A stretch of 64,000 bases of DNA from Candidatus Kryptoniota bacterium (GTDB lineage Bacteria; Bacteroidota; Ignavibacteria; Kryptoniales; JAKASW01). Shown piece after piece: positions 1 through 64,000 of the stretch (positions within the stretch are counted from its first letter, which is position 1; each line of letters starts with the position of its first letter). The notes beneath the pieces were generated by a model that was given only the letters and a program-made list of their open reading frames with translations, made no database searches and was not told where the DNA came from. The DNA lies in the NCBI GenBank assembly GCA_024641705.1, contig JAHECO010000001.1, positions 124,001 through 188,000 on the forward strand. Direction: 5' to 3'. The translations under genes and the position numbers were made by a program.

Positions 1-179
1 ATTGTTGCTCCGCGTTTTCCACAAATTAGGAAACAGCCGCTGTTGATTCAACGGAGATAGAACGCGGGTAGGACGGATCGAAGCGGTTCTTGCGGATCTT
101 GGAACGGAAGAATCTTCATCCGTGTGAATTTTTCGGAATTCGTGTAATCCGGGTCCTAATCTTCTTTGGAGAGGTACAT

Positions 180-218
180 AAAAAAACCGACCCGCTGTGG
201 GGTAGCCAGCAGGTCGGT
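180..218 (-). terminator. Rho-independent terminator, minus strand
   Basis: Stem ACCGACC (186-192) with GGTCGGT (212-218), continued after a C/A mismatch by GCTG (194-197) with CAGC (207-210). On the minus strand it is followed by a run of T (complement of the A run at 180-185). The orientation is unambiguous because no T-tract follows on the plus strand. Confidence 0.7.
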
Positions 219-277
219 ACGGATAGTCCGAGGATTCTTGGGGTAGGGTGGGATCCTCGTCGAAACCCTGTTAAACT
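180..277 (-). ncRNA. Candidate small RNA, about 100 nt
   Basis: On the minus strand a TTGCAT/TATATT pair with 17-nt spacing (284-312) is followed about 100 nt later by a rho-independent terminator. The predicted transcript has a first hairpin, CGAGGAT (259-253) pairing with ATCCTCG (235-229), with a 17-nt C-rich loop, and a second hairpin that is the terminator stem. Both loops expose the string CUACCCCA. No open reading frame of interest lies in it. Promoter, two hairpins and U-tract are read directly; that it is an expressed small RNA is inference. It could instead be the 3' end of a longer minus-strand transcript. Confidence 0.45.
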
Positions 278-283
278 CGCTTT

Positions 284-312
284 AATATATGTTTGAGTTT
301 CTGTTAATGCAA
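284..312 (-). promoter_or_regulatory. Sigma-70-like promoter for the minus-strand small RNA
   Basis: Read on the minus strand: TTGCAT at 312-307, a 17-nt spacer, then TATATT at 289-284. The -10 box matches 5 of 6 consensus bases and the -35 box 3 of 6. It sits at the expected distance from the hairpin pair ending at 180. Confidence 0.35.
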
Positions 313-520
313 GTAAAAAATTCGCCCGGAGATCGGAAATCGCTGCCTCACACTGGAAATTGTCAAAACCAACGCTATTCGGATTCTGAAATGGAGCGCA
401 AGATGTCTGGTTGTGGAATATGGCCGAGTATTGGGCGGGGATAAGTTGCATTTATCAACCTGTCTGTGCAACATATCTATTCAGTCCTTATATTGACGTC
501 AGAACTACATAGAGTCGAGC

Positions 521-1633
521 TTGCGGACCTACTACAATAGAGACCCTATTCGAATCCTGGTTGTAAGGCCAGACCGCGTCGGAGACGTGGTATTGTCGAC
601 GCCGGTCTACCATACCCTCAAGAAATCCTTCGAAAGCTGCTTTGTGGGCGCACTCATCTCTTCGTATACGAAGCCGCTTCTGGAGGGGAACCCCCATATA
701 GATGTGATGATTACCGACGACCCTGATGGGGAGAGCGCGGGGGGAAAAAGATTTCGGGAGAAGATAAAAGAGATCCGTTCGTATAATTTCGACGTTGCAC
801 TTCTACTTCTCCCGACGAAGCGCCTCGCATATATGTTGTTCCTGGCCGGCATCCCTTACAGGATCGGCGTGGGGCACATCCTGTACGAAGTGATTACGCT
901 GATGTACGGTGTCTCGCGCCACAAGTACAACCCGCTGCGGCACGAGTCGGAATACATGCTGGACCTTGCGAGAAAAATCGGCGCCAGAGACATGTGGACA
1001 AAGCCGGAGATATTTCTCAAGGAGGAGGAGGTCCATGACGCACGGAGATATCTACTCGAGAAAGGTTTCGACACAGGCAAATCGATAGTCTGCATCCATC
1101 CCGGCAGCGGGCATTCTTCGCCGAGCTGGCAAGTAGGGAGGTACGCCGAGCTTGCCGAAAGGCTGGTTGCGACCGGCAGGCAGGTGCTGGTCACGGGCTC
1201 CGAAGCGGAAAAGAAATACGAGGATAAGTTTACCGATCTGGGCGTGGGTGTCGCGGCAGCATTCGGGGAATTCTCTCTCCGCGAGCTCGCGGCAGTACTC
1301 GCCAATGTGAGCGCCTTCGTTTCATCGAGCACCGGTCCGATGCACATAGCGGCCGCTGTCGGCACGCCGACCGTCTCCATGTTCTGTCCGCTTACGGCAT
1401 GTTCACCGAAGCTATGGGGTCCGGTGGGGAACTCGTCGAAAGTTGTCATGCCTACGGAGAATTTCTGTCAGACGAGGTGCCCGGGCGACCCGCACGTGTG
1501 TACCTTCGAGAGCGGGGGCGACGGGACATCGGTCGAAATGGTGTTCTCCACCGCCAAAGAAATGTTGCACGAATCGGAAGTCCTTCACTTAAAAGATACT
1601 TCGCATGATAATCCGCCAGGCTACAGGAAGTGA
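521..1633 (+). CDS. Glycosyltransferase family 9 (ADP-heptose:LPS heptosyltransferase-like)
   Basis: A 370-residue GT-B fold glycosyltransferase, probably transferring a heptose or related sugar to the lipopolysaccharide core at the inner membrane. The N-terminal RPDRVGD motif at residues 16-22 is the family hallmark. The second domain opens with HPGSGHSSPSW, the nucleotide-sugar side, and later has STGPMHIAAAVGTPTVSMF, the acceptor/donor loop typical of WaaC/WaaF/RfaF relatives. Length is normal for GT9. The start is TTG at 521; no ATG lies near the conserved N-terminus. The 3' end overlaps the next gene by 29 bp, so the two are probably co-transcribed. The exact sugar and acceptor cannot be told. 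Confidence 0.85.
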   Translation: MRTYYNRDPIRILVVRPDRVGDVVLSTPVYHTLKKSFESCFVGALISSYTKPLLEGNPHIDVMITDDPDGESAGGKRFREKIKEIRSYNFDVALLLLPTKRLAYMLFLAGIPYRIGVGHILYEVITLMYGVSRHKYNPLRHESEYMLDLARKIGARDMWTKPEIFLKEEEVHDARRYLLEKGFDTGKSIVCIHPGSGHSSPSWQVGRYAELAERLVATGRQVLVTGSEAEKKYEDKFTDLGVGVAAAFGEFSLRELAAVLANVSAFVSSSTGPMHIAAAVGTPTVSMFCPLTACSPKLWGPVGNSSKVVMPTENFCQTRCPGDPHVCTFESGGDGTSVEMVFSTAKEMLHESEVLHLKDTSHDNPPGYRK

Positions 1634-2843
1634 CGCCGACCAGATAGCCGCGCTTCTCGCGAAATCGTTTCTCGAGGACACTTCGGTCATCCGGGTCAGC
1701 ATCGAAAATAACCCGCGCTACTCGCTGTCGAACATGTTCGTCATCGAGGACAAGAGCCTCGGAGGCGGGGTGTTGGGCTGTCTCAGGATCACCCCGTTCG
1801 AAGTCTACTCACGGGGCGAGGTAATGCCGATGGGGGGAATCGCCGCAGTGGCCGTGCAGCCGGAAGCGAGGAGGCGTGGGATAGCCGAAACCCTCATGGA
1901 AGATGCGCTCAGGAAAATGTACGAAATGGAGTTCCCGGTCTCCATGCTCTTCCCGTTCAAGCACAGGTTCTACAAGAAATTCGGTTACGCCTACGTCGGC
2001 AACCTGGCGCAGTACGACCTCCTGACAGGCGACATCCTTAACCTGCCTGAGCGTTCACGCGTGCGCGCGTTCGTCAAGGCGGACAGGAACAAGGTGAAGA
2101 GGGTGCTCGAGCAGGACATACAACTCCGGGGAAGTTTCACGCCGACACGCAACGACAGTTTCTGGGACCTAGTCGTCTTTCCAAAGTTCAAGGAAGCATA
2201 CATATATGACGACGGCGAGACGAAGGGATACGTGGTCTATGAACTTTACAAGGAACCCGCCCCCGTGCCGGGTGCCTTCGGCGAGCCCATCATAAACATC
2301 AAGGAGCTCGTAGGGCTCGACGCGGCTGCACATCGCGGGCTGTGGGGCTTCATCGGCTCGCTTGGCGAGCAGGTTTCGAGAGTCAGGTATCTGGCCCCGA
2401 CCGATTACCCGCTTCATCTTTTTCTGAAGGAGCCGAGGGAGCGGGACTATCGAAGGCTCTTTTTCGAATACAAGTCGTTCTCGACGGTTGCGTCCGGTTT
2501 CATGCTTAGGGTCATAAACGTGCCGGATGCGCTTCGGAGGATGAAACACAGTCTCGATGCTCAGGCCGACTTCGTGATCAAGATAAACGACGGCAACCTT
2601 CCGCAGAACTCACGGCCGTTCAATATGCACGTCCACAAAGGCGAAGTAGCAGTGGAAGAAACCAGCCGACCCGTGCAGTTCGAGTCGGATATCGAGATTT
2701 TCTCGCAGATCTATTCGGGCTTCCTGCAACCGGGAGATGCAGTGAAATACGGCTTCGCCGCGGCGGATCCATCGATTCTGCCCAAACTGGATGAACTTTT
2801 CAGGGCCCCGTCACCGTTTATATATCAGTTCGACATTTTCTAA
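1605..2843 (+). CDS. GNAT acetyltransferase, Eis-like
   Basis: A 412-residue protein with the layout of the Eis family: an N-terminal GNAT domain (residues 1-150) with the acetyl-CoA loop EARRRGIA at 88-94, a second degenerate GNAT-like domain, and a C-terminal sterol-carrier-like domain (about 300-412). The stretch following the CoA loop (PVSMLFPFKHRFYKKFGYA) is characteristic of Eis proteins. Eis enzymes acetylate aminoglycosides or protein lysines in mycobacteria; the substrate here is unknown. It starts inside the end of the GT9 gene. A GNAT acetyltransferase is certain, the Eis subgroup likely, drug resistance not implied. Confidence 0.8.
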   Translation: MIIRQATGSDADQIAALLAKSFLEDTSVIRVSIENNPRYSLSNMFVIEDKSLGGGVLGCLRITPFEVYSRGEVMPMGGIAAVAVQPEARRRGIAETLMEDALRKMYEMEFPVSMLFPFKHRFYKKFGYAYVGNLAQYDLLTGDILNLPERSRVRAFVKADRNKVKRVLEQDIQLRGSFTPTRNDSFWDLVVFPKFKEAYIYDDGETKGYVVYELYKEPAPVPGAFGEPIINIKELVGLDAAAHRGLWGFIGSLGEQVSRVRYLAPTDYPLHLFLKEPRERDYRRLFFEYKSFSTVASGFMLRVINVPDALRRMKHSLDAQADFVIKINDGNLPQNSRPFNMHVHKGEVAVEETSRPVQFESDIEIFSQIYSGFLQPGDAVKYGFAAADPSILPKLDELFRAPSPFIYQFDIF

Positions 2844-2859
2844 ACCAGGAGAGGCAAAA

Positions 2860-3369
2860 ATGAGTTCTATATGGGTCATTTTGATGAGCACCATGTTGTT
2901 AACCAACGGGGCGCCGCAGACGATGCAGAGCCAGAACGAAGAGCTTAAATGGACCAACTTCACCGAAGGCGTGAAGGAAGCCGCCAGGACGAACAAGAAA
3001 GTCCTCATAGATGTCTACACCGACTGGTGCGGTTGGTGCAAGAAGATGGACAGCGACACTTATACCGATGGAGGAGTTCAGAACTACCTGAAGCAGAACT
3101 ATGTCCTGGTGAAACTGAACGCAGAGAGCAACAACAAGGAGGTGATCGACACGACGGTCGTCACCGACGCTCAGCTCGCAGCCGCTTTCGGAGTGAATGG
3201 GTACCCTACGACCGTGTTTCTTGCCTCCGATGGACAGCCGATCACCGCGGCCCCAGGCTACATGAAGCCCGATGAATTTCTCCATGTCTTGAAGTATATT
3301 GGTGGTGATTTTTATAAGAAGATGGAATTCCCCCAATATCTGAAGTCCCAGGGGGTTCCAGTTAAGTAG
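2860..3369 (+). CDS. Secreted thioredoxin-like protein
   Basis: The start ATG at 2860 follows a good ribosome site (AGGAGAGG), giving 169 residues; an upstream in-frame ATG at 2791 lies inside the previous gene and would bury the signal peptide. Residues 1-22 look like a signal sequence. The redox motif is C57-G-W-C60 followed by KKMDSDTY, and a GYPTTVF segment supplies the cis-proline. This pattern is that of periplasmic DUF255/thioredoxin_7-type proteins that reduce disulphides or take part in protein quality control. It follows the Eis-like gene by 16 bp. Confidence 0.85.
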   Translation: MSSIWVILMSTMLLTNGAPQTMQSQNEELKWTNFTEGVKEAARTNKKVLIDVYTDWCGWCKKMDSDTYTDGGVQNYLKQNYVLVKLNAESNNKEVIDTTVVTDAQLAAAFGVNGYPTTVFLASDGQPITAAPGYMKPDEFLHVLKYIGGDFYKKMEFPQYLKSQGVPVK

Positions 3370-3517
3370 AGTTTTTCCGGCATTATCATAGGGCTGTTTG
3401 AGTAGAGACGGGAGAGAACCCGCCATACCATATCCGGATTGAATCGCACTTCAACCTTACGGCTCGTCGTGCGTCTGATATCGAAGTATCGGACGGTGTC
3501 GCACAATTTCGGCATTT

Positions 3518-4636
3518 ATGATTGAAGACAAAAACAGATTAATTCTACTCGACATACTTCGCGCGATCGGAGTAATGCTTATGATCGAAGGACACACGAT
3601 CGATGCGACGATGAGTTCCGTCTACAAAGACGGATCCGCACTTGTCTTTCAATTCTGGACCTTCTTCCGCGGTCTGACCGCGCCTTTCTTTTTCTTCTCC
3701 GCCGGACTGGCTTTCGTGGTAGCCACGGTGAAATGCAGGGACGGCTTCCTCTCGATATCCGGCAGGTCGAAGAAGAGAAGGGTGAGAAGGATTGTTACTC
3801 TTCTTCTTCTCGGGTACGGTCTTCACATGCCTCTAGAGATCCTTTACAATCCCGGTTCGCTGTCCGACGAGGCTTGGAGGTCGTTCCTGGTAGCCGATGC
3901 CCTGCAGATCATCTCTCTCTCGTTGCTGGTCATACTGGTTATAGCGCTGGTGGCGAGGACACACAAGAATCTTCTGACGGCTTATTCGATCGCCGCGGTT
4001 CTTTCCCTCATACTGGCTCCCTTAGCCGAATCGGTAGCTTGGGAGAAATTCCTAAACCCGGTCCTCTATCCGTACCTGACATTCCGCACAGGCTCCTACT
4101 TCACCTTCTTCCCGTTTTCGGCGTTCCTGTTTGCCGGCGCAGCGTTCGGAGCCCTGGCGATAGGTCTTCCGGTGGAGAAGCGGGCCCTGGTGCTGACAAA
4201 GGGTTTCTTGAAGGCTGCCGCGGTGTCGCTCGTGCTGTTCGCCGTCGCATATGTGGTGCAGGAAAGATTCGTTTTACCCGGTTCCGACTACTGGCGCGTG
4301 CTTCCGGCTGTGAATCTCCTCCGATTCAGCCTGGTGGCACTTGTAGCCTCCTCCGTAGGGTATGTCACTCTGCACATCGGCCGTTTTCCAAAGATACTCC
4401 CGGCGATAGGGAGAAGCTCTCTCACTGTGTACGTTGTGCACCTAATGATTGTCTACGGTTCACCGGTGAACATAGGGCTCGAGCAGCTCTTGCCGGATGG
4501 GGTTCACCCGCTCGTAGCGGCACTGCTGGCAGCCGGGGTCATGTCTCTCATGCTCGGGATGGTTTATGGTATGGAAGTCTATGGAGCGAGGAAGAAAGGG
4601 CTTGCCGCGGTGACGATAGGGGAGATAGTGAAGTAG
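3518..4636 (+). CDS. Multipass membrane acyltransferase (DUF1624/acyltransferase-3-like)
   Basis: A 372-residue integral membrane protein with about ten hydrophobic segments. It begins RLILLDILRAIGVMLMIEGH, which resembles the LDxLRG...H opening of membrane acyltransferases that move acetyl groups onto envelope sugars (acyltransferase_3, OpgC, and the DUF1624/heparan-glucosaminide acetyltransferase group). A charged loop rich in Lys and Arg follows the third segment. The start is ATG at 3518 with no strong ribosome site. The acceptor is unknown; an envelope polysaccharide or lipid is an inference from the family. Confidence 0.65.
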   Translation: MIEDKNRLILLDILRAIGVMLMIEGHTIDATMSSVYKDGSALVFQFWTFFRGLTAPFFFFSAGLAFVVATVKCRDGFLSISGRSKKRRVRRIVTLLLLGYGLHMPLEILYNPGSLSDEAWRSFLVADALQIISLSLLVILVIALVARTHKNLLTAYSIAAVLSLILAPLAESVAWEKFLNPVLYPYLTFRTGSYFTFFPFSAFLFAGAAFGALAIGLPVEKRALVLTKGFLKAAAVSLVLFAVAYVVQERFVLPGSDYWRVLPAVNLLRFSLVALVASSVGYVTLHIGRFPKILPAIGRSSLTVYVVHLMIVYGSPVNIGLEQLLPDGVHPLVAALLAAGVMSLMLGMVYGMEVYGARKKGLAAVTIGEIVK

Positions 4637-4643
4637 GGGCGGC

Positions 4644-5198
4644 TTACCCTTTCTGGGCGGCGTGTTTCATTGCCCATTCCTCGACTTCGATCTGAATTGC
4701 GACTTCGTCGCAGACGGGAAACTTCAGGCAGTCTATGCAAATGCTCCAGACCTTGTGGGGCAGCAGCTGCTTGTCTATGATTTTGAAGCCGAGCCGTTCG
4801 AAGAAATGGGGTTTGTAAGTAAGCGCGAAGACGTGTTTCAGGCCGAGTTCAGCCGCGTCGTTCATCAAAGCTTCAACTACCAGCGTACCGAGCCCTTTGC
4901 CCTGAGCCTGTTCGCTCACTGCGAGCGAACGGAGCTCGGCGAGATCGTTCCAGGCGATATCGAGCGATCCGCACGCCAGGACTGAATCATCCGTCCCGGC
5001 ATATTCGGTCTCCTGCCTCCGGTCTCCGGCATCCCTTTTTCTCGTTTCCACCGCGACGAAATAATTCCTTACCTGCTGAAGAACCTGGCTCTGCGATCGG
5101 TAAAGCATTTCGCCTTTCTCGGCGTAAGAGTTTATCAGCGCGACGATCTGCTGCACGTCTCCGACCTTCGCGCGCCGGACTTTTATATCAATATCCAA
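4644..5198 (-). CDS. GNAT N-acetyltransferase, N-acetylglutamate synthase-like
   Basis: A 184-residue GNAT domain. The CoA-binding loop is EQAQGKGLGTLVVEAL near residue 100, preceded by the strand LRSLAVS, and followed by the FALTYKPHFFERLGF segment that is shared with stand-alone ArgA-like acetyltransferases. Such proteins can make N-acetylglutamate for arginine synthesis, but no arginine genes are nearby, so the substrate is open. An insert at about 55-70, rich in charged residues, interrupts the usual spacing. Its start overlaps the end of lptD by 11 bp, so it is translated downstream in the same operon. Confidence 0.75.
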   Translation of the reverse strand: MDIDIKVRRAKVGDVQQIVALINSYAEKGEMLYRSQSQVLQQVRNYFVAVETRKRDAGDRRQETEYAGTDDSVLACGSLDIAWNDLAELRSLAVSEQAQGKGLGTLVVEALMNDAAELGLKHVFALTYKPHFFERLGFKIIDKQLLPHKVWSICIDCLKFPVCDEVAIQIEVEEWAMKHAAQKG

Positions 5199-7815
5199 AG
5201 TTCTGGTACTCTCTCTTTGTGATCTTTATGTCTCTAAGTTGCGGAGCTTTGATCCTAATTTCAAGATTAAAACCGCGCAGATACCCGATCGGGTTCCACC
5301 TGAGCGTCATCTCCCAACAGTGGAGATCCCGGTAAACGGTCACTGCGGGTGTGACCACATCATGCTGTATGAAATCGTATCCCCCCGTGAATCCTATTTT
5401 CCAGTTCTCGGTAAGGTTGAAACCGAGGTCGAACTGCAGGCTCGCGTACCTATTGACGGTTAGGGGAGTCGGCTTGGTGATTCCGTAGCTGAAGCCGAGC
5501 CGCAGGTTCCACGGTATGCTGAGATCCGGCGGCTGGATTTGCTGGTAGAACCTGTTGTACTGCTGTTCCGATCTCACGGAATCCTCTGCTTGCGGCTGAG
5601 ATTCGGAGGTGCGCTGCGTCTTCTTTCCCTGGAAGGAGGTCGAGAAGCTGAGGTTGAAGCTTGTCATGTCGGGGAGCTGGCCTTCCGAAAGGAGGAGCTT
5701 GTTTATCCTCCGTCGGGAAGCATAATCGTACTGGTAGAAGTTGAATGTGCTGGCACCGCCGATATCTATCTTGCCCGCAATGTTCGTCCTGTAATTGACG
5801 TTCAGTTCCGATAACGGCAGGTTGTAGCCCTTGGCCAGGAAGTTATACGACATGTTCAGGCCGAGGTTGAGGAGCTGGATCTTGTTCTCGGTCTGGGACG
5901 TGTCGCTCGATTTCATCTTCATCTCGAAATTGTTGTTCAGCGAAAATGTCATTCCGCCGAACTCGCCCTGCGGGGCCCCTCCGAAAACGTAGTCGTTCCA
6001 CTGGTAATGACTGTACGTAGCCGGGTTGCCGTTCAGCGAATCGTACTGTCCGTAGTATCCCCAGAACGCTTTCGAGAAATCGGGCTGATAGCTTACCGTG
6101 ATGCTGGGCTGCAAAGTGTGTCTGAACGCCGTGATCCCGAATATATTCGGCTGCATGATGCCGAACAGCCTTGTGCTGGTGGATATGCCGGTATTGAAAT
6201 AACCGATGTTGTCGAAGCCGCGCACCTTCTCCGCAACAAGGCTGTCGGTGCCCTTATAGCTCGGGACACTGTAGAGAATCGTCTTCGATCCGTACATCTT
6301 GTCCGTTATCGAAATGAACGGAGAGAACGTGAAGAAACCGATCTTCGGCGAAGCGCTGATTGACACCGTGTGCAGCGCGCCTAAGGTGCTGAACTTGTCG
6401 AATCCGGTGGAAGAGGTCGTGTCGGCCAGCTTTGAAGCGTTACTCTGGAACTGTCCGTTGTACGAGTACCCTATGAGTTCGTACCAGGCGAGCTGGTCTA
6501 GCGGTGTATTGGCGTGCGCCGCGCTCCGGAACGGGTAGCTTTGGTTATGGGAGAACATGATATTCGGAAGACTCGAGGTTATCGAGCCGTCCTGCAGGTT
6601 CTGATCCCTGTGGAGGTTCAACTGCAGGCTGTTGCCCGATTCCGGCCAGTTTCTGGATAACGTCACGTTTGAGACGAGGTTTTGCTGAAGGAGCTCCGTG
6701 TAATCGAGCGCCGTAGTGCGAAAATAGTTGAACGAGCTCATGCTCACGTTCGCGGTAAGCTGAGTGTTCGGGTCGATGGTTTGCTGATGTGTTATGGCCA
6801 GGTTCCAGTTCGTCTGTGGAAGTCTTCCTGGGTCGCCCGGAAGTCCTTTGGCTTCGTAGGCGTAGGAACCATAGACGCTCCCGTTGAAAAGATATCTGAC
6901 ATTGTACCGGAATCCGGTTTTGAGATCGTACTTGCCGTGCATCCACCAGTCGGCGGTAGTGGTCAGGTCCATGTAGTCGTTTATCGCCCAGAAGTAGCCG
7001 AAATGTGAAAGGTATCTCCCGTAGTCCTGGCTTTCGCCGAAAGAGGGAGTAATTATTCCGCTTCGTCTCCCCGACCTCGCGGGAAAAACGCCGAAGGGGA
7101 GTGCGAAAACCGGGACGCCATCGACGTACATTATTATCGGCTCGGCAACGATCCTGTCGTTCACGACCAGCTTCATCCTTGAGCTCTGGAAGTAGTAATC
7201 GGGATCTTTCTTGTCGCATGTCGTGAACCTGCCGTTCTCGACATAGAGAACGTCCTTCGCGTATTTCTTAATGAGCTCGCCGTGGTAGTAGCTTCTGCTG
7301 ATTACGGTGTTGGCGACGTTGACTCGCCCCTTCTGGGATTTGAAATCGTACGCGACATGCGAGCCGTCATAAGTCTCCCCGCCGTCGGTAAAGATCGGCT
7401 GATCGATTATGTTGTCGGCCGTGTCCTTCGTCCCTTCGGCCGTCAGGATTGCGGTGTCCCAGTTTATGTTGATGTGCCCGGCGTCGAGCTTGAAGTCCCG
7501 GTACTTCATGTCCCCCTTCTTGTAGAGCTTCATCTCGCGGGTTGATATCGAATAGACGATGGAATCGGATGCGCTGTAAGTGACGACCGTGTCGATGGCG
7601 GCCTTGGTCGTCGTGGTGTCTGCGGAAGCAGTCGTATCACGCGACGACGTGGTATCTGCCGCCGCCCTTGTGTGAATGGCAGCCGTATCGACGAGGGTCG
7701 TATCATCTGTCCGGCTGCCGGCGGCGAACTCGTGAGAATGGATGCGGAACCCTTCCGACGCGCGGAGTCCGGAGACGCCGAAGAGCACGAAGAGTATGGA
7801 TAATGTCGTTCTCAC
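5188..7815 (-). CDS. lptD: LPS-assembly outer-membrane protein LptD
   Basis: An 875-residue outer-membrane protein. Residues 1-19 form a signal peptide, followed by a low-complexity Thr/Asp/Ala linker (about 30-80), an OstA/LptA-like jellyroll (about 85-210, with the ANTVISRSYYHGELIKKYAKD type repeats and a single pair of cysteines), and then a long beta-barrel with many alternating aromatic strands ending in Tyr. The barrel opens with FALPFGVFPARSGRRSGIITP, a strong LptD signature. LptD with LptE inserts LPS into the outer leaflet. A candidate lptE lies at 16542. Length is somewhat above E. coli LptD (about 780). Confidence 0.85.
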   Translation of the reverse strand: MRTTLSILFVLFGVSGLRASEGFRIHSHEFAAGSRTDDTTLVDTAAIHTRAAADTTSSRDTTASADTTTTKAAIDTVVTYSASDSIVYSISTREMKLYKKGDMKYRDFKLDAGHININWDTAILTAEGTKDTADNIIDQPIFTDGGETYDGSHVAYDFKSQKGRVNVANTVISRSYYHGELIKKYAKDVLYVENGRFTTCDKKDPDYYFQSSRMKLVVNDRIVAEPIIMYVDGVPVFALPFGVFPARSGRRSGIITPSFGESQDYGRYLSHFGYFWAINDYMDLTTTADWWMHGKYDLKTGFRYNVRYLFNGSVYGSYAYEAKGLPGDPGRLPQTNWNLAITHQQTIDPNTQLTANVSMSSFNYFRTTALDYTELLQQNLVSNVTLSRNWPESGNSLQLNLHRDQNLQDGSITSSLPNIMFSHNQSYPFRSAAHANTPLDQLAWYELIGYSYNGQFQSNASKLADTTSSTGFDKFSTLGALHTVSISASPKIGFFTFSPFISITDKMYGSKTILYSVPSYKGTDSLVAEKVRGFDNIGYFNTGISTSTRLFGIMQPNIFGITAFRHTLQPSITVSYQPDFSKAFWGYYGQYDSLNGNPATYSHYQWNDYVFGGAPQGEFGGMTFSLNNNFEMKMKSSDTSQTENKIQLLNLGLNMSYNFLAKGYNLPLSELNVNYRTNIAGKIDIGGASTFNFYQYDYASRRRINKLLLSEGQLPDMTSFNLSFSTSFQGKKTQRTSESQPQAEDSVRSEQQYNRFYQQIQPPDLSIPWNLRLGFSYGITKPTPLTVNRYASLQFDLGFNLTENWKIGFTGGYDFIQHDVVTPAVTVYRDLHCWEMTLRWNPIGYLRGFNLEIRIKAPQLRDIKITKREYQNFGY

Positions 7816-7860
7816 TTCACATCACGGTTCAGCAGTGAGGCTCTCCGGAGGATAGGGGAG

Positions 7861-8808
7861 TCACTCCGCGATAAGCGCGGCAGCCCCGATTATGCCCGCG
7901 GAATTGGCGAGCTTCGCCTGCAGCACTTTGACGCGCGGCTTCAGTGGAGAGAGTACGCGCTCCCTTATGGTCGCCTCGATCGAGTCGAAGAGCGGCTTGC
8001 CGGCTTTCGCCACCCCTCCGCCGATTATAACTGTCGCAACGTCGAACAAGTTAAATGACGCTGCCACGGCCGTACCTATGTACATCCCTGCTTCTTTCCA
8101 TACTTGGATTGCGTACGCGTCGCCCTGGTCCGAAGCCTGGCTTATTATCATCGGCTCGAGCTTCTCCGGGTCGCCCGCAATCAGCTTGTTGATGAGAGAA
8201 TCGGGATGACTCTTCAGTTGCTCCGCCACACGCCGCGAGAGATGTTTCTGGCCGACGTAGGCTTCGACGCATCCGTGGTTGCCGCAGCCGCAGAGCGGCC
8301 CGTCGTAATTGATCGTCGTGTGGCCGATCTCTCCGGCGCCGCCGGATTCTCCGCGGAACACCTTGCCGTCGACGATGAAGCCGCCGCCGACTCCCGTTCC
8401 GAGAGTTATCATTATGAAATTCTTCATCCCTTTTCCCGCGCCGAATCTCAGCTCGCCTACGGCCGCAGCGTTTGCGTCGTTCTCCACCTCGACGCGTGTG
8501 CCGACTTTCTTGCCGACCTCCTCGCCAAGTCTGAAGACCTTCCAGTTGGCAAGGTTCGGCGGATACTTCACCGTGCCGCCGTCAAGATCCACCATCCCCG
8601 GTGAACCTATCCCGACGCCGAGGATCTCCTCTCCTTTATGGTTCTGCTTTATCGTCTCAACCGCTTTCGCTATTTGGTTCACGACCGCCTCGGGGCCGAC
8701 TTCACCCATTGAGGGAACCGAAGTCTGGTACAAAATGTCGCCGTCTTTCGACACCGATCCTGCTTTTATATATGTTCCGCCGAGGTCAACTCCCACGATA
8801 AATTTCAT
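7861..8808 (-). CDS. ROK-family sugar kinase (glucokinase-like)
   Basis: A 315-residue cytoplasmic kinase. It starts with the phosphate-binding motif VGVDLGGTYIKAG, continues with GIGSPGMVD and ENDANAAAVGE, and carries the ROK zinc motif CGCGNHGCVEAY around residues 173-185. TLGTGVGGG and the C-terminal IIGGGVA complete the ATPase fold. This is the normal length and order for ROK glucokinases that phosphorylate glucose at O6; N-acetylmannosamine or other hexoses are possible. It lies 45 bp upstream-side of lptD on the same strand and 44 bp after rarA, so it may be part of a longer minus-strand operon. Confidence 0.85.
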   Translation of the reverse strand: MKFIVGVDLGGTYIKAGSVSKDGDILYQTSVPSMGEVGPEAVVNQIAKAVETIKQNHKGEEILGVGIGSPGMVDLDGGTVKYPPNLANWKVFRLGEEVGKKVGTRVEVENDANAAAVGELRFGAGKGMKNFIMITLGTGVGGGFIVDGKVFRGESGGAGEIGHTTINYDGPLCGCGNHGCVEAYVGQKHLSRRVAEQLKSHPDSLINKLIAGDPEKLEPMIISQASDQGDAYAIQVWKEAGMYIGTAVAASFNLFDVATVIIGGGVAKAGKPLFDSIEATIRERVLSPLKPRVKVLQAKLANSAGIIGAAALIAE

Positions 8809-8852
8809 TCAAATAAATCCTTCTGCAGTTCCGGTTGCTTCCGCAAGAGAAA

Positions 8853-10232
8853 CTACTTTTTTCGTTTTTTCCAGATTGACTCGAGGTATTTCTTCAAAGC
8901 CGCTTCCCTTCCTATCTCGGACGGTTCGTAATAGATTTTGTTCTTAATTACGTCCGGGAGATATTGTTGTTCCACGAAGTGATTGTCGAAACTATGCGCG
9001 TATTTGTAGTCTTTGTGGTATCCGAGTTCCTTCATCAGCTTGGTCGGGGCATTTCTCAGATGAAGGGGGACGGGAAGGTAGGGGTTTTCCTGCACGTCCG
9101 CCGCGGCCCGCTCGATGGATATATAGGATGCGTTGCTCTTCGGGCAGCTCGCTAGGTACGTCGTGGCCTGTGCCAGGATGATGCGGGCCTCCGGCATGCC
9201 GATGTAGTCCACCGCGGTGAAGCAAGCGGTCGCCAGTGTCAGTGCGTAGGGCTCGGCATTACCGATGTCTTCCGAGGCGAGAATGATCAGCCGCCTGGCG
9301 ATGAACTTCGGGTCCTCGCCGGCCTCAAGCATTCTCGCGAGATAGTATACTGCCGCGTCGGGGTCGCTCCCACGCACGCTCTTGATAAACGCGGATATGG
9401 AATTGTAATGCTCCTCTCCGGTCCGGTCGTACCTGTAGTGCCTGATCTGGTACGCCTCGCGAACGATGTCGCGCGTGATCTGTACGGGCGATTTCTTCCC
9501 CGCAAGGTCGACGGCGACTTCGAGTGCATTCAGCATGACGCGCGCGTCTCCGCCGCTCAGCCGTATCAACTCTTCTTCAGCATCAGGAGGGATGAGCTGA
9601 TCAGTCCCGGCCTTTTCCCGAAGTCCGGCGATCACCTCGTCGCGTTCCAGTGTCCGGCTGAGTATCTTCGCAAGATCCGGTTCGCCCAAAGTATCCAGGA
9701 CGTACACCTGGCTGCGTGAGAGCAGGGGAGAGATGACTTCGAAAGACGGGTTCTCCGTCGTGGCACCGATAAGAATGACGGATCCGTTTTCCACGCTCTC
9801 CAGGAGCGCGTCCTGTTGTGCCTTGTTGAAGCGGTGTATTTCATCTATGAACAGGATCGTACGTCTCCCTATCTCGAGAGACTTTCGGGCGGTGGACATT
9901 ATTTCGCGAAGTTCCTGCACTCCCGACGAGACCGCGTTTATCTGGTAGAAGTCTGCCTGCAATCGCCCGGCGATCAGTCTCGCGAGAGTGGTCTTCCCGG
10001 TCCCGGGAGGGCCCCAGAGGATCATCGAACGGATATTCCCTCCGTCGATCATTTTTCTCAGGGTACCGCTTTCACCTACAAGATGTTCCTGCCCGACGAA
10101 ATCCTCGAATTTTTCAGGCCGGATTCTTTCTGCGAGCGGAATTGCTGACTTGGGTGGGGAGAATAATCCCGATGGTCCCCGGCCTGATCCGCCGGGACTA
10201 CTTCGGTTCGACCTTGATGACTTTTTCACCAT
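8853..10232 (-). CDS. rarA: Replication-associated recombination protein A (RarA/MgsA AAA+ ATPase)
   Basis: A 459-residue AAA+ ATPase related to the clamp loader. Walker A is GPPGTGKTTLAR near residue 75, Walker B is LFIDEIHRFNKAQQDALL, sensor 1 is IGATTENPSFEV, and the C-terminal tetramerisation region (YHRYDR-like segments and PLHLRNAPTKLMKELGYHKDYKYAH) is typical. RarA acts at stalled replication forks. The first 25 residues are Ser/Gly/Pro-rich and poorly conserved, and they overlap the end of the ftsB-like gene by 35 bp; a shorter start is possible. The ATG at 10232 is the only clear start. Confidence 0.92.
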   Translation of the reverse strand: MVKKSSRSNRSSPGGSGRGPSGLFSPPKSAIPLAERIRPEKFEDFVGQEHLVGESGTLRKMIDGGNIRSMILWGPPGTGKTTLARLIAGRLQADFYQINAVSSGVQELREIMSTARKSLEIGRRTILFIDEIHRFNKAQQDALLESVENGSVILIGATTENPSFEVISPLLSRSQVYVLDTLGEPDLAKILSRTLERDEVIAGLREKAGTDQLIPPDAEEELIRLSGGDARVMLNALEVAVDLAGKKSPVQITRDIVREAYQIRHYRYDRTGEEHYNSISAFIKSVRGSDPDAAVYYLARMLEAGEDPKFIARRLIILASEDIGNAEPYALTLATACFTAVDYIGMPEARIILAQATTYLASCPKSNASYISIERAAADVQENPYLPVPLHLRNAPTKLMKELGYHKDYKYAHSFDNHFVEQQYLPDVIKNKIYYEPSEIGREAALKKYLESIWKKRKK

Positions 10233-10506
10233 TCCTATGCATAAAATACTTCTCTCGCGCTATCCGTTCAATTTCCTTGTCGCTCGTCTGAAGTTTCGTA
10301 ATCTCCACCTGCATCGAGGCGTTTTCTTTCCGTAATTGTTCGATTCTGTCTTCGAGCGAGCTCTTCTCGCTGGCGAGCCGGATCCGCTGAATTAGCCCAC
10401 GCTGGTCGAACAGTATATAGACGAGCCCGATCGACAACAGGAGAAGAATCAGGGCATTCTTCTTCTTGATGTTTTTCAGGAACTTACTGAAATTCCGTGC
10501 CTTCAT
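10198..10506 (-). CDS. FtsB/DivIC-like septum formation initiator
   Basis: A 102-residue bitopic membrane protein: a basic cytoplasmic head (residues 1-16), one transmembrane helix (about 18-35), a coiled coil (about 45-75) and a short C-terminal IAREKYFMHRNGEKVIKV segment, which is the DivIC/FtsB signature. Such proteins bridge FtsL and FtsQ in the divisome. The ATG overlaps the stop codon of ddl in an ATGA arrangement, so translation is coupled. The pairing with ddl suits a cell-wall/division operon. Confidence 0.8.
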   Translation of the reverse strand: MKARNFSKFLKNIKKKNALILLLLSIGLVYILFDQRGLIQRIRLASEKSSLEDRIEQLRKENASMQVEITKLQTSDKEIERIAREKYFMHRNGEKVIKVEPK

Positions 10507-11522
10507 TTGCCGTGCAAACTCAGTTCGACAATTCTTCCGACGAGATCTTTGAAGGATATTCCAGCCGCCGCCGCTGCTTTCGGTACCAGACTCGTCTCGG
10601 TCATGCCCGGTATAGTATTTACCTCGAGACAGTAGGGAATGCCGTCGGCCCCGACGCGGAAATCGACCCTCCCGAAACCCTTACACCCGAGGGCCTTGAA
10701 TGTGTTCAGCGAGATGTCCTGGAGTCTCATAGCGAGAGCTTTGTCTATCGGTGCCGGCACGAGGTAATCGGTCATCCCTTTGGTGTACTTATGATGGTAA
10801 TCGTAGAACCCGCCGTGTGGTCTGATCTCGATAACGGGGAGCGGGTCGTCGCCCAGGATCCCGACTGTCAGCTCGGCGCCGGTTACGAATTTCTCAACCA
10901 GGACGATTTCTGAAAACTTCTCGGCCTCGTCAAGGGCGATGTCAAGCTCGGCCTCGCTGCCGACGATCGTGATCGCCACGGATGAACCCTGGTCGTTCGG
11001 CTTGACGACGTTTGGGTAACCGATTCTTGCGATGTCTTCTTTTATTACATGAGACCGGGGGGATGAGTTGACGTGGTAATCGTACCAGTCGGCAGTGGGT
11101 GTTCCATGATGCCGGAACAGTTTCTTCGACATCACCTTGTCCATGGCGATTGCGCTTGCCATGACTCCCGAACCGGTGTATGGAATACCGCGCAGTTCGA
11201 GAAGCGACTGGACGATGCCGTCTTCTCCCCATTTGCCGTGCAGTATTATGAATGCCAGGTCGACGCCGTCGAATATGTCCGATTCTACCGCGGCGATATA
11301 GTTTCTCGGCGAGAGCCTGGACAGGAATTCCTGTGTCGGTGGAGTTGTGCCTACTGCCTGTGAGAGAAGTTCGGATTCAGGAATCTGGTCCGCCCCGAGC
11401 CCGGGGTCGACAGCGGTGACGTCGTGTCCCAGCTCGCGGAGCGCGCTGATTACTCCCTTTCCGGAAGCAATCGAGACGAGGCGCTCCGGCGAACTTCCAC
11501 CGAGCAGGACCGCTATTTTCAC
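10503..11522 (-). CDS. ddl: D-alanine--D-alanine ligase
   Basis: A 339-residue ATP-grasp ligase that makes the D-Ala-D-Ala dipeptide of peptidoglycan. It opens with KIAVLLGGSSPERLVSIASG, has the HGKWGEDGIVQSLLELRGIPYTGSG block near residues 93-118, the ATP-grasp segment VVKPNDQGSSVAI, and the metal-binding end RVDFRVGADGIPYCLEVNTIPGMTETSLVPKAA (residues about 280-315). Length and motif order are normal. It heads the minus-strand run ddl, ftsB-like, rarA, with translational coupling to the second gene. Confidence 0.93.
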   Translation of the reverse strand: MKIAVLLGGSSPERLVSIASGKGVISALRELGHDVTAVDPGLGADQIPESELLSQAVGTTPPTQEFLSRLSPRNYIAAVESDIFDGVDLAFIILHGKWGEDGIVQSLLELRGIPYTGSGVMASAIAMDKVMSKKLFRHHGTPTADWYDYHVNSSPRSHVIKEDIARIGYPNVVKPNDQGSSVAITIVGSEAELDIALDEAEKFSEIVLVEKFVTGAELTVGILGDDPLPVIEIRPHGGFYDYHHKYTKGMTDYLVPAPIDKALAMRLQDISLNTFKALGCKGFGRVDFRVGADGIPYCLEVNTIPGMTETSLVPKAAAAAGISFKDLVGRIVELSLHGK

Positions 11523-11771
11523 CTATGCTCCTGATTCGTCCATTTTTTGAATTCTGCGACAAGTTATTTAACCATGCGCCAAAATACAAACCGTCGCGGT
11601 TTACGCTCATCGTGCGGGCCCGCCCACGCCACGGCTGATCTGATCGCGTAATCATCGCGATAACTGCGAAAGTGAGAGGCGGACGAGGCGGCTTGGCACG
11701 GGTGTGCCAAAAGGCAATCGCGGAGTGTGAGAAACGTCAAAGCGTTTACTTAGACTTTGTTTTTATTTTTG

Positions 11772-11872
11772 AACCATGGAGGGGACTTTACAGCCCTACT
11801 ACCAGGGGGAAAGCGTCCCGATTTTCGGGACCACAACGGGCGCCTGTTGCCAGCCGGCAGGCGCCTTTTTTT
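11772..11872 (+). ncRNA. Candidate structured small RNA
   Basis: About 100 nt with three successive hairpins: CCCT/AGGG, GTCCCG (11815-11820) with CGGGAC (11826-11831), and GGCGCCTG (11839-11846) with CAGGCGCC (11858-11865) followed by seven T. Just upstream, TATTTTTG at 11764-11771 fits the TAnnTTTG -7 element of Bacteroidota promoters. It does not match tRNA, tmRNA, SRP RNA or any riboswitch consensus I can recall. It could be an independent small RNA or a terminated leader, but no gene follows for 650 bp. Confidence 0.4.
11839..11872 (+). terminator. Rho-independent terminator
   Basis: Perfect 8-bp G/C-rich stem GGCGCCTG (11839-11846) with CAGGCGCC (11858-11865), an 11-nt loop, then T7. 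It is a strong plus-strand terminator with no coding gene upstream on that strand for several kilobases, which argues for a non-coding transcript. Confidence 0.75.
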
Positions 11873-12519
11873 GTGCTTGAGAGAATATGGTCCTCTGTGG
11901 GTAATGGAGTAATGAGAGATGAAGGCTGATGTGACAAGATCAGTGGGTGCGCCGGCTCCTCGTCCTTCCAATGAAGTTAGCTGAACAGCCGTGTGCCGAC
12001 AGATGCGAGCCCACCATCCATGTGCATATCACAGACATCTCCGATCGGATAATTCCCCGCCAAGTCGCGCAGGCCTACATCGACAAACGTGCTCGGTGTG
12101 AGTCGGAGGATTTGTCGGTAGGATGGAGCGCGATTGCGACTCCGTCGGTCAGGGTTTCGACTCCGCCATTCTTTAGTCTTGCATTGGGATTTGGAACCGG
12201 AAGTGCGTTGCCCATTGACGTTGTCATTCTAAGTGACAAACAGGTTGAGGTGGAACAGCTGACCTCTGCGGCGTCCATGCAGATGAGGTCTCTGAAGTGG
12301 AACGAATGAGGGGTCTTGGTGCCGCCGGAGGACTATTGGGCAAGAAGAAGGGTGACGGGGAAATTCTGTCGCTCCGAAACATCCGTGTGCTTTGTTGAAA
12401 TACTTAACGTGAGGCAATTTGGGGCGGAATTTAGCCCTCCTCTTCAGTGGTTTGCTTATTCTTATCCCGAAAAGTAAATTATTGACGAAATTATACATAA
12501 TAGTGACAATTTGGCGCAC

Positions 12520-13845
12520 ATGAGTATTGAAGAAAATAGACTGAAAGTATACGTCGAGACATACGGCTGTCAGATGAACCTCGCTGATACGGAGATTGTC
12601 CTCGGCATTATGAACAAATCCGGCTACTCCCCGACGCAGACTATAGATGACGCGGATGTGGTTCTGCTTAACACGTGCAGCGTCCGCGACCACGCAGAAG
12701 AGAAGATCCATCAGAGGCTGGGCGTAATAAAGAAGCAGATGTCCGAGAAACCCGAGCTCGTCGTAGGGGTTCTCGGGTGCATGGCCGAAAGATTGCGGTC
12801 GAACCTTATCGAGCGGCACAACGTGGACATCGTGGTCGGTCCCGACGAGTACAGGAAGATACCGCAGCTTCTCGAAGGAGCACTCTCGGGTTCGCAGGGG
12901 ATTGGGGTACGGCTGTCGAGAACGGAGACGTACGACGACATCACTCCTTTCAGGGCCGAGGGCGTATCAGCATGGTTGTCCGTCATGAGGGGATGCGACA
13001 AGTTCTGCACGTTCTGCATCGTTCCATTCACCCGAGGGCGCGAGCGAAGCCGCACTCTGTCGAGCGTCGTGAGCGAGGTGGAACAGCTGGTGGCGCAGGG
13101 CTTCCGCGAAGTGACCCTGCTCGGCCAGAATGTGAATTCGTATAACGACGGCGGAAGCGATTTTGCCGACCTGCTGGCCGCGGTAGCGGGAGTAGATCCG
13201 AATCTCCGCGTAAGGTTCACCACTTCGCACCCACAGGATCTGTCGGACAAGCTCATCGACACTATTGCGAACCACCGCAACCTGTGCAAGTTCATCCACC
13301 TCCCCGTTCAGTCGGGCTCCGACCGAATCCTCGAAGCGATGAACAGGACGTATACCAGGGAACATTATCTTGCCCTGGTCGGCAGGATCCGGGCTCGCAT
13401 ACCAGGCGTTGCACTTTCGACCGACATCATAGCAGGGTTCCCGACTGAGACCGAAGAAGAATACAGGGAGACACTCAGCCTGATGGAGGAAGTCAGGTAC
13501 GACGGCGCATATATGTTCAAGTACTCCCCTCGCGAGGGGACACCTGCGTTCAGGCTGGGGGATGATATTCCGGAGGGAGTAAAGACCAGGCGTCTCAACG
13601 AGATCATAACTCTCCAGCAGAAAATCTCTCACGAGGTAAACCAGTCGGTGGTCGGGAAAACGGTGGAAGTGATGGTGGACGGTGCGAGCAGGAAGTCTGA
13701 CCTCCAGCTCAGCGGGCGGACGGGCACGAACAAGACCGTGGTTTTTCCGGCGGGACCGTTCAAGCCGGGGGATGTTGTAAGTGTGAAGATCGGTAGGGCG
13801 TCGTCCGCGACCCTGTTCGGAGAAATTGTCGAAGATTTCGATTGA
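12520..13845 (+). CDS. miaB: tRNA-2-methylthio-N6-dimethylallyladenosine synthase MiaB
   Basis: A 441-residue radical-SAM methylthiotransferase acting on i6A37 of tRNA. The N-terminal UPF0004 domain starts KVYVETYGCQMNLADTE and carries the auxiliary-cluster cysteines (YGC, NTCSVRDHA, LGCMAERL). The radical-SAM cluster is RGCDKFCTFCIVPFTRG (CxxxCxxC) near residue 155, followed by LLGQNVNSY. A TRAM domain closes the protein (about 375-440). The ATG at 12520 is preferred over an in-frame TTG at 12511. The stop runs into the next gene, so miaB heads a plus-strand series. Confidence 0.95.
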   Translation: MSIEENRLKVYVETYGCQMNLADTEIVLGIMNKSGYSPTQTIDDADVVLLNTCSVRDHAEEKIHQRLGVIKKQMSEKPELVVGVLGCMAERLRSNLIERHNVDIVVGPDEYRKIPQLLEGALSGSQGIGVRLSRTETYDDITPFRAEGVSAWLSVMRGCDKFCTFCIVPFTRGRERSRTLSSVVSEVEQLVAQGFREVTLLGQNVNSYNDGGSDFADLLAAVAGVDPNLRVRFTTSHPQDLSDKLIDTIANHRNLCKFIHLPVQSGSDRILEAMNRTYTREHYLALVGRIRARIPGVALSTDIIAGFPTETEEEYRETLSLMEEVRYDGAYMFKYSPREGTPAFRLGDDIPEGVKTRRLNEIITLQQKISHEVNQSVVGKTVEVMVDGASRKSDLQLSGRTGTNKTVVFPAGPFKPGDVVSVKIGRASSATLFGEIVEDFD

Positions 13846-13846
13846 C

Positions 13847-14611
13847 ATGAATTCATCGTGCAAATACATCACTGGACTCCTGGTGTTTGTTTTCCTTTCC
13901 GCACCGGTACAGCTTTACGCGCAGAGATTCACAAGCAGCGAGTCATCCCAGCAGGGCAGGAAAACGGAACAGCCGGGGGATGAAAACGCCCGGCAGGCAT
14001 ACAATGCACTGAAAGCCGGCAAACTTGACGAGGCCCGGGACTACCTCGACGATGCTGACCCGCAAGACCCGTACGCGAAGTTCGTCCATGCCGCGTTGAC
14101 GCGGGACGCCGTCAGCGCCGCGGACATGTACAAGGAAATCGTTGCCGAGAACGAGGGGGAGCCGATCGCCCGCGAGGCGCTGCTCCAGCTTTACGAGTAT
14201 CATTACGCGGCAGGCGATTATGACTCTGCACACCAAGATTATCTCGAACTGAGGAAGTTCGGGACGCGCCCCGACGTGAGCGATCCGCTCGGGCTGAAGG
14301 ACTCTCTCCAGGCGTTGCCGTCCTACCAGTTGCAGGGGCCGGCACAGGGCTCGCAACCCGGCGAGAATGTATCCCCGCAAACCCCGACTTTTCTTGTGCA
14401 GGTGGGTGTCTTCACCACGGCGGAGAACGCGCAGAAATTCATTCAGGGCCTGAGGATCTATGGAATCACGGGAACCGTCTTCAAAAAAAATGACGGTGGG
14501 AGAACCCTTTACGGCGTCAGTGCCGGTAGTTTTTCGAGCAGGGATGCCGCAAACGACAGGGCGGCAGATCTCAGAAGCCGCTCCATTGACTGTATTGTGG
14601 TGCAGAAATGA
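13847..14611 (+). CDS. Exported SPOR-domain protein with TPR-like middle
   Basis: A protein of 254 residues from ATG 13847, which directly follows the miaB stop; an upstream TTG in frame would lie within miaB. Residues 1-26 are a signal peptide ending in VQLYAQ. Residues 40-150 are helical and TPR-like (YNALKAGKLDEARDYLDDA). The end (about 182-254) is a SPOR domain, FLVQVGVFTTAENAQKF...LYGVSAGSFSSRDAA. SPOR domains bind denuded glycan strands at division sites, so a periplasmic peptidoglycan-associated role is likely. The stop overlaps the next ATG by 4 bp. Confidence 0.75.
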   Translation: MNSSCKYITGLLVFVFLSAPVQLYAQRFTSSESSQQGRKTEQPGDENARQAYNALKAGKLDEARDYLDDADPQDPYAKFVHAALTRDAVSAADMYKEIVAENEGEPIAREALLQLYEYHYAAGDYDSAHQDYLELRKFGTRPDVSDPLGLKDSLQALPSYQLQGPAQGSQPGENVSPQTPTFLVQVGVFTTAENAQKFIQGLRIYGITGTVFKKNDGGRTLYGVSAGSFSSRDAANDRAADLRSRSIDCIVVQK

Positions 14612-15366
14612 AAATCACCGTTCTCGGATCGGGTTCCGCGTTCTCGAGCCTCAGCAGGTTCAACAGCTGCTATCTTGTCGAGGTGGGAAGCCGCAAATTC
14701 ATGATCGATTGCGGCTCGGATGCGATGCGGGCAATGCAGAAGGCCGGGGTGGATTTCCTGACCGTCGACTCGGTCTTTATCACACACATGCATGCCGATC
14801 ACTCTGCCGGCCTCCCTGCCGTGCTGACGGCTATGCATGTCATCGACAGAAAGAAGCCGCTGGAAGTTTACATCCCATACACTCAGCTGGATTTTGCCAG
14901 GCTCTGGCTTGCAAACATGTTCATCTACTCGGGGAGGTTCTCGTTCGAAGTGTCCTTGCTGCCGCTGAAGGACGGTAAGATAGATTTCGGAAACGGGATC
15001 GAAATGGAGTTTATCCCGACCCGGCACCTGGAAAAATACTCGGAGCACGCGGTGAGTTTCGGAATAAACGCCGTCAGCTTTTCCGTGGTTGTGCGGGAAG
15101 GAGCAAAGAGCTTTTATTTCAGCGGCGATCTTGCCTCGCTCGAAGAGACGCGAGGCCATCTTGAAAGTGGAGTCTCGTTCGTCGAAGCCACGCATCCTCC
15201 TCTCGGCGAAGTTGCTGCTCTCTCCGCGAACGCCGGAGGCGGCATGTACTTCACTCACATTCCGATGGAGCTTGAGGAAGGCGGAGAATGGCGGGAGAAA
15301 CTGGCGGCAAAATACGGCATCAAAGAATTGAAATCTGTCCGGGACGGACAGGTCATCGTTTTGTAA
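14608..15366 (+). CDS. MBL-fold metallohydrolase, RNase Z-like
   Basis: A 252-residue metallo-beta-lactamase-fold enzyme. It opens KITVLGSGSAFSSLSRFNSCYLVE, with D35-C-G as the first metal-side turn, the zinc motif THMHADHSAG (about 59-68), a further His near residue 141 (TRHLEKYSEHA), the Asp in FYFSGDLA and a final His in YFTHIPME. This is the layout of RNase Z and related phosphodiesterases, but the RNase Z exosite arm is not evident, so tRNA processing is not claimed. Its ATG overlaps the previous stop. Confidence 0.75.
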   Translation: MKITVLGSGSAFSSLSRFNSCYLVEVGSRKFMIDCGSDAMRAMQKAGVDFLTVDSVFITHMHADHSAGLPAVLTAMHVIDRKKPLEVYIPYTQLDFARLWLANMFIYSGRFSFEVSLLPLKDGKIDFGNGIEMEFIPTRHLEKYSEHAVSFGINAVSFSVVVREGAKSFYFSGDLASLEETRGHLESGVSFVEATHPPLGEVAALSANAGGGMYFTHIPMELEEGGEWREKLAAKYGIKELKSVRDGQVIVL

Positions 15367-15378
15367 CAATGAAATAAT

Positions 15379-16542
15379 ATGACGCAGGAAGAATTTCAGG
15401 AACAATTCGGCATAGTGGGAAAATCGCCCGCGATGAAGCAGGTCGTTGCGACAGTGATGCGGGTGGCGCCGACCGACGTTACTGTGCTGATCAGCGGTGA
15501 GAGCGGTGTCGGCAAGGAAGTCGTCGCACGTGCGATACACGGTGCCAGTGCGAGATCGGACAAACCTATGGTCGCGGTCAACTGCGGCGCGATACCTGAA
15601 GGGATCCTGGAGTCGGAACTCTTCGGTCACCAGCGCGGCGCGTTCACCGGAGCCGTCGAATCGCGAAAAGGTTACTTTGAAATCGCGGACGGCGGGACAC
15701 TCTTCCTCGACGAGATCGGCGATATGCCGCTGCCTACGCAGGTTAAGCTCCTCCGCGTTATCGAGACCGGAGAGTTCATGCGGGTCGGTTCCTCATCGAT
15801 GCAGACATCGGACGTGAGGCTTATCGCCGCTTCGAACAAGTCTCTCGAAGAGCAGGTAGCGCGGGGGAACTTCCGTCAGGACTTGTATTTCCGGCTTCGC
15901 TCGGTCAGCATATATGTCCCGCCGCTCAGGGAACGCCGCGAGGATATACCTCTCTTCATCGAGCAATTTGCCGACGAGTTCGTCAAGCGAAACAAGATAA
16001 ATTTCCCCGGCTTTACGCGCGATGCGGTCGAGGCGCTTGCAGCGCAGGACTGGCCCGGTAATGTCCGCGAGCTGAAGAACCTCGTGGAGAGTGTGATCGT
16101 CCTCGAGCGCGGCAACCAGGTGAATTCTGAAGCGGTGGAGAAATACCTCCCGCGGTCCGACAACTTCTACGTTGCCGAACCGACAAGCAGGTTTCTGCCG
16201 GTTCGGGTGGACAAAACCCCCGAAGAATCGGAGCGTGAGCTCATCCTGCGTGCACTTTGGGAGATCAAGAACGATATCGTCGATTTGAAGAACCTCATCG
16301 GCCCTGCGGCGCTCAGGGGAAACCTGTCGCTTCCGGTTCCCCGGCATTTTTCGGAGCGCGATGCGGAGGTCAGCGATTCATCGGACGGAAAGGATCTCAA
16401 CCTGGAGGAGATGGAGAAGCACTTGATCAAGACGGCAATCCAGAAGTTCCACGGGAACAAGAGGCTCGCTGCGGAAGCACTGGGCATCAGTATGCGCTCT
16501 TTGTATCGCAAACTCCAAGAATATAAATTAAGGGATGTTTGA
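15379..16542 (+). CDS. Sigma-54-dependent activator without a receiver domain
   Basis: A 387-residue AAA+ enhancer-binding protein. The ATPase domain begins almost at the N-terminus (about residue 12) with Walker A GESGVGKE at 40-47, the sigma-54 contact loop GAFTGA at 87-92, and Walker [10 protein letters not shown]. The C-terminal helix-turn-helix is of the Fis type (NKRLAAEALGISMRSLYRKL, ending near residue 383). There is no receiver, GAF or PAS domain, so it resembles PspF and would need a partner for control. About 100 residues separate AAA+ from HTH. It touches the lptE start by one base, suggesting an envelope-linked operon. Confidence 0.88.
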   Translation: MTQEEFQEQFGIVGKSPAMKQVVATVMRVAPTDVTVLISGESGVGKEVVARAIHGASARSDKPMVAVNCGAIPEGILESELFGHQRGAFTGAVESRKGYFEIADGGTLFLDEIGDMPLPTQVKLLRVIETGEFMRVGSSSMQTSDVRLIAASNKSLEEQVARGNFRQDLYFRLRSVSIYVPPLRERREDIPLFIEQFADEFVKRNKINFPGFTRDAVEALAAQDWPGNVRELKNLVESVIVLERGNQVNSEAVEKYLPRSDNFYVAEPTSRFLPVRVDKTPEESERELILRALWEIKNDIVDLKNLIGPAALRGNLSLPVPRHFSERDAEVSDSSDGKDLNLEEMEKHLIKTAIQKFHGNKRLAAEALGISMRSLYRKLQEYKLRDV

Positions 16543-17033
16543 TGAAATACTGCGCCATTTTAGCGCTCGTGCTGGCTTTCGGCGGCTGTACGTACTCTTT
16601 CCGGGGAGCATCTCTCCCGCCCGGGGTGCATACGGTCGCTGTCCAGGTATTCGACGATAAGAGCGGTTTCGGAGACCCCGGTCTAAGAACCAATTTGACC
16701 AACATGCTGACGCAGCAGCTCATATCGGACAACACTCTTCAGGTGACCAACATGTCGACGGCAGACGCCGCGGTGATCGGCACGATCAACAGCGTGACAA
16801 CTCAGCCGGTTTCGGTCAAGGGAAACGAACAGGTCGGGAAGTGGCAGATCACAGTGACCGTCTCGGTGAAGTTTGAAAACCTGAAGACACAGAAGACCAT
16901 CTGGGCAAAAGATTTTTCAAACTGGGGGGAATACGATCCCAGCGCGGGCCCTTCAAACAGAGACGCCGGCCTCGGCCAGGCGGAAGATAAATTGAGTCAG
17001 GACATTTTGCTGGCACTGGTAACCAATTGGTAA
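16542..17033 (+). CDS. lptE: LptE-like LPS-assembly lipoprotein
   Basis: A 163-residue lipoprotein. The ATG at 16542 shares one base with the upstream stop (TGATG). A lipobox LAFGGC places the lipidated Cys near residue 16, followed directly by TYSFRGASLPPGVHTVAVQVFDD, the typical LptE opening. The rest alternates strands (VKFENLKTQKTIWAKDFSNWGEYD) as in the LptE/DUF4136-like fold. LptE plugs the LptD barrel in the outer membrane; lptD is at 5188-7815. The match is by pattern only, so confidence is moderate. Confidence 0.75.
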   Translation: MKYCAILALVLAFGGCTYSFRGASLPPGVHTVAVQVFDDKSGFGDPGLRTNLTNMLTQQLISDNTLQVTNMSTADAAVIGTINSVTTQPVSVKGNEQVGKWQITVTVSVKFENLKTQKTIWAKDFSNWGEYDPSAGPSNRDAGLGQAEDKLSQDILLALVTNW

Positions 17034-17072
17034 TTATCATCCGGAAAGAATTCCGGGAAGGAGCAGTTCAGG

Positions 17073-18593
17073 ATGTCACCGCGCCTTGAAGACGCACTTT
17101 TGATTCTCTACATAATCGCACTCAGCTTTCCGTTCATCTTCGGATCCAACGGCTTTCTGATGGTCTATTATTATTTCCGCTATAGAAACAGACAGGTAGC
17201 ACAGAAGGGTGAGCTGAAGGAAATTCCGTTTGTAACCGTGCAGCTCCCTGTATACAATGAGCTCTACGTCGTGAACAGGGCGATCGACGCCGTATGTTCA
17301 CTCGACTATCCGAAGGACAAGCTCGAGGTGCAAGTCCTTGACGACTCCACGGACGAAACGACGGCGATAATAGGCCAGAAGGTTGCCGAGAAATCAGCCC
17401 AGGGTTTCAACATCAAACATGTTCGCAGGGGAAGCAGGCAGGGCTACAAGGCCGGTGCTCTGAAATTCGGCCTCGATCAGGCAAACGGCGAGTACGTCGC
17501 CATATTCGATGCGGACTTCATCCCCCGTACGGATTTCCTTAAGAGGACTCTTCCTTATTTCGCGGACCGGAATGTCGGCCTTGTGCAGACTCGCTGGGAA
17601 CACATCAACAGCGACTATTCCCTCCTGACGCGCGCGCAGGCGATCGCACTCGACGGTCACTTCGTGATCGAACAGCAGGTCAGGAACAAAGCCGGTTTCT
17701 TCATCAACTTCAACGGCACTGCAGGCATATGGCGCCGCAGCTGTATCGAGGAGTCAGGCAACTGGGAAGCCGATACACTCGCTGAAGATCTTGACTTGAG
17801 CTACAGGGCCCAGCTCAGAGGCTGGCAGTTTGTATTCATGAAGGAGTACACATCACCGGCAGAGCTGCCCGCCGACGTGAACGGGCTCCGCTCCCAGCAG
17901 TTCAGGTGGACAAAGGGCGCGATCGAAGCTTCCAGAAAGCTTCTGCCGAAAGTCTGGAAATCCAAACTGCCGCTCCGGGTGAAGGTACACTCCACGATCC
18001 ACCTCAGCTCGAGTCTCGTCTACCCGTTCGTTCTTATGATCGGGATACTGCAAGTCCCGGCAGTATTCATCAAGCACACGGGGGAATACGATGCCACGTT
18101 CATGCTCATGGGCGGTTTCATATTCGCGTTCTTCGGTTCGTTCGTTTTCTATCTCTACAGCCAGAAGGATGTTTATAAGGACTGGCGGCGACGCATATAT
18201 CTCTTTCCCGTATTCATGGCCGGGAGCATGGGCCTGTCGGTGAATAACACAAAGGCAGTCATCGAGGGCTTGCTCAACAAGAAATCGGAGTTCGTCCGGA
18301 CACCGAAGTACGGGGTCACCGGCAAGGAGGGGTCGTGGGCCGACAAGAAATACACGCAGAGGAAAATCAATTGGGTTTCTATCGCCGAGTTTGTTCTGGC
18401 GCTCTACTGCCTCGCAGGTATCGTTCTTTCGATAATCGACCTGGAAATAGCTGCCGTTCCGTTCCAGCTCCTCTTCTTCACGGGGTTCGGGTCGATCTCG
18501 TACCTTTCGATACGACAGGCGATGCTTGCCAGGAAGTCGGCCGTTAAACCCGTGCCCAAGGCTGAGCCGGTTGCAGAGCAAGTTGTCAAATAG
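17073..18593 (+). CDS. Membrane glycosyltransferase family 2 (cellulose-synthase-like)
   Basis: A 506-residue processive-type GT2. One N-terminal transmembrane segment (about 8-28) precedes the catalytic domain: VQLPVYNE, LDDSTDET (first Asp), DADFIP (DxD), TRWEHIN, the general base in EDLDLSYRAQLRGW and QQFRWTKGA (QxxRW). Four or so membrane segments follow (about 310-470). No PilZ domain is present, so it is not a c-di-GMP-controlled BcsA. Homologues include glucosylceramide/mannan-synthase-type enzymes; the product is unknown. A small hairpin CCGGAA/TTCCGG at 17041-17056 abuts the ribosome site GGAAGGAG. Confidence 0.85.
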   Translation: MSPRLEDALLILYIIALSFPFIFGSNGFLMVYYYFRYRNRQVAQKGELKEIPFVTVQLPVYNELYVVNRAIDAVCSLDYPKDKLEVQVLDDSTDETTAIIGQKVAEKSAQGFNIKHVRRGSRQGYKAGALKFGLDQANGEYVAIFDADFIPRTDFLKRTLPYFADRNVGLVQTRWEHINSDYSLLTRAQAIALDGHFVIEQQVRNKAGFFINFNGTAGIWRRSCIEESGNWEADTLAEDLDLSYRAQLRGWQFVFMKEYTSPAELPADVNGLRSQQFRWTKGAIEASRKLLPKVWKSKLPLRVKVHSTIHLSSSLVYPFVLMIGILQVPAVFIKHTGEYDATFMLMGGFIFAFFGSFVFYLYSQKDVYKDWRRRIYLFPVFMAGSMGLSVNNTKAVIEGLLNKKSEFVRTPKYGVTGKEGSWADKKYTQRKINWVSIAEFVLALYCLAGIVLSIIDLEIAAVPFQLLFFTGFGSISYLSIRQAMLARKSAVKPVPKAEPVAEQVVK

Positions 18594-18677
18594 AATCCCC
18601 GCACCGGGATTGTCCCGCTGCGGACCGGGTTCACTGGCGCCGGGCACGACTGGCATCATTTACGATTTGTAGTGACG

Positions 18678-19655
18678 ATGAATTTTCAATACGGCGGCAA
18701 GGACCTTGCCCTTCTTCAGTACCTCGAGGAGAGGTTGCGCAGAGACCCCGGTTCGTCTTTCTTCGCGATGCTGTCGTATTTCTACCTGGAGATCGATAAG
18801 ATAGCGGAAGCCCTGTCGGTCGCGCAGCGCGGCGTCATTGTGCACCCGAACTATTCTACCGGCCATGTCGTTCTCGCAATGGCGATGATGAGGGCGGGAT
18901 TCTACAGGGATGCCAGGAAAGAGATACTCAAGGCGGAGGAGCTCCATCCCGGATCGAAAATGATAGAGTCCCTCAAGGTCGAGGTCGACAAGCAGGAACA
19001 GGCCGACTCGATCGGCAGAAGGATCGCCGAGCAATACCGCAAGACTGCCGGTGAGGACATCATGAGGACGGTCGAGGAAACTCTCAAGGCGAATCCTATC
19101 AAGACCGTCGATGAAGACCTCCTGATACCCGGACTCGAATCAATAGTTGGCGAGGACTTTTCAAAACAGGCGCCCAAATTCGTGAAGATTCCGGAACCCC
19201 CGCTCCCCGAGCGGAAGGCGGCGGAGCCGGAAAATGAACCCGATGCCGATGCAGAAGAGCCGCAGAACGCACGCGAGATCATCGACAGGGTCACAAAGGA
19301 ATTCGAAGACAAGGTGACAGCCGACCTGAACCGGCCGGAATCGAACCCGGACGCTGCAGAAGGAGAACCGGAAGAGACGGCCGAGTTCGATCTGGATGCG
19401 CTTGCCAGGGAACTTGATACCGCCGGTCCCATAAAGCCGGCCGAGGGCGGCCCGAGCGACCAGAACGAGGACAGAGGCATTGAACTTACACCGGACATCG
19501 TGACCGACACGCTGGCGATGATATTCGAACAGCAGGGGCAGCTCAATACTGCCATTGAGGCGTACAACATCCTTTTGAAGAAGAAACCCGAGCAGGCGGA
19601 TTTCTACCGCAAGAAGATCGCGGAGCTCATAGCAAGGGCCGATGGGCAAGCCTGA
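18678..19655 (+). CDS. Tetratricopeptide-repeat protein
   Basis: A protein of about 325 residues, starting at ATG 18678 (a GTG two codons upstream is an alternative). Residues 10-110 carry two to three TPR units (FFAMLSYFYLEIDKIAEALSVAQRGVIVHPNYSTGHVVLAMAMM is the clearest, in parts). Residues 155-275 are acidic and low complexity, probably disordered. A last TPR-like pair sits at the end (TLAMIFEQQGQLNTAIEAY). No signal peptide is seen, so it is probably a cytoplasmic scaffold. It overlaps the following methyltransferase gene by 14 bp. Confidence 0.7.
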   Translation: MNFQYGGKDLALLQYLEERLRRDPGSSFFAMLSYFYLEIDKIAEALSVAQRGVIVHPNYSTGHVVLAMAMMRAGFYRDARKEILKAEELHPGSKMIESLKVEVDKQEQADSIGRRIAEQYRKTAGEDIMRTVEETLKANPIKTVDEDLLIPGLESIVGEDFSKQAPKFVKIPEPPLPERKAAEPENEPDADAEEPQNAREIIDRVTKEFEDKVTADLNRPESNPDAAEGEPEETAEFDLDALARELDTAGPIKPAEGGPSDQNEDRGIELTPDIVTDTLAMIFEQQGQLNTAIEAYNILLKKKPEQADFYRKKIAELIARADGQA

Positions 19656-20382
19656 CACCTTGGATCCCGTCGATTTGAAGCGGGACACTGCCGAGAAGAA
19701 CCGGTACGTGCGGCAGATGTTCAACGGCATTTCCCGGCGGTACGACTTCCTCAATCATTTCCTGAGCGCCGGCATCGACCGACGCTGGAGAAAACGAGCG
19801 ATCGCCATCTCGCACCTTGCCGAAGGAAACTCATTCCTCGATATCGCCTGTGGCACCGGCGACCTGTCGGTAGAGGCCTCGCGCGCGAAGCCGGCCAGGA
19901 TCGTCGGCGTCGACTTTGCGGAGAATATGCTCCGCGGTTTCGCAGTGAAGAAGAAGAGACTCGGCCTCGACGGAAAAGTGGAAATGGTACAGGCCAGCGC
20001 CGAGGAGCTCCCTTTTTCCGACGGTACGTTCGACGTCACTGCCGTGGCTTTCGGGGCGAGGAATTTCGGAGACCTCCGGAAAGGCCTGATGGAGATGAAA
20101 CGCGTACTGAAGACGGGCGGGAAGATCGTCGTTCTCGAATTTTCGAAACCGAAGAGATTTCCGGTGAAGCAGATCTACTTCTTCTACTTCAGGAGAGTAC
20201 TTCCGTTGCTCGGCAGGATGATTTCAGGAGACCGAGGAGCCTATACCTATCTCCCCGATTCTGTCTCTGCCTTCCCGGACGGCGCGGGTTTTATTGAAGT
20301 GATGCGCGAGCTGGACTTCAGGGAGGTAAGCTCGACTCCCCTGACGTTCGGCATCGCGACAGCATACTACGGTATTAAATGA
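19642..20382 (+). CDS. ubiE: Demethylmenaquinone methyltransferase (UbiE/MenG)
   Basis: A 246-residue SAM-dependent C-methyltransferase. It has the N-terminal signature VRQMFNGISRRYDFLNHFLSAGIDRRWR, motif I LDIACGTGDLS (about 67-77), the post-I acid in IVGVDFAENML, and the RVLKTGGKIVVLEFSKP block of motif III. The final YSSTPLTFGIATAYYGIK-like end is also typical. In this lineage the product is most likely menaquinone, made by C-methylation of demethylmenaquinol in the last step. Length is normal. Confidence 0.93.
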   Translation: MGKPDTLDPVDLKRDTAEKNRYVRQMFNGISRRYDFLNHFLSAGIDRRWRKRAIAISHLAEGNSFLDIACGTGDLSVEASRAKPARIVGVDFAENMLRGFAVKKKRLGLDGKVEMVQASAEELPFSDGTFDVTAVAFGARNFGDLRKGLMEMKRVLKTGGKIVVLEFSKPKRFPVKQIYFFYFRRVLPLLGRMISGDRGAYTYLPDSVSAFPDGAGFIEVMRELDFREVSSTPLTFGIATAYYGIK

Positions 20383-20424
20383 TGAACACTCCCGAATCGA
20401 TCGCGGTGTGGTCCCGGTTGAAGC

Positions 20425-22434
20425 ATGGATGAAATCGTAGAAATAGTCACGACAGGCTTTGAGGTGATTACCGACCGGTGGGCCGGGACGATAAGCTCCA
20501 TCCCGAAATATTTCGGGAGCACGCAAATCCCGTTTTTCAAGAGCCAGATTACCGAACTTCTCCACTGCATCATGGATCTCCTGCAGGACAGAGGCCCATC
20601 GAGGCTGGTGAAGTTCACCGAGAGGATAGTCAAACCGCCGTACAACGGACTACTTACGCTCACGACCGTGCATGAGACTTTTCTTCTCGGCGAAGACGCC
20701 ATCCTTTCTGTGGTCCGAGAGAAGATGCGCGACAAGAACCAGATATTCGAATATTCGAGGCGGATCGACGGCTGCTTCCACGAGATCATCTACCAGTACG
20801 CGAACGCATACCAGGCGTACCAGAGCGAGGTGGGCGCGACGCGCCGCAAGGTTATCGAGAGGCAGAGGGAAACGCTGCTGCGTTTCACCAACGCGATCGG
20901 GTCAGCGGGCACTTACGATGAAGCTCTCGTGGCTGCCGCGGTGATCATCAAGGATGAATCGAAAGCGAACGCCGTCGAGTTCTTCGCTTTCGACCAGAAC
21001 ACTCAGCAGCTGGTCTTCAAATCTGCGATACCGGAACGCGTCCCGACAGCCAGCGGCGATTTTCTCAGCGCGCTCGCCAGACAATTCGGCAGCGAATCCA
21101 GCGCCCGCCGCAGTTACTCCGTCATGCAGGAGGTCTTCGGGAACAGGAGGCTGATAGCGATGCTTCCTGTCTCGGCCGGAGACTCACTCGTCGGACTTCT
21201 TCTCCTAGCTTATCCGTCCGTCCCGCTCCGGGAAAGCAGTCTGGTTGACCTCCAGGAAGAGGGCATGAACATCCTCCTCGCGATGGTGGATCAGCTGGGC
21301 TACGGCCTGAAACGGTTCTTGCTGGAAGAAGAAGTCACCTCGAAAGCCCATTACATTTCCATACTCACGGAGAATTCCGCAGACGCGATTGTCGGACTCG
21401 ACGTGGCAGGGATGATCGTTTCGTGGAACAAAGGGGCCGCCCTTCTCTTCGGGATGCAGCACGACGAGGTGCTCGGGCAGCCGTTTTCCGTTCTGCTTCC
21501 CCAGGAGAAAAGGCTCATCGGCGATGACGAGGTCATCCTGAAGCGGATCCAGGACGAAGGGGTCGTAAAGAACTATGAGCTGGATTGCGAAACCAAGTCG
21601 GGGGTGAGAATAATCGTGAGCCTTACCGGCACGGTCCTGCAGGACGAACAGGGCACTATGATCGGCACGGCTCTTATCATGCGCGACGTCACGCAGCTCA
21701 AGCAATACGAAATGGAGCTTCGGCAGACCGAAAAGCTGTCTTTCATCGGACAAATCTCCACCGGCATCGCCCACGAGATCGGGACGCCGCTCAACATCAT
21801 ACTCGGGAACGCAGAGTACCTCATGATGGACATGAAATCCGGCGAGAGGGACTATGACGAGCTCAAGATGATAATCGGTGAGACCAACCGGATTGCGAAG
21901 TTGATCCAGCAGCTCCTCGACTTCGCGCGCCCGAAGAAGATGCGGGCCAAACCGGTTCTCCTGAACGCGGAGGTCGAGAACGTGCTGCAGCTGCTGAAGA
22001 ACCAGCTCGACAAATCGTCGATCAAGCTTTCGCTTGAGCTCGAGAATGAGCTCCCATATGTTTTCGGCGACGCTGCCCAACTTCAGGAAGTTTTCGTAAA
22101 TTTAATCGTGAACGCGATTCATTCCATGGAAAAGGGAGGACGGCTGACAATCTCCACCGCGACGAAGCACGGTGCGGAGGGAGGCACGGTCGAGATCAGG
22201 ATCGCGGATACCGGTTGCGGGATACCGGAAGACAACCTGCAGAAGATTTTCAACCCGTTCTTCACGACCAAAGAAGTCGGAAAGGGGACGGGCCTCGGCC
22301 TGGCCATCACCCAGAGAATCGTCCAGGATCACAAAGGGGCGATCTCGGTGGACAGTTCGGTCGGGAAAGGGACGATTTTTAAATTGAGTTTCCCGGTATA
22401 CACCGCAGAAACACCGCGGACCGGCGGAGCTTGA
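20425..22434 (+). CDS. Sensor histidine kinase with GAF and PAS domains
   Basis: A 669-residue soluble kinase with no transmembrane segment. Residues 1-155 form a helical N-terminal region resembling the RsbR/RsbRD-type sensory helices. A GAF-like domain follows (about 160-290), then PAS (about 305-425, with [23 protein letters not shown]), the HisKA box with phospho-acceptor H450 in [11 protein letters not shown], and HATPase_c (N-box [10 protein letters not shown]1 [18 protein letters not shown]2 GTGLGLAI). It lies 42 bp upstream of a sigma-54 response regulator, its presumed partner, as in NtrB/NtrC pairs. The signal is unknown but must be cytoplasmic. Confidence 0.88.
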
Positions 22435-22476
22435 ATTTTCATTAATCCGGTCCATAGGACCTGATCGGAAATAGAC

Positions 22477-23841
22477 ATGAGAGCAGATATTTCAATACTG
22501 GCGGTAGACGACGACGTGAACATGCTCGCGATGCTCGAGAAGTTCCTCAAGCGTGCGGGCTACACCGTGGACACGACATCAGACAGCACCAAGGCCATGT
22601 CGCTCGTCGAGGACAAGAACTACGACATCGTTATCACGGATATCCAGATGCCGCGTGCCTCGGGTATGGACCTGCTGAAGCGGGTGAAAGACCTGGGGAA
22701 AGACACGATGGTTATAATGATTACTGCGTTCGGCTCGGTCGACTCGGCCGTGAACTCGATGAAGGCCGGTGCGTATGACTACGTCAGCAAGCCGTTCAAC
22801 ATCGACGAGATACTCGCACTGCTCGAACGAGCGACGCAGCAGCGGAGGCTCCAGCGCGAGGTCGAATTCCTGCGGCAGGAGGTGGAGCAGAAATATTCGT
22901 TCTCCAATATTATCGGCAAGAGCAAGTCGATGCAGGATATCTTCTCGCTCATACAGAGGATCTCGCACGCCCGCAGCAACGTCCTCATCACGGGGAGAAG
23001 CGGGACGGGAAAGGAACTGATAGCGAAGGCGATCCACTACAACAGCGACCGGAAGGGAATGCCGCTCGTGACCGTCAACTGCAGTGCGATCCCCGAATCG
23101 CTCCTTGAAAGCGAGCTGTTCGGTCATGAGAAGGGGGCGTTCACCGGGGCGATAACCTCCCGCCGCGGCCTCTTCGAAACCGCCAACGGCGGGACACTTT
23201 TCCTCGACGAGATCGGCGACATGCCGCTCGGCTCGCAGGCAAAATTACTCAGGGTTGTCGAGACCGGCGAAGTGCGCCCGGTCGGCAGCGACGAGGTGAA
23301 GAAAGTGGACGTGCGGGTAATCGCAGCGACTCACCGCGACCTGAAGGAAATGGTGAAGCACGACCAGTTCAGAGAAGACCTCTTCTACAGGCTCAACGTC
23401 ATCTCCATACACGTGCCCGACCTCAAGGACAGGACCGAGGATATACAGATTTTGACGGAACATTTCCTGAAGAAGTACGGCGATCAGTTCGGGAAGGAGA
23501 GGGTCCAAGTGACGCGCGAGGCGATGGCTTGTCTTATGCGCTACTCCTGGCCCGGTAACGTGCGCGAGCTCGAGAACGTGATCGAGAGAAGCATAGCTCT
23601 TTCGGGCGGGGAAGTGATTGACTGCAAAGACCTGCCGGAACACCTCTTCCAGATGAAGTCGACGGACCTTATAGATGATCTCGCCTCCGACAACATGCCG
23701 CTCTCCGAGGTGGAGAAGCGCTACATCGTGAAAATACTCCAGCGCACAAACTGGCACCAATCCAAGGCGGCGCAAATCCTCGGCATCGACAGGAAGACGC
23801 TTTACAGGAAAATCAAAGAGTATAATTTGATGCAGGGGTAG
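22477..23841 (+). CDS. NtrC-family sigma-54 response regulator
   Basis: A 454-residue three-domain regulator. The receiver has acidic pocket residues D11-D13, phospho-acceptor D55 (VITDIQMP) and the late Lys in YVSKPFN. The AAA+ domain has Walker A GRSGTGKE at 173-180, GAFTGA at 220-225 and LFLDEIGD. The C-terminal Fis-type HTH ends with [19 protein letters not shown]. The partner kinase is immediately upstream. Complete and normal in length; able to act on sigma-54 promoters such as those proposed near 53858 and 54151. Confidence 0.93.
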
Positions 23842-24148
23842 CATCGGCATCTATTAAAATGGACGCCTCAAAGAAGCGCGGAGGTTGTCCCAAAACAAGG
23901 AAAATGTCATTCTGAAGGAGCGGAGCGACTGAAGAATCCACTTATTCGTTCTGAAAAATGGATGCTTCACTTCGTTCAGCATGACAGACAAGACTTTCTG
24001 GACAGCCTCTCTGCATTGTAGAGCCGTCGAATTCATTCGATGGCGATAGTTCTCACCCTCCTTATTGATCACTGAAAAGTTTGAAAATCTCCTCTACCTT
24101 CGCTAACATCAATCATTAATGGTAAACGGGCGAGTTGTATAATACCTT
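23842..24148. other. Gap at the left edge of the accessory island
   Basis: About 300 bp without a gene between the response regulator and the first island gene. It contains the 82-bp imperfect palindrome at 23905-23986. From 24050 onward the DNA becomes clearly richer in A and T. No tRNA or integrase is visible. Confidence 0.5.
23905..23986. repeat. REP-like imperfect palindrome
   Basis: An 82-bp element beginning TGTCATTCTGAAGGAGCGG and ending CTTCGTTCAGCATGACA. Its ends are inverted (TGTCAT with ATGACA, GAATCCA with TGGATGC in the middle). Short palindromes of this kind, whose shadow translation reads like MLNEVKHP...SLRSFRMTF, are widely scattered in intergenic DNA of Bacteroidota and Chlorobi genomes. 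Only one copy lies in this window, so dispersal in the genome is inferred from that resemblance. Confidence 0.55.
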
Positions 24149-24955
24149 ATGAATTTCTCTCAGCGGTTTGATATCAAGGTAAACTTAGCGGAAGCACAGC
24201 GCAGATTCATAAATCGGGTGTTTAGTACGGTTTTCGAAATTCCTACAAACAGTTGGGTGGAAGAGGCGTCGTGGCGTCAGCAGATAACAAGTGGCACCGC
24301 TCTGCGATTAGGCGAGAGACTCTCTGAAACTGGCGGCCTTGATTCTCTAGTCGGACACGACTTCTTAAGGTGCCTGCAAGCGATTGAGGTTTTCTATGAA
24401 CTGGCCGGTGGTGCGGAAGACGAGGAGAGAATTAAGAACCACATTGAGATATCCGTGAAATATGCGCTGAGCCTTTCAGAGGTCGATTTAGCTATCGAAT
24501 GGCACGAGGGCATATTCACTCGCAAGGGAGCGAAGCTCTTGGACGACTCTCTTGTGAATGAAAACCTGCATTGGTTGCGAGAGTACGAGTACGAAGGTGT
24601 GAGGAAGCCTTTTGAGAAAGCTCTGCACCATTTTCTTGAATCTGGAAAGCGCCCGGAGGTTCTGTCGGACGTTGTGACCGATGCCTATGAATCGCTTGAG
24701 GCTCTTGCTAAAATCGTGACCGGAAAGACGTTTGACCTTTCTAAGAATCGGGAATTATTCTTGAGTCAGGTTAACGCCCCAAGGGAGCTCAAGGACTTGC
24801 TTAAACAATACATAGAGTTTGCCAATGAGTTTCGCCATGGTGCTGATCCCCAGAAGCCCAAGCCAACTCTCACAGAACCGGAAGTCGAATTCTTCCTTTA
24901 TATGACCGGAGCTTTCATTCGGATGGCAAAGGAAAGCATGGCTGAAAAGAAATGA
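24149..24955 (+). CDS. HEPN-like protein, possible defence effector
   Basis: A 268-residue helical protein with no signal peptide. The last part reads YIEFANEFRHGADPQKPKPTL, then a final helix; this Arg-His pair followed by a Pro-rich turn and helix resembles the C-terminal HEPN segment of AbiJ-like and related abortive-infection proteins, although the canonical Rx4-6H spacing is not clear. The gene ends 9 bp before the restriction-modification gene, so they form one operon. Function is inferred: an RNase-type effector or a helper of the restriction enzyme. I do not recognise a closer family. Confidence 0.5.
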   Translation: MNFSQRFDIKVNLAEAQRRFINRVFSTVFEIPTNSWVEEASWRQQITSGTALRLGERLSETGGLDSLVGHDFLRCLQAIEVFYELAGGAEDEERIKNHIEISVKYALSLSEVDLAIEWHEGIFTRKGAKLLDDSLVNENLHWLREYEYEGVRKPFEKALHHFLESGKRPEVLSDVVTDAYESLEALAKIVTGKTFDLSKNRELFLSQVNAPRELKDLLKQYIEFANEFRHGADPQKPKPTLTEPEVEFFLYMTGAFIRMAKESMAEKK

Positions 24956-24964
24956 TCTTACCAC

Positions 24965-27900
24965 ATGCTTGAGACCTACATAAAGAAAATTGCCTCCACC
25001 ACCAAGCGCGGTGACGCGCGGGAAGAGTCGTATTATTCTGCCCTGCAACAGTTGCTGGAGACGTTTTCCACCGACAAACGAAAGAAGAGGGCGCAAGTCA
25101 CCGTTCTGCCGAAGAAAACCGAGGCGGGCAACCCGGACTTCAGGGTCTGGGACGGTAAGCATTCCCAGGTTGGGTACGTGGAAGCAAAAGTGCCTATGGC
25201 GAAGTTGGACGACGTTGAGGAAACAGAGCAACTTGAGCGCTACAGAGGGACTTTCCCGAATCTCATCCTCACGAACTTCTACGAGTTCCGGCTGTATCGC
25301 AACGGGCAGATGATCGACAAAGTCCTCCTTGCGAGGCCTTTCATTGCGGCAAAACTCGGAAGCGTCCCCCCCGTCGAACATGAGAGAGAATTCCTGCAGC
25401 TCCTCGAGCAGTTCTTCTCCTTCTCTCTTCCGACAAAATTCACCGCTGAAACGCTCGCAAAACAGCTGGCCATAAAGACGCGGTTCCTGCGCGACCAGGT
25501 GATTAAGGAGGAATTGAAGGAAGCATCATCGAAAAGCGGCAAGAAGATTCTGAATTTCTATGATGCCTTCAAGAAACATTTGATCTCGAACCTGGAGCCT
25601 GATCAGTTTGCAGACCTCTACTCACAGACAATCACATACGGCCTTTTTGCGGCAAGGACCAGGGCCGAAGGGGAGTTCAGCCGCGCCGAGGCTTACACTC
25701 TAATTCCCAAAACCATAGGCATCCTCCGCGACATATTTCATTTCGTCTCTTACGATCCGCCTGAGCAAATGCAGGTAACCGTGGACGACATTGCCGAAAT
25801 ACTCGCCGCTGCCGACGTGAAGGAGATACTTCACCAGTACTACGACGAGGGCAAAGGGAGCGACCCGATATTCCATTTCTACGAGACTTTCCTTTCCGAA
25901 TACAACCCGGAAGAGCGTGAGCGCCGTGGAGTGTATTACACCCCGGAGCCCGTCGTTTCCTATATCGTTCGTTCACTTGACATAATTCTAAAGGGGAAAT
26001 TCGATCGTAAAGACGGATTTGCGACTCAGAGCGTGACAGTTCTCGACCCTGCGGGCGGAACATTGACTTTCCTTGCTCAAGCAGCGAAGCTTGCTGTAGA
26101 GCAATACACTGTGAAATATGGCCACGGGTCGAGAGCGAAGTTTATAGAAGATCACATACTGGAACACTTTTATGCCTTTGAGCTGATGATGGCGCCGTAC
26201 GCGGCGGGGCACATGAAGATGGGATACTTGCTCGAGGAGCTTGGACATCAACTGAAAGGGGATGAAAGGCTCAGATATTATCTTACAAACACGCTCGAGA
26301 TGGAAGACCTCGCTAAAACCGCAATCCCCGGAGTGGAATCATTGACAGAGGAATCTCAACTCGCGGGCAAGGTAAAACGCAATCAGCCTATCCTCGTAGT
26401 CCTGGGCAATCCGCCATATTCCGGTATTTCCGCGAACGCAAGTGAAAAAGAAGTACTTGTGAAAAAGGGGGAGAACTTCATCACCGGCTTTGACATACAG
26501 GCTGTAACAGAGAACCGAAAGACCAAGCACAAACTCGTTCCAAAGACAGCCAGGGCAAAGAAGACCAAGCGTGTGAGACAGAAGACCTGGATTGGGCAGC
26601 TGATAGAATCCTACAAGATAATCGATGGAAAGTGGCTCGACGAGCGTAATCCGAAAATGCTGCAGGATGACTACGTGAAGTTCATTCGCTTTGCTCAATG
26701 GAAATTGGATTCTGTCGGTGAAGGGATTCTTGGTTTCATAACCAATAGGAGCTACATAGAGAACATTACATTCCCGGGGATGAGAGAGTCGCTGCTTGGG
26801 TCGTTTGACGAAATCTATGTCTTGGATTTGCACGGAGATGCCATGACGAATAGATCTCACGGTGAGCCGGGCGCGCGCGATGAGAATGTATTCGATATCA
26901 CCAAAGGGGTCGCGATCATACTAGCAGTGAAGGCCAAGATAGGGCATTCCAAGCCCAGGATTTCCTACGCTGAGATCAGAGGTTTACGCGAAGCGAAATA
27001 TCAATATTTGAAAACCAACGATGTGAATACCACGAAGTGGCGCAAGATAGAACCTAAGTCACCTTCTTATTTCTTGATCCCCAAAGGAGAGAAGCATATT
27101 AACGCGTACCGAAAGGGAGTGAGTTTGGAGGGCATTTTCCCTCTGAATCTCGGAGGGGTCAAAACACATAGGGATCATCTAGTTATTGATGGGAATAGAA
27201 ATAGCCTGATTCGGCGCATCCGGCTTATGACCGATCCCTCACTTGACGACCGGTTCGTGGCCGCGAGCTTGAAGCTGGAGAATACAGGGAGTTGGAACCT
27301 TGCCGACGCGAGGAAGGCACTGAAGGATTTCGATATTGAGAACACCATCGAAAGAATACTCTACAGACCTTTTGATGAGCAGTTCATTTTCTACCACGAC
27401 GCAGTGGTGGAAAGAAGCCGTCGAGAAGTTGTCCGACATATGTTGTCAGATAATATCTCGCTGCTTGCCATGCGTCAGGTCACGCTTGAAGAACAATATT
27501 CGCACGTCTTCGCATCAACTTCTATGGTCGACAATCGGGCATTCTTCAGCACAAAGGGAATAATACAGCAATTCCCTCTTTACCTTTATGCTCAACCGAA
27601 GAAATCAAAGCGTGGAAGCGGCGTGGTTATGATGCTGTTCGAGCCTGAATCCGATTACGACTCGAAGGGAAGAGTCCCGAACATTTCACCGGAGCTGCTC
27701 GAAACCTTGAAGACTCAATATAAGAAACAACCCACTCCTGAAGAGATTTTCAATTACGTTTATGCGATTCTCTATTCGAACAGCTACCGGCAGAAGTATG
27801 GGGAGTTTCTCAAGACTGATTTCCCTCGCGTGCCGTTTACAAGTGATCGTAAACTATTCCTGAAACTCGCAGGTAAAGGAGAGCAGCTAGTCGAGCTGCA

Positions 27901-28237
27901 TCTGTTGAAATCCAAGAAGCTTGACAAACCCATAGCAAGGTGTGAAGGCTCAGGCAATCTTAGAGTGGAGAAGGTTGCGTATGACGAGTCGAAGAAGCGA
28001 GTGTATGTCAATCCTGAAACTTATTTCGCCGGCGTCCAAAAGGAAATATGGCAGTATCACGTCGGCGGCTACCAGGTAGCGGAGAAATGGCTTAAGGACC
28101 GCAAAGGGCGAACCCTTTCCTCCGAGGAAGTGGCGCATTACTGCAGGGTTGTGACGGCGCTGGCGGAGACGATCAAGATTCAGACGGGGCTGGATGAGTT
28201 GTTCGAGGAAGTGGAAAAGAGCGTGATAGGTAGATAG
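24965..28237 (+). CDS. Single-chain restriction-modification enzyme (type ISP/IIG-like)
   Basis: A 1090-residue protein uniting nuclease, methyltransferase and target recognition. The N-terminus has a PD-(D/E)XK nuclease: P57-D58, then E73-A-K75. A helical linker follows, then the N6-adenine methyltransferase: YYTPEPVVSYIVRSLD before motif I at D361-P-A-G-G, and motif IV NPPY at 482-485. Residues about 700-1090 match the type ISP C-terminal specificity region (LYRPFDEQFIFYHD, FNYVYAILYSNSYRQKY). No helicase domain separates nuclease and methyltransferase, unlike LlaGI/LlaBIII (about 1570 residues), so a type IIG-like mode is plausible. Motif I has Leu where Gly is usual (DPAGGTLTF). Confidence 0.85.
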   Translation: MLETYIKKIASTTKRGDAREESYYSALQQLLETFSTDKRKKRAQVTVLPKKTEAGNPDFRVWDGKHSQVGYVEAKVPMAKLDDVEETEQLERYRGTFPNLILTNFYEFRLYRNGQMIDKVLLARPFIAAKLGSVPPVEHEREFLQLLEQFFSFSLPTKFTAETLAKQLAIKTRFLRDQVIKEELKEASSKSGKKILNFYDAFKKHLISNLEPDQFADLYSQTITYGLFAARTRAEGEFSRAEAYTLIPKTIGILRDIFHFVSYDPPEQMQVTVDDIAEILAAADVKEILHQYYDEGKGSDPIFHFYETFLSEYNPEERERRGVYYTPEPVVSYIVRSLDIILKGKFDRKDGFATQSVTVLDPAGGTLTFLAQAAKLAVEQYTVKYGHGSRAKFIEDHILEHFYAFELMMAPYAAGHMKMGYLLEELGHQLKGDERLRYYLTNTLEMEDLAKTAIPGVESLTEESQLAGKVKRNQPILVVLGNPPYSGISANASEKEVLVKKGENFITGFDIQAVTENRKTKHKLVPKTARAKKTKRVRQKTWIGQLIESYKIIDGKWLDERNPKMLQDDYVKFIRFAQWKLDSVGEGILGFITNRSYIENITFPGMRESLLGSFDEIYVLDLHGDAMTNRSHGEPGARDENVFDITKGVAIILAVKAKIGHSKPRISYAEIRGLREAKYQYLKTNDVNTTKWRKIEPKSPSYFLIPKGEKHINAYRKGVSLEGIFPLNLGGVKTHRDHLVIDGNRNSLIRRIRLMTDPSLDDRFVAASLKLENTGSWNLADARKALKDFDIENTIERILYRPFDEQFIFYHDAVVERSRREVVRHMLSDNISLLAMRQVTLEEQYSHVFASTSMVDNRAFFSTKGIIQQFPLYLYAQPKKSKRGSGVVMMLFEPESDYDSKGRVPNISPELLETLKTQYKKQPTPEEIFNYVYAILYSNSYRQKYGEFLKTDFPRVPFTSDRKLFLKLAGKGEQLVELHLLKSKKLDKPIARCEGSGNLRVEKVAYDESKKRVYVNPETYFAGVQKEIWQYHVGGYQVAEKWLKDRKGRTLSSEEVAHYCRVVTALAETIKIQTGLDELFEEVEKSVIGR

Positions 28238-28475
28238 CAGGGTAGTGTTGATAACTCAGAATCCATGTGCATATGCAGGTAAGAATGCTCCTAAGTGCTG
28301 GAGAATTAATGTAGTGCTTATGTAATGGCTATGTAACAGTGATAGAGAGAATGGGCGAGGGGCTAACTTGTCAGGACCGCTCACGCAAAGTCAAGTGGAT
28401 AGCCAAGTCAGTCATTGGAATGTTTATCGTCCAAGCAATATCTTGATACTGCAATCCAAAGAAAAGAAGCGTAAA
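28238..28475. promoter_or_regulatory. Leader region of the toxin-antitoxin-chaperone operon
   Basis: About 240 bp between the restriction gene and the preferred start of the toxin gene. Two copies of TATGTAA, at 28319-28325 and 28330-28336, are spaced 11 bp apart, one helical turn. Such tandem sites upstream of a toxin-antitoxin operon are typical for an autoregulating antitoxin, but no binding is shown by sequence alone. No terminator is evident after the restriction gene. Confidence 0.35.
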
Positions 28476-29000
28476 ATGGAGTATTTGGAAGGTTCTCACG
28501 GTACTTCTTCCCGCAGGGCTGACCAAATAAAGAAGGAAGGCTTTAGAGTCAGCACGGGGCGCGGTGGAACCGGAGTATATTTCTGGCGAAAATCTGCCTA
28601 CTATCGCGAGCTTGCCATCGCCTGGTTCAAACAGGAGGAATTGGAAGGCCGGTTCTCCAGAGAACCGAAGAGCGCATGTGCTGTGATTTACGTCGAAATG
28701 GTTGTAAGTCCCGACCAGTACCTGGACCTTGAGGACCCTGATGTCAAAGATAAAATCGATGCATTGTCCAAACAGAAAAACATAAACGCAAATAATTCGC
28801 GAGAGATCGCTTCTTTGTACGGCTTATTCGTCGGCGAGCTAGAAAAGGAACTTGGCGCCGCTATAGTTGTTACAATTATCCGGGTAGCGCCGCCAAAGAA
28901 CTTCCTTGAATATCCGATAAGAATGCTAGGTGCGCCCCTTTGTTTCATCACTAGAGACCCAAGCGTCCCAAGAATTTCAAGAATAGAAAAAATCAATTGA
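28476..29000 (+). CDS. ADP-ribosyltransferase-like toxin (CmdT-like)
   Basis: A 174-residue protein from ATG 28476; a TTG at 28368 would add 36 residues without recognisable content. The N-terminus has the ADP-ribosyltransferase pattern: H8-G-T-S (NAD-binding His), the helix RRADQIKKEGF, then GTGVYFW at 32-37 with the conserved Tyr. A clear third catalytic Glu cannot be assigned. In E. coli, CmdT of CmdTAC is an ADP-ribosyltransferase that modifies mRNA and blocks translation upon phage infection. The next two genes are a small protein and a SecB-like chaperone, the same order as cmdT-cmdA-cmdC. The assignment rests on this architecture and the motif. Confidence 0.65.
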   Translation: MEYLEGSHGTSSRRADQIKKEGFRVSTGRGGTGVYFWRKSAYYRELAIAWFKQEELEGRFSREPKSACAVIYVEMVVSPDQYLDLEDPDVKDKIDALSKQKNINANNSREIASLYGLFVGELEKELGAAIVVTIIRVAPPKNFLEYPIRMLGAPLCFITRDPSVPRISRIEKIN

Positions 29001-29010
29001 TGTGGTTAAT

Positions 29011-29421
29011 ATGACGAATTCGCGTAGAGTAATCGGAGCCGCCGAGCGGGTGTTTGAGAGGCTGTTCAAAATGAGCGAGAAGGAATTTCGACGCCACCTG
29101 GAGGAGCACGCGGATGCAGATATCGCAAATGCACTCATCGACCTTCACTGCTTCGAAGTTGGTGAACTCGAGGCGGACGCCTTTCAATTCCAGATTGAAG
29201 AAATCCCAAGTGTGGCGCGGGACTGGCACGGGATCACTTTTGATTATCATCCGGTATTGTTCAATGATGCTGCTTTCGAGGTGGCGTTTGCGACACAAGG
29301 TATCAATTATTTGACTGAGTCCACTGTAATCTCTTACTCGAAATCTGATATCGTTCGTTATTCTTTGCAGGAGTATCACGTCAAATCTAAAGAGACTGAG
29401 CCTTGGCCGCTAGCAGCGTAA
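29011..29421 (+). CDS. Putative antitoxin of a toxin-antitoxin-chaperone module
   Basis: A 136-residue acidic protein from ATG 29011 (GTG at 29002 is an alternative). Residues 1-45 are helical and basic-acidic (RVIGAAERVFERLFKMSEKEFRR), then strands with FDYHPVLFNDAAFEVAF. No known domain is recognised. The last 25 residues (SLQEYHVKSKETEPWPLAA) are exposed-looking with aromatic residues, which would suit a chaperone-addiction tail: in such modules the C-terminal antitoxin segment is bound by the SecB-like partner. It begins about 10 bp after the toxin stop and overlaps the chaperone gene by 19 bp. Function is inferred from position. Confidence 0.55.
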   Translation: MTNSRRVIGAAERVFERLFKMSEKEFRRHLEEHADADIANALIDLHCFEVGELEADAFQFQIEEIPSVARDWHGITFDYHPVLFNDAAFEVAFATQGINYLTESTVISYSKSDIVRYSLQEYHVKSKETEPWPLAA

Positions 29422-29897
29422 TATCGGGGTTCCGATTCGAGGCCTACAAGGTTGACTTCATCACTTACAGGATGAAGAACACTGTTGCGATGCTATCCTC
29501 TCCGGGAACGCCTGAGCATACGAGCTGGAATTTGCAATTTGCATTTCGTCAACCGTCGTATATGAACAAAGCCCGGAAATATGCGGTAGGGATGAACGTT
29601 AAGCTTTCGCTCATCCCAGATCCACCCGAGGCGGCAGACGTGGATAAGGACTTCCTTTTGCAAGTGGAGCTTGGCATCGGTGGGCTATTTTCTGTTGAAG
29701 AAGATAGGCTTACCAAAGAAGTTGAAGAAGAGCTCGTCAGAGTTCATGCGCCAGCAATTCTCTTTCCGTATGTCCGATCGACGCTTACGTCACTCCTCTC
29801 TAACGCGGGATTCGGATCATTCATTCTCCCATTGCTGAACATTCAGGAAATGGCAAAACAGACTCCTGTCCCTCTTGAGATCAGAGTAGTCGAATAA
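29403..29897 (+). CDS. SecB-like chaperone (CmdC-like)
   Basis: A 164-residue protein with SecB-fold features: the opening strand GFRFEAYKVDFITYRM, alternating strands (VGMNVKLSLIPD, DFLLQVELGIGGLFSVEE), and the conserved helix ILFPYVRSTLTSLLSNAGFGSFILPLLNI, which parallels the LFPYARE...GGFPPLLLPPINF block of SecB. The start is TTG at 29403; the next ATG would cut off the first strand. SecB-like proteins encoded next to a toxin and antitoxin stabilise the antitoxin and release the toxin when the chaperone is occupied by phage proteins. This gene is the strongest clue that 28476-29897 is a toxin-antitoxin-chaperone module. Confidence 0.75.
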   Translation: MAASSVISGFRFEAYKVDFITYRMKNTVAMLSSPGTPEHTSWNLQFAFRQPSYMNKARKYAVGMNVKLSLIPDPPEAADVDKDFLLQVELGIGGLFSVEEDRLTKEVEEELVRVHAPAILFPYVRSTLTSLLSNAGFGSFILPLLNIQEMAKQTPVPLEIRVVE

Positions 29898-29915
29898 CTG
29901 CCCCTGACGTGCCCG

Positions 29916-30713
29916 ATGCGCGCCGGCCTTTTTCAAAAAGTCGTCCACAGAGTAAAAGTAACTTCCCGTTCCCACATAGAATGGACCGAAATGACCTGGA
30001 ATCCCGTGACGGGATGCTCCCAAATCACCGCAGGGTGCAAGAACTGTTACGCCGAGAGGATGGCGAAGCGGCTGAAGGCGATGGGAGTAGAAAGATACAA
30101 GAATGGTTTCTCCGTCACGCTTCAGCCCGACCTGCTGAGTGCGCCTCTTCATTGGAAGGAACCGCGAATCGTTTTTGTGAACTCGATGAGCGACCTGTTT
30201 CACGAGAAAGTCCCTCTTGAGTACGTACAAAAAGTGTTTGAGACGATAGAGAAATGTCCTCAGCATACATTCCAGATTCTGACCAAGCGCAGCGAAAGAC
30301 TGAAAGAAGTTGCGAAGGAGCTTCAATGGCCTGGCAACATATGGATGGGAGTGAGCGTGGAGGATGGCCGGGTAACTAATCGAATAGATGACTTAAGGCT
30401 TGTCCCTGCAAAGATCAGATTCCTTTCATGCGAGCCGCTCATCGGGCCGCTGGAGAACCTTGTGCTCGATGGAATAGATTGGGTTATTGTCGGTGGGGAA
30501 TCCGGGCCAAAGGCAAGGCCGATGAAGAAGGAATGGGTCACATCGATACACGAACAATGTCGGGAAGCCGGTGTACCATTCTTCTTTAAGCAGTGGGGCG
30601 GGGTGAGGAAAGATCTCACAGGCAGAGAACTTCACGGGAGAACTTACGACGCGATGCCGCTGAATCCGGTCATGCGAAACACCCCACGCAGAGCCAAAGT
30701 ACTCGTCCCTTAA
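29916..30713 (+). CDS. DUF5131 protein (phage Gp37/Gp68 family)
   Basis: A 265-residue protein. It has the family opening IEWTEMTWNPVTGC and a cysteine set C34-x6-C41-x2-C44 that suits an iron-sulphur cluster of the radical-SAM type, followed by VFVNSMSDLFHEKVP, FQILTKRSERL, WMGVSVED, FLSCEPLIGPL and VIVGGESGPKARPM. The family occurs in phages and defence islands, often next to a three-Cys-motif partner (TcmP), which is absent here. The reaction is unknown. It starts 18 bp after the SecB-like gene and may be transcribed with it. Confidence 0.8.
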   Translation: MRAGLFQKVVHRVKVTSRSHIEWTEMTWNPVTGCSQITAGCKNCYAERMAKRLKAMGVERYKNGFSVTLQPDLLSAPLHWKEPRIVFVNSMSDLFHEKVPLEYVQKVFETIEKCPQHTFQILTKRSERLKEVAKELQWPGNIWMGVSVEDGRVTNRIDDLRLVPAKIRFLSCEPLIGPLENLVLDGIDWVIVGGESGPKARPMKKEWVTSIHEQCREAGVPFFFKQWGGVRKDLTGRELHGRTYDAMPLNPVMRNTPRRAKVLVP

Positions 30714-30761
30714 CCTAAACCCTAATAGCTGACACCTAATCCCCGATCACTCGCAACCACC

Positions 30762-31895
30762 CTACCTCTCGCCTCCGCCCTCGTTGTTTCCCACCTCTAT
30801 CTCATCGTACTTCTGCACCCTGTAGATGATTGTCGACGCCATCCAGCTCACGATGAAGATGCCGATGATGAAGTAACCCATCACGCCGAAGTCGCCGCTC
30901 AGCTGTCCTACGCCGTTCCAGAACCACCCCCGGAGCTGCAGCTTGTCGGCAATGACGTTGAACACCTCGATCCCTCCGACGAGCAGCGCAACCAGCACCG
31001 ACACGAACGTGATCGTGACGTTGTAGTAAAGCTTCCTGAGCGGCTTAACGTACGCCCAGCCGTAGGCGGCCAGCATCAGGACACCGTCGGTTGTGTCCAC
31101 GAGCGACATGCCTGCTGTGAAGAGAGCGGGGAATATCAGGATCGACCAGACGGGGAGGCCCTTCGTCGCTTCGGCTGCGGTGATGCCGAGAAGTCCGATC
31201 TCCGTGGCGGTGTCGAACCCCAGCCCGAAAAGGAAGCCGAGCGGGTACATGTGCCAGCTCCGGTTGATAAGCTTGTAGAACGGGCGGAGTATTTTGGACA
31301 TCAATCCGCGCTGGCCGAGAAGATCGTCGAGCGTCTGCTCGTTGTAGGCGCCTCCGCTCTTCACTCGCCTGAATGCCCTGAATACATCGCGAAGGACGAT
31401 CATGTTGAGGAAAGCGATGAAGAACAGGAAGCCCGCCGACACGAGCGCGCCGACAACGCCTCCAATGTGCTGGAACTCCGGGAATTTTTTCTGGATCGTC
31501 GCGGCGGTTATCGCGATCGCCACCGAGGCCAGCACGACCACCGTCGAGTGCCCGAGCGAGAAAAAGAATCCGACCGCGGCAGGTCTCTGCCTGTCCTGCA
31601 TCAGCTTCCGTGTGACGTTGTCTATCGCCGCTATGTGGTCCGCGTCGACCGCGTGGCGGAGGCCGAAGCTGTACGCGATGACTGAAGTCCCGATCAGCAG
31701 CGGGAACCCGCTGAACATAGAAAGTGCGACGACCCAGACCACGATGTTCACCGATATCAGCAGGACATAGAGGAGTATTACCCTTCGCCGGACACCGGTC
31801 GAATTCACGCTGAGTATTTCTTTCAGGAATGGAATCGTCACTTTTCCGTGGTTATCTGATTTTTCAGCACCCATTGCATCACGTTTCATGGACAT
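30762..31895 (-). CDS. Nickel/cobalt transporter (NiCoT, HoxN/NixA family)
   Basis: A protein of about 377 residues with some eight membrane helices. The metal-selectivity signature RHAVDADHIAAIDNVTRK lies in the second helix, and further family motifs LGHSTVVVLAS and LGFDTATEIGLLG are present. These permeases bring Ni2+ or Co2+ across the inner membrane for enzymes such as hydrogenase or urease. The start at 31895 is chosen because the 14 residues before it (from GTG 31937) are not family-like. It is convergent with the island and divergent from the DUF5916 gene; no metalloenzyme or riboswitch is seen next to it. Confidence 0.88.
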   Translation of the reverse strand: MSMKRDAMGAEKSDNHGKVTIPFLKEILSVNSTGVRRRVILLYVLLISVNIVVWVVALSMFSGFPLLIGTSVIAYSFGLRHAVDADHIAAIDNVTRKLMQDRQRPAAVGFFFSLGHSTVVVLASVAIAITAATIQKKFPEFQHIGGVVGALVSAGFLFFIAFLNMIVLRDVFRAFRRVKSGGAYNEQTLDDLLGQRGLMSKILRPFYKLINRSWHMYPLGFLFGLGFDTATEIGLLGITAAEATKGLPVWSILIFPALFTAGMSLVDTTDGVLMLAAYGWAYVKPLRKLYYNVTITFVSVLVALLVGGIEVFNVIADKLQLRGWFWNGVGQLSGDFGVMGYFIIGIFIVSWMASTIIYRVQKYDEIEVGNNEGGGER

Positions 31896-32026
31896 TATCG
31901 ATAACCGGGAGGGAAATGTCAAGTTAGCCTTGACCACGGGTCGCGCAACAGCCGTTGCCCCGCGCGGTAACTTTTTTCAAAGCGCCGCCGTATGGTTTCA
32001 TTGTCTCATATCAAAAGGACAGGGCA

Positions 32027-34297
32027 ATGTCGAAATCGGGATGTCGTGCTAAGTTCGGGGCGGTGAAATTGGCGCTGTTTGCCTTGTTTTTCACGGCTTT
32101 TTCCCCCATCTGCGGTTATTCTTATGATTCAGGCAACCCGGAGAAATACCGGATAACGGCCGTTCACATCGACCGCGAAATCGACCTGACCGGGAAGCTT
32201 TCCGATCCTCTCTGGAAGACCGCGACGCCCGTAGAACTGAATTACGAGATTCAGCCCGGTGAGAACACGCCTGCCAAGGAAAGAACGCTTGCTTATGTAC
32301 TTTACAGCGCCGACCGCTTCTACATAGGGTTCAGAGCCTTCGATTCGTCTCCCAAGTCGATCCGTTCACACATTACCGATCGCGACAAGATGACGGACGA
32401 CGATTTTGTGGGCGTGATTCTAGATACCTACGGTACAATGCAGAGCGGGTACGAGTTCATGACAAACACATACGGCATCCAGTTCGACGCAATGAGGACA
32501 GGTAATAACGAAGACGGAAGTTTCGACTGCGTCTGGTATTCCGCCGGTAACGTGAACGATTCCGGATACACGGCCGAAATGGCAATACCGTTCAAGAGCC
32601 TCCGCTTTCCCCCCGGCGAGAAGCAGCACTGGATGGTCGAGTTTTTCCGCAACCTTCCCCGCGACAGCAGATATCAGATGACGTGGACACCCATAGACCG
32701 TAACAACCCCTGTGTCCTGTGCCAGGGTGGGACGATCGAGGGGATTGGAGAGATTGCCGCTGGGGAAAATCTAGAACTCCTTCCTTACGCGATGGGAGCT
32801 CAAACCGGATCTATGGATGACACCGAGGACCCGGCTTCTCCCTTTGCCGCTGGGCCGGTGAAGGGGCGCGTAGGATTCGGCCTGAAGTACGCTCCGTCTT
32901 CGAACCTGGTATTGGGCGCGGTCATCAACCCCGATTTCAGCCAGATAGAGTCGGATGCTACTCAGATAAGCGTCAACAACACATTTTCCATCTTCTATCC
33001 CGAGAAGCGTCCGTTCTTCCTTGAAGGAGCGGACCTGTTCGGAACACTCGCGAGCGCGTTCTACTCCAGGATGATAAACAACCCGCTCGCTGCGTCGAAG
33101 CTCACGCAGAAATCGGGATCGTTCTCGCTCGCTTACCTCGTGGCGTATGACAGGGAATCCCCGTTCATCGTCCCTGGTGAAGAAGGGAGCGACTTCATCG
33201 GGACATCGGAGAGATCTCTGAGCAACGTCGCCAGGGCGAAATACGATTTCGGCAGTGAGTCGTTCATCGGAGGACTGTTCACATCGAGGAACTTCAGCTC
33301 CGCACACAACTATATGGGCGGGCTCGACTGGAATTTCCTCTTCGGCGGAAACTTCTATTTCGTCGGCCAGGCACTGCTTTCCGATACGAAGGAATTGAAC
33401 GATCTATCCGTCTTCGACGACCAGCGCCACTACGGGTCGACCCGCTACACCGCGGCTTTCGACGGTGAGCAGTTCGGCGGAAGAGGGATGCAGGTCGACC
33501 TGAAGAGGAACGCGCGCGATTACAGTTTCGACCTTCAGTACTCGGAAGTGTCGCCGACATTCCAGGCGCAGGACGGGTTCATAACGTCGACGAACACGCG
33601 TATGCTGTCCTACTGGCACGGCTACTGGATATATCCGAACAACTCGATAATTGAAAACGCGTCGCTCCAGAGTTCGTCGGGATTGCATTTCAACGACGAA
33701 GGCTTTCTGAAGGAGAAGTGGACGATGGTGGGGCTCCAACTCCAGCTGAAAGGACAGACCTATGTGTGGGTTGATTTCCTGCCGCTGAACGACGAGATGT
33801 TTCACAGTGCTGCATTCAAAAACATCTACCGTACCGAATTCAGCATAAACTCCAATCCATCCAGCACACTATCGGTCTACTTCAACGGGTCGGTCGGACG
33901 GTTCATCTACCGCGCGGACCAACCGGGGCTCGGCAGAGGCAATAACTTCTGGATCGAAGCCGTAGTGAAACCGACCGATAAATTCTCCGTGGACGTCAGC
34001 TATGCGAGATCGCGGTTGTGGTCAATGGAGGACAACCATCTGTACTATGACGGCTACATCACGCGCGGTGTTTTTGCCTATCAATTCTCGCCGGAATTCT
34101 TCGTGCGACTGATCAGCCAGTACGATCAGTTCGCAAAGCAGATACAGGTGGATCCGATGATAAGCTACAAGCTCAACCCGTTCACCGTCTTCTACGCGGG
34201 CTCCAACCACGGCTTCACGAAGTTCGCGCCTCCGTACGGCGTCGAGCGGACCGTGCAGCAATTCTTCGTGAAGATTCAGTATCTCTGGCAGAGTTAA
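32027..34297 (+). CDS. DUF5916 outer-membrane protein with CBM9-like domain
   Basis: A 756-residue protein from ATG 32027, preceded by AGGACAGGG; an upstream ATG frame start at 31955 would place the signal peptide internally. After the signal peptide (about 1-30) comes a carbohydrate-binding family 9-like domain (about 35-240; DGKLSDPLWKTA-like opening, AVDAMRTGNNEDGSFD, YTAEMAIPFKSLRF). The rest is a beta-barrel (DUF5916) with the block INPDFSQIESDATQISVN and PEKRPFFLEGADLF, highly conserved in the family. Such proteins are common in FCB bacteria; their substrates are not established. Confidence 0.85.
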   Translation: MSKSGCRAKFGAVKLALFALFFTAFSPICGYSYDSGNPEKYRITAVHIDREIDLTGKLSDPLWKTATPVELNYEIQPGENTPAKERTLAYVLYSADRFYIGFRAFDSSPKSIRSHITDRDKMTDDDFVGVILDTYGTMQSGYEFMTNTYGIQFDAMRTGNNEDGSFDCVWYSAGNVNDSGYTAEMAIPFKSLRFPPGEKQHWMVEFFRNLPRDSRYQMTWTPIDRNNPCVLCQGGTIEGIGEIAAGENLELLPYAMGAQTGSMDDTEDPASPFAAGPVKGRVGFGLKYAPSSNLVLGAVINPDFSQIESDATQISVNNTFSIFYPEKRPFFLEGADLFGTLASAFYSRMINNPLAASKLTQKSGSFSLAYLVAYDRESPFIVPGEEGSDFIGTSERSLSNVARAKYDFGSESFIGGLFTSRNFSSAHNYMGGLDWNFLFGGNFYFVGQALLSDTKELNDLSVFDDQRHYGSTRYTAAFDGEQFGGRGMQVDLKRNARDYSFDLQYSEVSPTFQAQDGFITSTNTRMLSYWHGYWIYPNNSIIENASLQSSSGLHFNDEGFLKEKWTMVGLQLQLKGQTYVWVDFLPLNDEMFHSAAFKNIYRTEFSINSNPSSTLSVYFNGSVGRFIYRADQPGLGRGNNFWIEAVVKPTDKFSVDVSYARSRLWSMEDNHLYYDGYITRGVFAYQFSPEFFVRLISQYDQFAKQIQVDPMISYKLNPFTVFYAGSNHGFTKFAPPYGVERTVQQFFVKIQYLWQS

Positions 34298-34512
34298 AGA
34301 CAGGTAAGGCACCTCGGCGCCTGATCACGGTTCAGGCATTTCCTGGAAACCGCCTATTTTAGAGATTTTGCGGGGGTGTCGGGGATAAAAAGTGATCTAC
34401 ATCGCAGTAGATATTCTTGGTCGTGTGGTAGATTGACCCCTGATGTCAGAGTGGTTTCAGCCCACCAATTCATACTTTTTCGGGAAAGCGTTTCAAATAA
34501 ACAGGAGGCATT

Positions 34513-37500
34513 ATGAGTCGGCTCGGTTACGGGGTAATCATATTACTATGCGGAGTAAGCCTGAATGCCTTTGCGGCATCCGGTTCCGTCAAGCGCGGCA
34601 GCGCTAAGATCACCGGCGGCAACGTGAGGCAGGTCGCTTCGCAGCCGCAGTCAACGGCCGCGGCAGCGGTTTACAGGGTGGGGCAGCGTCTGCTCACCTT
34701 CGCTGCCAAGTTCGGCATCGCTCCGTCGACGACCCGCAATACTACGGCAGTCGCAAGAACATCCTCGGGTTTCTTCCCGAGTCTGCCGCTGCAGGTGTCT
34801 GCGGTATCCGGACCGCTACCCAAAGTGATGAGGTGGAACAGCGCCCTCGGAACCCCGAGGTACATGGAATTTACCCCAACCACACAGGGGAAGGCAACCG
34901 CCGGAATACCGACCAGGACGCAGGCAATCTCCATTGCGCGGAACTTCCTCGTCGCCAACAAAGTGCTTTTGAAGATCGAGGATCCGGATGCGGAGTTCTC
35001 GCTCATGTCGGCAAGGACCGACAAGCGCGGTTACACGCACGTCAGGTTCCAGCAGACCTATCGCGGTATCGAGGTCTGGGCGAAGGATGTGTACGTGCAC
35101 ATTAACGACAAAGGACAGGTTGTCTCGTTCAACGGGGTCTACGCACCCACACCGGCATCGGTAGCGAGTGTACAGGAAAGCGTCACTTCTGCCGGAGGCA
35201 TAGAGACTGCCTCGGCAGATCTGAAGGGTAAAGGCTACACCGAGGAAGTCCCCGCCCCTTACAGGCAGATACTCAAGTATAACGGCCCTTCCGCCATGAA
35301 GGTAATCTGGCTCGACAGGTTGAATGTTCCCCACCTCGCCTGGTTCGTGGAGGTCAGGACCGGACTCGCGCACGACTGGTACTATTTCGTCGACGCGGTC
35401 AGCGGGAATGTATTGCGTTCGTATGACAACGTCGATCATGACGGCCCGACGACGAGCTCTGGGACCGACCTGAACGGAGTCACCCGTACGTTCGGCAGCT
35501 ACCAGATCAGCGGGACATATTATATGATCGACACCGCAGAGCCGATGTACGACGCCTCACACTCGCAGGTGCCGGACAATGCGCTTGGAGCGATAATCAC
35601 GCTGGACCTTAAGAGCACCGATCTCTCCGCGCAATCGCAATTTTATTACGTCACGTCGGCCAGCAACTCCTGGACGGATCCCTCATCTGTATCGGCCGAA
35701 TACAACGCGGTCGTGACTTACAATTACTACAGGTCCGTCTTCGGAAGAAACTCCATAGACGACAGCGGAATGACGATATACTCGCTGGTTCACGTAACGA
35801 GTGACGGGCAGTCTATGGAAAACGCGTACTGGAACGGTGGACTGATGGCATACGGAGACGGCGGGCAGGTATTCAAGCCGCTCGCGGGAGGCCTCGATGT
35901 CGCTGCCCATGAAATGACGCACGGCGTCACGCAGCATTCTGCCAACCTGGAATATGTGGACCAGTCGGGGGCGCTGAACGAATCGATGTCGGATGCGTTT
36001 GCAGTAATGGTCGACACGCTCAACTGGACAATCGGCGAAAAAGTCATGAAAGATCTCGTCGATTACCCGACAGGTGCACTGCGCGATATGGCTGACCCGC
36101 ATAACGGAGGTACGACAGGAAGCGCGCCCTGGCAGCCGGCAAACATGAGCGAATTCGTTTCGACGACCGACGACAACGGAGGCGTGCACACCAACAGCGG
36201 CATTCCAAACCATGCGGTTTACCTCCTCGCAACTTCGATTGGCAGATCCGAAACGTCCAGGATCTGGTACAGGGCACTAACCAATTACCTCACGCGTTCA
36301 TCGCAGTTTGTGGATGCCAGGATCGCCACCGTCCAGGCTGTAACCGATCTCTACGGTGCCTCGAGCAATGAAGTGGCCGCCGTCAAGGATGCCTGGAGTG
36401 CCGTCGGAGTGACCGACAGCGTCGGCTCCGCGCCGCCGCCAGTCAGCAAGATCACCGGCGCGAACTGGCTCCTCGTGACGAACACTGACCCCGGTGACCC
36501 GAACAGCCTGTACATGACGAAGACTTCGATCTCTTCAACGAGCGACTATTCGCCGCTCAGCACTACGTCCGTCGGCAGCAAGCCTGCAGTGGCGGACGAC
36601 GGGTCGATCGTGATATTCGTGGACGGCGATCACAATTTAAGGGCACTCTACACCGACCCCTCTAACCCGCAGGAGAGCATACTCGACACCAGCGGCGTTT
36701 GGGGAAGTGTCGCTATCGGACCGGGATTGTCGAGCATCGCATTGACATCAAAATACATCGACACGACGATCTACTACCTTGACCTCACGTCGAACGTTGC
36801 AAAAGACTTCAAGATAGTCACGCAATCGTTTGACGGTCCGGACGCCAAGACGGCGCTCTTTGCCGACGAGATGTCTTTCGACCCGTCGGGCGAACTCCTG
36901 CTGTTCGATGCCTTCAACCAAATACCGGGCCAGGGCGATACGCTGAGTTACTGGAATATTGATCTTCTCGATGTGACCAGCGAAAAGATGGTCAACGTGT
37001 TTCCTCCTCAGACGGATATAAATCTTGCAAATCCATCGTTTTCGAAGACATCGACTTACAGATTCACCTTTGACTATTGGGATAACGCGAGTTCGAACGA
37101 CTACGTGATGACAGCGGATTTCAATACCGGCAAGACGGGCATCGTGACAGGGCCGCAGTCCGTTCTCGGGTACCCCACTTACTCGGCGGATGACGACACT
37201 ATAGCTTACCATACAGCCGTAGAATACCAGTCCGCTTTGCACGACGGCGTCAACAAGATGCCCCTGCAGACGGACCTCCTGGCCGGCACAGGCTCGCCTT
37301 TGTCTCATACCGTCGACGCCACTTACCCGGTCTGGTTCATAATCGGCACGCGGACGACGGATGTCCATCAAAATCCGCAGAAAAATCCGGTAGCGTTCAG
37401 CCTGTTGCAGAACTACCCGAACCCGTTCAATCCGAGTACAGTCATCAGCTATCAGCTTTCGGCGGTCAGCAACGTGACATTGAGAATTTATGACGTTCTC

Positions 37501-37671
37501 GGAAGAGAGGTAGCGACGCTTGTAAATGGACGGCAGAACTCGGGTCAGCACTCCGTGGTTTTTGATGCGGGCAACATGCCGAGTGGAGTGTACTTCTGCC
37601 GGTTGTCTGCAGCCGGCTCTGAAGGAGCGGTATCCAGCACGAGTGTCCGGAAAATGATTCTTCTCAAGTAG
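34513..37671 (+). CDS. Secreted M4 (thermolysin-like) metalloprotease with T9SS tail
   Basis: A 1052-residue pre-pro-protease; AGGAGG precedes the ATG. A signal peptide (1-22) is followed by an FTP/PepSY propeptide (about 95-290), then the M4 domain with zinc ligands H466, H470 (HEMTH) and E490 (20 residues on, as in thermolysin) and the catalytic His in GGVHTNSGIPNHAVY. A propeller-like region of WD40/TolB-like repeats fills about 650-940. The end is a Por-type sorting domain starting NYPNPFNPSTVISYQL and closing KMILLK. It should be exported by Sec, cross the outer membrane by type IX secretion, and act outside the cell. Confidence 0.92.
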   Translation: MSRLGYGVIILLCGVSLNAFAASGSVKRGSAKITGGNVRQVASQPQSTAAAAVYRVGQRLLTFAAKFGIAPSTTRNTTAVARTSSGFFPSLPLQVSAVSGPLPKVMRWNSALGTPRYMEFTPTTQGKATAGIPTRTQAISIARNFLVANKVLLKIEDPDAEFSLMSARTDKRGYTHVRFQQTYRGIEVWAKDVYVHINDKGQVVSFNGVYAPTPASVASVQESVTSAGGIETASADLKGKGYTEEVPAPYRQILKYNGPSAMKVIWLDRLNVPHLAWFVEVRTGLAHDWYYFVDAVSGNVLRSYDNVDHDGPTTSSGTDLNGVTRTFGSYQISGTYYMIDTAEPMYDASHSQVPDNALGAIITLDLKSTDLSAQSQFYYVTSASNSWTDPSSVSAEYNAVVTYNYYRSVFGRNSIDDSGMTIYSLVHVTSDGQSMENAYWNGGLMAYGDGGQVFKPLAGGLDVAAHEMTHGVTQHSANLEYVDQSGALNESMSDAFAVMVDTLNWTIGEKVMKDLVDYPTGALRDMADPHNGGTTGSAPWQPANMSEFVSTTDDNGGVHTNSGIPNHAVYLLATSIGRSETSRIWYRALTNYLTRSSQFVDARIATVQAVTDLYGASSNEVAAVKDAWSAVGVTDSVGSAPPPVSKITGANWLLVTNTDPGDPNSLYMTKTSISSTSDYSPLSTTSVGSKPAVADDGSIVIFVDGDHNLRALYTDPSNPQESILDTSGVWGSVAIGPGLSSIALTSKYIDTTIYYLDLTSNVAKDFKIVTQSFDGPDAKTALFADEMSFDPSGELLLFDAFNQIPGQGDTLSYWNIDLLDVTSEKMVNVFPPQTDINLANPSFSKTSTYRFTFDYWDNASSNDYVMTADFNTGKTGIVTGPQSVLGYPTYSADDDTIAYHTAVEYQSALHDGVNKMPLQTDLLAGTGSPLSHTVDATYPVWFIIGTRTTDVHQNPQKNPVAFSLLQNYPNPFNPSTVISYQLSAVSNVTLRIYDVLGREVATLVNGRQNSGQHSVVFDAGNMPSGVYFCRLSAAGSEGAVSSTSVRKMILLK

Positions 37672-37700
37672 CGGTCATCTCAGACAACGGCACCGTTGTT

Positions 37701-37733
37701 GAGGCGAAGGGATTTTTCTCTTCGCCTCTTTGC
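37701..37733 (+). terminator. Rho-independent terminator of the M4 protease gene
   Basis: Stem GAGGCGAAG (37701-37709) with CTTCGCCTC (37720-37728), a 10-nt loop rich in T, followed by a T-rich tail broken by G and C. It lies 30 bp after the protease stop. Confidence 0.7.
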
Positions 37734-37928
37734 TTTTGTGTTGACATTCATCATGGAATTTCCGAGATTTTTTATGCAGAAGTAGTTGCCGGAGAGCGTT
37801 TCACTTTATTCGCGCCCTGCTTCTGACACCCGTCTGATACCAGCGTTGCACGACGCAACGGCAGGAGTGGTACTGATATCGATGTAGTACGTTTTGATGT
37901 TATGGTATCTAAGAAGGGAGGATGTAAA

Positions 37929-38288
37929 ATGGATGCGAAGAATCTGGCCCTGTTGAGAAACGAAATCTTTTCCCGTGTCAGGTCTATTCTGTACGAGCGA
38001 TACGGGGAATTCGTTCCCGCCTCCTTAATCGAAGACGAATCCCGGAGCGAGATCGCCGTTAAAACAATCAGGCGCGTCGAATCCTTCAAGGCAGATGAAG
38101 ACCTTCTCGATCTTTTCGAGGCTCTCGAGAAAGTCTTTTCGGGAAATTACGGTCACTGTCTGTTTTGCAGGAAAGAGATAGATTTTGCGAAGTTGAACAA
38201 AAACCCGCTTTCAAAGTTCTGCGACGATTGCGAGAGGATTCTCAGTCCAAGTTATTCTTCAGGGGGGACCGAAGTTGGCAAGGAGTAG
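37929..38288 (+). CDS. Small DksA/TraR-type zinc-finger protein
   Basis: A 119-residue protein from ATG 37929, chosen over an upstream ATG at 37902 because a strong ribosome site AAGGGAGG precedes it. Residues 1-75 are helical, and a C4 zinc finger sits near 78-102: CLFCRKEI...KFCDDC. This is the layout of the DksA/TraR group, which binds RNA polymerase in the secondary channel. The acidic tip expected for DksA (DxxDxA) is not clear, so direct RNA-polymerase control is uncertain. A small inverted repeat CGTTGC/GCAACG lies upstream at 37844-37860. Confidence 0.65.
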   Translation: MDAKNLALLRNEIFSRVRSILYERYGEFVPASLIEDESRSEIAVKTIRRVESFKADEDLLDLFEALEKVFSGNYGHCLFCRKEIDFAKLNKNPLSKFCDDCERILSPSYSSGGTEVGKE

Positions 38289-38360
38289 CCGCAATCGGTT
38301 CGACCTCCATCCAGCCGTATCGTAGGTATCCCGTAAACTCAGTGGTAGGAGCCGGCGGGC

Positions 38361-39419
38361 TCAGTCTGCGGGACGGTAGGCAGGAACTGCGGCGGCGAGA
38401 GTAGAGGCCATATCGTCCAGCGGTACGACTGCATCAGCAAGGTCCGCATCCACGATCGCCTTCGGCATTCCGTAAACTACGCACGATTCCTCGTCCTGGG
38501 CGATTACTTTACCTCCGGCTCCTTTGATGAGCTTCACGCCTTCCAGTCCGTCATGCCCCATGCCGGTCATAACTGCCGCAAGGATTTTTCCGCCGAACAT
38601 GTCGAACGCCGACGAGAACATCACGTCGACAGACGGGCGATGCAGTGTGTCGTCCGGGTCTCTCGACACGCTTAGTTTCACGTCGTCCCCGTTTCTCCTG
38701 AATTTCATGTGCAATCCCCCCGGTGCTATGTACACTTTACCTCTGGTCAGCTCCATCCCGTCCTCCGCCTCGCAGACTTCGAGCCTGCTGATGGAGTCGA
38801 GTCTCTCGGCAAGCGACCTGGTGAAGTGCGGCGGCATGTGCTGGACTATCGCGACCGGGACGGGGAAGTTACCGGGAAGCGAAGGGATAACTTTCTGGAG
38901 AGAGAACGGACCTCCCGTGGAGATCCCTATCGTGACGATCTGTGCGCCCACAAGTCGCGGCCCGGCCGAATTTCTCGGGGCTGACGGTTTGTTCGAGAGC
39001 GGCTTGGAGAAGATCCGGAGACGGTTCCTCGTTATCGCTTTTATCTTCGAAATGAGATCGTCCTTGATTTTGGTGATGTCGAGGGACACATAGGAAAGTT
39101 GTTTCGGGATGAAATCCACGGCACCTGCGGAGAGGGCTTCCACCGTCACTCGCGCGCCTTCGACTGTCAGTGAGCTGACCATAAGCACGGGGAGTGGGGT
39201 CTCCTTCATAATCCTTCTGAGCGCGGTTATACCGTCCATCCTCGGCATCTCGACGTCGAGCGTCATCAGGTCGGGCTTCAGGCTCTTTACTTTCTCGATC
39301 GCCTCCATCCCGTCTCTCGCCGTGCCCACAACCTCGATGTCCGGGTCCTCTTCTATCATCATCGAAATTGCCTTGCGCATGAAGGCGGAATCGTCCACGA
39401 CCAGTACTCTCACAGACAT
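38361..39419 (-). CDS. cheB: Chemotaxis protein-glutamate methylesterase CheB
   Basis: A 352-residue two-domain enzyme. The receiver has acid-pocket residues D9-D10 and phospho-acceptor D55; the linker spans about 125-158; the methylesterase domain has the catalytic triad S167 (ISTGGP), H194 (IVQHMPP) and D290 (MTGMGHDG). It removes methyl groups from chemoreceptors (and deamidates glutamine) when phosphorylated by CheA. It is the last gene of the chemotaxis operon, 1 bp after cheA. Confidence 0.96.
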   Translation of the reverse strand: MSVRVLVVDDSAFMRKAISMMIEEDPDIEVVGTARDGMEAIEKVKSLKPDLMTLDVEMPRMDGITALRRIMKETPLPVLMVSSLTVEGARVTVEALSAGAVDFIPKQLSYVSLDITKIKDDLISKIKAITRNRLRIFSKPLSNKPSAPRNSAGPRLVGAQIVTIGISTGGPFSLQKVIPSLPGNFPVPVAIVQHMPPHFTRSLAERLDSISRLEVCEAEDGMELTRGKVYIAPGGLHMKFRRNGDDVKLSVSRDPDDTLHRPSVDVMFSSAFDMFGGKILAAVMTGMGHDGLEGVKLIKGAGGKVIAQDEESCVVYGMPKAIVDADLADAVVPLDDMASTLAAAVPAYRPAD

Positions 39420-39420
39420 G

Positions 39421-41232
39421 CTACGACCTCGCGTCGGCTAGGGCGGCTGTCCTCGAAGATTTGTCGGCCAACCGCAACAGTTCCCCGGCATCCAAAATCA
39501 TTATCACCCTTCCGTCGCCTAGTATCGTGGAGCCTGCTATGCCGGGGATATTCCGCAGGTATGCACCGAGCGGCTTTATTACGACTTCCTTCTGTCCGAC
39601 GAGTCTGTCTACGATGATCCCGAACTTGCGGTTCGCAACGCCGACGACGACCGTGTAGAAAGACGCCGTACCTGCCGTGCCGGACGGCAGGTCGAGGACA
39701 TCACCTATGCTGACGAGCGGAAGCACCGTTTCGCGAAGCCTTATCACCTGGCGGCCGTTGACCGTGGAAACCTCCGGCTGCGAAGTATGAACTACCTCGA
39801 GCACGGAGCTTAAAGGTATGGCGAATGTCTCCTCTCCAACGCCTACGAGAAGCCCCTGGATTATCGCAAGCGTCAGTGGGAGTTTGAGAGTAAACTTGGT
39901 ACCCTTTCCGACTTCGGATTCGACCGTTATCATCCCATTGAGCTTCGTGATGTTCGTCTTTACCACGTCCATCCCGACGCCTCTGCCCGACACGTTGCTC
40001 ACCTTCTGTGCGGTGCTGAAACCAGGTATGAATATCAGACCGTAGACGTCTTCCGTCTTCATCTCATGCGATTCTTCCGCTGTTATCAGGCCCTTTTCAA
40101 TCGCCTTCTGCTTCAATTTCTCCGGATCCATGCCAGCGCCGTCGTCCCGGATTTCTATGATGATATGGTTGCCTTCATGGCCTGCCGACAGATGAATCGT
40201 CCCAAGCGGCGGTTTGCCGGAGCTCACCCTGACATCCGGTGCTTCGATGCCATGATCCGCCGCGTTCCTTATCAGGTGTACGAGCGGATCGCTGATTTCT
40301 TCTATGATCGACTTGTCGAGCTCGGTCTCCTCGCCCTTGATGACGAGGTCTATCTCTTTCGAAAACTCTTTCGCGATGTCGCGCACGAGACGCGGAAACC
40401 TGTTGAACACCCTCCCTATCTGGACCATGCGGGTCTTCATGACCGCCGTCTGGAGCTCGGTCGTGATAAAATCAATTTGCGCGCCTGTCTCGGCCAGCTG
40501 ACGCGAGAAATCCTCGTGCCCGTTGTCTTCTTTCCCCTGGGAGACAATCTGCGAAAGCCGGTTCCGGCCCAACACGAGCTCTCCCACGAGGTTCATGAGA
40601 TGGTCCAGCCTGGCGACTTCGACGCGTATTGTCGTATCGGTCAGCTTGTCGGGCCTCGCGGTCTGCGAGGACGACTGCAGGGCGGTCTCGTGATGCGGAG
40701 CCTCTGCCTGCTCGCCGTCAGGATTCTCGGTCGCGGAGGGAACCGGGTGATCATCGCCGGCACTTGTGGCTGCCTGTGCGGCCTGCACGTTCTCCTTTCG
40801 TTTCCCGGCCTTACGGTGGGTCGGGGCGGTACCGGCCGAGATCGACTCAAGTTTCCCGATGGTGGCCGTCAGGTCTATTTCCATAATGTCTCGGTCGACC
40901 ACCTGTTTCAGTAGCATCTTCATCAGGTCGAAAGCTTCCAGCATGACGTCCAGCATGGGGGACTGAAAAGACAATTCGCCGCGCCGCAATTTGTTGAGGA
41001 CATCCTCGAACCGATGGGCTAGAGTACTCATCTGGTCGAAGCTGAGGAAGCCCGATGTTCCCTTGACGGTGTGGACTGCCCTGAATATGGAATTGATCAG
41101 GTCCTTGTCTTCCGGTCTCTTCTCGATTTCAAGGAGCTCATTGTCCAGCTTCTCGAATATCTCGTTCGTCTCCACGATGAAGCTGTCGACAATTTCCTTC
41201 ATGTCATCGGAGAACATCGCATGCCGGGTCAT
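39421..41232 (-). CDS. cheA: Chemotaxis histidine kinase CheA
   Basis: A 603-residue kinase. The HPt domain has H54 in the FRAVHTVKGTSGF motif. A linker of about 60 residues, rich in Ala, Gln and Pro, replaces a full P2 domain (about 140-205). Dimerisation and HATPase_c domains follow (DHGIEAPDVR, DDGAGMDPEKL, GRGVGMDVV), then a C-terminal CheW-like domain. The apparent absence of a folded P2 domain means CheY/CheB docking may be weaker or different. It is flanked by cheZ and cheB in the same operon. Confidence 0.95.
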   Translation of the reverse strand: MTRHAMFSDDMKEIVDSFIVETNEIFEKLDNELLEIEKRPEDKDLINSIFRAVHTVKGTSGFLSFDQMSTLAHRFEDVLNKLRRGELSFQSPMLDVMLEAFDLMKMLLKQVVDRDIMEIDLTATIGKLESISAGTAPTHRKAGKRKENVQAAQAATSAGDDHPVPSATENPDGEQAEAPHHETALQSSSQTARPDKLTDTTIRVEVARLDHLMNLVGELVLGRNRLSQIVSQGKEDNGHEDFSRQLAETGAQIDFITTELQTAVMKTRMVQIGRVFNRFPRLVRDIAKEFSKEIDLVIKGEETELDKSIIEEISDPLVHLIRNAADHGIEAPDVRVSSGKPPLGTIHLSAGHEGNHIIIEIRDDGAGMDPEKLKQKAIEKGLITAEESHEMKTEDVYGLIFIPGFSTAQKVSNVSGRGVGMDVVKTNITKLNGMITVESEVGKGTKFTLKLPLTLAIIQGLLVGVGEETFAIPLSSVLEVVHTSQPEVSTVNGRQVIRLRETVLPLVSIGDVLDLPSGTAGTASFYTVVVGVANRKFGIIVDRLVGQKEVVIKPLGAYLRNIPGIAGSTILGDGRVIMILDAGELLRLADKSSRTAALADARS

Positions 41233-41237
41233 CGGTC

Positions 41238-42065
41238 TCAGGCCCCTTTCCCGAACATCTTGTCGATCTCATCCTGTGAGGCGGGATCTACATGGTCGCT
41301 GCCCGGTCGTGGTTTGAAAGCCTTAGGCTTTTTAGATTCCTGGACCACTTCATCTGCAACTCTTTGCCCATCGCCGGACCTGTCGTAGGAAGCGAGCGGG
41401 TCAAAAGTCTGGTTCTCACTCTTGACTATTTCCTCGAGGTCGGCACCCGAGATCTTGAAGCGGTCGATCAGGTTCGAGAGCCTGTCCTGCACCGACTCTA
41501 TCAGGTGGTTGACGGAAGCTATTTGCTGGGACGTGATGTCCTGCACCTGGAGGGAAATCATAATGTCGTTCGATTTTGCCCGGATATCCTGCAGGCTTTC
41601 TTCGAGGCCGGTTGCGTTTGCCTTGAGTGCCTTGAGGTGAGTCCTTTTTCTGTCGTACAGGTCGGTAATTGCTCCGAGGAGTTCCTTCTGGTCGTCCTTT
41701 ATGGACATCTTGATAAGCTTGAATGCTTCGTCGTCGAGCTGTTCAAGCGCGACAAGGTCCTGCGTTGCGGTGCGGAAATGAGTCCCCATCCCGTCAAGTT
41801 TGGAAAGCACGCTGTCGAGGTTGTCGAGTATCTCCGTCGTGGCTATTTCCGTCGCCTTGGTCACCTTGTCGAGCTGGGAAGAAGCCCTGGGCATTTTGTT
41901 TGCGCTCTCGTAGATGGACACGTTTATGTCTTCGAGCACGGGCACGATGTCGTTGACGAAGTAGAACAGCTCCTCAAGGAACGGTATGACCCGTTGTCCG
42001 AATATGAACAGCGCGCGCAGCTCATTGATCTTGTCTAGGATTCCTCCGAGATTCTTCGAGTTCAT
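41238..42065 (-). CDS. cheZ: CheY-P phosphatase CheZ-like protein
   Basis: A 275-residue helical protein. The conserved active helix reads DIMISLQVQDITSQQIASV with the catalytic Asp and Gln of CheZ (QD..SQ), and the C-terminus ASQDEIDKMFGKG resembles the CheY-P docking peptide found at the end of CheZ and in FliM. The N-terminal 70 residues differ from E. coli CheZ. It lies between cheY and cheA, which supports a role in removing phosphate from CheY. Family by pattern, not by search. Confidence 0.8.
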   Translation of the reverse strand: MNSKNLGGILDKINELRALFIFGQRVIPFLEELFYFVNDIVPVLEDINVSIYESANKMPRASSQLDKVTKATEIATTEILDNLDSVLSKLDGMGTHFRTATQDLVALEQLDDEAFKLIKMSIKDDQKELLGAITDLYDRKRTHLKALKANATGLEESLQDIRAKSNDIMISLQVQDITSQQIASVNHLIESVQDRLSNLIDRFKISGADLEEIVKSENQTFDPLASYDRSGDGQRVADEVVQESKKPKAFKPRPGSDHVDPASQDEIDKMFGKGA

Positions 42066-42079
42066 TTTTTCCCTCTCTC

Positions 42080-42448
42080 TTACACGGTTTTCAGAATTTG
42101 ATCGATCTTTTCCTTCAGGACCTGCGGCGTGAAAGGTTTCACGACATAGTTATTGACTCTCGCCTGAAGCGCCTCCATGACGTCTTCTTTCATGCCTCTG
42201 GTTGTGACCATCAGGATGGGGAGGTTTTGAAACTGGTCGTCGGACCGGATGGCTTTCGTGAATTCCAATCCGCTCATATTCGGCATGTTCCAATCTGTGA
42301 TCACGAAGTCGATCTTCTCGACGTAGAGCTTTGTTATGGCGTCCTTGCCATCTTCGGCTTCGATGATATCATCGTAGCCAATCCCTTTAAGGGCATTGTT
42401 GACAATCCTGCGCATCGTCTGTGAATCGTCAACCACCAGGAATTTCAT
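42080..42448 (-). CDS. cheY: Chemotaxis response regulator CheY
   Basis: A 122-residue single-domain receiver with all active-site residues: D7-D8, phospho-acceptor D52 (VITDWNMP), T82 and K104 (YVVKPF). Sequence around D52 (FVITDWNMPNMSGLEFTKAIR) is very close to classical CheY, which binds the flagellar switch protein FliM. It is followed by cheZ in the same operon. Confidence 0.94.
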   Translation of the reverse strand: MKFLVVDDSQTMRRIVNNALKGIGYDDIIEAEDGKDAITKLYVEKIDFVITDWNMPNMSGLEFTKAIRSDDQFQNLPILMVTTRGMKEDVMEALQARVNNYVVKPFTPQVLKEKIDQILKTV

Positions 42449-42459
42449 CGGCGTTCTCC

Positions 42460-42825
42460 TCAGTTAATGTACTTTGCTACTTCGTACTGGATCCGTTTCT
42501 GATCGAAAGGCTTGACCAGATAGGAATTGGCCCCGAGCTTCAACCCGGTCTCGATATCCTTGTCGCTGCTGAGAGACGAGAGTATTATTACGGGAACTTC
42601 GAAATACTCCCTGTCTTCACGCAATGCCTTGAGGAATTCGAAACCGTCCATGTTTGGCATGTTCAAATCGGTTATCACGAGGTCTACTTTGTGCTGCGAA
42701 AGTTTCTCGAGAGCATCCATTCCGTCTCTGGCTGCGATGACCGAGATTCCCAGCGACCTCAGCGCGAAGATCAAAAATTTCCTTATGGGTTCGGAATCGT
42801 CCACTACCATTACTGATTTTTCCAT
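42460..42825 (-). CDS. Second CheY-like response regulator
   Basis: A 121-residue single-domain receiver, also complete: D9-D10, phospho-acceptor D53 (VITDLNMP), a Thr/Ser switch residue in VIILSSLSS and the Lys in SYLVKPFDQ. It is less similar to E. coli CheY than its neighbour. Two CheY copies in one operon usually divide work, one acting on the switch and the other as a phosphate sink or for another output; which does which cannot be read here. Confidence 0.88.
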   Translation of the reverse strand: MEKSVMVVDDSEPIRKFLIFALRSLGISVIAARDGMDALEKLSQHKVDLVITDLNMPNMDGFEFLKALREDREYFEVPVIILSSLSSDKDIETGLKLGANSYLVKPFDQKRIQYEVAKYIN

Positions 42826-42831
42826 TTCCCC

Positions 42832-43704
42832 TCACTCCTTTCGGTACGCGATTGCCTTGTCGAAATGCACGGGTTTGAATGCCTGTGACAGTCCGTACAG
42901 TGTTTCCGAATATCCCACGAAAAGATATCCTCCCTTGTTCAGGCTGTTGTAGATCGAAGAGACCACTGCCTGTTTCGAGTTAAAGTCAAAATAGATAAGT
43001 ACGTTAGCCGCAAACACCACGTCGAAATTCTTCATGATCTTCATGTCGTTCTTGTCGAACAGATTGATCTGCCTGAATTCGGTCACTCTTCTTATTTCAT
43101 CGCTCAGGATGAATCTATCGGCATCCTGTCTGAAGTACTTCTCGAGGTAATTCTGCGGCATGCTCCTTATTGAATACTCCTTGAAACTTCCTCTCCTTGC
43201 GGTTTCGAGTACCACTGTGTTTATGTCGGTTCCGACGATCTCGAACTTTATGGCCGGGAACCGGGGCTGGATTTTTTCCCTGATGATCATTCCTATGGTA
43301 TAAGGCTCCTCTCCGGTGGAAGACGCGGCGCTCCAGATTCTGATCCTGTTGCTGCCCGACCGTTTCTTACTCTCTATAAGCTCGGGAAGGATGACTGATT
43401 CCAGCGCTGCGAACTGCGGTTCGTTCCTGAAGAAGAAGGTTTCATTGATCGTGATCGCGTTTATCAGGTGAGACAATTCGCTGGAACTGGCGCCGTTCGT
43501 GAGCGCACCGAAGTACTCCCTGAAGGTATTCACACCGAGAGCCGTGAGCCGGCGGCTGACCCTGCTCTCAAGAAGGTATTTCTTGTTGTCGGCGAAGAAT
43601 ATTCCGGTTCTTTCGTATATGAACTTGCGGAACTGCTGGAACAGGTCGTCCGGAAGGGCGGAGGCTTGCGAGGGCAGTGTGTTCGGCTGGGGGAAGTAGC
43701 TCAT
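42832..43704 (-). CDS. cheR: Chemoreceptor methyltransferase CheR
   Basis: A 290-residue SAM-dependent methyltransferase. The N-terminal helical domain has FQQFRKFIYERTGIFF, and the catalytic domain has RIWSAASSTGEEPYTIGM (usual WSAxCSTGEEPYSIAM; the cysteine is replaced by Ser), GTDIN, FDVVFAANVLIYFD and the final GYLFVGYSETL. It methylates glutamates in the three receptors upstream. It lies 4 bp after the HEAT-repeat gene. Confidence 0.94.
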   Translation of the reverse strand: MSYFPQPNTLPSQASALPDDLFQQFRKFIYERTGIFFADNKKYLLESRVSRRLTALGVNTFREYFGALTNGASSSELSHLINAITINETFFFRNEPQFAALESVILPELIESKKRSGSNRIRIWSAASSTGEEPYTIGMIIREKIQPRFPAIKFEIVGTDINTVVLETARRGSFKEYSIRSMPQNYLEKYFRQDADRFILSDEIRRVTEFRQINLFDKNDMKIMKNFDVVFAANVLIYFDFNSKQAVVSSIYNSLNKGGYLFVGYSETLYGLSQAFKPVHFDKAIAYRKE

Positions 43705-43708
43705 TCGT

Positions 43709-45085
43709 TCAGTCCTGGTTGGGGAGACCGGGTTTCCCCTGCGTCATGAGCGCCGTCGCAGCGAAACGTATCTCTTCGTCGTAATCACCCTTCAGCAGCT
43801 GAAGTTCCTTCCCGAAATGCTGAGGGCCCGTTCTTGCGGCAAGGTCCAGCGCGAGGCTCTTGACCGCTGACTCGCGGTCCTCGAGAGCCGACCTTATCAG
43901 CCTGATCGCGGTCGGTGTCCCGAGACTGCCGCAGATGCTTAGAGCCGTAATCTTCATGTCGGCATCGAGGCGGGAAAAGTTACCCGCTATGAAGCCGGCT
44001 GCTTCGTCAAGTACACCCCCCACGCTCCGGGGCGAGTCGTTCTCCTGCAGCGTGTGGATAAGTGAAATCATCAGCACAGTCGTAGACGCGAACTCCCCCG
44101 TGCTCCGCGCACGTGCGAGTGCGATCCGGATGGCCTTCTCCGGGTAGTCCCGGAGAACGCCCAGGATCGACGCGTCGACGGATTCGCCCTTTCCGGCGTG
44201 CGATACGAGGGCGGTCAGGACATTGTCGTCGATGAAATTCTGGAGCCCGCGGACGGCCGCGCGCATGTAAGCCGGGTCGGGATCGTCGAGCATAGCGAGT
44301 AGACTCTGTTTCAAATAAGCCGGCATTTCTCCCCTGTAGCCGGTCGACTCCATAAGGATCACAATCGAATGGAGGATAACCGGTTTCGCAAGGTCGGAAA
44401 CCGAGGTCATCTTTGCCAGCAGGATGTTCAACAACTCCTTATCTTTGCGCGAGGACAGAGCCTCTGCGGAAGCGAGTTGGACGACGGGATCCTCGTCCGA
44501 AAGTGCCTTTACGAAGAACTGAAAACTTACTCCCTTCTCGAACTTTGCGGCCGCATTCACGACATTCGGCCTCGCGTATTCGGCCTTGTCGAACAGGCGC
44601 AGGATTTTCGGGAGATGTTGCTCGGCGTGCATCGCCCCGAGAGCATCGATTGACGCACATACGACGTTCTGGTCCGGGTCGTTCAGGTGGACGGCGATTT
44701 TCGCCACCGACGCGGGAGTAGCCGGAAGCTGGGCAATTAAGTCGACGGCGAACTTCCTTACGTCTTTGTCAGCCGAGTCGACGTAAGGGAGGAGGGCAGG
44801 GATCGCGGACTCTCCCATTCGTACTAAGGCATCACCGGCCAGATTTCTGACGGCGATGTTCCTGCTCGAAATGTGCACGGCGGCGAGTGACGCTGCCTTC
44901 TCGCTCGAGCAGAGAATGAGAACATGGGATGCAGCCTCGCGCACCCCGCGGTCCGGATCGGTCAGCAGATAAGCTGCACTTTCCAGCACCCTGTCGTCGC
45001 AGCAATTTTCATAAAGCGATTCCAGGGCCATCCTTTTTTCGGAAGGATCCGGAGTCTGAAGCCGTTCAATCGATGCTTCTATCAT
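43709..45085 (-). CDS. HEAT-repeat protein in the chemotaxis operon
   Basis: A 458-residue all-helical protein made of roughly twelve HEAT-like repeats of 30-40 residues, for example DPDRGVREAASHVLILCSS, DSADKDVRKFAVDLIAQL and DEEIRFAATALMTQ. No signal peptide, membrane segment or enzymatic motif is seen. HEAT proteins are scaffolds or regulators; its place between fapA and cheR, with 4-7 bp gaps, suggests a cytoplasmic partner of the chemotaxis array. I do not know a chemotaxis gene of this type by name. Confidence 0.65.
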   Translation of the reverse strand: MIEASIERLQTPDPSEKRMALESLYENCCDDRVLESAAYLLTDPDRGVREAASHVLILCSSEKAASLAAVHISSRNIAVRNLAGDALVRMGESAIPALLPYVDSADKDVRKFAVDLIAQLPATPASVAKIAVHLNDPDQNVVCASIDALGAMHAEQHLPKILRLFDKAEYARPNVVNAAAKFEKGVSFQFFVKALSDEDPVVQLASAEALSSRKDKELLNILLAKMTSVSDLAKPVILHSIVILMESTGYRGEMPAYLKQSLLAMLDDPDPAYMRAAVRGLQNFIDDNVLTALVSHAGKGESVDASILGVLRDYPEKAIRIALARARSTGEFASTTVLMISLIHTLQENDSPRSVGGVLDEAAGFIAGNFSRLDADMKITALSICGSLGTPTAIRLIRSALEDRESAVKSLALDLAARTGPQHFGKELQLLKGDYDEEIRFAATALMTQGKPGLPNQD

Positions 45086-45092
45086 GGCGTTT

Positions 45093-46466
45093 CTATAGGT
45101 TTTTTGATCGAATTATTTCGTTTCTTAATTCTTCAAAGGTGACATTGCCGTAGCTCTGTCTCAGCTGGATCCGTACTCCGTTTATTTCAGCTGCCACGCT
45201 TTGATGGATGGTCCCCAACACTGTAAGCTTTGGACTTCTCTTCTTACTCATTTCAACTGCGGCCTGTTGCTTCCTGGCGTTCAGTTCCTTCACGTATTCA
45301 TTTTGACTTTGCAGTCTGGCCTGCAGGATCTTCAATTGGTCTGCTTTTTCGGCGGTGAAGTTGTTGCTGTCGATGCGGTCGCGCACAAGGACGTAAATCT
45401 CATTCTTCAGTTGTTCGGTGGCTTTTGTCTGCAGCTCGACCTCTTTGTCGATCGCGCTTATGTCCTCATTAAGGAGTTCCTTCAGGCCGAGCTTGACCTT
45501 CGTTGTCGAATATAGTTCGCCGCCGAGTGTTTTGACTTCGATTTTCTCGCCTGCCGCGACAGTTCCGCCCATTATTATGGCATTGACCCCGAGTATACTG
45601 TCGGAGGCAATGAGATGGGCGTTCACGCTTTCCTTGCCGATGGTCAGGGAGCCGCGTGTTTCTATCATCTGGTTAAGGACGACATTGACCACGACGTCTC
45701 CGCCCGCTCTTATCAACCCGTCGCCGCGGCCTACGAAACTTCCTTTCACCGTTACATTCCCGCCGGCGATGATTTCCGCGTCTTCCACGGATCCCTGCAC
45801 GAATACGTCATGCTTGATTTTCAGACGGCAGCTTCCTTTGATGTCGCCCGTAACTCTGAGGGACCCGGCAAACTCCAGCTCGCCGTCAGAAAAATCTATA
45901 TCTTCATGGATGACGTGCTCCTTGATGATTTCGATGCTTGCCTTGCCTATTCTGAGGTCTCCATCCTCGGCTGCTTCGAGCCTGATTTCGTTCTCGCCCT
46001 CGGCGCGTTTTACGGTTGGCCCCGTGAACATGTTGACAGTCCGGCCCTGTTTCGGTTGTACTTTCTTGCCGAAGACATCGATCCCTACACTTCCTGCAGT
46101 CGGTTTATGGATGACGCCTACCGGGTCACCGACATAAATATTCCTTATACCGAATTTCCTTTCGGCTTCCGATTCTTCGCGGCCCGCGGCCTCCTCGAAC
46201 TGGCCGTCCTTGCCGTCGGTGTGCCTGACTCCGCTGGCGACCAGGACACGGCGCCCCGGGTCCGACACTGCTTCCAGGAACGACTTCTCGTCGATTCCGT
46301 AGACGACGCCGTTGGCCTCCAGAGCAGCCTGGACGTCGGAAAGCTGCGGATCCGGCTCGTCCACAGTCACGTATGCTTCATAGCTGTCGCCGGAGACTTC
46401 TATTCTTATCCGCTTCGAAATGAGTTCTTCCTTATCCACGTGGCCCGCCTTTTCGGTTGATGTCAT
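45093..46466 (-). CDS. FapA-family protein (DUF342)
   Basis: A 457-residue protein of the DUF342/FapA group. It has an N-terminal domain with VDEPDPQLSDVQAALEANGVVYGID (about 37-61), then the repeated polar beta-helix core IVKGSFVGRGDGLIRAGGDVVVNVVLNQMIETRGSL, and a C-terminal coiled coil (about 330-410). Members are common in flagellar, chemotaxis and polymer-related operons of deep-branching bacteria. Function is not established in this setting. The gene lies 17 bp from the nearest receptor gene. Confidence 0.75.
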   Translation of the reverse strand: MTSTEKAGHVDKEELISKRIRIEVSGDSYEAYVTVDEPDPQLSDVQAALEANGVVYGIDEKSFLEAVSDPGRRVLVASGVRHTDGKDGQFEEAAGREESEAERKFGIRNIYVGDPVGVIHKPTAGSVGIDVFGKKVQPKQGRTVNMFTGPTVKRAEGENEIRLEAAEDGDLRIGKASIEIIKEHVIHEDIDFSDGELEFAGSLRVTGDIKGSCRLKIKHDVFVQGSVEDAEIIAGGNVTVKGSFVGRGDGLIRAGGDVVVNVVLNQMIETRGSLTIGKESVNAHLIASDSILGVNAIIMGGTVAAGEKIEVKTLGGELYSTTKVKLGLKELLNEDISAIDKEVELQTKATEQLKNEIYVLVRDRIDSNNFTAEKADQLKILQARLQSQNEYVKELNARKQQAAVEMSKKRSPKLTVLGTIHQSVAAEINGVRIQLRQSYGNVTFEELRNEIIRSKNL

Positions 46467-46483
46467 TTGTCCGTTTCCTCATA

Positions 46484-48229
46484 TCATAAGGTTGTCGTTG
46501 TGGTCTCGCTGAGAGACGGAGATGATGTGTATCCACCTGCACCGCGGCGGAGCGGGGGAGGCGCTGTTGTTTCGTGAAAGTCCGGTCGCGTGAGTGTGAA
46601 ATTGGATACTAGGTTCTGAAGGTTCTCAGTGAGCCTGTTCAGGTCGTCTGCCGCTCGAGCGATCTGCGAGATCCCGTTGGCAGACTCCGATGAGACGGTG
46701 GAGATAGATTCTACATTGCGCGATATCTGCTCGCTCGTCGAGGATTGTTCCTCGCTGGCTGCGGCGATTTGCATCATCATGTCGACAACATGCTCCGTGT
46801 TGCCGACGATGTTCTTTAGCGATTCGCCTGCCTTGTCTGCCAGCGTAAGGCCTTCGTTGACCTCCGCGTTTCCTCTTTTCATGGAATCGACGGCGGCCTT
46901 GGCTTCGACCTGCACGTTCTTTATCATCGAGGCAATCTGTTTCGTTGCCTGGGTAGTTCTCTCCGCGAGTTTACGAACTTCGTCCGCTACGACGGCGAAG
47001 CCCCTTCCTTCCTCTCCGGCTCTCGCCGCTTCAATCGCTGCGTTGAGAGCAAGAAGATTCGTCTGGTCCGCGATGTCGTCGATGACCAGGATAATCTCCC
47101 CTATCTCCTCAGTGGATGCCCCGAGCCTTTCCACCGTGGCTGCCGAGTCCTGCACAACTGCCGCTATCTCGCGGATCTTGACGACAGTATTGTTGACTAT
47201 CTCGCCGCCCTGTTTCGCGACTACGCCGTTGTCTCTTGCGATGTCCGCCGTTCTTGTAGCGTTCTTGGAATTATCGATCACCGTGCGCGTCATCTCTTCG
47301 ACTGCGGCCGCAACGTCGCTGGTTTGAACCGCCTGTTCCTGAGCCCCCGCGGAAAGTTCTTCCGTCGAGCTGCTGATCTGTGCGGAAGCGCTGGCCACCG
47401 CGGACGATGTCTCCCAGACATGTTCCAACGTCGACCGGAGACTCCCGATCGTTCTTGCCACTTCTTTCCCGAGGTCGTAGAGCTGATTGTCCTCGCCGAT
47501 CTCGACATTACTCGTGAAATCGCCTGCCGCCAGTGCGCGCAAGGCGTCTTCTATCGGTTTGATCTGCTCTTTCAGGTAATCCCGCTGTTTCCGGATCGAA
47601 TCTCTCATGTCGATGAATGTCAGGAAGGCACCTGTGATCTCCCCGTCCGCTCTCCTGAGGGGCCCCGCGCTGGCAATTACCGGTACAGGCTCGTTTCGTG
47701 TGTTCCGGATGGTTACTTCAAAGGCCGGAAGGGGAGTGCCCGACAACGCACTCCTTGTGGCTCTTTCGGAACCGAACAGGTCGAGAACTCTGGTTTTACC
47801 TACCGTCTGTTCCGGCGTAACGTACATCATGTCGCAGGCGGCCTTATTAATGTACGTGATGACGGTATCCTTGTCCGTCATGAAGAAGGGACTTTCTATG
47901 CTGAGCTGGATGCTCCTGGCTATCGCGGCCTCGTCCCGGAAACGGTCGGTCAAATCCTGAATTGAACCGGTCAGGGTCCCAAGCTCACTTTTTGAAATCT
48001 GCCGGATTCTGGCGGCCCGATCACCATGCGCCACACGGCCGATGTCTTCCAGGAGATCCCGAATGGGCAGCGAGACGCTTCTTGCAAGGATGAATCCGAG
48101 AAGCGGCAGCAACGCCGCTGCCAGTACCACCGCCGCGGAATTTCGGCTGAAGCCAGCGGATATCGCGGCTGCGGTGACGGCAGTGACGACCAGAACAATC
48201 TTCGTGGATGTTTTCAATTTGCCGCTCAT
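46484..48229 (-). CDS. Methyl-accepting chemotaxis protein with PAS domain
   Basis: A 581-residue chemoreceptor. Two membrane helices (about 11-30 and 32-50) are joined by a very short loop, so there is no periplasmic sensor. HAMP-like residues precede a PAS domain (about 100-215; [25 protein letters not shown]), then the signalling domain with the hairpin tip [20 protein letters not shown], intact. The PAS domain must sense a cytoplasmic signal. No CheR-tethering pentapeptide is seen at the C-terminus. Confidence 0.9.
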
Positions 48230-48258
48230 TTATCTTCCTGTTCGTTCATTCTCGGTTT

Positions 48259-50433
48259 TCATGCTTCTTGTTTCCTCGGTGGGCGCAGCGTGACGCTTTC
48301 GTCACGCCCGATTCTGAATCTCATGGTCAGTTTCATCAGGCTATCGGTGAGCATGTTCAGGTCTTCGGCCGATCTGGCGATCCGTCCTATTCCTTCGGCG
48401 GATTCGGACGATACCTTGGAGATGGCCAGTATATTCCGGGATACCTGCTCGCTTGCCGCCGATTGCTCCTGGTTTGCGGCGGCCATGAGGCTGATCGCAC
48501 CGACTATTTCCTGGGCGTTGCGTACTACATTCCCCAGGGAATCACCTGCCCGGTCGGCCAGTTGGATCCCTTCGGACACTTCCTTGTTGCCGTGCTCGAT
48601 TGCGGTGACAGCCTCCCCGGTACTGCGTTGAATGTCTTTGATCATGGCGGATATCTGCTTGGTTGCCTCCGTCGTCCGTTCCGCGAGTTTCCTGACCTCG
48701 TCGGCGACCACGGCAAACCCTCGTCCTTCGTCTCCGGCGCGGGCGGCTTCAATGGCTGCATTGAGCGCCAGCAGATTCGTCTGGTCGGCAATATCGTCGA
48801 TCACGGAGACGATCTCTCCGATTTGTCCGCTGAGCTTCCCAAGTCTGTTGACTGTGTCGGACGATTGTTGTACGACCTCTGCGATTTCCTTCATCTTGGA
48901 GACGGTGCTTTGCACGACCTCTCCGCCGTTTCTTGCTACTTTCCCGTTCTCGTTGGCCGTCTCCGCGACCCTGGCTGCATTTTGAGAATTCCGTACGACC
49001 GTTCCGGTCATCTGCTCCATAGCCGCCGCGACCTCGCCGGCCTGCGCGGACTGCTGCTGGGCTCCCGCGGCAAGTTCTTCCGTGGAACCGCTTATTTCGA
49101 GGGAAGCGTTGTTGACGGAGTGGGCTGTCTGGATGACTTCCTTTATCAATTCACGGAAATTTTCCACTGCTTTGTTGAAGCCGTTGAACAGACTCCCGAT
49201 CTCGTCTTGCCTCGTCGCCTCCAGCTTTGCAGTAAGGTCGCCTGCCGCAAACTTCTCCATGCTCGCGAGCAAAGTGTTTATGCTTTCGGAGAGATACCCA
49301 CGCTGTTTTTCTACGGCGTCGGTAATCTCTTTGATCTTGCTTACGTCCGTGATCACTTCGACTCCCCGAGTCACCTGACCGAAGACGTCCTTCACCGACG
49401 CCGCCTGGTACAGGACCGGCAGCCGGCGTCCTCTCAGCAGGGCGGACGACTCACCGGCGATCAGCCTCTGTTCGTTCCACGCCCGGGAGACGGGGCAATC
49501 ACCCGTCCGGCAGGCCGGTAACTTGAAGACGTCGAAACACTTTTTCTTTTCGACGATGTCCTGATAGGTTCCGTCGGCGGCTTCGAGCGCCGCAGCGTTC
49601 GCGAATTGGATTGTGAAACTCTTGTCGACGGCATACACCGGGTTGCCGACCTGGTTGATATATGCGGCGAGCCTGGCGATATCCTCCGACATGGCATTGA
49701 ACGCGCGGATGAGCGCGCCGAACTCTGCTCCGGCCCTGACCTTCGCCTGGGTGCCCCACTTTCCGGCTGAGACATCGCGGACCACCGCAGTAAGCGCGTT
49801 AAGGGGAGCCGTGAGGGATCTGTACCAGGCCACGCCCGTGCCAACGGTCACGAGGACGAGAAGTGAGATTATCGCCCAGAGTTCACTGCCCAGCGCCTTT
49901 TGTTCCCCGATTATTCTTGAACCGGTGCCCTTAATTCGTTCGGAGTTGCGGACGACGAGGCCGGCAATTCTGGCCTGCATGCCCGAGAACCCGGCCTCCA
50001 GTTGGCGGGTTGTCGACTGGAACGCCGCGGGGTTGCGGTACCTCATCGACGGAGAGGCTCCGGTCTCGATCTTCTTGAGTTCGGTCCACGCCGCTGCTAT
50101 GGCTTCCAGGGTGTCTCTGTCGTATCCGGAAGTCTGTTCGAGAAGGGAATTGAGCCGGTGATCGAAGCCGATTGAGGCGTTCGCGGCGTCCTCAGCGGAG
50201 GCCGCTCCGTAAAGCATGCACTTCTCCTCGTAACCAGCCTTCATTGAGAGAGCGCAGAGGTCGCCGGCGTCGCCGCTGTTCGCGGCTGCCGAGTTCAGCG
50301 TTGGAGTGGTGTCGGAGGCGAGGCGCCGGAGGTTCGCGCTGAAGAATACCGCTGCCGCGACGAGAACTACCACCGAGGCTCCGAAAGAAAGAGTTATCCT
50401 TGTGGAGAGGTGTATTTTATTCAGCCATTTCAC
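48259..50433 (-). CDS. Methyl-accepting chemotaxis protein with four-helix sensor and Cys-containing PAS
   Basis: A 724-residue chemoreceptor. Membrane helix 1 (about 13-31), a periplasmic helical bundle of about 160 residues, membrane helix 2 (about 190-210), HAMP, then a PAS domain (about 262-365) that contains three cysteines in [20 protein letters not shown]. The signalling domain has the intact tip [20 protein letters not shown]. The Cys-rich PAS pattern is seen in receptors of anaerobes and could bind a metal or haem or respond to redox; that is an inference. It is 62 bp downstream of cheW. Confidence 0.9.
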
Positions 50434-50495
50434 GTGTCGCCCGCCTCGTTGTGGATCCTACAGAAATTGAAAGTTTACTCTACTCTGCCGGAGCA

Positions 50496-50987
50496 TCACG
50501 CATTCGCCACGGCCTCCACCTCGGACAGTTTTTCCTGTTCGTCGGAAGAGAGGACCCTGTCGAGGTCGAGGAGTATCAGGAGCCTGTCCTGGAGCTTCGC
50601 GACCCCGGTTATGTAGTTCGTGCTGACACTCGTGGTTAGTTCCGGCGGAGGTTCGATGATGCTTTTCTCGACGCGGATGACTTCCTTGACTTTGTCGACC
50701 AGGAAGCCGACGACCTTGTCGACAAGGTCCACGACCACTATTCTCGTTTCGTTGTCCCGGTCTTTACGCGCGATCCCGAAACGCTTCCGCAGGTCGATGA
50801 CGGGGACTATCTTGCCGCGGAGATTGATCACGCCCTCGACGAATTCGGGCGATTTCGGAACGCGGGTTATCTCCACCGTCCGGATTATTTCCTGCACCTT
50901 GAGTATGTCTACTCCGAATTCCTCGTTCTCGATCACGAAGCTGACGAGTTGGTAGATTGCCTCGTTGGATTGGCCTGTCGCATTCAT
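50496..50987 (-). CDS. cheW: Chemotaxis coupling protein CheW
   Basis: A 163-residue SH3-like coupling protein linking receptors and CheA. Motifs: QLVSFVIENEEFGVDILKVQEI, the NLRGKIVPVIDLRKRFG block, and ILLDLDRVLSSDE near the end. Length is standard. It lies 3 bp after a receptor gene in the same operon. Confidence 0.95.
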   Translation of the reverse strand: MNATGQSNEAIYQLVSFVIENEEFGVDILKVQEIIRTVEITRVPKSPEFVEGVINLRGKIVPVIDLRKRFGIARKDRDNETRIVVVDLVDKVVGFLVDKVKEVIRVEKSIIEPPPELTTSVSTNYITGVAKLQDRLLILLDLDRVLSSDEQEKLSEVEAVANA

Positions 50988-50990
50988 GAG

Positions 50991-52889
50991 TTATCTCCTT
51001 TTCGAACCGTTCGAATGAGAATCGCGCATGGGGACTATCTTGCCGTTTTCCCTGACGCCGTATGAACTATTCGGCTGCAGCCTGGTGTCCAGCTGGAACC
51101 GTTCTATCAGTTCCCTGAGATGTTCGGTCAGGTGGTTGAGGTTTTCGGCGGTGCGCGCGAGATCGACCGTCGCGTTCGAGACATGGCCTGCGACGGAGGA
51201 GATGTTTTCGACGTTGTGAGAGATTTGTTCGCTCGCGGATGACTGTTCTTCACCGGCCGCCGCTATCTGGTTGATCATCCCGACCACGCCGTTCACCGAC
51301 GAAATAATCTCTGAAAGCGATTCCGCCGCCTTGTCGGCAAGCTTCATCCCGTTCTCTGCTTCGGTATTGCCTTCCGTCATGGCAAGTACGACCTGGGTGG
51401 TTTCCTGCTGGATGCGCTTTATCATGCCGGCGATCTCCTTGGTGGCGGACGTCGTGCGTTCGGCCAGCTTGCGTACTTCGTCGGCAACTACCGCAAATCC
51501 CCGGCCCTGTTCTCCGGCTCTCGCGGCTTCGATGGCGGCGTTCAGGGCAAGCAGGTTGGTCTGGTCGGCGATATCGTCGATCACCTGAATGATCTCCCCG
51601 ATCTGGGCGCTCGACTTGCCGAGCGTGTCTACTATCTCGGCGGATTTCTTCACCAGGCGCGCAATCTTCGTCATTCCACCGATTGTTTCCTGGAAAACCT
51701 TCTCCCCGGCATTCGCGAGTTCCGACGCCTTCTTGGCCATCTCCGCGGCCTCGTTGGCATTTCTGGAAGATTCGATGACGGTCTTCGACATCTGTTCTAC
51801 GGCGGTGGCCACTTCGCGGGTCTGGTTCGCCTGTTCCCCGGCACCCGTGGACATCTCCTCGGCCGCAGTGGATATTCGGGTCGACGCTTCCGCGAGCGAG
51901 TTGCCCGCCGTGTGAACTTCACCGATGAGCGAGTTGAGATCTCGTATCATCTGGTTAATTTTTTCCATCAGTGCTGCAACCTCGTCGTTCTTCTCGACGT
52001 TGAGTTCTTTGGTCAGGTCGCCCTTTGTAACCGCCTCCACTACATCCGATATCTTCTCGAACTGTTTCCTGAGATAAGACTGCCGGTCTTCCGATTCCTG
52101 CTGCATCTTCTCCGCGAGTCTTCTCGCTTCCTCGGCCTGTTGGGTCTTGAGGGTGACCTCATCGAGCGCCCGCTTGCTGTTCTCTATCATTATGTTGAAG
52201 GCAGCAGCCAGCTCCCCGATCTCGTCTGCCTGGTTGAGCTCGACCCTGACTTCGAAGTTGCCACCGGCGACCTTCTGGGCGGATTGCTTCAGGGAGTCGA
52301 CCGGTTTGATGATAGCCCTTCTCAGGAGGAACATCGCGAGAAGCCCGAAGAGGGAAAACAGGACGAAGGTGAAGACGGATATGATAATGCTCGTCGTTTT
52401 CTCGGTCTGAAGGGATTGTGACGGGATGGCGACCGAAACGTAGCCCAGCAGCTGGTGTGTGGCCTGGTTGTCCACCTTCATCGTTGAAATTGCGACGGGG
52501 AGTCCCGAAGCCGTGCTGGCCGAGACTACGGATCCGGCAACGGCGGCCGGGGCAGGCGCGTTCCAGTTTATGGTGTTGAAATTCAGCTGTGCGATTGTTT
52601 TTCCGTTCTGGTCGTAGAAAGCTCCCGCGACGGCGTCGCCGGTTCCGACGAGGTTTTTTAGTGCGTCCGAGAGCCCGGCGTTGTCTCCCATCAGCAACCC
52701 GTACTGTGATTGGGCGCCCATTGCCTGAGCAAGGAGGTTCGCCTTATCGTCAAGTTGCTGCTCGGACACGCTCAGGGAGTACCTGGAGTAGATGAATACC
52801 AGAGTCCAGGCAAACAGTATGAAGCCTGTCAGGAGGATGGAGAACTTGCTTCGCAGCCGCATGTTGGCAATTCGCTGACTTGTGTCCAT
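50991..52889 (-). CDS. Methyl-accepting chemotaxis protein with short periplasmic domain
   Basis: A 632-residue chemoreceptor. Membrane helix 1 is at about 14-32, a periplasmic domain of about 130 residues follows (with [24 protein letters not shown]), then membrane helix 2 (about 166-188), HAMP, a coiled-coil of about 60 residues ([18 protein letters not shown]) and the signalling domain with the intact tip [20 protein letters not shown]. It belongs to the same operon as cheW, cheA and cheR and is probably coupled to them. The ligand is unknown. Confidence 0.9.
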
Positions 52890-52898
52890 TTCAAATCC

Positions 52899-53468
52899 TT
52901 AGTTGGTTGCCAGAACTTGTGTGATGGATGCATCGTTCTCGGGGACTTTCAACCCGAGGGCGTTCAGAGTCTTTTGGTTCACGAACAGTTTTGTGGTCCC
53001 GCCGTCCGTGACGACGGCTGCACAAGCGCCTGTCGACACCCAATCCTGGTCGGGGGCAAAAAGCGGGATACCGTGGAGGACAGCGTTCTTTATCAGGAAG
53101 CCTCTGGCAGTTGAATTGCTCACCACGTCAGAGTTGCGTGCGATCCACAGTGCCTCGACATGGTACGACTCGACGAGATCCCTGAACTGTGCCGCAACGT
53201 CCGGAAGAGCCTCCACATCAGCAATGACTATTTTCACGCCGAGCGACGCCGAAGCCCGTTTGATTTGCTCTATCATCGTTGAACTCGCGTCGTCTGACTG
53301 CTTCCACATCAGCCCGATCGTCTTCGCGTGTGGAACGAGTTGCTTGATCATATAAACGGATTGAAGAGGGGTGGCGGCAGGTTCCAATGCTTCGGGGGTG
53401 CCGAAGAGTGCCGCGACCGTAACGATCACAACTGCCGATTGAATCGTCAATCTCTTAAACAAGTACAT
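52899..53468 (-). CDS. Periplasmic ABC-binding-like protein, half size
   Basis: A 189-residue exported protein (signal peptide about 1-28). The body follows the second half of the ABC_sub_bind (DUF534/TrpX-like) fold: KTIGLMWKQSDDASSTMIEQIKRASASLGVKIVIADV, then EALWIARNSDVV, GIPLFAPDQDWVSTGACAAV and GLKVPENDAS. Full-length relatives have about 320 residues, so the first lobe is missing or very reduced. It may hold a small ligand with one lobe and feed a receptor. It overlaps the pseudo-receiver gene by 14 bp and ends 9 bp before a receptor gene. Confidence 0.65.
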   Translation of the reverse strand: MYLFKRLTIQSAVVIVTVAALFGTPEALEPAATPLQSVYMIKQLVPHAKTIGLMWKQSDDASSTMIEQIKRASASLGVKIVIADVEALPDVAAQFRDLVESYHVEALWIARNSDVVSNSTARGFLIKNAVLHGIPLFAPDQDWVSTGACAAVVTDGGTTKLFVNQKTLNALGLKVPENDASITQVLATN

Positions 53469-53835
53469 CTTCCATAACCTCTGTTTTCTGATTGTGACCT
53501 TTCACCATGCCTTTGAGTGCGCCGAAGGTGAACGGCGCATCCATGACTGCGAACTCGTCCGTTTCAAGGAGAAGTTCTAGGACCAACCGCCTGAGCCGCG
53601 TTACCGCGATTATCCTCGTCGCGAATTTTCTTGTCTTCAGGGCTTTCCCGAGGACCAAGTATGTCGCGGGATTGTTCGTGGCCAGGATCACCGAGTCGAT
53701 CTTTATCATAGTTGTTATTTCCGCAGCCTCGAGCTGGTCGCTCGCGGTTAAGACGGCATAGCCGTCCTGCGACAGGTAGCTGGCCCACGCGCTCGTGAGC
53801 TCAACGTCGTTTCCGTGTATCAGTATTGTTTCCAT
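53455..53835 (-). CDS. Degenerate receiver-like protein heading the chemotaxis operon
   Basis: A 126-residue protein with the CheY-like strand/helix rhythm but without the phosphotransfer residues. The acid pair is replaced by His7-Gly8, the phospho-acceptor position by Ala52 (DSVILATNNP) and the conserved Lys is lost (AVMDAPFT), while the switch Thr seems kept (IIAVTRLRR). It is therefore a pseudo-receiver that would signal by binding rather than phosphorylation. It is the first gene of the operon, 11 bp or so from the predicted sigma-54 start site. Confidence 0.7.
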   Translation of the reverse strand: METILIHGNDVELTSAWASYLSQDGYAVLTASDQLEAAEITTMIKIDSVILATNNPATYLVLGKALKTRKFATRIIAVTRLRRLVLELLLETDEFAVMDAPFTFGALKGMVKGHNQKTEVMEDVLV

Positions 53836-53857
53836 AGTTCTTCGTCTTCAGATAACG

Positions 53858-53872
53858 ACAACTGATGTGCCG
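53858..53872 (-). promoter_or_regulatory. Candidate sigma-54 promoter of the chemotaxis operon
   Basis: Read on the minus strand: CGGCAC-A-TCAG-TTGT. It has the invariant GG followed by exactly 10 bp and then GT (consensus GC), so the -24 element is good and the -12 element deviates at one base. The start codon at 53835 lies about 23 bp further on, which allows a short leader. Confidence 0.45.
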
Positions 53873-54150
53873 CACCTCTTACTTCGGAATTCCGCCGGTT
53901 TTCTGCACCCGGACGTGATTCAGGCGCGGACCGAGACGAATATTAGCCATTGGCTTGAACAATAGTCGCCAGTCATCCTCCGTCGACGAAGATCTCCCGG
54001 CTTCATGAGGACCGGCACAGAGTTCGATCCCGACATGTCGTCGCCACGTTGTCCGAGTCACATCCTGGCGAATAGTGAACAATGTTGGAGAATATTGGGC
54101 AACCGAAGGATCGGCACCGCTCATTTCGGTGTGTATTGGCGACTAAGTGT

Positions 54151-54165
54151 TGGCACAGACGTTGA
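54151..54165 (+). promoter_or_regulatory. Candidate sigma-54 promoter of the flagellar operon
   Basis: TGGCAC-A-GACG-TTGA: a perfect -24 element (TGGCAC), correct spacing, and TTGA in place of TTGC at -12. The ribosome site AAGGAG of the small open frame starts about 18 bp later. The same one-base deviation occurs in the divergent partner site. Confidence 0.5.
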
Positions 54166-54195
54166 ACTATGACCTGAGAGCAAAGGAGCGTTGGA

Positions 54196-54333
54196 ATGAA
54201 GAAGTACATGTTGTTGCTTGCATTGATTGCCGCGACTTCAGTCATCGCGATGCTGATCAATCAGACCGGGGTTTCCGATGATAAGAGTGAAGATATCTCC
54301 GACGATCCGATGTTGAACTATCTGGGAGTGTGA
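54196..54333 (+). CDS. Small membrane protein of 45 residues preceding flgB
   Basis: A 46-codon frame including stop. ATG 54196 follows a strong ribosome site AAGGAG. The translation begins MKKYMLLLALIAATSVIAML, a single hydrophobic segment with a basic start, and continues with an acidic tail (DDKSEDISDDPM). The stop TGA at 54331-54333 lies 2 bp before the flgB ATG, so they are in one operon. No family is recognised; it could be a signal-peptide-like secreted peptide or an inner-membrane anchor. It is too short to be picked up by length alone but has all the signals of a gene. Confidence 0.65.
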   Translation: MKKYMLLLALIAATSVIAMLINQTGVSDDKSEDISDDPMLNYLGV

Positions 54334-54335
54334 TT

Positions 54336-54725
54336 ATGAAGATAAGCTTTTTTGACAGGAGCAGGGTGCCTCTTCTTGAAAAGGAACTCGACCTCTTCGC
54401 AGTCCGGAACAAAGCGATCGCGAACAACATCGCCAACATCGAGACACCGGGCTACAAGCGCGTGGATGTCACATTTCAAAACGAGTTGTCGAACGCTATC
54501 TCGAATTCGAGCAATGACGTCGACCTCAGCAAAAACGTCGAGCAGATCGATCCGCAGATCGAGGTCGACCGCAGCGGTTCACTAGCCAGCGGCGCCAATA
54601 ACGTCGATATCGACCAGGAAATGGCCGAACTGGCCAAAAACCAGCTCCAGTTCAAGCTGGCCGCACGCCTGATGAGCGACACTTTCACTCTCATCGACAG
54701 GAGCATAAACGGAGGTGCGTCGTGA
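54336..54725 (+). CDS. flgB: Flagellar basal-body rod protein FlgB
   Basis: A 129-residue rod protein from ATG 54336 (a GTG two codons earlier is also in frame). The N-terminal D0 motif NKAIANNIANIETPGYKRVDV is the flagellar axial-protein signature with ANNIAN. The C-terminal helix (ELAKNQLQFKLAARLMSDTFTLI) completes the coiled coil. FlgB forms the proximal rod with FlgC, FlgF and FliE. Its stop overlaps the flgC GTG start. Confidence 0.93.
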   Translation: MKISFFDRSRVPLLEKELDLFAVRNKAIANNIANIETPGYKRVDVTFQNELSNAISNSSNDVDLSKNVEQIDPQIEVDRSGSLASGANNVDIDQEMAELAKNQLQFKLAARLMSDTFTLIDRSINGGAS

Positions 54726-55216
54726 AAATCGGGGACATGTTCTCAGCCATCGATGTGAGTGCGTCCGGACTGGCATTGCAGCGCAGGAAGATGGACGCGA
54801 TCGCGAGCAACCTGGCCAACATCGACAGTGTCGGGCCGGACGGAAAGCCGTACCAGAGGGAGGAAGTCCAGGCTATGCCGGGAAAGCCGATCTCGTTCAA
54901 CCAGGAACTCAACAACCAGTTTATTCCTCTGGAGACATCTGCCCCGGGACAGATGCAACCGGCAAATCAACAACTCGCGATTCCGGACTTCACGGTGAGG
55001 GAAGTGGCCGGAAGACCGGTCCAGGATCCGACGGCAGTCAAGACCGTATATGATCCTACCAACCCGAACGCGGACGCGAACGGTTACGTGACGGAGCCGA
55101 AAATCAATGTTGTCACCGAGATGGTGGACATGATTACGACGACGCGGTCGTTTCAGGCGAACGTGACCGCGATCCAGGCATCGAAGAACATCATTAAAGA
55201 TTCAATTGACATTTGA
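54722..55216 (+). CDS. flgC: Flagellar basal-body rod protein FlgC
   Basis: A 164-residue rod protein. The N-terminus has ALQRRKMDAIASNLANIDS and the C-terminus EMVDMITTTRSFQANVTAIQASKNIIKDSIDI, both diagnostic for FlgC. The start is GTG at 54722, overlapping the flgB stop by 4 bp. Length is slightly above the enterobacterial protein (134) because of a longer middle segment. Confidence 0.94.
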   Translation: MKIGDMFSAIDVSASGLALQRRKMDAIASNLANIDSVGPDGKPYQREEVQAMPGKPISFNQELNNQFIPLETSAPGQMQPANQQLAIPDFTVREVAGRPVQDPTAVKTVYDPTNPNADANGYVTEPKINVVTEMVDMITTTRSFQANVTAIQASKNIIKDSIDI

Positions 55217-55223
55217 GGGGAAT

Positions 55224-55493
55224 ATGAAGATTGATTCCGTATCAGGCATGAATTTCTCTCCCGTCTCGATGAGGGAGCATCAAGGAGTGTCGAAGGCCGC
55301 GGCTCCCGAACAGAAGATGCAGGCAGCTCCGAACACGTCGGTGTCCCACAACGGTCTCACGACTGCGGAACGTGCGTTCTTCGCGAAGCTATTCCCGGAC
55401 CTGTCCCAACAGGCCGGTACCAGTTCGACATATTCCCCGAGCGGCATTCGCTCCTCCGTCGAGCCGGGGCAAATAATAAACAGGAAGGTGTAG
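55224..55493 (+). CDS. Unknown small protein between flgC and fliE
   Basis: An 89-residue protein from ATG 55224, which follows GAGGGG and starts 7 bp after the flgC stop; an ATG-like start further up would overlap flgC. The sequence is Ser/Pro/Gln-rich and disordered-looking at both ends, with a short helix LTTAERAFFAKLFPDL in the middle. No family is recognised. Being between flgC and fliE, and translated in series, it is probably a basal-body or export accessory factor particular to this lineage. Confidence 0.6.
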   Translation: MKIDSVSGMNFSPVSMREHQGVSKAAAPEQKMQAAPNTSVSHNGLTTAERAFFAKLFPDLSQQAGTSSTYSPSGIRSSVEPGQIINRKV

Positions 55494-55494
55494 C

Positions 55495-55794
55495 ATGAGA
55501 GTCGGCGATATTCAGGCTTCTCTGGGCTCTCTCTCCACGGACATCTCGGCAAAGAAGAGTGCGGACGACGTCACGAAGAGTTTCTCCGACACTCTCAGCG
55601 GGTTCGTGGATAACGTGAATAATCTGCAGAACAGTGCCAACGACGCGATCGACAAGATGGCGTCGGGTCAATCCGCCGATGTCCACGAAGTAATGGTCGC
55701 CATGGAGAAGGCCAAGGTCAGCTTCGACTTGCTCCTGCAGATCAGGAACAAGATGCTGGACGCCTACAAGCAGATAATGCAGATGCAAATGTGA
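55495..55794 (+). CDS. fliE: Flagellar hook-basal body protein FliE
   Basis: A 99-residue protein with the FliE C-terminal signature DVHEVMVAMEKAKVSFDLLLQIRNKMLDAYKQIMQMQM. The N-terminal half is variable as is normal for this family. FliE joins the MS ring to the rod. The ATG begins one base after the previous stop. Confidence 0.93.
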   Translation: MRVGDIQASLGSLSTDISAKKSADDVTKSFSDTLSGFVDNVNNLQNSANDAIDKMASGQSADVHEVMVAMEKAKVSFDLLLQIRNKMLDAYKQIMQMQM

Positions 55795-55805
55795 GCTGTT
55801 GACAA

Positions 55806-57374
55806 ATGGCGAATTCAATATCTTCTTACTCCTCACAGTTTACCTCGGTCGTCAAGAAGCTGACGCTGGCACAGAAGGTCGGGTTAGCCGCGGCCTTCAT
55901 CGCCTCGATCGTTGCCGTGATCGCGCTGATAACGTGGGCGAACAACCCTACGTATGGGGTGCTCTTCTCGAACCTGGAGGCGCAGGATGCGTCGAAGATC
56001 GTCGACAAGCTCAAGCAGGCGTCCGTCCCGTACCAGCTGGGAGAAGACGGGAAAGCGATCCTGGTGCCGAAGGATCGGGTGTACGAGCTGAGACTCCAGA
56101 TGGCGGGACAGGGGCTGCCCAAGTCGAGCGTCGTGGGGTACGAGATTTTTGACAAGCCGACATTCGGCATGACCGATTTCACGCAGAAAGTCAATTACAA
56201 GAGGGCGCTCGAAGGAGAACTTGAGAAGACCATCCTGCAGCTGGACGAGGTCGAAGGGGCAAGCGTGCATATCGTGATTCCCGAAAAGACTCTCTTCGAA
56301 AGCCAGCAGAAGAAGACAACGGCGTCGGTGTTTCTGAAGATGAAAGACGGCGCGCACCTGAGCGATGGTGAGGTCAACGGAGTTCAGCGTCTCGTGGCTG
56401 CCAGCGTGGAAGGCTTGGACCCCGGCGAGGTTACAATCGTGGATGAAAGGGGAAATCTTCTTTCGAGGAAGAGCAGCGGCGTCGATGCACTTACTTCCAC
56501 CCAGTATGATACACAGACGAGAGTCGAGAATTACCTCGCGAATAAGGCGCAAACAATGCTCGATGCCGTCCTCGGCCCGGGCAATGCAATTGTCAGGGTG
56601 AACGCTTCGCTGGATTTCAGTCAGGTCGAGAAGACCACCGAACAGTACGACCCCAACAGCGTCGTGCTAAGTGAGCAGACCATGCAGCAGCACTCTGCCG
56701 TCCCGGGCGATACGACGAACGGGAATTCCGGGCAGACCAATACAGTGACGAACTACGACGTCGGCAAGACGGTCGAGAAAATAGTCGGCACTGTCGGCGG
56801 CGTGAAGAAACTGTCGGTCGCGGTCCTCGTGAACGGGAAGTATACTGCCATCGACAAGGGCGGCGAACAGAGTGTGGAATACACACCACGCAGCCAGCAG
56901 GAAATAAACCAGCTGACCAACATCGTCAAGACCGCTGTCGGGTTCGATCCCCCCAGGGGAGACGAGGTATCGCTCGTAAACATTCCATTCGAGAATAGCG
57001 ACCAGGCGTTCATGGTGAAAGAAACACCCGGCTTTCGTATACAGGATTACGCCGACAAGCTGGTGATCCTTGCGGCGATGATAGGGGCGGTTATAGTTTT
57101 CATGTCGATCTTCAGCAAGATGCGGAAGAAGGGGAGCGATCTTGTGCAGCCGGTGGTAACGTCGCACCCGAGGCAGACTCTGGCCTCGGCGGGCAGACCG
57201 CTGGCCGCGCGTGAGGAAGCGGTGGACACGGTTCAGAGCATTCAGGCAGTCGAGTACTCGGAGGAAATACTGAGGGCCCAGAGAACCCGGGAGGACGTAG
57301 GCAGCTACATTCAAACGAAGCCGGTGGACGCCGCGAAGCTTCTCAAGGTTTGGCTAACGGACGGCGGTGAGTGA
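55806..57374 (+). CDS. fliF: Flagellar MS-ring protein FliF
   Basis: A 522-residue membrane protein with two transmembrane helices (about 20-42 and 415-436) and a large periplasmic part. The motifs RVYELRLQMAGQGLPKSSVVGYEIFDKPTFGMTDF (in parts) and ELEKTILQLDEVEGASVHIVIPEK are the YscJ/FliF secretin-like region. The C-terminal cytoplasmic tail after residue 440 (AREEAVDTVQSIQAVEYSEEI) would bind FliG. It shares its last bases with the fliG start. Confidence 0.96.
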   Translation: MANSISSYSSQFTSVVKKLTLAQKVGLAAAFIASIVAVIALITWANNPTYGVLFSNLEAQDASKIVDKLKQASVPYQLGEDGKAILVPKDRVYELRLQMAGQGLPKSSVVGYEIFDKPTFGMTDFTQKVNYKRALEGELEKTILQLDEVEGASVHIVIPEKTLFESQQKKTTASVFLKMKDGAHLSDGEVNGVQRLVAASVEGLDPGEVTIVDERGNLLSRKSSGVDALTSTQYDTQTRVENYLANKAQTMLDAVLGPGNAIVRVNASLDFSQVEKTTEQYDPNSVVLSEQTMQQHSAVPGDTTNGNSGQTNTVTNYDVGKTVEKIVGTVGGVKKLSVAVLVNGKYTAIDKGGEQSVEYTPRSQQEINQLTNIVKTAVGFDPPRGDEVSLVNIPFENSDQAFMVKETPGFRIQDYADKLVILAAMIGAVIVFMSIFSKMRKKGSDLVQPVVTSHPRQTLASAGRPLAAREEAVDTVQSIQAVEYSEEILRAQRTREDVGSYIQTKPVDAAKLLKVWLTDGGE

Positions 57375-58408
57375 TGGCCAAAGATATTTCCAGGGCGATT
57401 ACGTTCGAACAACTTAACGGCAGGCAGAAGGCGGCGGTTTTAATGGTCGCCCTTGACGTCGAGAGCGCCGCTCATATCTTCAAGCATCTCGACCAGACCG
57501 AGATCGAGAAGTTGACGGTAGAGATCACGAACATGCAGGGCGTTCATTCCAACGTGATCAACAAGGTCATAGAGGAATTCCAGCAGATGAGCCTCGCACA
57601 GGAATACATAGTCAAGGGGGGGCTCGACTACGCGCAATCCGTCCTTGAGAAGGCGCTAGGTGCGATGAGGGCCGGGGAGATAATAGAGAAAGTCAAAGAG
57701 CTGACGACGGTAAAGGGCTTCTCGATTCTCAAGACGGCGGAACCGAGGCAGCTTGCCAATTTCCTTCAGAAGGAGCATCCGCAGACCATCGCCCTCATCA
57801 TGAGCCACCTTGCGTCCGAGCTCGCGGCGGATGTGCTCGAAGCCTTTCCGGAAGACCTGCGTGCGGACGTCGCCTTCAGGATAACGACCCTCGGGAGAGT
57901 GGCCCCCAGCCTCGTGGGCGAGATCGAGACCGTGGTCGACGAAGTGGCCGATGAGGTGATAAACGAGAACAGTACTTCTACAGGCGGCGCGAAGTCGATG
58001 GCGGCGATCCTCAACAAGGTCGGCGTGGTCCAGGCGAAATTTCTTATGGGTTCGATAGAACAGCGCGACCCACAGGTAGCGGCCGAGGTGAAGCGCCTCA
58101 TGTTCATGTTCGAAGATATACTCTACATAGACGACAGGAGTGTCCAGAGGATCCTGCGGGAGGTCGACAAGAAAGACCTGACACTGGCCCTGAAGATCGC
58201 GGATGACAAGCTCAAGCAGAAGATATATGCGAACATGTCGGAGCGGGCCACCGAGATGATCAAGGAAGAACTCCAGTTCATGGGCCCGGTCAGGCTCCGC
58301 GACGTGGAATCGGCCCAGGCCAGGATCATCGAGGTGATCCGTCAGCTGGAAGACAGCGAAGAAATTGTAATCGGAGGAAGAGGGAGCCCCGAAGATGTCT
58401 TTGTCTAG
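57374..58408 (+). CDS. fliG: Flagellar motor switch protein FliG
   Basis: A 344-residue switch protein, starting at ATG 57374, which overlaps the fliF stop. N-, middle and C-terminal domains are present; the middle has the EHPQTIALIMSHL motif and the C-terminal torque helix carries the expected charged residues (DDRSVQRILREVDKKDLTLALKIADDKLKQKI in parts). FliG binds FliF and FliM and interacts with the stator. Length is standard. Confidence 0.96.
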   Translation: MAKDISRAITFEQLNGRQKAAVLMVALDVESAAHIFKHLDQTEIEKLTVEITNMQGVHSNVINKVIEEFQQMSLAQEYIVKGGLDYAQSVLEKALGAMRAGEIIEKVKELTTVKGFSILKTAEPRQLANFLQKEHPQTIALIMSHLASELAADVLEAFPEDLRADVAFRITTLGRVAPSLVGEIETVVDEVADEVINENSTSTGGAKSMAAILNKVGVVQAKFLMGSIEQRDPQVAAEVKRLMFMFEDILYIDDRSVQRILREVDKKDLTLALKIADDKLKQKIYANMSERATEMIKEELQFMGPVRLRDVESAQARIIEVIRQLEDSEEIVIGGRGSPEDVFV

Positions 58409-59138
58409 AGAATTACACCACGGCGGAGGGCCCAACGTTATTAAGAGCCACCTCTTCCCGAGCAAGCTCAAGATCGTGGAGTACAGGAGCGTGCTGGAAG
58501 AGATACAGGCCGACAGGAAGAACGTCGTCAAGATCGACGTGGATGACCTGGTGGGGAAAGAGCAGCAGTCGGCGGAGTCGGGATCCGACACCGGAGCGGG
58601 TTACGATGTGCAGGACGCCGCCGAGAAGGCCATTGCCGAAGCTTTCGACAGAGGCTTCGAGGCCGGCAAATCGGAGGCTTCGAAGACACTTCAGGAGGAA
58701 TACGAAGGCAAGTTGCGCGAAGCGGTTGGCGATTTCGCATCCATGGTACGGGGATTCGAATCGGAAGTCGCGCAGCGGGAGCAGGATCTCGACAGGGCGA
58801 TAGTAACGCTTTCGCTGGCGATAGCGAGAAGAGTCGTGGCGCGGGAGATAGAAATCGACGAGCACGCCGTTCTCGACAGGTCCCGCGAGGCGATCAGGAA
58901 AATTATCGGCGTGGAGAAGATAAAGATTCACATCAATCCTGCCGATGAAGAATATATCAGGGAACATAGGAACGAGTTGAGCGCCTATGCCGATTCCGTG
59001 AAAGAAATTGTGATAGAGTCAGATAGCAAAGTCGAGCGTGGAGGATGTATCATCGAAAGTGAACTCGGCAACATAGACGCACGGGTGTCGACCCAGTTTG
59101 AGCTCATAGAAGAGGCATTGCTGGGTCTGATCAAATAA
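58395..59138 (+). CDS. fliH: Flagellar export protein FliH
   Basis: A 247-residue cytoplasmic protein that regulates the export ATPase. It has a charged N-terminal segment, a central coiled coil (about 75-130; [21 protein letters not shown]) and the FliH/YscL C-terminal domain with [27 protein letters not shown] and [21 protein letters not shown]. It overlaps fliG by 14 bp and shares its stop base with the fliI start. Confidence 0.9.
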
Positions 59139-60460
59139 TGAGCGCGGTCTTGGAGTACATCGAAAAATATATCGATCAACTGGACAGGCTGGAACTCGTC
59201 AAGGTGAACGGCAGGGTCGCAGAAGTGATTGGTCTGGTCATCGAGTCCGTGGGACCCACCTCGTCCCTCGGCGAAGTGTGCAGTATAAGATCGCGCCACG
59301 GCGAGGAGATCTGTCTCTCCGAAGTGGTAGGATTCCGCAGCAGCAGGGTCCTATCGATGGTCCTCGGCAGCGCTTCCAGCATAAGCCCCGGCATCGAGAT
59401 AGTGGCGAGCGGCAAGAGCTTCTCCGTAGGAGTCGGGATGAACCTGCTCGGCCGGGTGCTCGACGGTCTCGGGAGGCCTATGGACGGCCTCGGCCCCATC
59501 GCGTATGAAGAGATTCGATCGATATACAGCGCTCCTCCGAACCCTCTCGAACGGAAAAGGATCACGCAGCCGATATCGAGCGGTATCCGCTCGATCGATT
59601 CGCTCCTAACGATTGGAAAAGGGCAAAGGATCGGGATATTCGCCGGAAGCGGTGTCGGCAAGAGCGTTACACTCGGAATGATCGCGCGAAACTCGAGCGC
59701 CGATGTGAACGTGATAGCCCTTGTGGGCGAGAGGGGACGAGAAGTCAGGGACTTCATCGAAAAAGAACTCGGCGAAGAAGGCTTGAAGAAAAGCGTCCTT
59801 GTCGTCGCCACGAGCGACCAGGCATCACTCATCCGCGTGAAATCCTCGCTCATAGCGACGACCATCGCCGAATATTTCCGCGACAAAGGACTTGATGTGC
59901 TTCTCATGATGGACTCGGTCACGCGCGTCGCGATGGCACAGCGCGAGGTAGGCCTGACGATAGGCGAGCCCCCGACGACGAAAGGATATACCCCCAGCGT
60001 GTTCGCGCTTCTCCCGCGCCTCCTCGAACGGGCGGGAAATGCGCGCAAAGGGAGCATTACTGGAATGTATACTGTGCTCGTCGAAGGAGACGATATGAAC
60101 GAACCCATCGCCGATGCCGCGAGATCGATACTCGACGGGCATATCGTCCTGTCGCGAAAGCTGGCTTCGGCCGGACACTACCCGGCGGTCGACGTTCTCG
60201 AGAGCGTCTCGCGCGTGATGCCGGACGTGACCAGCCCGGAACACAGGAAAGCCGCAGGCTACCTGCTCGACCTTCTCGCGACCTACCGCGAGGCGGAGGA
60301 CCTGATAAACATCGGGGCCTACGTCAAGGGAAGCAGCCAGAAGATCGACAAGGCCGTAGCTATGATAGAACCGATAAGAGCGTTTCTGAAGCAGGGCATG
60401 GAGGAAGTCTCAGTCCTGGACGATGCCGTCGGAAAACTAATGGAGCTCACAAAAAACTAG
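59138..60460 (+). CDS. fliI: Flagellum-specific ATP synthase FliI
   Basis: A 440-residue export ATPase of the F1-beta type. Walker A is GSGVGKS at 170-176, Walker B is [19 protein letters not shown], and the family block [25 protein letters not shown] is present, as is the [11 protein letters not shown] motif. The N-terminal beta-barrel is short. It energises flagellar protein export with FliH and FliJ, which are its direct neighbours. Confidence 0.97.
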
Positions 60461-60472
60461 CGTTGATGCGAT

Positions 60473-60901
60473 ATGGCAAAATTCAAGTTCAGGCTTCAGT
60501 CCGTAATCAAAGTCAAGGAAATACAGGAAAAGAAGGTCGAGCGGGAGCTCGCCATGATCAAGAAGAAGATCCTTCAGGAGCAGGCACGGCTTGACGACCT
60601 GCGCATCGAAAGGGAAAGGCTCGTATCCGCCTCGCCTTCGCAGGGAAAGTTCAAAGCTGCCGACATGGCGCTTCACCAGGACTATATCCGCAAAATCTCC
60701 GACGAGATACATTTTGAGAATACCAGGATCGCCGTCCTTACCGACGTCGAAACGAAGAAGATAGACGAAGTGCTTGACGTGAAGAAGGACAAGGAAGCGA
60801 TCGAGCATTTGAAGGAAAAGCAGTTCGAAGAATACAAGCGGGACCAGGACAAAAAGGAACAGGTGTTGATTGACTCACTGGCCCAGAGGCTGAGCGGTTA
60901 G
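60473..60901 (+). CDS. fliJ: Flagellar export chaperone FliJ
   Basis: A 142-residue protein that is almost entirely coiled coil, with the FliJ opening FKFRLQSVIKVKEIQEKKVERELA. FliJ sits in the centre of the FliI hexamer and recycles export chaperones. It follows fliI by 12 bp and is followed 2 bp later by the next gene. Confidence 0.88.
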   Translation: MAKFKFRLQSVIKVKEIQEKKVERELAMIKKKILQEQARLDDLRIERERLVSASPSQGKFKAADMALHQDYIRKISDEIHFENTRIAVLTDVETKKIDEVLDVKKDKEAIEHLKEKQFEEYKRDQDKKEQVLIDSLAQRLSG

Positions 60902-60903
60902 AA

Positions 60904-61491
60904 ATGAAGACTGTACTCGCATACGCCCTCGGATTCTCAATGACCTTCTCGGTAATCGCCGGTGGTATGTACTTCCTGTCCGAGCAGTACCCGTGGATGT
61001 TCGGCCACTCGGATGCCCAGACGACGGATAAACCGGCGCCGAAGGCGGGACCTCCGGTAGCCGGTGGCTTGATAGGCGTGGACGGGAACGGCGGTTCTTC
61101 AGATACCTCCGGAACCGGAAACGAGACTGTAAACACGCTCAAACATATGCTTGCCGCTAAAAACGATTCGATATCCGCCAAAGACGATTCGATACAGATT
61201 CTGAACAAATCTCTCACTCAACTTCAGCAGAAAAGTGCCGATGCTAGTAGCGTGATCGCACAACTGCAAAGCCAGGTCGACTCCTGGAAAAATGAACGGC
61301 GAAAAGACCTCGCGTCCGCTTACAACGATATGGACGCTGCAGCCGCTGCCAGGATCATGAAGAACCTCGACGACAGGGATGTAATTTTCATCCTGTCGAG
61401 CGTTCAAAAGAAGCAGGCCGGTAAAATCCTCGGCCAGCTCGACCCGGGCCGCGCCGCAAAACTCATGATGAATCTTGGGCGTGCCAGATGA
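60904..61491 (+). CDS. MotE-like flagellar membrane protein with MgtE_N-like end
   Basis: A 195-residue protein: one N-terminal membrane helix (about 5-24), a Gly/Pro-rich linker, a coiled coil (about 75-125) and a C-terminal MgtE_N-like helical repeat (DLASAYNDMDAAAAARIMKNLDDRDVIFILSSVQ in parts, LGQLDPGRAAKLMMNLG). This order matches MotE, a periplasmic chaperone of MotC in alphaproteobacteria, and YlxF-like proteins of flagellar operons. Here the exact role is unproven. It lies between fliJ and fliK and overlaps fliK by 4 bp. Confidence 0.75.
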   Translation: MKTVLAYALGFSMTFSVIAGGMYFLSEQYPWMFGHSDAQTTDKPAPKAGPPVAGGLIGVDGNGGSSDTSGTGNETVNTLKHMLAAKNDSISAKDDSIQILNKSLTQLQQKSADASSVIAQLQSQVDSWKNERRKDLASAYNDMDAAAAARIMKNLDDRDVIFILSSVQKKQAGKILGQLDPGRAAKLMMNLGRAR

Positions 61492-63185
61492 AAGCGGCAG
61501 CGCAGTTACCGGCCAATCCTGCAACCGGTCCATCCACGCTCAATCCCTTTCAACTGACGGTAGTCGCCGGGAATTCGGGCCGCACAGAGTTTAACGTTCT
61601 CCTAAGCATGCTCTCGACATTGCTGGCGAACGAAGGCCAATCCCTGCCTGCTTCCGGTTCGCAAACAGCTCCCGTAGTTGACGCTACCGGGAATTCGTCC
61701 ACGGAACAGCCTGCTGGTTCAGGATCGGCAAGCTCGCAGGTTGCAGCAATCGAGCAGCAACTGATCGAAATGCTTGACAGTGGAAGCCCGGTCACGAAGA
61801 AGAATCCTGCCGGAAAGGGCCAGAATAAAGCGTCGGAAACGTACACCGCAGCATGGCTGCCGCTCATTTCACCTTTCCAGATTTCAAGTGAACCGCAAGG
61901 CCAATCGGCCCAAACCTCGGGCGACCAATCTTCATCGCCGGAAATACCGCAGAACGTACTATCGATTCTCGACCAGGAAATATATGCGCTGATGAACGGC
62001 GCTCAGCCGACTTCCCCGGACGGCCCGACTCAAGCCGTTAATACAACTGATGTCCGGACCAGCAATCCACAGAACGGCGCTGATCCGGCTCCGGCACAGC
62101 AGTCATTGCGGTCGGCGGCGAGCATGACCGCCAACGCGGACATGCTGAAGTTATTGTCTTCTGCACTCGTCGGGAGCGCTGGTGAAGATGTTGCTAAGGA
62201 AGTATTGAGCAATCTTGGAGCCACCCCGGCAAACTCCGCTTCAGGAAGCGATCTTGTTCAGAAATTAAAGAACGGTGCCACCGTCGCCGTCACCAGGCAG
62301 GCGACCGCTGCATCGGTTGCAGTGGATCCTTCGGTCGTTGCTGCGTCCGGCCAGAAAGCATCCCCGTCCATCATTCAGGATCTTAACGGCGCTGCGGTTT
62401 CGAACGTCAAGGCAAGCGTGCAGAACGCCGCGGCAGATGCGGTTTCGATATCCATACCTGCAAGCGCGGTAAACACTTCCAGCACTGTCGCTATACCTCA
62501 AGCCGACCCGGGTTCACAGGCGGGAAATAGCACGGGGAGCACGACCGCTCAACCCGCGGGGCGCACCGATGCGGTGTTGACGAATCAGAACTCGCAGGTG
62601 TCTCCCGTGCAGTCGAACCAGGACAAACGGAACACCACGGATTCGGATGAAGGCCTTGCGGACATGTTGAAGCAGGGTTCGGCTCAATCGCTAGTGAATG
62701 CCTCTGACACCGGCAAGGTGGGAACCTCTTTCAGGCAGGCGCTCTCGGCGGCAACGGGCAATTCAACGACGTCGACGGCGAAGCCCGACGCGGCGCAGAT
62801 AGCTCAAAGCATCGTGAAAGAAGTCAACCTCATGACCCAGGATGGGAAGACGGTTGTGAATATGAAGCTTGAGCCGGAGGATCTCGGAACGGTTGTGTTG
62901 AAGGTGGCGAGTCAGGGCGGAAAGATCAGCGCAGAGTTCAACGTGAAGACTCCGGACGCGAGAATGTTTCTCGAGACTTCTATTCCCCAGATGAAACAAG
63001 CTCTGCAGACAAACGGCGTTTCTGTCGCACACCTCTCTGTAAATCTCTCCGCCGGCGATTCGAGCAACCGGCGTCCTCAATACCAGGCAAAGAAGCAGCA
63101 GCAAAAGTACTACGCGAGTCTCCCTGCTGAGCAGATCGAGGCAGCAAGGAACTTTGGTTACAACACGATGGAACTAAAGGTATAG
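61488..63185 (+). CDS. fliK: Flagellar hook-length control protein FliK
   Basis: A 565-residue protein. The N-terminal about 420 residues are Ser/Thr/Ala/Gln-rich and low complexity, the expected measuring-tape portion. The C-terminal Flg_hook domain (about 435-535) has VNMKLEPEDLGTVVLKVASQGG and ARMFLETSIPQMKQALQTNG, the signature of FliK. FliK is exported and sets hook length. It is followed by a strong ribosome site for flgD. Confidence 0.9.
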   Translation: MKAAAQLPANPATGPSTLNPFQLTVVAGNSGRTEFNVLLSMLSTLLANEGQSLPASGSQTAPVVDATGNSSTEQPAGSGSASSQVAAIEQQLIEMLDSGSPVTKKNPAGKGQNKASETYTAAWLPLISPFQISSEPQGQSAQTSGDQSSSPEIPQNVLSILDQEIYALMNGAQPTSPDGPTQAVNTTDVRTSNPQNGADPAPAQQSLRSAASMTANADMLKLLSSALVGSAGEDVAKEVLSNLGATPANSASGSDLVQKLKNGATVAVTRQATAASVAVDPSVVAASGQKASPSIIQDLNGAAVSNVKASVQNAAADAVSISIPASAVNTSSTVAIPQADPGSQAGNSTGSTTAQPAGRTDAVLTNQNSQVSPVQSNQDKRNTTDSDEGLADMLKQGSAQSLVNASDTGKVGTSFRQALSAATGNSTTSTAKPDAAQIAQSIVKEVNLMTQDGKTVVNMKLEPEDLGTVVLKVASQGGKISAEFNVKTPDARMFLETSIPQMKQALQTNGVSVAHLSVNLSAGDSSNRRPQYQAKKQQQKYYASLPAEQIEAARNFGYNTMELKV

Positions 63186-63193
63186 GAGGAAAA

Positions 63194-63874
63194 ATGCAGC
63201 TAAATCAAGTCACGACGTCCGGTCCGACGTTGGGGACTTCAGCATCGAGTCAGGCAACCACTCCGACACTCGGAGAGAATGATTTCCTGCAGATGCTGGT
63301 TACCCAGCTTCAGAACCAGGACCCGATGAACCCGTTACAGAGCACGGATCTGGCGGCGCAGCTTGCGCAGTTCAGCTCCGTCGAGCAGCTGACACAGCTG
63401 AATTCGGCGGTGCAGAACCAGACCAACACGAACCTGCTTATGACGCAGTCCATCAACAACACGATGGCCGCTACGCTCATAGGAAAGAAAGTAAAGGCAG
63501 ACACGTCTTCCGTCAACTTCGACGGCACGACGCAGCCCACGATCGGCTTCAACCTCGCAAACACCGCGGCGGATGTACAAATCAAGATCCTCGACGCAAA
63601 CGGCGATACGGTGCGCACGATCGATGCAGGCGCCAGGCCGAGCGGAGACACGAGCCTTACGTGGGACGGCAAGGATGATTCCGGCAGTGCCGTGTCGGCG
63701 GGGAGCTACACGTTCTCAGTCAGTGCCACCGATGCACAGGGGAACGCGGTTACATCCACGCCGTTCGTTCTCGGCCTCGTCGAAGGAGTCAAGTACACGT
63801 CCAGCGGTGCTTCGCTGCTGGTGAACGGTGCAGAGATCAACTTCTCTGACGTCCAGGAAATCACGGGAAACTGA
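63194..63874 (+). CDS. flgD: Flagellar hook-assembly scaffolding protein FlgD
   Basis: A 226-residue protein with the N-terminal FlgD motif NDFLQMLVTQLQNQDPMNPL followed by AAQLAQFSSVEQL, and a C-terminal FlgD_ig/FlgD-Tudor-like domain (NGDTVRTIDAGARPSGDTSLTWDGKDDSG in parts, AGSYTFSVSATDAQGNAV). FlgD caps the growing hook. AGGAGG just before the ATG makes translation strong. Confidence 0.95.
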   Translation: MQLNQVTTSGPTLGTSASSQATTPTLGENDFLQMLVTQLQNQDPMNPLQSTDLAAQLAQFSSVEQLTQLNSAVQNQTNTNLLMTQSINNTMAATLIGKKVKADTSSVNFDGTTQPTIGFNLANTAADVQIKILDANGDTVRTIDAGARPSGDTSLTWDGKDDSGSAVSAGSYTFSVSATDAQGNAVTSTPFVLGLVEGVKYTSSGASLLVNGAEINFSDVQEITGN

Positions 63875-63876
63875 CC

Positions 63877-64000
63877 ATGAGCGAAGTAGAAGGCGTAAAA
63901 CTTCCGTTCGTTCCGATAGGAGGGGTCGATGGGCTGACCAGCGCCCCGCAGATCAAGACGCCTCAGGGAAAATCGTTCGATGAAGTTCTCCGTGGAGAAC
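63877..64000 (+). CDS. Flagellar operon protein, 5' part (cut by the window end)
   Basis: An open frame starting ATG 63877, 2 bp after the flgD stop, with 41 codons before the window ends. The sequence starts MSEVEGVKLPFVPIGG and ends FDEVLRGE, similar to the N-terminus of the small flagellar operon protein (TIGR02530 type) that often follows flgD. The rest is not visible. Confidence 0.55.
   Translation, partial: MSEVEGVKLPFVPIGGVDGLTSAPQIKTPQGKSFDEVLRGE

Follow-up and report, generated by a model that had tools for sequence, protein, structure and literature searches.

Two small overlapping genes at the head of a chemotaxis operon raise the question of which of their products takes part in sensing, and with which receptor. 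One encodes a receiver-like protein and the other a protein with a single lobe of an ABC_sub_bind fold. The initial annotation had proposed that the two genes, together with three receptors, form a new sensory input unit. Within the window, namely the whole 64-kb stretch of DNA that was analysed, the operon runs in the order pseudo-receiver, half-SBP, MCP_A, CheW, two PAS-containing methyl-accepting chemotaxis proteins (MCPs), FapA, a HEAT-repeat protein and CheR (Table 1), and ends after CheR with two CheY, a CheZ-like protein, CheA and CheB, of which the CheY, CheA and CheB genes were named by reading the sequences and not by a family scan. The divergent genes from position 54330 on were read as flagellar (flgB, flgC and further); no permease or ATPase gene adjoins the half-SBP gene in the window, where the chemotaxis genes lie downstream and the flagellar-type genes are divergent. 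The annotated overlap of the first two genes was found as described, and an overlap of the same length is present in four relatives (L045, L046, L047 and L048), with one of 20 bp in another (L052). The HEAT-repeat and FapA genes inside the operon were both called in 11 of 12 loci of the genus (the remaining locus ends at a contig edge), in five of seven loci of the sister family and in one further locus (L061).

Table 1. Position in the window of the genes discussed in the text.
Feature	Position	Strand	Description
Pseudo-receiver gene (protein P0002)	53455-53835	minus	126 aa; putative CheY-like fold; usual phosphorylation residues absent
Half-SBP gene (protein P0001)	52899-53468	minus	189 aa; ABC_sub_bind protein with one lobe, from the RmSBP family of single-domain SBPs
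Overlap of pseudo-receiver and half-SBP genes	53455-53468	minus	14 bp
MCP_A gene, methyl-accepting chemotaxis protein	50991-52889	minus	directly 3′ of half-SBP gene; putative half-SBP partner
CheW gene	50496-50987	minus	next operon gene after MCP_A
FapA (DUF342) gene	45093-46466	minus	inside chemotaxis operon
HEAT-repeat gene	43709-45085	minus	inside chemotaxis operon

P0001 is the only protein of the genome to match ABC_sub_bind (PF04392) at E 0.001, and its alignment (E 1.6e-16) covers profile positions 119–233 of 293 only, corresponding to one lobe. The AlphaFold model, which was built with 26 homologs (pLDDT 84), contains a single alpha/beta lobe after a hydrophobic N-terminal helix (residues 3–21), and this lobe equals the C-terminal lobe of 3lft and 3lkv, in agreement with the annotation of the protein as the second lobe of the fold and nothing more. 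The tail is like the one at the C-terminus of full-length ABC_sub_bind members, as can be seen in the second segment of the 3lft alignment. The N-terminal helix, by our own reading and not by a signal-peptide program, is probably a signal peptide, and the half-SBP is probably secreted. The top structural matches of the model were entries for RmSBP of Rhodothermus marinus (Z 22–26, rmsd 1.2–1.7), followed by 3lkv, 3lft, 6hni and 6hnj (Z 19–20), and then by many PBP-I proteins near Z 10, YfiR among them. RmSBP (PDB 5z6v, 6k1w, 6k1x, 6k1y, 8wgk, 8wgl and 8wxm) and the half-SBP are 38% identical (model Z 25 over 155 residues), and P0001 alone matches RmSBP over the whole single domain (phmmer 2.9e-36, residues 14–188). 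By sequence, by its one lobe and by its MCP neighbour, the half-SBP is a member of the RmSBP single-domain SBP family, and it has neither the two-lobe ligand cleft nor the transporter-gene neighbourhood of an ABC importer SBP. In the available part of the report on RmSBP, genes for single-domain SBPs are said to lie often near an MCP gene, the function and substrate of the proteins being unknown (Nam, PMC10805632); since both the family and its MCP neighbourhood are stated there, both were already known.

A match to P0001 was found in 32 of 197 related genomes, including all 13 from the genus and all seven from the sister family. When 395 genomes sampled from the phylum were searched with the family alignment, 33 gave a match; these comprise 20 with half-size proteins (E ≤4e-35) and, clearly apart, 13 with weaker matches only (E 2e-10 or worse, in open frames of at least 318 aa), among which the neighbourhoods were examined for G089 and G416. 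The fetched loci contain 39 half-SBP genes: one in the window, 12 in the genus, seven in the sister family, seven in the rest of the class and 12 in the rest of the phylum. Five class matches in frames of at least 325 aa (G059, G089, G122, G156 and G172) were left out as not half-size, and the half-SBP of G098 is a 198-aa ORF inside a 365-aa stop-to-stop frame. A same-strand MCP gene directly follows the half-SBP gene in 38 of the 39 loci (genus, 13/13; sister family, 7/7; other class members, 6/7; further phylum, 12/12); the MCP ORF is complete and begins within 300 bases in 37 of them, and in L041 it starts 10 bases after the half-SBP gene and runs off the contig. One half-SBP gene is an orphan with no adjoining MCP gene (L063:9413-9973), in a genome (G104) that has 13 MCP-domain matches. 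All 20 half-SBP genomes of the phylum sample fall within the 119 genomes with an MCP-domain match (hypergeometric 1e-11, a value uncorrected for the relatedness of the genomes).

These counts bear on two ways in which the half size could have arisen without a role. The recent frameshift of a full-length SBP, which the initial annotation had named as an outcome that would overturn its proposal, was ruled out, the half size being common to the 39 loci and purifying selection acting on the gene in two closely related genomes (G002-G007; dN/dS 0.078). Chance retention of what is left of a degenerate transporter SBP would account for the absent lobe and for the lack of a transporter gene beside the half-SBP in the window, but it is hardly credible in view of the presence of the half-SBP in 20 of 20 genomes from two families, of the purifying selection and of the conserved synteny with the MCP gene.

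MCP_A consists of a transmembrane segment (TM), a single PAS/Cache ectodomain (approximately residues 40–160), a second TM, a HAMP domain and a signalling domain, and its dN/dS in G002-G007 is 0.055. In the model of residues 1–260 (pLDDT 84), two long helices surround the single PAS/Cache domain, which matches a WalK model (Z 15), CitA (Z 12–14), DctB and others, including LuxQ. Direct family scans with the N-terminus of the window protein gave weak matches only, to CHASE8 (0.038), sCache_4 (0.042), YfiN (0.0015) and the YfiR-associated kinase (0.0012). A profile made from the ectodomain only scored 51–172 bits on 37 paired MCPs, and 51–149 bits on the 13 paired MCPs held out of it, versus at most 5.3 bits on the 26 unpaired MCPs, which come from the window and the fetched loci; many of these are orthologs of each other, and two received no score. 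MCPs paired with a half-SBP have a common ectodomain that is not seen in these 26 unpaired MCPs, and these scores do not support membership of the two other receptors of the operon, which the initial annotation had included in the unit.

The LuxQ match is one of the points in favour of an alternative in which the half-SBP is a true ligand binder, a single lobe (or a dimer) capturing a small molecule and presenting it to the MCP, as in SBP-dependent chemotaxis or LuxP/LuxQ. The ectodomain is of the Cache/PAS type, and the half-SBP family corresponds to the C-terminal lobe of SBPs that bind amino acids (Trp in 3lft; 6hnj and 6hni are ligand-bound). A one-lobe protein, however, has no closed cleft, and the soaking of RmSBP crystals with amino acids and with metal ions is reported, in the available part of the source, to have revealed no biologically meaningful substrate (PMC10805632). 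Ligand capture is accordingly regarded as a rather unlikely role for the half-SBP.

A different precedent is offered by YfiR and YfiN. YfiR has been likened to one lobe, the N-terminal one, of 3LFT/3LKV, and it binds the PAS domain of YfiN (PMC4655355), for which CitA was used as a template (PMC3375315); many YfiNR pairs have no YfiB (PMC3375315), and some Yfi homologs carry MCP domains instead of GGDEF (Malone et al., 2012; PMC3375315), all as described in the available parts of these papers. In the same phylum as the window, 12 of 19 loci examined, from 30 fetched, have a DUF4154 (YfiR-like) gene directly 5′ of a gene whose product was read as a TM-ectodomain-TM-HAMP protein (L069, L072-L076, L081-L085 and L087), a pairing that parallels that of half-SBP and MCP. 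The proteins encoded directly 3′ of these DUF4154 genes, here called DUF4154 partners, are a selected set, as the loci with no adjacent gene of this kind (L077-L080 and L086) and those in which the ORF was picked on the wrong strand (L070 and L071) were left out.

Compared with the ectodomains of the 12 DUF4154 partners, the MCP ectodomain alone gave an hhalign E-value of 3e-9 and a score of 54, versus 16 for the best of 100 column shuffles, and inclusion of HAMP gave 9e-26. The ectodomain profile scored a median near 6 and a best value of 17 on single DUF4154 partners, versus less than 0 for unpaired MCPs (Mann-Whitney 1e-5). The MCP_A segment GLLM (residues 64–67) aligns with the place of the YfiN motif AAVVF, its match to YfiN residues being a putative one drawn through the DUF4154 partners, and positions 65–67 of MCP_A are hydrophobic in 25 of 25 alignment rows.

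The other partner shows a fainter likeness. The half-SBP family aligned with DUF4154 profiles with a score of 34, an E-value of 1e-4 and an hhalign probability of 53%, the best of 100 shuffles scoring 19, and in a control comparison the half-SBP and canonical receivers aligned over 12 columns with an E-value of 0.15. The two invariant DUF4154 columns (G146 and N163) correspond to half-SBP residues G147 and N164, which are invariant and nearly invariant, respectively, among half-SBPs. YfiR superposes on the half-SBP model with Z 9.9 over 129 of 147 residues (4zhu_B) and Z 9.5 over 128 of 148 residues (4yn7_B), VIA-align Z values no better than those of many PBP-I proteins, and in Foldseek it ranks 42nd (E 0.001, 7% identity). 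When a DUF4154 profile was run on 769 small ORFs, seven half-SBPs ranked directly after the eight true DUF4154 proteins, with only 8–11 bits, and the remaining half-SBPs were scattered down to rank 158. P0001 has no match up to E 1 to the DUF4154 family itself (PF13689), which also has none in the genome at E 0.001; membership of the half-SBP in DUF4154 was rejected, as the curated cut-off of PF13689 is not reached. Because both partners resemble their counterparts while PF13689 gives no match, the half-SBP and its MCP are read as working like YfiR/YfiN and are not filed as DUF4154.

The evidence on the pair formed by an RmSBP-type protein and an MCP favours a YfiR-like co-receptor mechanism. 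In the main reading, to which we assign a probability of roughly 0.6, the half-SBP and MCP_A would form a two-gene co-receptor unit of the YfiR/YfiN type with a chemotaxis output, to which the pseudo-receiver would be a cytoplasmic accessory. The half-SBP would be exported to the periplasm and would bind the single PAS/Cache ectodomain of MCP_A, much as YfiR binds the periplasmic PAS domain of YfiN; its association or release would shift HAMP and hence alter CheA activity. It would thus serve as a co-receptor and not as a transport component. Since Yfi cores with MCP outputs are mentioned by Malone et al. (2012) in the part available to us, the unit is regarded as a variant of the Yfi type and not as a new kind. 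The novelty claimed for it in the initial annotation holds only in part, as MCP genes near the half protein are also in print (PMC10805632, available in part); a link between RmSBP and YfiR was not found in the open-access literature searched.

The place of the pseudo-receiver in this unit is a separate matter. P0002 matches Response_reg (PF00072) weakly, with 16.5 bits against a Pfam cut-off of 30.2. The acid pair, phospho-acceptor Asp and Lys, which the initial annotation had noticed to be lacking, are replaced by G-N, Thr and Ala, respectively, in both alignments with canonical receivers; the profile alignment retains the Thr/Ser site, which is one column off in the other. Among the six intact pseudo-receivers, Glu occupies the first acid position in four, Asp the second in one and the Lys is kept in one, and the phospho-acceptor Asp is absent from all six. 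Sister-family genomes carry a canonical receiver in this slot. It is complete in five of seven loci (Response_reg matches 5/5, best 4e-23); the G018 copy lacks its N-terminal portion, and the G019 copy is truncated by the end of the contig. The profile alignment of pseudo-receivers with canonical receivers is colinear and weak (E 0.003, probability 10%), and the orthology of the pseudo-receiver and the sister-family receiver rests on position together with this similarity. No receiver-type gene was recognised before the half-SBP gene in the fetched loci outside the two families. In one of the outlying families (f36; L131 and L132), the half-SBP and MCP genes likewise adjoin divergent genes that match flgB (25%), and no receiver gene was called in the interval, which suggests that the divergent arrangement is older than the receiver.

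The overlap of the two genes, and the doubly wound alpha/beta fold expected of both products, would also fit a split gene in which the pseudo-receiver is the absent first lobe of the same SBP. This candidate was rejected, and is very improbable, on the matches of Response_reg to five of six members of the pseudo-receiver family (best 1.2e-4), of which ABC_sub_bind matches none at E up to 1, and on the presence of a canonical receiver at this place in the sister family; the missing signal peptide in P0002, as judged by eye, and the restriction of such a gene to the two families also speak against it.

The distribution of the pseudo-receiver gene is patchy. Among the 13 genomes of the genus, it is intact in six (the window genome, G001, G002, G004, G007 and G008), broken in one and was not found in six (G003, G005, G006, G010, G011 and G012), in which searches for remnants with tblastn, nhmmer and blastn gave no convincing match (best nhmmer E 0.045, in L051), so that extreme divergence may also explain the absence. 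In the broken copy (G009; L041:3438-3710), an internal stretch is lost and the frame is changed; G009 and the window genome cluster together in the tree. On the tree of MCP_A and half-SBP, the genomes without the gene need three changes, and well-supported branches force two. These absences, the broken copy and the loss of the switch residues are what would be expected of a decaying gene without function. In G002-G007, the only one of 15 computed pairs with dS below 1, the dN/dS of the pseudo-receiver is 0.075 (95% bootstrap 0.034–0.136), equal to that of the half-SBP, and the 14-bp overlap is kept in four relatives, both of which count against decay; in the other 14 pairs the dS of the pseudo-receiver is undefined or at least 1.4, and the ratio is 0.12–0.30 where computable. 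The gene is constrained in the G002-G007 lineage on this dN/dS and is dispensable in others, and decay as a general account is doubtful.

The pseudo-receiver is a lineage-specific accessory, an optional extra and not an equal partner of the half-SBP. It may be a cytoplasmic accessory that acts independently of phosphorylation; it would derive from a canonical receiver of the sister-family kind and would have been lost more than once in the genus. In the genome survey, the pair of pseudo-receiver and half-SBP proved not to be conserved, and that of half-SBP and MCP is conserved across the phylum; of the proposed sensory input unit, the link between the half-SBP and the adjacent receptor stands, and equal membership of the pseudo-receiver does not.

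A wider scheme can be put forward tentatively, as a conjecture that is somewhat more likely to fail than to hold: RmSBP-type half-SBPs and YfiR may belong to a single family of half-lobe co-receptors with two branches, derived from the second lobe of ABC_sub_bind plus its C-terminal tail, that plug into CitA-like PAS ectodomains, one branch with diguanylate cyclases and kinases and the other with chemoreceptors; in the genus of the window, a receiver would also have been recruited and would then have evolved into an array adaptor that is independent of phosphorylation. For the single-domain SBP family, of which several crystal structures but no function have been available, the near-strict pairing with one receptor type gives a concrete candidate partner. 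The likenesses of the partners to YfiR/YfiN offer a candidate mechanism which, if true, would add a set of Bacteroidota chemoreceptors to the systems governed by a Yfi-type periplasmic switch.

Set against known systems, the half-SBP shares its family and its MCP gene neighbourhood with RmSBP; in contrast to the report on that protein, the pairing is counted here, involves one ectodomain type and is accompanied by a receiver-like gene in front. With the full-length ABC_sub_bind SBPs 3lft, 3lkv and 6hni it has the second lobe and the C-terminal tail in common, but it lacks the first lobe, and no transporter genes were seen beside it. The pseudo-receiver is like CheY-type receivers in its weak colinear similarity to PF00072 and in the slot that it shares with the canonical receiver of the sister family, and P0002 is unlike them in having no acid pair, phospho-acceptor Asp or Lys. 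With YfiR/YfiN of the YfiBNR system (DUF4154 with CitA-like PAS, HAMP and GGDEF), the unit has in common a gene for a half-lobe protein beside one for a TM-PAS-TM-HAMP receptor, a similarity of both partners that is weak but above that of shuffles, and the YfiR fold in the half-SBP model, for which many PBP-I proteins score alike. It differs in that P0001 lies outside PF13689 and corresponds to the C-terminal lobe of the 3lft/3lkv type, whereas YfiR is likened to the N-terminal lobe (PMC4655355, available in part), and in that the output is an MCP signalling domain inside a che operon.
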